25,444 nucleotides of DNA from a virus. The stretch's first letter is position 1. Each line of letters opens with the position of its first letter. The DNA is taken from IMG/VR virus record IMGVR_UViG_3300006112_000050, positions 1 to 25,444 of that record; one strand, given 5' to 3'. Position numbers and translations under genes: made by a program. This document shows positions 1 through 25,444 of this stretch, piece by piece. The notes beneath the pieces are model-generated. The model made no database searches. It worked only from the letters and a program-made list of their open reading frames with translations, and was not told the origin of the DNA.

Positions 1-225
1 GCAGATGGTTATGACGGAAATACGGATCTAGCCTTTTCTATGGTTGAATATCTTAATGATGATTATGAGGGCGGGGAAATAAGCTTTCCTAATCATAACA
101 TCACAATAAAGCCAGAAAAGGGAAGTCTTATTATGTTTCCTTCACAAGATCCGTTTGTTCATGAGGTTAAGCCAATTATTAGTGGTGATAGATACATGTC
201 TACCATATCTTTATGGTCTGTCTAA
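1..225 (+). CDS. 2OG-Fe(II) oxygenase, C-terminal part (5' end outside window)
   Basis: The reading frame is open from base 1, so this is the end of a gene that starts upstream. The 74 visible residues contain the C-terminal half of the double-stranded beta-helix of a prolyl-4-hydroxylase-like 2-oxoglutarate/Fe(II) dioxygenase. There is a DYEGGEISFP strand, a distal iron-ligand histidine in FVHEV (codon 160-162), and a 2-oxoglutarate-binding arginine in GDRYMSTISLW (codon 190-192). The proximal HxD pair would lie upstream and cannot be seen. The DYEGGEI segment is shared with the next gene, so the two look like tandem paralogs. Such enzymes hydroxylate proteins, nucleotides or small molecules; the substrate here is unknown. 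The family call is fairly secure and the function is not. Confidence 0.8.
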   Translation, partial: ADGYDGNTDLAFSMVEYLNDDYEGGEISFPNHNITIKPEKGSLIMFPSQDPFVHEVKPIISGDRYMSTISLWSV

Positions 226-240
226 CTATTAATTGTTTTA

Positions 241-249
241 TGATATAAT
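241..249 (+). promoter_or_regulatory. Extended -10 promoter for the second oxygenase gene
   Basis: TGATATAAT is an extended -10 element (TGn plus TATAAT at 244-249). It lies in the 48-base gap between the two oxygenase genes. The predicted transcript start near 256 leaves a short leader carrying the SD sequence AGGAG (262-266) ahead of the ATG at 274. No convincing -35 is visible. The same motif recurs at several other gene boundaries in the window. Confidence 0.55.
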
Positions 250-273
250 TTAGTTATAAATAGGAGATAAAAA

Positions 274-1116
274 ATGGCATTTTACGATAGACCAGATTGC
301 TTGAATCCATCACCATATGTTGATGAATATGGAACCAAATCAGGAATTTTTATATTTAAAAACATAATACCTCAAGATTTAATAACTAAAATAGAGGATC
401 AGCTTAATAGTTTGCCTGAAGAAAACCCAGTATATGATGATACCTTGATAAGTTGGTACTCAAAGAAAATGACTCCGACTATTGATGGAATCGTTGATTT
501 GTGGGAATTCATTTCAGAATTAATTGGCCCAGAATGGGTAATACATCCACAAAACAATTTGATCCAAGTTAAGCCTGGAGATAACGGAATGTTTATTCAC
601 TCCGATAGCCCAGGAAAAGGTGCATGCAACCTATTGTCTCAGGTGGATGTTTGGAGCACTTGCTGTGAGTTAGACTATGGCGTATGTGCTTACTTTGGAG
701 ATTATGAAGGTGGGGAAATATTCTACCCAGGAGTCAACAAAGATGGAACTCTAAAGAATGACGGCGGGAACATAGATGATTGCTTTGAATACAAACCAGG
801 AAAAGGTGATGTTGTAATACATAGTGCTTTTGCTCCATATGGTCATGGTGTAAGAGAAGTAACATTAGGTAAAAGATATGTATACTCCAACTTCTCCCTA
901 AAAACAATTGATAACCCTGGAACATTTTATAACTATGGAACACCAGAATATTACAAGCAAATAGGAAATAAAACAGAGCAAGATGTAATAAGTTGGATGA
1001 CTCCACTAAGAGAAAATCCTCAATTTACAGAAGAATTGATAAAGATTTATCAAGAATCTGGACTTGAGGGCGAAGAGTTAGCTAAAACATTTTTTAGCGA
1101 CATGACACCAGAATAA
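274..1116 (+). CDS. 2OG-Fe(II) oxygenase (prolyl-4-hydroxylase-like)
   Basis: This 280-residue protein has the full facial triad of a 2-oxoglutarate/Fe(II) dioxygenase: H109-x-D111 in FIHSDSPG, H191 in YGHGVREV, and the 2-oxoglutarate-anchoring R201 in GKRYVYSNFSL. The DYEGGEIFYP strand is typical of the P4H-like branch. The reaction is oxidative decarboxylation of 2-oxoglutarate to succinate coupled to substrate hydroxylation. The substrate cannot be read from sequence. The ATG has a good SD (AGGAG, 262-266) and its own promoter. A region of about 75 residues after the fold, rich in charged residues, may be a substrate or partner domain. All arginine codons checked are AGA, unlike the capsid gene. 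The neighbours are a paralogous oxygenase and a flavin monooxygenase, so this looks like an accessory oxidation cluster rather than virion genes. Confidence 0.85.
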   Translation: MAFYDRPDCLNPSPYVDEYGTKSGIFIFKNIIPQDLITKIEDQLNSLPEENPVYDDTLISWYSKKMTPTIDGIVDLWEFISELIGPEWVIHPQNNLIQVKPGDNGMFIHSDSPGKGACNLLSQVDVWSTCCELDYGVCAYFGDYEGGEIFYPGVNKDGTLKNDGGNIDDCFEYKPGKGDVVIHSAFAPYGHGVREVTLGKRYVYSNFSLKTIDNPGTFYNYGTPEYYKQIGNKTEQDVISWMTPLRENPQFTEELIKIYQESGLEGEELAKTFFSDMTPE

Positions 1117-1121
1117 AATAT

Positions 1122-1913
1122 ATGCGTTTTCATTGGATGAATCGTGGAGACATGTCTTCTGTTGCAGAAATATCTGCATTGTCTGAAAAACTTGAAAAGC
1201 ATGGATATTACTCTGTTTTGCTAACATATCATTCAAAAACTAGAGATTTGTTGTTGAAATCTTTTGGTGCAGCATCAAATGAACAAAAATTAAAATACAT
1301 GTTAGCTATAAGAACATATGCTATAAGTCCAGAATACATGGCTTTAATATGTAGATCTTATAATGAAGAGTTTCCTAATAAATTAATTTTAAATGTTGTT
1401 TCAGGCGATTTGCATCAAAATGAAACTAGCATAGAAGATTTAATATGGATGTCAGGTCATGTAGATACTCCAGGAAAAAGACTTCAGTACACCAGAGACT
1501 GGATGAGCAAATTTCAAGAGCTTTCAAAGAATTACTATCCAGAGATATTTATGGCGGGACATTCAAATATAACTAGGGATATGGCTAATCATTTTGATGC
1601 TACTCACATATCTATGCTGGATATGTATAGAGATTACCTTAAAGATCCCTCTAGAATTATAAATGAAAAGCAATTGGTGTCTTTATCAATTTTGATAAGG
1701 GATTCAAAAGCAGAAGCCAGGGAGTTTGTGCAAAGAAACGCTTTGGGTAATGGGCTTGGTTGGACTTTGTATGGAACAAAAGAAGACGTTTTGGAACAGA
1801 TAAAAGAATTAGAAGAATTAGGGGTTACAGACATATTGATATCTAAGACAACCAATGACACAGAAGAAGATTTGGTTCATAAACTTATAGGAGGTTTAAC
1901 TTGCGACAACTAA
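1122..1913 (+). CDS. Luciferase-like flavin monooxygenase (SsuD/LLM-type)
   Basis: This 263-residue protein resembles the bacterial luciferase-like / alkanesulfonate monooxygenase family of TIM-barrel enzymes using FMNH2 or F420. It opens on the first barrel strand (MRFHWMNRGD). It has the core strand-turn block LAIRTYAISPEYMALICRSYNEEFPNKLILNVVSGD, whose ISP and NVVSGD elements match the SsuD-type pattern. The MAGHSNITRDMANHFDATHI block matches the family's G-S-x-x-A phosphate-binding strand. Its C-terminus (YGTKEDVLEQIKELEELGVTDILI) matches the usual end of the barrel. It is somewhat short for the family. Only 5 bases separate it from the oxygenase stop and no SD is obvious, so it is probably translationally coupled. 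Substrate, and whether it uses FMN or F420, are unknown. No flavin reductase is visible in the window, so reduced cofactor would have to come from the host. Confidence 0.8.
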   Translation: MRFHWMNRGDMSSVAEISALSEKLEKHGYYSVLLTYHSKTRDLLLKSFGAASNEQKLKYMLAIRTYAISPEYMALICRSYNEEFPNKLILNVVSGDLHQNETSIEDLIWMSGHVDTPGKRLQYTRDWMSKFQELSKNYYPEIFMAGHSNITRDMANHFDATHISMLDMYRDYLKDPSRIINEKQLVSLSILIRDSKAEAREFVQRNALGNGLGWTLYGTKEDVLEQIKELEELGVTDILISKTTNDTEEDLVHKLIGGLTCDN

Positions 1914-2098
1914 TAAATGGTGGGGAAGCTGAAGAATTTGATAAGGCTATTGACCTAACAATACATACAAAATGTCCTGAAAAGTGGCTTCTTATTGATA
2001 TGGAGACGGGTGAAGAGTATATTGGATCACCAGTTCCCAACCTTTATGGCAAGTGGAAGCGTGTAAAAACAAAAGATATGGATATTGTGGCAGAATAG
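1901..2098 (+). CDS. Small conserved-looking phage protein, function unknown
   Basis: This 65-residue ORF starts at TTG 1901, inside the last codons of the monooxygenase gene. The start is chosen because a near-perfect SD (AGGAGGT, 1889-1895) sits 5 bases upstream. The sequence has a compact WLLIDMETGEEYIGSP...GKWKRVK core that looks like a small beta-rich fold. It has no membrane segment and no recognisable catalytic motif. I have an impression of similar short W-x-L-I-D-x-x-T-G-E proteins in phage genomes but cannot verify a family. It closes the accessory cluster before a new promoter. Confidence 0.7.
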   Translation: MRQLINGGEAEEFDKAIDLTIHTKCPEKWLLIDMETGEEYIGSPVPNLYGKWKRVKTKDMDIVAE

Positions 2099-2130
2099 AT
2101 AGCAATATTTTAGGCTTTATGGCAGTGACG

Positions 2131-2139
2131 TGGTAGAAT
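2131..2139 (+). promoter_or_regulatory. Extended -10 promoter, probably giving a leaderless transcript
   Basis: TGGTAGAAT (-10 hexamer TAGAAT at 2134-2139) lies 6 bases before the ATG at 2146. With the usual spacing the transcript would begin on the A of that ATG. The bases between hold no SD. This matches the leaderless-gene pattern common in actinobacteria. Confidence 0.5.
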
Positions 2140-2145
2140 TTATTT

Positions 2146-2475
2146 ATGAAAGTAACACCTATAGACGAAGTTAATTGGGGCATATATGTTTGGCAGATGC
2201 CAGATGGCTCCATTGTAAGAGATGAAGATGACAATACTCTTAACATTCCTGCTGTTCGTGGGGATATTAGCCAAATTAAAAAGCTTAAAAGAGCAGCAAG
2301 AGAACTAGGTTTGGAAGAAGGTCATCCATTATTTTTCTCTGGTCATAGAAGAGTTACTGATGATGAACTTGAAGAACAGAAATCAAGAGCACAGCTAGGC
2401 TTGGTACCAGATCCTCTTGATATGCCAGCTATGATGGAATATGTTAAAGATATGAGGGAGATGGACCTTGGCTAG
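2146..2475 (+). CDS. Hypothetical protein upstream of portal
   Basis: This 109-residue protein has no recognised domain. It opens with a short beta-rich segment (WGIYVWQMPDGSIVRDEDDNTLNIPAVRGD). A basic helix follows (ISQIKKLKRAARELGLEEG), then an acidic C-terminal helix (MPAMMEYVKDMREMDLG). There is no signal peptide or membrane segment. The start is set by the extended -10 element immediately upstream, which suggests leaderless translation. Its last codons overlap the portal start and carry the portal SD, so the two are translationally coupled. Position just ahead of the portal suggests a packaging or head-assembly role, but this is only context. Confidence 0.75.
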   Translation: MKVTPIDEVNWGIYVWQMPDGSIVRDEDDNTLNIPAVRGDISQIKKLKRAARELGLEEGHPLFFSGHRRVTDDELEEQKSRAQLGLVPDPLDMPAMMEYVKDMREMDLG

Positions 2476-4051
2476 ATTAAATGTAGCAGAAGATGATGAA
2501 GACGGCACACAAAAGATTTACACAGGAGAAGATTTTAATCTTGTTGCTAAATCAGAAGAAACCTTTGATGACCCGTTTAATGTAACATGGTCGGAAATCA
2601 AAAAGGCAGAAGGCCTTAATGATAACTTTAGACGCAGAGCAAATAGACTTGAAAAGTCATTTACTGGCGTAGCTGATGCAAAGTCCAAGAAGCTTGATCC
2701 ACTTGATCTTACAGGATATTCTCTATTTCAGATTGTTCAGCCTCCATACAATATCATGTATCTTGCACAACTATATGATGTTTCTCCATATCACCACTCA
2801 GCTGTAAATGCTAAGGCAGCAAACGTTGTAGGACTTGGATATAAGTTTGAGGAAACTTGGGCTACAAAAGAAAAAGTTGAAGCAGCAATGGAAAATCCAA
2901 AGAAGTTGGATAAACTTCGTGGAAAGCTAGAAGAAGCAAAGGAAGATTTAAGAAATTATCTTGAGAGTATGAATTCTGATGATTCATTCATCGAAAATAT
3001 GAAAAAGGTATTTATTGACTTGGAATCAACTGGAAATGCTTATCTTGAAGTAGGTCGTACTGCTAATGGCAAGATTGGTTATTTGGGGCATATCCCAACA
3101 ACCACTATGCGTATTCGTCGTCACCGTGATGGATTTGTTCAAGTTGTTTATAACCGTTATACATTTTTTAGAAACTTCGGAGATACAGAAACTCCAGATC
3201 AAATAGGAACGGATCCACAGCCAAATGAAGTCATTCACTTTAAAGTATTTTCTCCATCAAATACATATTATGGTATTCCAGACATTTTGTCTGCCAAAAA
3301 TGCCCTTGCTGGTGATGAGTTTGCTCAGCGTTTCAATCTAGATTATTTTGAGAATAAAGCTGTTCCACGTTACATCATTACTGTAAAGGGTGCAAAACTT
3401 ACAGCAGATGCAGAGCGTAAATTGCTTGAATTCTTTCAAACTGGTTTGCGTGGAAGAAATCATAGAACTCTTTACATCCCACTTCCATCAGATGGCGAGA
3501 ATGCTCGTGTTGAATTCAACATGGAACCAATTGAAGCGGGAGTTCAAGATTCTTCGTTCAAGAACTATGCTATTGAAAACAGAGATCGTATTCTTATTGC
3601 TCACCGTGTTCCAGTATCAAAGATAGGTATGCCTCAAGGCGTATCTTTGGCGAATGCTAAGGATGCTGACAAAACATTTAAAGAGCAAGTATGTCGTCCA
3701 AGACAAGAAGAGCTTGAATACAAGATTAACAAAATCATCGGAGAAATTACAGATGCATTTGTACTTAGATTCAATGAACTTGCTTTGACAGATGAAGAAA
3801 CTCAGTCTCGTATTGATGATCGTTATCTTAAAGATCAAGTACTTCTTCCTAATGAAGTTCGTGCACGTAAGGGATTGCCTCCAATTTCTACTGGAGATGC
3901 TGTTCTTGTTTTAAATCCAAAGCAAGCTTCTGATTCCATGTCAGATGCCAGTGGAAATAAAACACGTGATCAAAATAGAACATTAAATGCTCCAGATAAA
4001 ATGGGATCCGCTCGTAATGCTAAGGGCGAGGGACCACAAGAAGGAAACTAA
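2468..4051 (+). CDS. Portal protein
   Basis: This 527-residue protein has the features of a phage portal, the dodecameric ring at the capsid vertex through which DNA enters and leaves. Seen in order are a wing/stem segment (PPYNIMYLAQLYDVSPYHHSAVNAKAANVVGLGY, about residues 89-123), a helical stretch of 150-190, and the conserved VIHFKVFSPSNTYYGIPDILSAKNAL block. FFENKAVPRYI-like and GVSLANAKDADKTFKEQVCRPRQEELE segments follow. The C-terminal tail is polar and disordered-looking. The closest known type is the PBSX/phage_portal group, by recall. The start is TTG 2468 with SD GAGGGAG (2454-2460), overlapping the previous gene by 8 bases. The protease, scaffold and capsid genes downstream fit the call. 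Confidence 0.9.
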   Translation: MARLNVAEDDEDGTQKIYTGEDFNLVAKSEETFDDPFNVTWSEIKKAEGLNDNFRRRANRLEKSFTGVADAKSKKLDPLDLTGYSLFQIVQPPYNIMYLAQLYDVSPYHHSAVNAKAANVVGLGYKFEETWATKEKVEAAMENPKKLDKLRGKLEEAKEDLRNYLESMNSDDSFIENMKKVFIDLESTGNAYLEVGRTANGKIGYLGHIPTTTMRIRRHRDGFVQVVYNRYTFFRNFGDTETPDQIGTDPQPNEVIHFKVFSPSNTYYGIPDILSAKNALAGDEFAQRFNLDYFENKAVPRYIITVKGAKLTADAERKLLEFFQTGLRGRNHRTLYIPLPSDGENARVEFNMEPIEAGVQDSSFKNYAIENRDRILIAHRVPVSKIGMPQGVSLANAKDADKTFKEQVCRPRQEELEYKINKIIGEITDAFVLRFNELALTDEETQSRIDDRYLKDQVLLPNEVRARKGLPPISTGDAVLVLNPKQASDSMSDASGNKTRDQNRTLNAPDKMGSARNAKGEGPQEGN

Positions 4052-4054
4052 AAA

Positions 4055-4900
4055 ATGGCTACGGCATTAGATGTATTAAACGTTGCTCGTAGCCAAATTG
4101 GTTTTAAAACACTAGGCAACGATGAAAGTCCTTACGGCGATTGGTATGGAATACCAAATGCTCCATATTGTGCAATGGGTGTAAGTTGGACTTTTGCACA
4201 AGTTGGATTGTCACATTTAATTGCTGCACAAACTCCAAAAGGTTTTTCTTATAATCCAGCAGCATTGACATGGTTTCAACGTCAAGGTTTAATTGTTAAT
4301 AAAATGCAAATGCAACCAGGTGATCTAGTTATGTATGATTGGAATGGAGATGGTGTTGCAGATCACGTAGAAATATGTGAAGCAGCGAGTCCTGGAGGAT
4401 TTACAACAATTGGATTTAATACTGGTAATCCAAATGATCCAACACAAACTGGTTGCTGGAGAGTGCATAGAAATTATCTTTTTGTAATTGCTGTTATTAG
4501 GCCAAAATATCCTGTTCCAGTACAACCAGCAAAGTCTGTAGTTACTACTAAAAAAGCTACTGCAGGTGTAGCAGCAACAGCCACAGCATTAACGGGTGGA
4601 ATACTAGTAACTCATCCAGGAACAACATCCACCACAACATCAATTTCTCAAACAGTTTTTGTTGCCCCACCATTTCCAACATCACAAAAATCTTTTGCAA
4701 TTGGTCAAACTAACGATGCTGTTTGGACAGTACAAAAAGCTTTAGAAAAAGCGGGACTTTTAAATGCAGTCTACGATACTGGAACTATGAATACTCAAAC
4801 AGAAACAGCACTGACTGCTTGGGAGAAAAAACAAAAGATTTCCGTAGTTAAAGATACAATTCCACAAATAGTTTACGATGAATTAAAAGGTTCACTATGA
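4055..4900 (+). CDS. Peptidoglycan hydrolase: CHAP-like peptidase plus peptidoglycan-binding domain (endolysin)
   Basis: This 281-residue protein has two domains. Residues 1-150 resemble a CHAP/NlpC-P60 cysteine peptidase, with C39 in APYCAMGVSW and H104 in ADHVEICE as the likely catalytic pair and a PGDLVMYDWNGDG strand before the histidine. Residues about 165-205 are a Thr/Ala/Val-rich linker. Residues about 212-281 resemble a PG_binding_1 three-helix module (IGQTNDAVWTVQKALEKAGLL...). It would cut amide bonds in cell-wall peptides. There is no signal peptide, so release would need a holin, and the next gene, overlapping by ATGA, fits that. A portal-proximal position is unusual for an endolysin, so a virion-associated wall hydrolase is the alternative. 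The start is supported by AGAAGGA in the end of the portal gene. Confidence 0.85.
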   Translation: MATALDVLNVARSQIGFKTLGNDESPYGDWYGIPNAPYCAMGVSWTFAQVGLSHLIAAQTPKGFSYNPAALTWFQRQGLIVNKMQMQPGDLVMYDWNGDGVADHVEICEAASPGGFTTIGFNTGNPNDPTQTGCWRVHRNYLFVIAVIRPKYPVPVQPAKSVVTTKKATAGVAATATALTGGILVTHPGTTSTTTSISQTVFVAPPFPTSQKSFAIGQTNDAVWTVQKALEKAGLLNAVYDTGTMNTQTETALTAWEKKQKISVVKDTIPQIVYDELKGSL

Positions 4901-5247
4901 ATATAAAACATCACTTTAAGTTCCGTATATTTGACGCAAAACAGCTCATGATTGCCTTTACAGGGGCTTTTAGCACATGGGCAGCGACGGGGTTCCAAAA
5001 GGATATGCCTCATCTTGCATACGTCATTATAGGCTTTATAACAGGTGGCCTAGTATCACATAATTCATCAGATAATCCAGGGGTTTTGCCTGATTCACAC
5101 ATTCAAACTCCTTATGTAAACAACATAAATGATCATTCTGATGAGGTTCCAGAGCAGTTATCAGAAAGCAAAATCTATAAACCAGAGGGGGTAAATATCA
5201 AGCAGGTCATAAAAATTAATTCTGGTATTGTGAAAAATATCACTTAA
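4897..5247 (+). CDS. Probable holin (two-transmembrane membrane protein)
   Basis: This 116-residue protein overlaps the lysin stop by four bases (ATGA). It has a basic N-terminus (MNIKHHFKFRIFDAK). Two hydrophobic helices follow, about residues 16-33 (LMIAFTGAFSTWAATGF) and 40-56 (LAYVIIGFITGGLVS), separated by a short QKDMP turn. The rest is a hydrophilic tail of about 60 residues. Size, topology and pairing with a wall hydrolase fit a class II-like holin, which permeabilises the cytoplasmic membrane to release the lysin. The long tail is larger than in most small holins. A generic phage membrane protein cannot be excluded because the family is recognised by shape only. Confidence 0.65.
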   Translation: MNIKHHFKFRIFDAKQLMIAFTGAFSTWAATGFQKDMPHLAYVIIGFITGGLVSHNSSDNPGVLPDSHIQTPYVNNINDHSDEVPEQLSESKIYKPEGVNIKQVIKINSGIVKNIT

Positions 5248-5251
5248 AATT

Positions 5252-5279
5252 ATGACTTATTTATAAAACTTGATATTAT
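5252..5279 (+). promoter_or_regulatory. Promoter for the protease/scaffold/capsid block
   Basis: ATGACT (5252-5257, -35-like), a 16-base spacer, and TATTAT (5274-5279, preceded by TGA as an extended -10) lie in the 42-base gap before the protease gene. The predicted start near 5286 leaves a leader of about 4 bases and no SD, so translation would be leaderless or nearly so. The layout and part of the spacer (TGACTTATTT) are shared with the promoter at 10955-10982 before the tail tube gene. Confidence 0.55.
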
Positions 5280-5289
5280 TTATTTACAT

Positions 5290-6672
5290 ATGGACATTCA
5301 AAAAACTTATTGGCAAAATAGCGAGTCATCACTGGCTCTCAGATTTCCTATTACTAAGGTAAATAAGGAGAAGAGAACAGTCTCAGGATTTGCATCTCTA
5401 GACAATGTTGATCGTCATGGCGACATTGTAACAGCAGAAGCAAGTAAAAAAGCATTTGACAGTTTTAGAGGAAATATTCGTGAAATGCATGGACCATCAG
5501 CAGTTGGCAAGATGGTTGATTTCAAAGAAGATACTTTTTTTGATCCAGAAACAAAAAAGAAGTATAGTGGAATTTATGTAACAGCATATATCTCTAAGGG
5601 TGCACAAGATGCATGGGAGAAGTGCTTGGATGGAACTTACTCAGGTTTTTCTATTGGCGGAAATATTAATGATGCTAAGATGGAAAAAGCAGACGATGGT
5701 TCTGGCGAAGAGCGTAGAGTTATTCACAATTATGATTTGCATGAATTGAGTCTTGTAGATTCTCCAGCAAATCAACTTGCCAATTTCTTTTCAATTCAAA
5801 AGATGGCAGAAAGTGTTGTAACTGAAAATGTATTTTGGTGTAAGTCTGATGAGATTGCATCAACATCAACTGCTACAACAAAAGATTGTGTAGTTTGCGG
5901 AACAACAATGGATAACATTGGTTGGGTTGAGCAATCAGATACAGAAAAATTTGAAGCAATTGAAAAAGTTTTGGATTCACATCTTCACAAAGATGATGCA
6001 CCAACTTCAAACCACGAAGCAACGGAGTCAGCAGCTCCAGGTTTGGCAGGAAATCAAACAGGAAATGTAAATGTAGTTGATACTACAGTTGCAACACTAA
6101 TGTATCCTGATCAAAATAAAGAAGATAAAGTAACGAAGAGTGATGATATTTCACTCGTCGAAGGGGGTAACACAATGGCAGAAGAAACAAGTGCAGCAAT
6201 TGAGAAGTCAATTGATGCAGATGCTCCCGCCGAAGAAGTTGCGGTAATTGAAGAGGTAGCAGCTCCTGCTGAAGATTCAATTGAAAAAGCCGTTGCAATT
6301 TCAGAAGTTGAAAATGCTTTTGATTTTGAAAAGATGGTCAATGACCTAAAGTCCTTCTTTGGCGAGTCTCTAACCAAGAACTACTCAGATAGTTCTGCAG
6401 CAGTAGAAGCGATTAACAAGATGTTTGAGGAAACATCAGCTAATCTTGCTAAGCAAATTGCTGAATTGGGCGAAAAGTATGAAGCCCTAAATAAGTCAGT
6501 TACAGATATGTATGGAAAGATTGAATATGTAAATCATCAATTGACCAACTTTGAATCTGCAACTGCAGTTAAGAAGTCCAGCGACCAAAATGGATCGTTG
6601 GAGAATAGCAACAAAAAAATCAATAAAAGTGTATGGCAAGGAGCCTTCCTCAAGGTTAATAGCTTAAACTAA
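5290..6672 (+). CDS. Capsid maturation protease fused in frame to scaffold
   Basis: This 460-residue protein matches the HK97-type prohead protease family (peptidase S78) at residues about 20-175. It opens with VSGFASLDNVDRHGD. A likely catalytic triad is H67 (REMHGPSAVG), S121 in the YSGFSIGGN motif, and E152 (HELSLVDSPAN). Residues 184-233 carry C184, C200-x2-C203 and H231/H233, a possible small zinc site. After a Ser/Thr-rich linker, residues 296-460 are an Ala/Glu-rich region and a coiled coil (MFEETSANLAKQIAELGEKYEALNKSVTDMYGKI), typical of a scaffolding domain. The protease would cut scaffold and capsid N-termini during head maturation. An internal RBS and ATG allow the scaffold part to be made separately. 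No SD precedes ATG 5290, but a promoter ends close to it. Confidence 0.88.
   Translation: MDIQKTYWQNSESSLALRFPITKVNKEKRTVSGFASLDNVDRHGDIVTAEASKKAFDSFRGNIREMHGPSAVGKMVDFKEDTFFDPETKKKYSGIYVTAYISKGAQDAWEKCLDGTYSGFSIGGNINDAKMEKADDGSGEERRVIHNYDLHELSLVDSPANQLANFFSIQKMAESVVTENVFWCKSDEIASTSTATTKDCVVCGTTMDNIGWVEQSDTEKFEAIEKVLDSHLHKDDAPTSNHEATESAAPGLAGNQTGNVNVVDTTVATLMYPDQNKEDKVTKSDDISLVEGGNTMAEETSAAIEKSIDADAPAEEVAVIEEVAAPAEDSIEKAVAISEVENAFDFEKMVNDLKSFFGESLTKNYSDSSAAVEAINKMFEETSANLAKQIAELGEKYEALNKSVTDMYGKIEYVNHQLTNFESATAVKKSSDQNGSLENSNKKINKSVWQGAFLKVNSLN
6161..6167 (+). promoter_or_regulatory. Internal ribosome binding site for scaffold protein
   Basis: AAGGGGG lies 7 bases before ATG 6175, inside the protease frame. 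It is a run of five G in an otherwise AT-rich gene, created by the codon pair GGG GGT, and its spacing to an in-frame ATG is ideal. This suggests selection for translation initiation rather than for the encoded Gly-Gly. Confidence 0.7.
6175..6672 (+). CDS. Scaffolding protein (in-frame internal start within protease gene)
   Basis: Initiation at ATG 6175 would give a 165-residue protein identical to residues 296-460 of the protease fusion. It consists of an acidic Ala/Glu-rich N-terminal part (MAEETSAAIEKSIDADAPAEEVAVIEE). A helical segment (FDFEKMVNDLKSFFGESL) and a predicted coiled coil follow, then a basic C-terminus ending KINKSVWQGAFLKVNSLN. This is the profile of a capsid scaffold: it co-assembles with the major capsid protein and is then removed by the protease. 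Lambda C/Nu3 is the known precedent for nesting a scaffold in the protease gene. The internal SD at 6161-6167 supports separate synthesis, which would supply the large excess of scaffold needed over protease. No experimental proof is visible here. Confidence 0.65.
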   Translation: MAEETSAAIEKSIDADAPAEEVAVIEEVAAPAEDSIEKAVAISEVENAFDFEKMVNDLKSFFGESLTKNYSDSSAAVEAINKMFEETSANLAKQIAELGEKYEALNKSVTDMYGKIEYVNHQLTNFESATAVKKSSDQNGSLENSNKKINKSVWQGAFLKVNSLN

Positions 6673-6686
6673 TTCTACAAAAAAAT

Positions 6687-6696
6687 AAGGTGGTGA
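6687..6696 (+). promoter_or_regulatory. Strong conserved RBS of the major capsid gene
   Basis: AAGGTGGTGA is followed by 9 A/T-rich bases and then ATG 6706. The 16-base block AAATAAGGTGGTGAAA around it recurs exactly before the tail tube gene (11027-11042) with the same spacing. The shared site suggests a common high-expression translation signal. Confidence 0.7.
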
Positions 6697-6705
6697 AATA
6701 AATAA

Positions 6706-7830
6706 ATGAGTAATGAACTATTACAAAAAGTAATTGACACAACAAATCTTGGAGCTAATGGTGCTGTTAACGCATCTGGCGATTCAGCAAACCTCAGCGG
6801 TGAAGGTCTCCTCTATCCTGATCAAGCAAATCGTTTCCTAGATTACATGTGGGATGCTACGATTCTTGCTAAGGCAGCTCGTACTATCCGTATGCGTTCT
6901 AACACAACCGAGATTGATCGTGTTGCAGTTGGACAACGTATCATGACAGTTGCACAGGAAGATAATCCACGTGATTATGTTCAGGGTTACACCAACGCTG
7001 CAGCTACATTTAACAAGATCTCGCTTACAACTCGTAAGCTTCGTCTAGATTGGGAACTTTCTTCTGAGTCTCTAGAAGACAATATTGAAGGTCCAGATCT
7101 AGAAGATCACATTGCACGTTTGATGGCTACCCAAGCTGGTAACGACATTGAGGATGTTCTAATCAATGGTGTTGGATCTGGCTCTGGCCTAATGTCAGCA
7201 TTCAAGGGATTCCGTCAGCTCGCTGTTGACAACGCTCACGTTGTTGATGCACAGGGTAACGGCCTTGATAAGGCAATTTTCAATCTTGCAATTAAGACCC
7301 TTCCACGTAAGTACAAGCAACGCCGTAATCAACTTCGCTTCTTCACAGGATCGAACTTGGTACAAGATTATCTATATAATCTAACAGCTGAAACCTCTTC
7401 AGGTTTTACACCATTCGATATCGCTTCAGGTATCGTTCGTGGTGATGTTGCTGCTAACGATGGTGGTCCAGGAACTGTTACACCATTTGCATTTGGTATT
7501 CCAGTAATCAACGTTCCGTTGATGACAGAGACCCTTGCTGGTGACTACAGCGGTGCTGCGGGAGATCACGGTGATCTTCACCTCACATTCCCACAGAACT
7601 TCATTATCGGTATCAAGCGTGACGTAACTGTTTACCGTTTGTTCCAGCCAAAGAAGGATACAATTGAGTATACTCTCTTTATCCGTGTTGGCGCACAAAT
7701 GGAGAACTACGACGCACACGTTATTGTCAAGAACGTTAAGGTTGCAGGTTCTGTAGCAGGCTTTGATTTCCAAGGCTCTGTTTCAAATGGTGCAAACGTA
7801 ACTGGTGGACAAAACGGAAACACATTCTAA
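6706..7830 (+). CDS. Major capsid protein (HK97 fold)
   Basis: This 374-residue protein is called the major head subunit from its position after protease/scaffold and from its sequence pattern. The N-terminal arm contains GEGLLYPDQANRFLDYMWDATILAKAARTIRMRSNTTEIDRVAVG. A strand region (FNKISLTTRKLRLDWELSSESLEDN) follows, resembling the E-loop/spine region of HK97-fold capsids. Next come the long P-domain helix (LEDHIARLMATQAGNDIEDVLINGVG) and a C-terminal half ending in Gly/Asn-rich residues. All 19 arginine codons I counted are CGN with no AGA/AGG, whereas neighbouring genes prefer AGA. That fits very high expression. A conserved strong RBS precedes it and a perfect hairpin follows its stop. 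Scaffold is supplied by the gene upstream, so no long delta-domain is expected here. Confidence 0.9.
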   Translation: MSNELLQKVIDTTNLGANGAVNASGDSANLSGEGLLYPDQANRFLDYMWDATILAKAARTIRMRSNTTEIDRVAVGQRIMTVAQEDNPRDYVQGYTNAAATFNKISLTTRKLRLDWELSSESLEDNIEGPDLEDHIARLMATQAGNDIEDVLINGVGSGSGLMSAFKGFRQLAVDNAHVVDAQGNGLDKAIFNLAIKTLPRKYKQRRNQLRFFTGSNLVQDYLYNLTAETSSGFTPFDIASGIVRGDVAANDGGPGTVTPFAFGIPVINVPLMTETLAGDYSGAAGDHGDLHLTFPQNFIIGIKRDVTVYRLFQPKKDTIEYTLFIRVGAQMENYDAHVIVKNVKVAGSVAGFDFQGSVSNGANVTGGQNGNTF

Positions 7831-7846
7831 TTTTAATTAGATGCAA

Positions 7847-7877
7847 GGCGGGGGAATACTATGTATTCCCCTTAGCC
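7847..7877 (+). terminator. Hairpin terminator after the major capsid gene
   Basis: A perfect 9-bp stem (GGGGAATAC at 7851-7859 and GTATTCCCC at 7863-7871) encloses a 3-base TAT loop. Flanking GGC (7847-7849) and GCC (7875-7877) can lengthen it. The region after it is AT-rich but has no clean U-tract, so termination may be partial, or the stem may protect the 3' end of capsid mRNA. Confidence 0.65.
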
Positions 7878-7883
7878 ATTTAA

Positions 7884-7892
7884 TGGTATAAT
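7884..7892 (+). promoter_or_regulatory. Extended -10 promoter after the capsid terminator
   Basis: TGGTATAAT (hexamer 7887-7892) lies just after the capsid hairpin. It would restart transcription near 7899 for the head-tail connector block. No -35 match is evident. The motif is identical to those at 11870 and 23838. Confidence 0.6.
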
Positions 7893-7915
7893 TAACAATG
7901 ACGAGAGGAAGTCAA

Positions 7916-8308
7916 ATGTCATTTACAGAACTAAAGTTGCCAGAACTTAAAAAGATTGCAGAAACATTCGGTGTAGATATTTCAGATATCAAGACCAAGA
8001 ATGAAGTTGTTTCACGACTTGCAGAAGAAGGTATTACATGGCAAATGTATGATAAGTTTAATACATCTGAAAAGGAAGAGATTAAAGTTCCTGTTGCAGA
8101 GCAAAGAAAAAGAACTAAGTTGGACAAATCAAATTCAGTTTTGGTCAAGATGGAAAGAAATAACCATTCTTATCAGGTTGTAGGATATACATTTACTGAT
8201 CAGCATCCATTTGTAGCTATGCCAGAAGAGCATGCACAACAAATTTTTGATACTCAGATTGGTTTTAGACTCGCTACTCCAAGAGAAGCACAAGAGTTTT
8301 ATAGCTAA
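7916..8308 (+). CDS. Small SAP/Rho-N-like phage protein upstream of connectors
   Basis: This 130-residue protein begins with a short helix-extension-helix module (FTELKLPELKKIAETFGVDISDIKTKNEVVSRLAEEGITW). The module resembles the SAP, HeH or Rho N-terminal domains often found in phage head proteins between capsid and connectors. A basic middle (EQRKRTKLDKSNSVLVKMERNNHSYQV) and a beta-rich end (YTFTDQHPFVAMPEEHAQQIFDTQIGFRLATPREAQEF) follow. The start at ATG 7916 is preferred because AGAGGAAG (7904-7911) is an SD. An in-frame ATG at 7898 is possible only as a leaderless start, because the promoter TATAAT ends at 7892. The role is unknown, perhaps nucleic-acid binding or head decoration. Confidence 0.75.
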   Translation: MSFTELKLPELKKIAETFGVDISDIKTKNEVVSRLAEEGITWQMYDKFNTSEKEEIKVPVAEQRKRTKLDKSNSVLVKMERNNHSYQVVGYTFTDQHPFVAMPEEHAQQIFDTQIGFRLATPREAQEFYS

Positions 8309-8335
8309 AAAAATAAATAGAGGAGGGTAATCTGA

Positions 8336-9286
8336 ATGCAGAATATCCAATTAGGAAGTCAAGAAAGAGTAAGGCTTTACGTCTATAGTGATGGAGTGCT
8401 TACTCAAGCAGATTCCCTCCCAACTTTATCAATTTATGATGCAGACAATGATGCAACGCCTTTAACAGGTTTGTCATCAGTAACTGTAATTGATGATCCA
8501 GAAGCAGGAATATACAGCTTCCTGCTCACACAGTTGGCTACAAGTGCAGTTCGTGTCTTAGAGCTAAGATGGACATATATAATCAATGGTCTTTCAGTTA
8601 CTCAAACAGATTTTTATCAAGTATCAGCACCATACTCTACTCCTAGTGAAATAATTGATTTTCTGGGCTTAGGTGCAACTCCTTCAGATATTAATTATCA
8701 TTCAATAACAGATCTTGAAAATGCTGAAAAACTAGCAAGAACTATAATTGATGGTTATACAGGTCTTAAGTTCTATCTAAGATATGATTCTCAAGAAATG
8801 TTTGGAACTGGTTCAGATGCTATTCAGCTAATAGAAAGAATGACTAGCGTTGATCAGATGTATGAAGATGACATACTAATGATTGATAATACTCAAGACC
8901 CAGCTTATAATGGATTTGGTTTTAACCTAGAACTTACTCAAACAGGATATGTAGCAAGACTCGTTGATCCTGGCTGGGACATTAGATATGATAACGATGT
9001 AGACGCCAATATTCTTTATTATGGTAGATTTAGAGATGGATCAAGATACAAATTTGTTGGAAATATAGGTTATAAGTATGTTCCAGAAGATATCAAGCAA
9101 GCATCTATGTTGCTTGTTGGAGACCTGCTTGCCAACGACTATGCTTGGAGAAACAAGTATCTTAAGTCTGTCAACCTCAGTGAAATTTCCTTCCAAATGT
9201 CGGCGGGAGCATTTAATGGTACTGGTAACGTCACAGTAGATAATATACTTGATCAATACCGTAACATTAATATGATGATCATATAA
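8336..9286 (+). CDS. Head-tail connector (adaptor) protein with N-terminal beta domain
   Basis: This 316-residue protein has two parts. Residues 1-100 look like a beta-sandwich (RVRLYVYSDGVLTQADSLPTLSIYDADND...AVRVLELRWTYIINGLSVTQTDFYQV). Residues about 105-316 look like an adaptor of the gp6/gp15 connector type: helices (SEIIDFLGLGATPSDINYHSITDLENAEKLARTIIDGYTGLKFY), a beta insert, then YKYVPEDIKQASMLLVGDLLANDYAWRNKYL. That last block is typical of such connectors. It should bind the portal ring after packaging. A strong SD (AGGAGGG, 8321-8327) precedes the ATG. Of 14 arginine codons counted, 12 are AGA/AGG, in contrast to the capsid gene. The beta domain in front is larger than in minimal connectors. 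Confidence 0.75.
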   Translation: MQNIQLGSQERVRLYVYSDGVLTQADSLPTLSIYDADNDATPLTGLSSVTVIDDPEAGIYSFLLTQLATSAVRVLELRWTYIINGLSVTQTDFYQVSAPYSTPSEIIDFLGLGATPSDINYHSITDLENAEKLARTIIDGYTGLKFYLRYDSQEMFGTGSDAIQLIERMTSVDQMYEDDILMIDNTQDPAYNGFGFNLELTQTGYVARLVDPGWDIRYDNDVDANILYYGRFRDGSRYKFVGNIGYKYVPEDIKQASMLLVGDLLANDYAWRNKYLKSVNLSEISFQMSAGAFNGTGNVTVDNILDQYRNINMMII

Positions 9287-9732
9287 TGTATAACAATTCA
9301 GTTATGGCTTCCATTATGAATATGAAAGCCGATATATATGAGCAAGAATATTCACAAGATCCAAACACTGGTGCTGTTTTGAGACAATGGAATTATGCCA
9401 GAACAATTCAGTGTAAGGTAGAACCAATCAAAGTTGGTGGAGCATCAACTAGAACCGACAACAAAAGCTTTAAAGTTGGTGAAGATGGTGACTATACAGA
9501 AAAGTTTCAAATTCGTATTAAATGCAATGAACTTCTAAGTAAAAGATGGCGTATTGAAAATGTTCGCTCTAGCGATAATCAAAAGGTATTTGTGGAGATT
9601 GATCGTCTAGGAGAACCAGACACCATTTTTGAAGTAACATCCTCACACGCAACCCTGGATCCATTTGGTAAGGTTGTATATTATGAGGCTGTTCTTCTAA
9701 GAACTCAGGTGCAGTCAAATGATATCACTTGA
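9286..9732 (+). CDS. Head closure / head-tail stopper-like protein
   Basis: This 148-residue protein starts at an ATG sharing one base with the upstream stop (TAATG). Another ATG at 9304 (MASIMNMKADIYEQ) is an alternative start. The sequence is almost all beta strands (ADIYEQEYSQDPNTGAVLRQWNYARTIQCKVEPI...EKFQIRIKCNELLSKRWRIENVRS...). It resembles the small beta-barrel head-closure proteins (gp16/FII-like) in size, pattern and position, one gene after the adaptor. Such proteins plug the portal and dock the tail. The assignment rests on synteny and fold pattern, not a motif. Confidence 0.65.
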   Translation: MYNNSVMASIMNMKADIYEQEYSQDPNTGAVLRQWNYARTIQCKVEPIKVGGASTRTDNKSFKVGEDGDYTEKFQIRIKCNELLSKRWRIENVRSSDNQKVFVEIDRLGEPDTIFEVTSSHATLDPFGKVVYYEAVLLRTQVQSNDIT

Positions 9733-10438
9733 GGTTAACACATCTAACGTAGCAGCACAATTAAGTAGTTTTTTAGACAACATGAAGCAGGTTACAAAAC
9801 CAGCAGTTGTTGATGAAATAGCAAAAGCTGTATTTACAATTACTGCAGAAAAATTTGTGTTAGCAGTAGATAAATATGCAAGAGCAAACCCTAAAAGAAT
9901 GCATCACGTTTATGAATGGGGACAAATAGGTCAAGTAGAAGGAAGACTTTTTGTTCTTGTAAGAAGTTCTGTTTTAGAAGGAACTGTTCTTGTAGATTCA
10001 GAATTTTTACCATCTAAGCTTCCAGTACCAGTAAATCCTCAACTTTTAATACCAGGAAGTACAGGAAAAGTGGTTACTAGAAAAAGTATATTTAGATATA
10101 AAGCTGATGTAATGGAAAAAGGAGATCCTGTTTCTTTTACAGCTGAAAGAATCCTATCATTTGTTGGTAATGATGGTTTAGTATTTATAAAACCTGGAAC
10201 AACAGTAAATATATTAAATCCAGGCGGTGTGAGCACAAAACATGCATTTGCTGATTTCTTTGTTTCTTGGTATACAGATTTTTCTGGAGCAGCTATTGAT
10301 TCTTCGGGGTTATATGAAAGATTATCTGAAGATATAACTATTGCATTAAATGGAAATCGTGCTAATATTAATACTGTAAAGAATGCGGTAGTCGCTTCGA
10401 TAGAATCAATGGGGCTTGATCAGGAGGTAGTGGGATGA
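9719..10438 (+). CDS. Neck / tail-completion protein (HK97 gp10-like position)
   Basis: This 239-residue protein overlaps the previous gene by 14 bases. It begins with a helix pair (VAAQLSSFLDNMKQVTKPAVVDEIAKAVFTITAEKFVLAVDKYARANP) like the gp10-type neck proteins. A HVYEWGQIGQVEGRLFVLVRSS strand and a beta-rich middle with a basic VVTRKSIFRYKADVMEKG segment follow. The C-terminus is helical (LYERLSEDITIALNGNRANINTVKNAVVASIESMG). The position between head closure and tail terminator fits a head-tail joining role. It is longer than typical gp10 proteins and the middle beta region is not recognised. Confidence 0.6.
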   Translation: MISLEVNTSNVAAQLSSFLDNMKQVTKPAVVDEIAKAVFTITAEKFVLAVDKYARANPKRMHHVYEWGQIGQVEGRLFVLVRSSVLEGTVLVDSEFLPSKLPVPVNPQLLIPGSTGKVVTRKSIFRYKADVMEKGDPVSFTAERILSFVGNDGLVFIKPGTTVNILNPGGVSTKHAFADFFVSWYTDFSGAAIDSSGLYERLSEDITIALNGNRANINTVKNAVVASIESMGLDQEVVG

Positions 10439-10950
10439 CAAATTACTCTTTGTCTGCTGTTTATGACATTAGAAATGCCATGTGGCAGGAATTAACTAAT
10501 GCAGGTATTTTTGATCCAAATGACTATTACCCAGATGGCTTTGCAGAAGCACTAATCCCAATAATACCTGCCCAACAGATCCCAGAAATTAATAACTTGT
10601 TGCCAGGAAAAGACTTTATTGTTTACCATGTTCAGCAAAAAAAGACGGGAGTTCAGTGGTGGGTAACTCAAGAATCCCTTATTCTGGACATAGTATCCAA
10701 TAAAACAGATAGAATAATGACAATAACTAACTTTTTAACAGACCTATTTAGAAGATATGATTTGTCTGCCAAGACCATAAATTCTGATGTTAGCACATCT
10801 AGCCCATTTAATTACCTTTATTTTAATATAGAAATGTCCAACCCTATTCAATTGTTTACCGATGAAGGTGGATATATGAGCGGTGATTTCACAGTAGGCT
10901 ACGCATATACCCGTGATATATCAGACGAGTATTCTGGAAAATTTGCCTAA
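10435..10950 (+). CDS. Tail terminator-like protein
   Basis: This 171-residue protein overlaps the upstream stop (ATGA) and has the SD AGGAGGT (10422-10428). The pattern is an N-terminal helix (AVYDIRNAMWQELTNAG), strands containing FIVYHVQQKKTGVQWWVTQESLILDIVSN, a helix (RIMTITNFLTDLFRRYDLSAKTIN), and a last strand pair (FTVGYAYTRDI). This alpha/beta layout, the size, and the position immediately before the tail tube gene fit the tail terminator that caps the tube. It closes the connector operon, and a new promoter follows in the gap. Confidence 0.65.
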   Translation: MTNYSLSAVYDIRNAMWQELTNAGIFDPNDYYPDGFAEALIPIIPAQQIPEINNLLPGKDFIVYHVQQKKTGVQWWVTQESLILDIVSNKTDRIMTITNFLTDLFRRYDLSAKTINSDVSTSSPFNYLYFNIEMSNPIQLFTDEGGYMSGDFTVGYAYTRDISDEYSGKFA

Positions 10951-10954
10951 AACT

Positions 10955-10982
10955 TTGACTTATTTTAAAACAATGCTATGCT
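10955..10982 (+). promoter_or_regulatory. Promoter for the tail tube gene
   Basis: TTGACT (10955-10960), a 16-base spacer, and TATGCT (10977-10982) with an upstream TGC extended element form one of the best -35/-10 pairs in the window. The predicted start near 10989 gives a leader of about 60 bases. That leader holds an all-A/T 8-bp inverted repeat (TTATTTTA/TAAAATAA) just before the RBS. Confidence 0.65.
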
Positions 10983-11030
10983 TTTCTATGAGGAAGCAAA
11001 TTGTCATCTAATTTTTATTTTAAATAAAAT

Positions 11031-11040
11031 AAGGTGGTGA
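11031..11040 (+). promoter_or_regulatory. Strong conserved RBS of the tail tube gene
   Basis: AAGGTGGTGA is followed by 9 bases and then ATG 11050. It is identical in core sequence and spacing to the capsid gene RBS (6687-6696). Confidence 0.7.
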
Positions 11041-11049
11041 AAAATAAAT

Positions 11050-11784
11050 ATGGCAAGTACAAATACAAGAAACGTAATCGTTGGTGCAGCACAGATTTTT
11101 CTATCAGTAAATGATGGAATCACTGCTCCCCGCCCAACAACTACTGCTCCTGAAATCAAGGCACTCCTTGGTAACACAACAGGAACATCTGCAGCAGCAG
11201 CTCTTAATACCAACACCGATTATCGCAACGTTGGTTTAACAAACACAGGACTTGAGCTTAACTATCAGCCTACATATGCTGAGGTTAAAGTTGATCAGCT
11301 CCTTGATGCAGCTAGACTTTTCAAGTCAGATATTAAGGTAGAACTTAAGACCGAGCTTTCAGAAGCAACACTTGAAAACCTACAGCTTGCATGGGGTCAG
11401 ATGGACTCTTACTACAATGCTGCAGGTTCTGCAGTGCAGGCTTTGGTTGACACAGATCCAATCACAGGTGAGCAAGGTGCAACACTTAATATGGCAGCAG
11501 GCTCCCTTGGAGATGCTCCAGTAGAGCGTGTGTTCATTGCAGTTGGTAATGCTCCATACAACATTGGTGATAAGGCTAATGGTTCTACTTATGCAGGTCG
11601 CAACAAGGAGCGTGTATATATTGCACGTCGTGTAGTATCTATGGATACAACAGCACACTCCTTGAAGCGTGATGCAGCAACAGTATTCCCAGTCGCATTC
11701 CGTATGCTCCCAGATGACAGCAATGCTGCATATGGTGGTTCTGAATACGGCGTCGTTATTGACCGTGTATGGGGATCTAACTAA
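11050..11784 (+). CDS. Major tail (tube) protein
   Basis: This 244-residue protein fits the main tail tube subunit by size, position before the frameshifted chaperones, and strand-rich composition. Seen are an N-terminal strand (TRNVIVGAAQIFLSVNDG) and a Thr/Ala-rich loop (about residues 25-55). The tube-like block YRNVGLTNTGLELNYQPTYAEVKVDQLLDAARLFKSDIKVELKTELSEATLENLQLAWG is typical of siphovirus tube proteins, and C-terminal strands follow. Arginine codons are mostly CGN, as in the capsid gene, suggesting high expression. It has its own promoter and the same strong RBS as the capsid gene, and a strong hairpin terminator follows. No C-terminal Ig-like domain is visible. Confidence 0.85.
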   Translation: MASTNTRNVIVGAAQIFLSVNDGITAPRPTTTAPEIKALLGNTTGTSAAAALNTNTDYRNVGLTNTGLELNYQPTYAEVKVDQLLDAARLFKSDIKVELKTELSEATLENLQLAWGQMDSYYNAAGSAVQALVDTDPITGEQGATLNMAAGSLGDAPVERVFIAVGNAPYNIGDKANGSTYAGRNKERVYIARRVVSMDTTAHSLKRDAATVFPVAFRMLPDDSNAAYGGSEYGVVIDRVWGSN

Positions 11785-11815
11785 TCAAGTCGTTTTAAAA
11801 AAACTTAATATTGAT

Positions 11816-11852
11816 ATTCAAGCCCTCCGAGAAATCGGGGGGTCTTGAATTT
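11816..11852 (+). terminator. Rho-independent-like terminator after the tail tube gene
   Basis: ATTCAAG and CCCTCCGA pair with TCGGGGGG and CTTGAAT around a GAAA tetraloop, with one bulge and one mismatch-like G-U. The long stem is followed by a short T-rich tail. It would cut down read-through from the tube gene into the chaperone and tape measure genes. Confidence 0.8.
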
Positions 11853-11869
11853 GTATTAACTTAAAATAT

Positions 11870-11878
11870 TGGTATAAT
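11870..11878 (+). promoter_or_regulatory. Extended -10 promoter for chaperone and tape measure genes
   Basis: TGGTATAAT (hexamer 11873-11878) follows the tube terminator. A weak -35-like TTGTAT lies at 11851-11856 with a 16-base spacer. The predicted start near 11885 gives a leader of about 22 bases with SD AAGGGAG before TTG 11907. Confidence 0.6.
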
Positions 11879-11906
11879 TTAACTAACTAAACAAGGGAGC
11901 TATAAA

Positions 11907-12242
11907 TTGGCAACAACAGTATATGATGTACTAGACATTGAACTAAGCGATGGAACTACCATTGAACTTAAGCCTATGCCTATCAAGCAGCTTAGAAAGT
12001 TTATGGAAGTAATTAATCAAGCTCAAGATGAAAATGCAACAGACACAAATGCTGCAATGAATATTTTTATTCAAGCAGCAATGGTTTGTTTGACAAATGT
12101 TAGACCCGATCTAGCATCAGACCAAGATAAATTTGAAGAAATCATTGAGACTCCTACAATGATGAAAATTCTCGAAGTTGTCGGAGGATTGAAACTCACC
12201 GACCCAAACCTTCTGGGAGCAGCTCTAGTTGGGACGAACTAG
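11907..12242 (+). CDS. Tail assembly chaperone G (upstream frameshift partner)
   Basis: This 111-residue protein starts at TTG 11907, supported by the SD AAGGGAG (11893-11899). The sequence (VYDVLDIELSDGTTIELKPMPIKQLRKFMEVINQAQDENATDTNAAMNIFIQAAMVCLTN) fits the all-helical tail chaperone family that binds the tape measure protein during tail assembly. Near its end the frame contains the slippery heptamer C CCA AAC (12203-12209). Most ribosomes would continue to the TAG at 12240-12242 and make this short form. A minority would shift by -1 and make the longer GT form. G:GT ratio control is conserved among long-tailed phages. Confidence 0.85.
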   Translation: MATTVYDVLDIELSDGTTIELKPMPIKQLRKFMEVINQAQDENATDTNAAMNIFIQAAMVCLTNVRPDLASDQDKFEEIIETPTMMKILEVVGGLKLTDPNLLGAALVGTN

Positions 12243-12253
12243 ATCTACGCTCC
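12203..12253 (+). promoter_or_regulatory. Programmed -1 ribosomal frameshift site with downstream stem-loop
   Basis: C CCA AAC (12203-12209) is a canonical X XXY YYZ heptamer in the reading frame of the G gene (codons start at 12204 and 12207). After a 6-base spacer, GGAGC (12216-12220) pairs with GCTCC (12249-12253). Inside it, TCTAGTT (12224-12230) pairs perfectly with AACTAGA (12237-12243) around a GGGACG loop. Spacing and structure fit a stimulatory element. The -1 frame is open from here to 12526. Confidence 0.85.
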
Positions 12254-12526
12254 TTGGAGTCTGAAGCCTTCTTGCTCGGTCATTGGAAAAACTTTGATGA
12301 GCTAGAATCTTCACTTTCGCTTGAAGAGCTAACAGCTTTGATAGATTTTTCAAGAAAGAAAGATCTTGAAGATAAAAGATTTAGTGCAGCACTACAAGGT
12401 GTTGAACTAGATGAACCGCAAGAATCAGTTAGTGACATAGCCGATCTTAAAGGATATGCTGCTGGTAAAGAAGGATTTGGAATCGGTTTAGGTTTAGGTT
12501 TTATGTCAATAGGGGGTGACGATTAA
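12209..12526 (+). CDS. Tail assembly chaperone T extension, expressed as the GT fusion
   Basis: This is the -1 frame after the slippery site. The full product is join(11907..12209,12209..12526), 206 residues. The extension begins PSGSSSSWDELDLRSLESEAFLLGHWKNFDELESSLSLEELTALI. Its WDELD...FLLGHWK...LESSLSLEELTALI pattern is that of actinobacteriophage-type chaperone extensions. It contains a Gly-rich end (GFGIGLGLGF). A TTG at 12254 could be taken as an independent start but has no SD and would cut the conserved block. The stop overlaps the tape measure ATG by one base (TAATG), which couples their translation. The role is to recruit tube subunits to the tape measure and chaperones during tail assembly. 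Confidence 0.85.
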   Translation, partial: PSGSSSSWDELDLRSLESEAFLLGHWKNFDELESSLSLEELTALIDFSRKKDLEDKRFSAALQGVELDEPQESVSDIADLKGYAAGKEGFGIGLGLGFMSIGGDD

Positions 12527-15500
12527 TGGCAAACATTGAGTTAAATGTAGTTGCATTAGGAGACTTTTCAGTAGTCAATGATGCTATTGCAAAACTCAAG
12601 GCTAACATCGCATCCCTTAATGCATCTCTTGCAGGAGCAACTGGTGCATCTTTTGATAAAACTGCTGCTAGCGTAAAAACTCTTTCAAATGAATTTTCTT
12701 CAGCACTTACAAACAGTGGTTTGTTTACAAACCAAACAGTTTCTTTACAAAATGAAACAGAAAAGTTTGGACAAGCACTTCAAAAAGGAACATTAAGTTT
12801 AGGTACTTATTATCAAATTTTAACAAAACGTCAAGGCGAAGCAACTGATTCTGTAAAAGCTTTGGCGGTAGAACAAACTAAGTTACAAAATTCCGTAATA
12901 ATGGCTGACCCATCTAAGTCGGGCTTTTATTCTGTATTTACACCAAAGAGTATTGATGCTGTAGCAAATGCAACAAAGATTGCTGCAAACCAACAAAACA
13001 TTTATAACCTTGCTCTTAGAACAGGTTCCAACGAATTAATCAACTGGGGTAAAAATACCCAATGGGCTGGTCGTCAGCTAACAGTAGGTATGGCAATACC
13101 ATTGATGGTATTTGGACAACAAGCTGTATCTGCTTTTGATTCTGTAAACTCAGCATTGACTCAACTTCAAAAAGTTTATGGTGAAGGGTTAACTCCTCCA
13201 AGTCAAGACTCTATTAATCAAATTTCACAACAAGTTTTGGATCTAGGTAAAAGCATGGCTGCTACCTTAGGTATATCTCAAGAATTTACTGTTCAGGTAG
13301 CTACACAATTTGCTGCTATGGGCAAGCAAGGTCAAGATCTTTTAACAATTACTGAGCAAACTGATAGACTTGCTAAACTTGGTAACCTTGATCAAACAAC
13401 TGCAACAAATGCTGTTATTGCTTTGCAAAATGTTTATAAGATGAATACTACGGAACTTGCAGACGCTGTTAACTACTTTGGTGCTATGCAGAAGCAAACA
13501 TCTTTGTCTATGAGTGATTTGGTTCAATCTGAATCAAGAATTGGTCCAATCATTGAAGAGCTTGGTGGAACATATAAAGATTCTGCTGTAATGGTTCTTG
13601 CTATGAAAGAAGCTGGTGTGCCAGCTGCAAAATCTGCTAACGCACTTAAAGCTGCTATGGCATCTATCATTAACCCAACATCAGCAGCTACAAAAGAATT
13701 TGCATCTTTTGGAATTAACCTAAATAATATTAAGGACCAAAAGGGTCCAGTAAATATGATCCTTGCATTGCAAGAAGCATTAAAACCTTTGAGCAAAATG
13801 CAACAAGAACAGCTTATTGACAAGTTGTTTGGTAAGTATCAATTTGGTAATATCACAGCCCTTATTCAAAACTTAGGAACAGCGGGATCACAAACTGTAA
13901 ATGCTTTACAGGTTGCTAATGCAACATCAGGACAATTGGCAACTCTTGCTAACCAAGAAATTACACAAGTTACATCTTCTCCATCAGCACAATGGCAAAA
14001 AGCACTTGCAACATTTAAAGCAGATTTGTACCCAATAGGACAAGATATCCTTAAGCTTGGAACTAAATTGCTTGAATTTGGAAATAAAGTTTCTAAAGTA
14101 TTCCAAGGTCTTCCAGGCCCAGTAAAATTCTTCCTTGGACTTTTGGCGGGACTTACTGTAATAGCTGGACCTCTTCTTATGTTAACAGGTCTTATGGCTA
14201 ACTTTGTAGGTAACATATTAAAGGGTGTAATTAATCTTAAAGATTTGATAAGTGGTGGTAAAAGTTTAAGGCAATTATTGACACCAGAACTTATTGCTGC
14301 ACAAAATGCAAGTAGTCTTTTTGCAGATGGTATAAAAGGTGATATTGATCAAGTACAATTATTGACTCAAGCAATTACAGATTTGACAGCAAAACTTCAA
14401 ATAATGCAAGATCAAATGAACATTGGTGCTGGAATTGATAGTCTTAAATCAGCAGTAGGTGCAACAGCACAAGTTGAAACAAGCATATTTGAACAAATGG
14501 CATTACCAGGATTTGCAGATGGCGGAATAATATCTGGCCCTGGGTCGGGAACTTCAGACAGTATTCTTGCAAGAGTTTCTAATGGTGAAACAATTCTTAC
14601 AGCAGAACAAACAAGAAAAAATGCTGGCGTAATTACAGATATTATTTTAGGAAGAGAAATTCCTGGCTATATGGCTGGTAATGTAGATGAAGAAGATCTT
14701 GGACCAGGAGAGTATCTTGCACATCATAAATCAGATATACCAACTAAATTGGCAAACATACCAGGGTTGATGGATGCAACTTCTGGAGATTATGAAAAAA
14801 TTCAAAATAAATTAAGTTCATCTTTTGAAGAATTAGGAAAACTTTTTGACACCAGCTTTGATCCAAAAAAATGGATAGGACAGATCAGAACTAATTTGTC
14901 ACATTTTACAGAAGGTATATCTAACTGGACTAAAAGTGGCACAAAGATTTATAGATCAAAAGAACTTTATGGCCTATCTGGAATAGAAAATGCACCATTG
15001 TCAACTTTTTCTTCACATTTTAAAAATGGTAAAGAAAATGATCCAGTAAGAGATTATTATAACAGGGTTATTGAATCTGTAAAAGGTGATATTGATGAAG
15101 CAGATATAGAGCACATAAAAAATGGAGGACAACCAATAACCGAAGCACAACAATTGTTGTGGAGTAAAATAACTGGTCGAGTTAAACAAGATATTATAAG
15201 TACAGTAAATACTGGTAGTCCTGTTACAGAAGGCGACATGCCACTTCTTGAAACAGTGCAAAAAGGTCCAAGAAAAGGAAAGTTTAGATTAAAATCTGCC
15301 ACCTCAGGAGGTTATGGTGAAGGCGGAGCACTTTTTGCTGCTCACGATGTTGTAGAAGCTAGAAGAACAGGAGAGCTAAATCCAGTAGAAGCCATGAGGC
15401 TTGATAACTGGGCACCAGGTAAGAACGCTCCTGGCGATTCAAGTGAAAAATACGTAGGGGCTTTAGAAAGACAAATAAATGTATTAAAAACTTCTAATCC

Positions 15501-18162
15501 TCAAAATATAGAAGCTATCAAAAAAGCAGAAAGTCAATTACAAAATGCAATAGAGGCAGCCAAACTTGATGGCTATGCAGAACAATTAAAAGATTTAGAA
15601 GAAGCGGGTAAAAAAGAAACTCAAGAGTATAAGAATATAGCACAACAAATTGCAGCGGGTATTGATCAAGGAATAACAGACTCGCTGGTGCATGCAAGTG
15701 ATACTTCAAAGCAATATATAAATGGAATATTGGAAGAGATGCAAAGTACTGCACGAATTCATTCTCCTTCAAGATTATTTGCAGATGAAGTCGGTGAACC
15801 TATAGGTCAAGGTATTACTCAAGGTATTCAAAGTTCTATGAGTTCAACTGGTTCTGCTATACATGAAGAACTATTAAGTTTTATTCCACAAATTGAATCA
15901 TTTGCTCCAATGACAGAAGAAGCTTCTCAGCAAATTGGTAATTCAATGTTGGCTGGAATTACCGTTCCACTTAATACATTAGGTGGGGCAGTTCAAGAAA
16001 AATTCATGCAAATGGCTGCACAAATTACAGCCGAAGGTCCTGCATTAACTGAAGCAATTGTTGCACCTATAGAAGCTGCAAATGTTGAAATTCAAGATAT
16101 GCAAATGGAACTTCCGCTTTCATCTTGGCAAACACCAGATTTAACACCTCAAGTTGGTCCAATGATGGCAAATGGTGGATTCTATTCTAATGAAATTGCT
16201 CCAGGAATAAGCGGTACTGCTGAAGAAGCAGCAAATGCAGATGCTGAAGCAACATCTAAGTTAGCTAAGGCAAAAGAATCTTTATTAAATAAAGTTAAAA
16301 AAGAAGACGGTTCACTAAGAGGCTCTGTAAAGGGTGGATTAGGAATGGCTACGATGATGGGTGGACAAGCAATTGCTCAAGCCCTTCCGCAAGGTAGCGT
16401 TTTAGCTTCAGCAGCAACCAATGTAGGAACATATGCGGGTATGGGTATGATGTTCGGACCAGAAGGTGCTGCAGTCGGTGCTGCTATTGGAGGCGTAGTA
16501 ACAGCATTCCAAGCAATAAGCACTTCTATGCGTCAAAGTTCTAATGCAATAAAGAGTTCGTTTACAACAAGTGCAGAAGCTGCACAACAATTTAATGTTC
16601 ATTTTGAACCTTTGGCGGTATATGATTTTGCTAAGCCTACAGATGGATTAAGTAAGCATACACAATCAATTTCAGATAATATGGGTGCTGTTGAAAAATT
16701 AACTCAAGCTTATCTAAATTCATCAAATCAAATGGACAAGGATGCTTTAGCTAAACTTAAAGGAGATACCAAGGATCAGGCATTGACGGCATCACTTGAA
16801 ACTGTTGCAGCAGATACCTCAACAGGACAAATGAATTTTCAAGAAGCTTTGGCAGATGCTATTTCAAGACTTACAGCAGCTGGCGCAGGCACTGAAGAAA
16901 TAATGCAAATAAAAAATGAAATAATTGCTGCAAATGCTGGTAAAAGCGGAAAAGATACTAATGACGCAACTGGACTATTCGGTGCATATAATGCAGGAAA
17001 TGTAGGAATAGGTAATAATGGAGAAGTTCTTACCATGGATGATAAGAATATTAATGCTGCGGGAATGGGTCAGACTTTACTTCAATTAACTCAAACTGGA
17101 TTAGCTAACACTATAGCTCAATTTGTACAAATGTCCAAAGAATCTCCTGATTCTTACAAAAAATTATTATCTGATCAAGCCGTTTATGGTAATCTTGCTA
17201 ATCAAGTTCAAGGTGATAATGCTTGGCAAGATGCTTATACAGCTATGGCAACTAATAGCAAAACTGGTCAAGACACAACTAATGTCCAGGCTTTGACTGA
17301 AGCAATGGCAGAATATAACAGTGGGTATTTTAGCTCAGCTGGACATTCAGTAACAGAGCTTGAAGATGCAATGAAAAAGGGGCCTGATGCTCTTGAAGCT
17401 TTTGTTAAAGAAAATTCAGCAGCAATAACAAAATGGCAAGCAGATAATACAGCTGCAGTTGCAGGTAATCCCCCACCTCCACCTCCACCAACTCCTCCAC
17501 CAACTGGTTTAGGAGGCGTACCAACTGGTACTCCTCAAGAAAAAACTTTGCAAGCACAAATTCAAACATCTCTTGATGCTCAAAATGCACAATTAAAGAT
17601 TGTTAAAGATCAACTTACCACACAACAAAAAATTGCTGCAGAAGCAAAAGCACAGTTGCAATATCAACAACAAATTACTGGGTTGCAGAATGATATGAAA
17701 ACTGCTATGATTAGTGGTAACTATTTGCAAGCAGCAACATTAAAACAACAAATTTCAGGTGCAAAAGTTGACTTTAATGCTTCTTCAGTTCAGCAAAAAT
17801 TGCAAGATCAATCTGATGCTATGTCAGCAAATGCAGATGCAATTAACCAAGGTTTGCAAGATTTGAAAAATGCTATTGCAAATGGTATTACGGATTTAAG
17901 TCAGTTGCCAGCTTCTGTTTCAGCAGCAAAAGCATTAGGAACAATTAATGCACAGGCCGTAAGTTCTGGAATAGCAACTGGTCAAGGACCTACTGTAACA
18001 ACTGTTATTCAGGTGACGGGAACTGTGACGGGGACTTCAACTACAAGCTCTCATCCAAATACTACATCTACTGTTCAAACAACTAATGTTAATCCATTAG
18101 CTACAAAAATAAATCCAGGTAATACTGGAAGTACAAGATCAACAAATATGGGAGTATCATGA
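12526..18162 (+). CDS. Tape measure protein
   Basis: This 1878-residue protein sets tail length. The N-terminal 180 residues are helical. Residues about 190-430 match the TP901/PhageMin_Tail core (ESRIGPIIEELGGTYKDSAVMVLAMKEAGVPAAKSANALKAAMASIINP). A hydrophobic span lies at about 528-570. About 660-705 has the common tape-measure motif GGIISGPGSGTSDSILARVSNGE, and about 1079-1100 has HSPSRLFADEVGEPIGQGI. Between these, about 718-990 is a block I do not recognise. About 1265-1335 is Gly/Ala-rich and hydrophobic (GMMFGPEGAAVGAAIGGVV). A polyproline run at about 1648-1660 precedes a C-terminal coiled coil. If the whole chain spans the tube at about 0.15 nm per residue, the tail would be near 280 nm, an upper bound. 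No peptidase motif is certain. Confidence 0.92.
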   Translation: MANIELNVVALGDFSVVNDAIAKLKANIASLNASLAGATGASFDKTAASVKTLSNEFSSALTNSGLFTNQTVSLQNETEKFGQALQKGTLSLGTYYQILTKRQGEATDSVKALAVEQTKLQNSVIMADPSKSGFYSVFTPKSIDAVANATKIAANQQNIYNLALRTGSNELINWGKNTQWAGRQLTVGMAIPLMVFGQQAVSAFDSVNSALTQLQKVYGEGLTPPSQDSINQISQQVLDLGKSMAATLGISQEFTVQVATQFAAMGKQGQDLLTITEQTDRLAKLGNLDQTTATNAVIALQNVYKMNTTELADAVNYFGAMQKQTSLSMSDLVQSESRIGPIIEELGGTYKDSAVMVLAMKEAGVPAAKSANALKAAMASIINPTSAATKEFASFGINLNNIKDQKGPVNMILALQEALKPLSKMQQEQLIDKLFGKYQFGNITALIQNLGTAGSQTVNALQVANATSGQLATLANQEITQVTSSPSAQWQKALATFKADLYPIGQDILKLGTKLLEFGNKVSKVFQGLPGPVKFFLGLLAGLTVIAGPLLMLTGLMANFVGNILKGVINLKDLISGGKSLRQLLTPELIAAQNASSLFADGIKGDIDQVQLLTQAITDLTAKLQIMQDQMNIGAGIDSLKSAVGATAQVETSIFEQMALPGFADGGIISGPGSGTSDSILARVSNGETILTAEQTRKNAGVITDIILGREIPGYMAGNVDEEDLGPGEYLAHHKSDIPTKLANIPGLMDATSGDYEKIQNKLSSSFEELGKLFDTSFDPKKWIGQIRTNLSHFTEGISNWTKSGTKIYRSKELYGLSGIENAPLSTFSSHFKNGKENDPVRDYYNRVIESVKGDIDEADIEHIKNGGQPITEAQQLLWSKITGRVKQDIISTVNTGSPVTEGDMPLLETVQKGPRKGKFRLKSATSGGYGEGGALFAAHDVVEARRTGELNPVEAMRLDNWAPGKNAPGDSSEKYVGALERQINVLKTSNPQNIEAIKKAESQLQNAIEAAKLDGYAEQLKDLEEAGKKETQEYKNIAQQIAAGIDQGITDSLVHASDTSKQYINGILEEMQSTARIHSPSRLFADEVGEPIGQGITQGIQSSMSSTGSAIHEELLSFIPQIESFAPMTEEASQQIGNSMLAGITVPLNTLGGAVQEKFMQMAAQITAEGPALTEAIVAPIEAANVEIQDMQMELPLSSWQTPDLTPQVGPMMANGGFYSNEIAPGISGTAEEAANADAEATSKLAKAKESLLNKVKKEDGSLRGSVKGGLGMATMMGGQAIAQALPQGSVLASAATNVGTYAGMGMMFGPEGAAVGAAIGGVVTAFQAISTSMRQSSNAIKSSFTTSAEAAQQFNVHFEPLAVYDFAKPTDGLSKHTQSISDNMGAVEKLTQAYLNSSNQMDKDALAKLKGDTKDQALTASLETVAADTSTGQMNFQEALADAISRLTAAGAGTEEIMQIKNEIIAANAGKSGKDTNDATGLFGAYNAGNVGIGNNGEVLTMDDKNINAAGMGQTLLQLTQTGLANTIAQFVQMSKESPDSYKKLLSDQAVYGNLANQVQGDNAWQDAYTAMATNSKTGQDTTNVQALTEAMAEYNSGYFSSAGHSVTELEDAMKKGPDALEAFVKENSAAITKWQADNTAAVAGNPPPPPPPTPPPTGLGGVPTGTPQEKTLQAQIQTSLDAQNAQLKIVKDQLTTQQKIAAEAKAQLQYQQQITGLQNDMKTAMISGNYLQAATLKQQISGAKVDFNASSVQQKLQDQSDAMSANADAINQGLQDLKNAIANGITDLSQLPASVSAAKALGTINAQAVSSGIATGQGPTVTTVIQVTGTVTGTSTTSSHPNTTSTVQTTNVNPLATKINPGNTGSTRSTNMGVS

Positions 18163-19376
18163 CATATCAAATAGCACAAGGTGTGCAAGTATCAATAGAT
18201 AATAATAACTGGTATGCACTTACAGATCATAATCGCCAGCCAATCAATATTACATATAACTTGATCGAACAAGCAGACAGAATGGCAAATGGAACAATGC
18301 GTAAATATGTTATTGCCAGAAAGTTTGTTCATAAAATTGAATGGAAAGATGTTCCAACTCTTGATAGCTACCTTGTAGATTATAATGGCGGGGCATCAAC
18401 TGTTACTACCACAAATAATGCAACTACACAAACAAATACACAGGCTAATACAAAAAATATATATGTTCCAAGTGTAGCAAATATTAGTGGTTCTTTTGTT
18501 GCCTACCTTGGAGATGGCGGAAGTCATACAGTTATACCTTTGACAAGCAATGTAACTCCTTTACCAAGAGTAGGTGAACTTGTAATTATTTCTGGATTGA
18601 CTGGCAGTAGTAGCGGTTATCTTCAAAATGCACAATATTTTGTAACCTCAGTTGCTGATGGACAAATTACTATATCTACGCCAAATGTTCCATTTGGACC
18701 AATAGAGCCAGTAAATGGTACAATATCTTGGATTGCAGGAATACCCGTTGCTGTGGCTTTGCCAGGAACACATTTCCCAGAACAATCTGCTGGAACGGCT
18801 TCTCAAACTTGGTTTGGAACAGGTTTGAATTCAGATCAATTAGCAGCGGTATTAAATGTTGGCGATACCATTACTATTTTTGGATCTTCAAATGGATCTT
18901 TTGATGGAGTATTTACAGTAAGAGCAATTTATACAAACTGCTTCCTTGTTGATCTAGTAACTCCAAGCATTGTTGGTATGAGTTATAATACTCATTATAT
19001 ACAGGGAAGTTATCCAAATAATGTTGCAACTCCAGTTACAGTTACAGCTCCCGTCACAACTTCCTTTCAAGGACCTTACGGACCAGCTTGGCTAAAAGCT
19101 TTTTATGAGGGTAACTACAGCAATCCAGTTTATGTTAGATTTATCTTTGCACAGCAAGAGCCTTCTGTAAATAACTTGCCAATTCAAAACACATATACAT
19201 CTTCACTTCAAAATTCCCTAGGAACAAATCCAGCCACAGGAAATCCCTGGAACGTATATCAAGCCTTTATGACTACTTTTACTTACGATGTGACAAAAAG
19301 AATGAAAGGCAACGCATGGACTGGCGGAGTGGGTTATGATCATGTTGATGTTACAATAGAGTTTACGGAGGTATAA
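18159..19376 (+). CDS. Distal tail / minor tail protein with internal beta modules
   Basis: This 405-residue protein overlaps the tape measure stop by ATGA. The N-terminal about 80 residues (VQVSIDNNNWYALTDHNRQPINITYNLIEQADRMANGTMRKYVIARKFVHKIEWKDVP) and C-terminal about 90 residues (WLKAFYEGNYSNPVYVRF...YQAFMTTFTYDVTKRMKG...HVDVTIEFTEV) look like two halves of a distal-tail (Dit-like) beta domain. Residues about 95-310 appear to be an insertion containing two similar modules, around 135 (RVGELVIISGLTGSSSG) and 232 (NVGDTITIFGSSNGSFDG), each followed by strands. Position between tape measure and hub fits the ring at the tail tip. The module function, perhaps surface display or host contact, is inference. 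Confidence 0.7.
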   Translation: MTYQIAQGVQVSIDNNNWYALTDHNRQPINITYNLIEQADRMANGTMRKYVIARKFVHKIEWKDVPTLDSYLVDYNGGASTVTTTNNATTQTNTQANTKNIYVPSVANISGSFVAYLGDGGSHTVIPLTSNVTPLPRVGELVIISGLTGSSSGYLQNAQYFVTSVADGQITISTPNVPFGPIEPVNGTISWIAGIPVAVALPGTHFPEQSAGTASQTWFGTGLNSDQLAAVLNVGDTITIFGSSNGSFDGVFTVRAIYTNCFLVDLVTPSIVGMSYNTHYIQGSYPNNVATPVTVTAPVTTSFQGPYGPAWLKAFYEGNYSNPVYVRFIFAQQEPSVNNLPIQNTYTSSLQNSLGTNPATGNPWNVYQAFMTTFTYDVTKRMKGNAWTGGVGYDHVDVTIEFTEV

Positions 19377-22300
19377 TGCTTAATACACAGTACTCTAATG
19401 TTTTTGCGGGTAAAAATCCTGCAAGTTCTGTAACACTTGTTCCAATAGCTTCTGCTGAATGGAATCAAAACATATATAATCAGCCTTACATAACCTTTGC
19501 TGGAACGGGATCTTCAGAAACAATAGGTAATCCCTCTATAACAGTAACAGATGTTACGGGTACAGCAAATGCTTTTATAGGCAATGTAACAACTAAAAGC
19601 TTTAGCATGACAGGAACACAGCATTCTGTCTCATATACATTTTCTACACCAAGCCATTCTCCTGCTTATAAAATTATTACTTATATTCAAACTGATTCAG
19701 ATTTGCCTATTATGGCAAACGCATACGCTAAAGGATCTGCAACACAATTTGGATCATCATCAATAGACATTAGCTCATTTGGATATGTAAAGTTAATTAC
19801 ATATGTTGGATCTTCAGGTTCAACAGATACTATATCTAACCTAACATATACAATTAATTTGAATACATATGATTCAGCAGATCTAACTGATCCGATAAAT
19901 ATTTATTATACCCAGCCAGAAGTGTTTCCTATTTCTTACAACAGTTATCAAAACGATTCTTTGTGGCCTACAGATAGCGTGTTTGGTTCGTTTAGGCCTG
20001 GAGAGTCATATGTGCCAAGCGGTAACGTATTTTCTTGGCATTCTAATAGCCAACCGTTTGATAATTCATTCAGACAAATAACAACGGAGACAGTTATTGG
20101 TCATAGTCAACTTTACGCACCAGTTACTGCAATTACACAAAACCCACAATTTGGTTTAGCAACTCCTCCACAACCTATGTATAAAAATGTTATGCCTAGC
20201 GATATGGCTCCTTATAAGTATTTTGTTTCTGATACATCTACTCATACGCCAAATCCAAGTCTTACTGCTATATATCAGCCAAATATCTATGCTAACAAAC
20301 TAGTGCTTAAATTTAATACAACACAAACAGTTCCAATAATTGATGTTGTTTTGGACGGGACTACAATAGCACACAACATATCTGTTCCTTCAAATGGAGT
20401 GTTAGTTCTTTATTACAATGGATCATCATGGACAACTTCCCCTTGGTCAAAAATGCCAGTATTTTCTTCAACTGGTCAGATTAGTATTTTGAAGAGTTTT
20501 GGCAAGATTACTGTAACTCAAACTGCTCAAGTAAATAATAATCCTTTCAATTCTTACACAAGTCCTTATGTAGAAGCAGACTTGACTAGAATGCAACTTA
20601 TTGAAGTTTCACCAAGAATTGAAGTTGATATAACTCCATTTATAATGCAGTTTGATATTACAAAACAACTTGACTCGAAGAACAACTATATTCCTATTTC
20701 TTCTATCAACCCAAATCAGGCTGACATAACTCTTTCAGCTATCCCCTTGTCTAATAACAATGCTCCCGTTCCAATATTTTCTAGTCAGAATCAAAACTCA
20801 GTTTTGTACAACATGATGAAGAAAAATGTAAAATTCTATCTTGGTTGGAACTTTGAAAGTTATTTCCAAAATGGAGAAATAACGCCAAACACTTATATTC
20901 CAGCAGGAGTTTACTATGCAAACACTTGGGATGAAACAGATATTCAAACAGTAAAAATTGGCTGCTATGATATTGTAAATTATTTACAAACTGTACCAGC
21001 TCCTGATTATGTTGCAAGTAATAAGTCTATATTTGATATTATCACCAACATACTAGATTTGGCGGGATATACAGATTACGACTACGATAGCCTTTATAAA
21101 GTAACAAATGATAAGTATACCGCTATGGATATGTACTATTATTTCTGTAACTCACAATCAGCAACCCTATATGACGCATTATCAGAACTTTTCTTGGCTC
21201 ATCAAATTGGTGCATATATTGATGAGTGGGGAGTTATGAAATTCTTAAGCCTTGCAAATATCATGAGATATCAAGATGTTACAGTAGAGTTTGATGATGC
21301 TAGCGTAATTCAAGGTGGATATTCTATTACAAATAAGCAGAAGCCTGGATCTATTACAATTAGCTATCAAGAGCCAAAGGTTACACAATCTCTTGCATTA
21401 CAAAATGCCACAAATCCAGGTGCTCAAAATTCACCATCATTTATCTATACAACATCAAATGAAGTTTTGTGGACACAAAAAGATGCAGATGCAGTAGGAT
21501 CAAATTATCTTTCAACATCAATGCTTGAAAAAGATAACTTCTTCCAAATGAACAACAACTCTTTGCTTGACATATTTCATACATACCTATTGAATACAGA
21601 CGGCTATGCAGTAATTGAAAATGAAGTAGTCTCATTCTTATACAAAGAATATTTGCTAGGTCAAACTTCTAGTTTGCAAGACATTACCAAAGATTATGAT
21701 CCAGATACCAATACATTTGGAGTATACGAATATGTTTATCCAAAGACTGATCTTGAACTAGCTTCATTTGTTGGTCAATTTGTAAAAAAGCATCAAGCGG
21801 GACTTTTAATAAATAATGGCTTACCTGTTAAAGGAAAAACTGGATTATTAGTGCCTCCATCCCCAGTAGACGTAACAATTGTACCTACTGGAAAAATTTC
21901 TAATATTAGAAGAGGAATGTTCGGAACTGTACCATCAGATCATAAAATAATAGAACAGTTGTCAGATAAAAATCTAACAGCTGAAAACTGTGCTACAGCC
22001 ATAGTTCAAGATATTTTGGCTAGTTCAGATAATCCAAAAATAACAAAGATTCAAGTATCACCAAATAATTCAGGCTGGACTTATATTTATAATGCAAATG
22101 TAGTTAATCCAGGATTCAGAACATATTCTGCTAAATTTGATTTGAATGCAGGATCACCAATATCTGCAGGCGTATTCTTTAGATCAACCGATCTTGAATA
22201 TCGTGTAGAATTAATTCAGGTATCAAATGCTGTTGCATCAAACATATCTGCACCACCTCCGCCACCTGCAACTCCTACACCACCACCACCATATGGTTCT

Positions 22301-23833
22301 TCACCTTTGCCACCACCTCCTCCAACGCCTCCATATTATACTCCTCCACCACCTCCGCCACCCGCAACTCCTACACCACCACCTCCAGTTTACACTGTAC
22401 CACCACCATATGGTAATCCGCCACCACCTCCGCCACCGCCACCATCCGATGGTTACGTGGTTCCGCCACCTCCACCACCTCCTGTAACATATAGCAATCC
22501 CGAAACATCTTCTAACTCTCAGTATAGTTATTTCATTACTGTTGTTAAAAAAGATTTGAATAGCGGTGGATCAACTATGGTTGCTATGGCAGAAATTGAT
22601 GGTGTAGTCTTTGATGTTCAGTCTAACTGGGAAAAAGTTTTAACAGCAGTTCCAGGAACTGATACAACAGCGTATTCATATACATATGCTACAGATCAAG
22701 AGTATATATTAAAAGTTGTAACTAGTTTTTCTGATGGAACAGACGGAGAAATAGAAGGACAGCTTATAGATGTATTTTTGAATAACATTCAAATTACTGG
22801 ATGGCAAATACCAGATCCTATTCCAAATAATGCATTGGTTACTGATGATGGAGTTACATCATCTAGATATTGGAAGTCTCCAAATAGAAACTTGGTTAGT
22901 GGTTTGGTTCAAAAGCCTAATATATTAGCTGGAACTTCAGAGCATTTGTTTACAGGGCATTTTGGATTCTGCACAACACTTGCCCCTTCAATGCCAGCTG
23001 GATTTACTTACGGCACTTCAGCTCTTCCAACTGTTTCTTCTAATCTTAGAGAAATTTATGCTTGTGAAAAAGCTTTAGATGAAAGAAGCATTAACTATTG
23101 GTATCAAGATACTGAGTTTTTAAATGGTTTGATACAAAACCAAAACTTGTTCTCTAGATATAGAAGCTATATGATGCAGACAAACCCAGAAGTAACTGGA
23201 ATAAATTATTATGATGTTCAGTATCAAACACCAGCAGCTGTAAGTGCTGATGTTTTGCCAATTGAATATTTGTGGTTTTATTTCCCAGGAGATCAACCTT
23301 TTGATCAGCAATACTATCAGCAACAAATGGTTGATGAATATTCACTGTCTTATTCAACTCCTATAAATACAGGATTTAGGGCAAGACTTGCAATTGCAAA
23401 TAACGTAGGCCATATGGTTTATTTGACACATGCTTCTGATAGTATTAATCAATTTACTGTAAGCTTAAACCTATGGACACATGAAGCAATTGCTCCATCT
23501 GATGCACAAACAATTACTAGGGTTTTGGATGCATCAAACAAATCAGAGGTTATCCAAGTTGACTCAGCATGGATACAGTCAAGAGAAACTGCCAATAGGC
23601 TTATTGATGTTATAGCCATAGGAAATGATGGATTCTCAAGAGATACTTCTATCCAAGTCTTTGGAAATCCTCTGATTCAGGTCGGAGACATAGTTAACTT
23701 AAACTACAGTTTGGCGGGAATTCAGAATGCTAAATACCTAGTGCATGGAGTTAACAATTCATATGATAAGGGATTAAAGACAACATTAACCCTTAACTCT
23801 TTGAATAAAGCAGTAAATCCGACAAATTCATAA
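19376..23833 (+). CDS. Large tail hub / minor tail protein with polyproline insert
   Basis: This 1485-residue protein starts at ATG 19376, sharing a base with the previous stop and with SD GGAGG just upstream. Residues 1-400 are beta-rich and include GESYVPSGNVFSWHSNSQPFDNSFRQI. Residues about 405-780 look like a tail-hub region (LIEVSPRIEVDITPFIMQFDITKQLD... GYTDYDYDSL... LYDALSELFLAHQIGAYIDEWGVMKF). Residues about 895-955 and 1045-1140 look like two halves of a concanavalin-like beta sandwich, split by a polyproline segment at about 958-1040. The C-terminus (DSAWIQSRETANRLIDVIA...FGNPLIQVGDIVNLNY) matches the closing hub domain common in siphovirus Tal/gpJ-like proteins. It probably forms the tail tip that contacts the host. 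Confidence 0.75.
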   Translation: MLNTQYSNVFAGKNPASSVTLVPIASAEWNQNIYNQPYITFAGTGSSETIGNPSITVTDVTGTANAFIGNVTTKSFSMTGTQHSVSYTFSTPSHSPAYKIITYIQTDSDLPIMANAYAKGSATQFGSSSIDISSFGYVKLITYVGSSGSTDTISNLTYTINLNTYDSADLTDPINIYYTQPEVFPISYNSYQNDSLWPTDSVFGSFRPGESYVPSGNVFSWHSNSQPFDNSFRQITTETVIGHSQLYAPVTAITQNPQFGLATPPQPMYKNVMPSDMAPYKYFVSDTSTHTPNPSLTAIYQPNIYANKLVLKFNTTQTVPIIDVVLDGTTIAHNISVPSNGVLVLYYNGSSWTTSPWSKMPVFSSTGQISILKSFGKITVTQTAQVNNNPFNSYTSPYVEADLTRMQLIEVSPRIEVDITPFIMQFDITKQLDSKNNYIPISSINPNQADITLSAIPLSNNNAPVPIFSSQNQNSVLYNMMKKNVKFYLGWNFESYFQNGEITPNTYIPAGVYYANTWDETDIQTVKIGCYDIVNYLQTVPAPDYVASNKSIFDIITNILDLAGYTDYDYDSLYKVTNDKYTAMDMYYYFCNSQSATLYDALSELFLAHQIGAYIDEWGVMKFLSLANIMRYQDVTVEFDDASVIQGGYSITNKQKPGSITISYQEPKVTQSLALQNATNPGAQNSPSFIYTTSNEVLWTQKDADAVGSNYLSTSMLEKDNFFQMNNNSLLDIFHTYLLNTDGYAVIENEVVSFLYKEYLLGQTSSLQDITKDYDPDTNTFGVYEYVYPKTDLELASFVGQFVKKHQAGLLINNGLPVKGKTGLLVPPSPVDVTIVPTGKISNIRRGMFGTVPSDHKIIEQLSDKNLTAENCATAIVQDILASSDNPKITKIQVSPNNSGWTYIYNANVVNPGFRTYSAKFDLNAGSPISAGVFFRSTDLEYRVELIQVSNAVASNISAPPPPPATPTPPPPYGSSPLPPPPPTPPYYTPPPPPPPATPTPPPPVYTVPPPYGNPPPPPPPPPSDGYVVPPPPPPPVTYSNPETSSNSQYSYFITVVKKDLNSGGSTMVAMAEIDGVVFDVQSNWEKVLTAVPGTDTTAYSYTYATDQEYILKVVTSFSDGTDGEIEGQLIDVFLNNIQITGWQIPDPIPNNALVTDDGVTSSRYWKSPNRNLVSGLVQKPNILAGTSEHLFTGHFGFCTTLAPSMPAGFTYGTSALPTVSSNLREIYACEKALDERSINYWYQDTEFLNGLIQNQNLFSRYRSYMMQTNPEVTGINYYDVQYQTPAAVSADVLPIEYLWFYFPGDQPFDQQYYQQQMVDEYSLSYSTPINTGFRARLAIANNVGHMVYLTHASDSINQFTVSLNLWTHEAIAPSDAQTITRVLDASNKSEVIQVDSAWIQSRETANRLIDVIAIGNDGFSRDTSIQVFGNPLIQVGDIVNLNYSLAGIQNAKYLVHGVNNSYDKGLKTTLTLNSLNKAVNPTNS
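22252..22383 (+). repeat. Direct repeat in the polyproline-coding segment
   Basis: A 36-base unit at 22252-22287 is repeated at 22348-22383 with one mismatch by eye. It begins ACCACCTCCGCCACC and ends CCTACACCACCACC. The 96-base period is 32 codons. Both copies encode PPPPPATPTPPPP. The C-rich + strand contrasts sharply with the AT-rich surroundings. Similar proline codon runs continue to about 22490. Confidence 0.85.
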
Positions 23834-23837
23834 AAAA

Positions 23838-23846
23838 TGGTATAAT
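23838..23846 (+). promoter_or_regulatory. Extended -10 promoter for the lectin-like gene
   Basis: TGGTATAAT (hexamer 23841-23846) has a -35-like CCGACA at 23819-23824 (16-base spacer). The predicted start near 23853 gives a short leader with SD AGGAG (23861-23865) before ATG 23871. Confidence 0.6.
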
Positions 23847-23870
23847 TCATATATAGTCTAAGGAGAAAAT

Positions 23871-24392
23871 ATGGGATATGTAAAAATCTCTGATCCAAAT
23901 ATTTTGGATATAGCAGCTTGGCAACAGCTAATCAATGTTGTCAATCAGCATAGCGATAGTATTACGGCTTTGACCAATAGCTTTAATGGAACTTCATCGG
24001 GTGCAACAGACTGGAATGCAACAGCATTTTCACATGTTTGGGACCCAGGATCACAAGCTTTGGTTTATGGAAAAGAAACTCTTGTTATTGCTTCAAGCGG
24101 AGCAGTTACTTCTCCAGCAGGAGCACAAACATTAAATAAAGTTTATTATGGAGTTACAAGCTTTTCTGATCCTTCTATTAGTTCAACATTTCAGTTCTCT
24201 TCCCCACCAGTGGTAACAGCAACTCTATACGCTGGATCGCAAGGAAGTGGTATAAGTCCTGCTAATTCTGGTTGCATTATAACAGTTTTTACAGTAACAA
24301 CATCAGGATTTTCTTGGAGAATATCAAGTGCAACATCTACCGCCCCAACTGGTGCTATACCTTTTTATTGGCAAGCAGTAGGTCCAAGATAG
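23871..24392 (+). CDS. Tail-tip protein with H-type lectin-like domain
   Basis: This 173-residue protein has an N-terminal helix of about 40 residues (DPNILDIAAWQQLINVVNQHSDSITALTNSF), suited to trimerisation or tail attachment. A short Ser/Thr/Gly-rich stretch follows. The C-terminal 90 residues have the pattern of an H-type lectin or similar fibre-tip sandwich: VYYGVTSFSD, FQFSSPPVVTATLYAGSQ, CIITVFTVTTSGFSWRISSA, and a closing FYWQAVGPR. The F-x-x-P-P-V-V, V-T-T-x-G-F and W-x-A-x-G elements support the call. It likely binds host surface glycans. It has its own promoter and SD, suggesting it is needed in more copies than the hub. Another fibre-like gene follows after 13 bases. Confidence 0.7.
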   Translation: MGYVKISDPNILDIAAWQQLINVVNQHSDSITALTNSFNGTSSGATDWNATAFSHVWDPGSQALVYGKETLVIASSGAVTSPAGAQTLNKVYYGVTSFSDPSISSTFQFSSPPVVTATLYAGSQGSGISPANSGCIITVFTVTTSGFSWRISSATSTAPTGAIPFYWQAVGPR

Positions 24393-24405
24393 GGGGAAGT
24401 TAAAC

Positions 24406-25444
24406 TTGGTTCAACCAAAGCCACCGCAATATAACTCATCAAACTCTGTTGCACAAAGACAGCCAATCTTTATTGATGTTAATGACCCACGTGCCAAGAG
24501 AGGTAAGTTGGGTATTGTTCAGGGTAGAAGTGGTACTCAAATTGAAATCATTAATACCGCCTCGGGCATGAGCCTTGCTGCTTTACAAGCAAATTACGGT
24601 GTAACTTCAGGTCAAATAAACGCTTTGCAAGATCAACATGCACCTATGACTGGAGATCAGATAGCAGCACAAACAAATTCTTTGATAGGAACAATATCTC
24701 CACCAGATGGTATATCTAATTTAAAAGCAGTTTGGGTAGGTTCTACATTACAAATAACATGGAATTTTGATGCCACATTGCCTCAAAATAAATATGTGGC
24801 AGACTTTTATATAAACTTCAAACAAGGCTCAGTAAATGTTGGTGTAGTTCAACATACTATTAATTTGTCATCAGCTTTACAAGGATATAATTTAACTCAA
24901 AGTGCCAATAGTGCAGCATTTGGAGTTCCACAAACTTCTTTTGATACTATTACTGTTTATGCACAAGATGTTTATGGAAATAATGGTGCATCACAATCTA
25001 TTACTCCAGGACCATATAGTGATGGTTTGCCAACACCTTATATCACTCTTAAATCTATAACTTCAGGTTATACCGTTACAACTACCTATATTGGAAACTC
25101 TGGACCATATGCAGGAGTTCCAGTTTCTCCTGCCGAACTTCCTACATCCCCTAATTTTAGCTACGTTGATATCGAAGAATATGATGATGCTGGAGGGCTT
25201 ATAAATTGGTCGGGAGATGTTACAAATGTCTCATCTTCATTATTTACAGGTTTGTCTTTTAGTCAAGTATCATTATCTAAAACTAATCCTGTTACAATAT
25301 TTACACCAACAACAAGTACCAGATATGTAAGAGCTAAATTTACAGATTCTTTGGGTGGCGGAACTGGATCATATTCCAATATATATCAGATAACCCCAAC
25401 ACCAATAGTTACAGTAAATACAAAAGCACCTACAGATGTTACAA
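24406..25444 (+). CDS. Fibre-like minor tail protein, 5' part (runs off the window)
   Basis: An open frame of 346 codons starts at TTG 24406 and reaches the end of the window. The start is supported by the SD AGGGGGA (24391-24397), 8 bases upstream and overlapping the previous stop. The N-terminus is Pro/Gln/Asn-rich (VQPKPPQYNSSNSVAQRQPIFIDVNDPRAKRGKLGIVQGRSGTQIEIINTA). Residues about 100-200 look like an Fn3-type beta domain (DGISNLKAVWVGSTLQITWNFDATLPQNKYVADFYINFK...FDTITVYAQDVYGNNG). Another beta-rich region follows. This looks like a multi-domain tail fibre or receptor-binding protein, but the receptor end is not in view. Confidence 0.75.
   Translation, partial: MVQPKPPQYNSSNSVAQRQPIFIDVNDPRAKRGKLGIVQGRSGTQIEIINTASGMSLAALQANYGVTSGQINALQDQHAPMTGDQIAAQTNSLIGTISPPDGISNLKAVWVGSTLQITWNFDATLPQNKYVADFYINFKQGSVNVGVVQHTINLSSALQGYNLTQSANSAAFGVPQTSFDTITVYAQDVYGNNGASQSITPGPYSDGLPTPYITLKSITSGYTVTTTYIGNSGPYAGVPVSPAELPTSPNFSYVDIEEYDDAGGLINWSGDVTNVSSSLFTGLSFSQVSLSKTNPVTIFTPTTSTRYVRAKFTDSLGGGTGSYSNIYQITPTPIVTVNTKAPTDVT

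Follow-up and report, generated by a model that had tools for sequence, protein, structure and literature searches.

The window, which is the whole stretch of DNA analysed, corresponds to the entire IMG/VR record of 25,444 bp and is probably a fragment. Three genes lie close together on the plus strand before the portal gene: the end of a 2OG-Fe(II) oxygenase gene (OG4, 1-225), a second oxygenase gene of this type (OG5, 274-1116) and the gene of a luciferase-like protein (LLM, 1122-1913). The preliminary description had placed two oxygenases and a flavin monooxygenase at this point. The genes are real and share one strand, but the first oxygenase is truncated to its C-terminal 74 aa, which match PF13640 with E=2.6e-10 (41.6 bits, cut-off 27). 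The full-length OG4 has 218 aa and is intact in the contig L002 (2701-3357). OG5 (280 aa) carries the triad H109/D111/H191 together with R201, and LLM (263 aa) is predicted to fold as an SsuD/MsuD-like TIM barrel that lacks the residues for binding sulfonate. The 3' end of the LLM gene is overlapped by that of p65 (1901-2098, plus strand), a small protein of phrog_4098 (unknown function). The oxidation cluster described for positions 1-2098 is real; p65 is not an oxygenase.

The relatives of this phage retain p65 both with and without LLM. The following gene on the same strand codes for the conserved protein p109 (2146-2475; phrog_9394, unknown function), found in nearly all portal relatives, and marks the right edge of the cargo site described below. 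The portal protein (2468-4051, plus strand; PF04860, E=9e-33) served as the anchor for comparing relatives and is 55% identical to the portals of Streptomyces phages (Stanwilliamsviridae), whose genomes have ~125-130 kb. Further along the plus strand, a poly-Pro, extensin-like segment (22253-22492; 20 PP per 80 aa) is located inside a tail protein (19376-23833) and is a candidate hydroxylation substrate. A short poly-Pro run (17470-17508) occurs inside a long, tape-measure-like tail protein (12526-18162).

The oxygenase array and the fibre-portal interval

The contig L002 is nearly identical to the window in their overlap and extends it upstream. The gene order in L002 is DUF6065, five tandem 2OG genes (OG1-OG5), LLM, p65, p109 and portal, so that three further 2OG genes sit just outside the window, beyond OG4 and OG5. 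Both genes first noticed are 2OG oxygenases, but together with LLM they close off a longer series, five or more 2OG genes with DUF6065, which is carried by lake-water phages. In relatives this array is placed directly downstream of a fibre gene dense in FFxPP repeats. The array contains five 2OG genes in L002 and six or seven in L007, L008 and L010. In L007 and L008 an extra 2OG gene is found ahead of DUF6065, preceded by FFAPPG-repeat fibre genes that end in a Hint-like domain.

The content of the interval between fibre and portal is variable. In L009-L012 the array and p65 are present and LLM is absent. The portal of L005 is 100% identical in amino acids to that of the window (2468-4051), but the array upstream of it is another one, with four genes and neither OG5 nor LLM; other portal relatives have wholly different genes in the interval. 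The pairing of an identical portal with another array indicates that the fibre-portal stretch is a recombining cargo site in which LLM is optional.

The four residues H109, D111, H191 and R201 of OG5, reported at the outset as a complete set, are all present and invariant in four relatives, which share 70-73% identity with OG5 of the window. The match of OG5 to PF13640 is weak (14.1 bits, cut-off 27), and profile-profile comparison by hhalign relates it to the OG4 family, the clear 2OG family of the array, with 95.9% probability. The dN/dS of OG5 is about 0.07-0.18, and its structure model is poor (pLDDT 50). The PDB profile comparison covered OG4, OG3 and OG1, and by this measure the closest solved sequence relatives of all three are prolyl hydroxylases: prolyl 4-hydroxylases for the OG4 family profile (A5; E=4e-8) and prolyl 3-hydroxylase 1 for OG3 and OG1 (E=1e-8 and 8e-5). 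The best matches are the Bacillus anthracis prolyl 4-hydroxylase (3itq, 5hv0) and the human-type prolyl 3-hydroxylase 1 (8k0e). These relationships are distant (E=1e-4 to 1e-8), with mainly the double-stranded beta-helix core matching, and the inspected phage sequences have an arginine at the 2OG-binding position, unlike the solved prolyl hydroxylases. The HxD...H...R/K spacing is found in 206 of the 213 2OG proteins from repeat loci, among the matches listed.

Association of the arrays with proline-rich repeats

In the portal-anchored set, dense Pro-Pro repeats occur in all seven phages with at least four 2OG genes (window/L002, L005, L008, L010, L015, L119 and L121, the last identified by way of OG5), and the nine relatives with a smaller number of 2OG genes all lack them. 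The FFxPP fibre of the window itself lies off the contig, and only the poly-Pro tail protein is visible. The long poly-Pro insert of this tail protein is shared with the array phage L010 and is absent from the orthologues of the examined non-array records and of the array phage L008.

The association was also examined in the reverse direction, by scanning IMG/VR with a DNA pattern for three FFxPPx units, ignoring oxygenases, which gave at least 78 loci. Among the matches listed, the 78 FFxPP loci contain 224 2OG genes in 703 kb. Of the two controls, the loci with the motif LTNKTLT, taken from fibre genes of this kind, have 24 such genes in 669 kb, and the portal relatives have 12 in 760 kb. 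Since the 2OG profile had been refined with hits from repeat loci, the comparison was repeated on whole records with Pfam's own PF13640. All 48 whole repeat records among the matches listed are positive, with a median of 5 genes (range 1-15), and 45 of them have three or more. On the other hand, 35 of 37 comparison records have 0-2 such genes, and the two exceptions, with 8 and 10, are those with (FFPP)n-type fibre repeats. Fourteen of the 37 are portal relatives picked after they were known to lack the array, and the remaining 23 are LTNKTLT records that were not picked on 2OG content. Within these 23, three or more PF13640 genes are found in both records with Pro-rich repeats and in none of the 21 without them. 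A different Pro-rich protein (EPPAEEPPVI) in L097 has no 2OG gene within 16 kb.

The companion gene DUF6065 is present in 54 of the 78 FFxPP loci among the matches listed, versus 1 of 80 control loci. DUF6065 is a family of unknown function, exemplified by L015:2955-3656. Separately, a sulfotransferase-like protein (c67) and an Asp/Asn-hydroxylase-like protein (OG44, PF05118) were observed together in the same 12 of the 78 loci, among the matches listed (L202, L218, L231, L241, L245 and seven others); the sulfotransferase is in no control locus.

The variable fibre-portal region, and in particular the combination of the same portal protein with other cargo in L005, would also fit a set of independent accessory genes gathered at a recombination hot spot. 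The 2OG enzymes would then act on host metabolism, 2OG levels, nucleic acids or host proteins, with a positional link to the fibre. Such roles have a counterpart in T4-like cyanophages, with up to five 2OG genes per genome, for which 2OG drawdown and DNA repair were proposed (PMC3037559). The cyanophage genes belong to the same PHROG (PHROG 61) as the genes described here, and no link to proline repeats is reported for them in that work. This explanation does not, however, predict that arrays track repeats (control records without Pro-rich repeats never have more than two PF13640 genes), nor that a tail gene distant from the array would have poly-Pro inserts, and it is considered unlikely.

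Common descent also has to be weighed. Many repeat phages have genes in common, and grouping by shared genes collapsed the repeat loci into few linked groups; p values calculated for the association are for that reason purely descriptive. In addition, 27 of the 48 repeat records among the matches listed bear a portal of this family, with 41-74% identity. The association is therefore partly one of descent. Descent as the sole cause is disfavoured by two observations. Relatives with the same portal family but without repeats have no arrays, and the 205-kb G105 and G044 have no match to the window-type portal, yet both have 2OG genes and DUF6065 together with a Pro-rich fibre. G105 also carries sheath-like and RecA-like genes, as read by eye.

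The luciferase-like protein and its neighbours

LLM scores 22.5 bits against PF00296, below the cut-off of 27.9, which its relatives in L199 (30.6 bits) and L109 (109.2 bits) exceed. The SsuD-like character given to it in the preliminary description agrees with its match to the SsuD profile TIGR03565 (E=2.5e-8) and with its predicted structure. The AlphaFold2 model, built with eight phage relatives, has eight strands (pLDDT 83, pTM 0.84), and the closest matches found by Foldseek are SsuD, MsuD and SfnG (probability 1.00, E about 1e-11, TM-score about 0.75), followed by the F420-dependent KvPepI, which is of similar length. The model places LLM, a divergent luciferase-like protein, among the eight-stranded alpha/beta (TIM) barrels typical of LLM proteins, and the flavin-type barrel anticipated earlier was recovered by structure prediction. 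The same fold is predicted for A0A6J7WN64 and A0A6J7WQ01 from uncultured Caudovirales phages (TM-score 0.84 and 0.70; identity 28% and 22%), so that phage LLM proteins had already been named, without an assigned function.

Several flavin-site positions are kept between LLM and SsuD/MsuD: those matching MsuD A75, R77, N104 and S178 are invariant across the eight phage proteins, a pattern compatible with binding of reduced FMN or F420. LLM is nevertheless about 100 residues shorter, and the sulfonate-binding residues and loop are absent. MsuD R225 aligns to S187 of LLM, W195 aligns to a Leu/Met position, and the R296 loop is missing. In MsuD, W195, R225 and R296 bind the sulfonate and each is essential (PMC8234197). 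On these three residues, a role of LLM as sulfonate monooxygenase was rejected.

These data bear on the sulfonate or sulfur scavenging that had been suggested for the cluster. On that view the infected host would gain sulfite, set free by LLM as an SsuD-like alkanesulfonate monooxygenase and by TauD-like 2OG enzymes. The best fold matches of LLM are in line with it, and tauD is among the genes proposed for freshwater viruses (PMC9469726). Some LLM genes also have DUF2061 neighbours, and APS kinase occurs in 4 of the 14 LLM-bearing records. The function of APS kinase, however, is in sulfation and not in the use of sulfonates, which turns the last point against scavenging. The matches of the 2OG genes are to PF13640 and prolyl hydroxylases instead of TauD. 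The 14 LLM-bearing records, some of which are fragments, yielded no flavin reductase of the PF01613 family; the search covered PF01613, SsuE/MsuE-type NADPH-FMN reductases belong to another family, and a host enzyme could serve. With the sulfonate residues of MsuD not conserved and PF01613 absent from these records, sulfonate scavenging did not hold up and is regarded as highly improbable. A fold or a name alone is no ground for calling LLM or 2OG genes sulfur-cycling auxiliary genes.

The LLM genes of four phage types are 45-57% identical, with dN/dS of about 0.15-0.43, which argues for purifying selection on the product, though dS is near saturation. Relatives of LLM sought with conserved peptides in 84,980 bacterial and archaeal genomes gave no confirmed case, and the window's LLM and DUF6065 had no match in annotated phages (INPHARED). 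Distant LLM matches in INPHARED were set aside as probable bacterial DNA: they come from one unannotated Pseudomonas phage record and from "Acinetobacter phage MD-2021a" (ssuD names). The entries of the latter (CAKLQF/CAKLQH) have several ssuD genes and resemble pieces of a bacterial genome.

The co-occurrence of oxygenase and luciferase-like genes expected from the window extends to related phages. An OG5-type 2OG gene immediately adjoins LLM in five phage types (window, L006/L007, L008, L199 and the 205-kb G105) and is one gene away in a sixth (L121). The co-location is beyond chance, and the conserved pairing supports the linked chemistry suggested in the preliminary description, whatever its reaction may be. 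Among the matches listed, 7 of the 48 repeat records contain LLM; of the comparison records, one of the two that are Pro-rich has it and the other 35 lack it.

Relatives of LLM also have other neighbours. They adjoin NodU-type carbamoyltransferase and SGNH-like genes in L086-L104 and L107, DUF2061-like genes in L426-L428 and, in some cases, nucleotidyltransferase-like genes. APS kinase adjoins LLM in L432 and lies near it in L108 and L121, without being general in LLM phages, and a sulfotransferase-like gene adjoins LLM in L109-L111. The APS kinase, DUF2061 and sulfotransferase-like genes near LLM (L108, L121, L432, L109-L111) may reflect a phage-encoded sulfation. LLM does not necessarily act on the fibre: most array phages lack it, and in other settings it is found next to carbamoyltransferase, APS kinase or sulfotransferase-like genes. 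Two further observations concern these loci: L086-L104, L107 and L092/L093 form a separate phage group in which the LLM relative is near carbamoyltransferase, SGNH-like and terminase-like genes, and in L108:10513-11268 the APS kinase is fused to a nucleotidyltransferase-like domain.

Proposed maturation of the fibre

The reading favoured by the association of arrays and repeats is modification of virion proteins, one of the options of the preliminary description. With moderate confidence, the cluster is interpreted as a cassette for prolyl hydroxylation of virion proteins, the fibre among them, with an optional flavin-type enzyme. The analysis establishes the fold, the motifs, the linkage, the gene content and the association with repeats, from which the proline target, the catalysis and the LLM reaction are inferred. 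Proline is proposed as the target because the nearest relatives of the enzymes are prolyl hydroxylases and because of the repeat association. The tandem 2OG-Fe(II) oxygenases, at least five, would hydroxylate proline in fibre and tail proteins of the same phage, at dense FFxPP or poly-Pro repeats; the genes of these proteins are beside or near the array. The several paralogues may each be dedicated to particular prolines, to residues next to them or to one of a series of steps. LLM would be optional and as a rule linked to a single 2OG subfamily (OG5). It probably takes reduced flavin (or F420) from the host and may oxidise a residue or an attached group in the same pathway.

The neighbours of the LLM relatives (NodU-type carbamoyltransferase, SGNH-like, nucleotidyltransferase-like and sulfotransferase-like genes), as well as the glycosyltransferase-like genes of some repeat loci, would also suit enzymes that modify a glycan or surface polymer on virion or host, the Pro-rich repeat merely carrying the site on the fibre. 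Most repeat loci among the matches listed lack a carbamoyltransferase, SGNH-like or nucleotidyltransferase match, and the array enzymes are closest to peptidyl-proline hydroxylases; a glycan target is accordingly judged improbable. A broader version of prolyl hydroxylation of the fibre is put forward more tentatively, as a possibility. In a multi-enzyme oxidative maturation, arrays of prolyl-hydroxylase paralogues would act on peptidyl residues of FFxPP repeats together with DUF6065, the sulfotransferase-like and Asp/Asn-hydroxylase-like proteins and, in some phages, a flavin-type monooxygenase. The fibre would be rich in hydroxyproline, perhaps further oxidised or sulfated, and LLM would be a peptide-modifying enzyme. 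No precedent for a peptide-acting LLM was found in the literature searched.

A viral prolyl 4-hydroxylase is known from PBCV-1 (Eriksson 1999, cited in PMC9301287). This 2OG oxygenase is likewise virus-encoded and was proposed to act on proline-rich viral proteins. PBCV-1 is a eukaryotic large DNA virus, known for one characterised enzyme, whereas the present systems are tailed phages in which 4-10 paralogues stand in tandem and are associated with DUF6065 and FFxPP fibres. The literature search returned no paper on DUF6065, nor on phage prolyl hydroxylases with Pro-rich fibres. As far as it shows, three things are new: the link between arrays and repeats, the constant company of DUF6065 and the pairing of OG5 with LLM.

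The 2OG oxygenases of phages are common in aquatic viromes, and for the most part their substrates have been guessed at (2OG drawdown, DNA repair, taurine use). Their close association with Pro-rich fibre repeats provides a concrete, testable candidate substrate and suggests that fibres with hydroxyproline may be widespread among freshwater phages.

A minor observation concerns the architecture of the FFxPP fibre proteins (L007:1234-3276, L010:2057-4078, L204:9169-10257, L218:1-567). Fibronectin-type fn3 domains precede the repeat, and the proteins often continue into a Hint/intein-like C-terminal domain (CIxxDT...GDxLLT). The Pfam support for the Hint domain in the relatives is weak, and the domain points to a possible autoprocessing of the fibre after the repeat.
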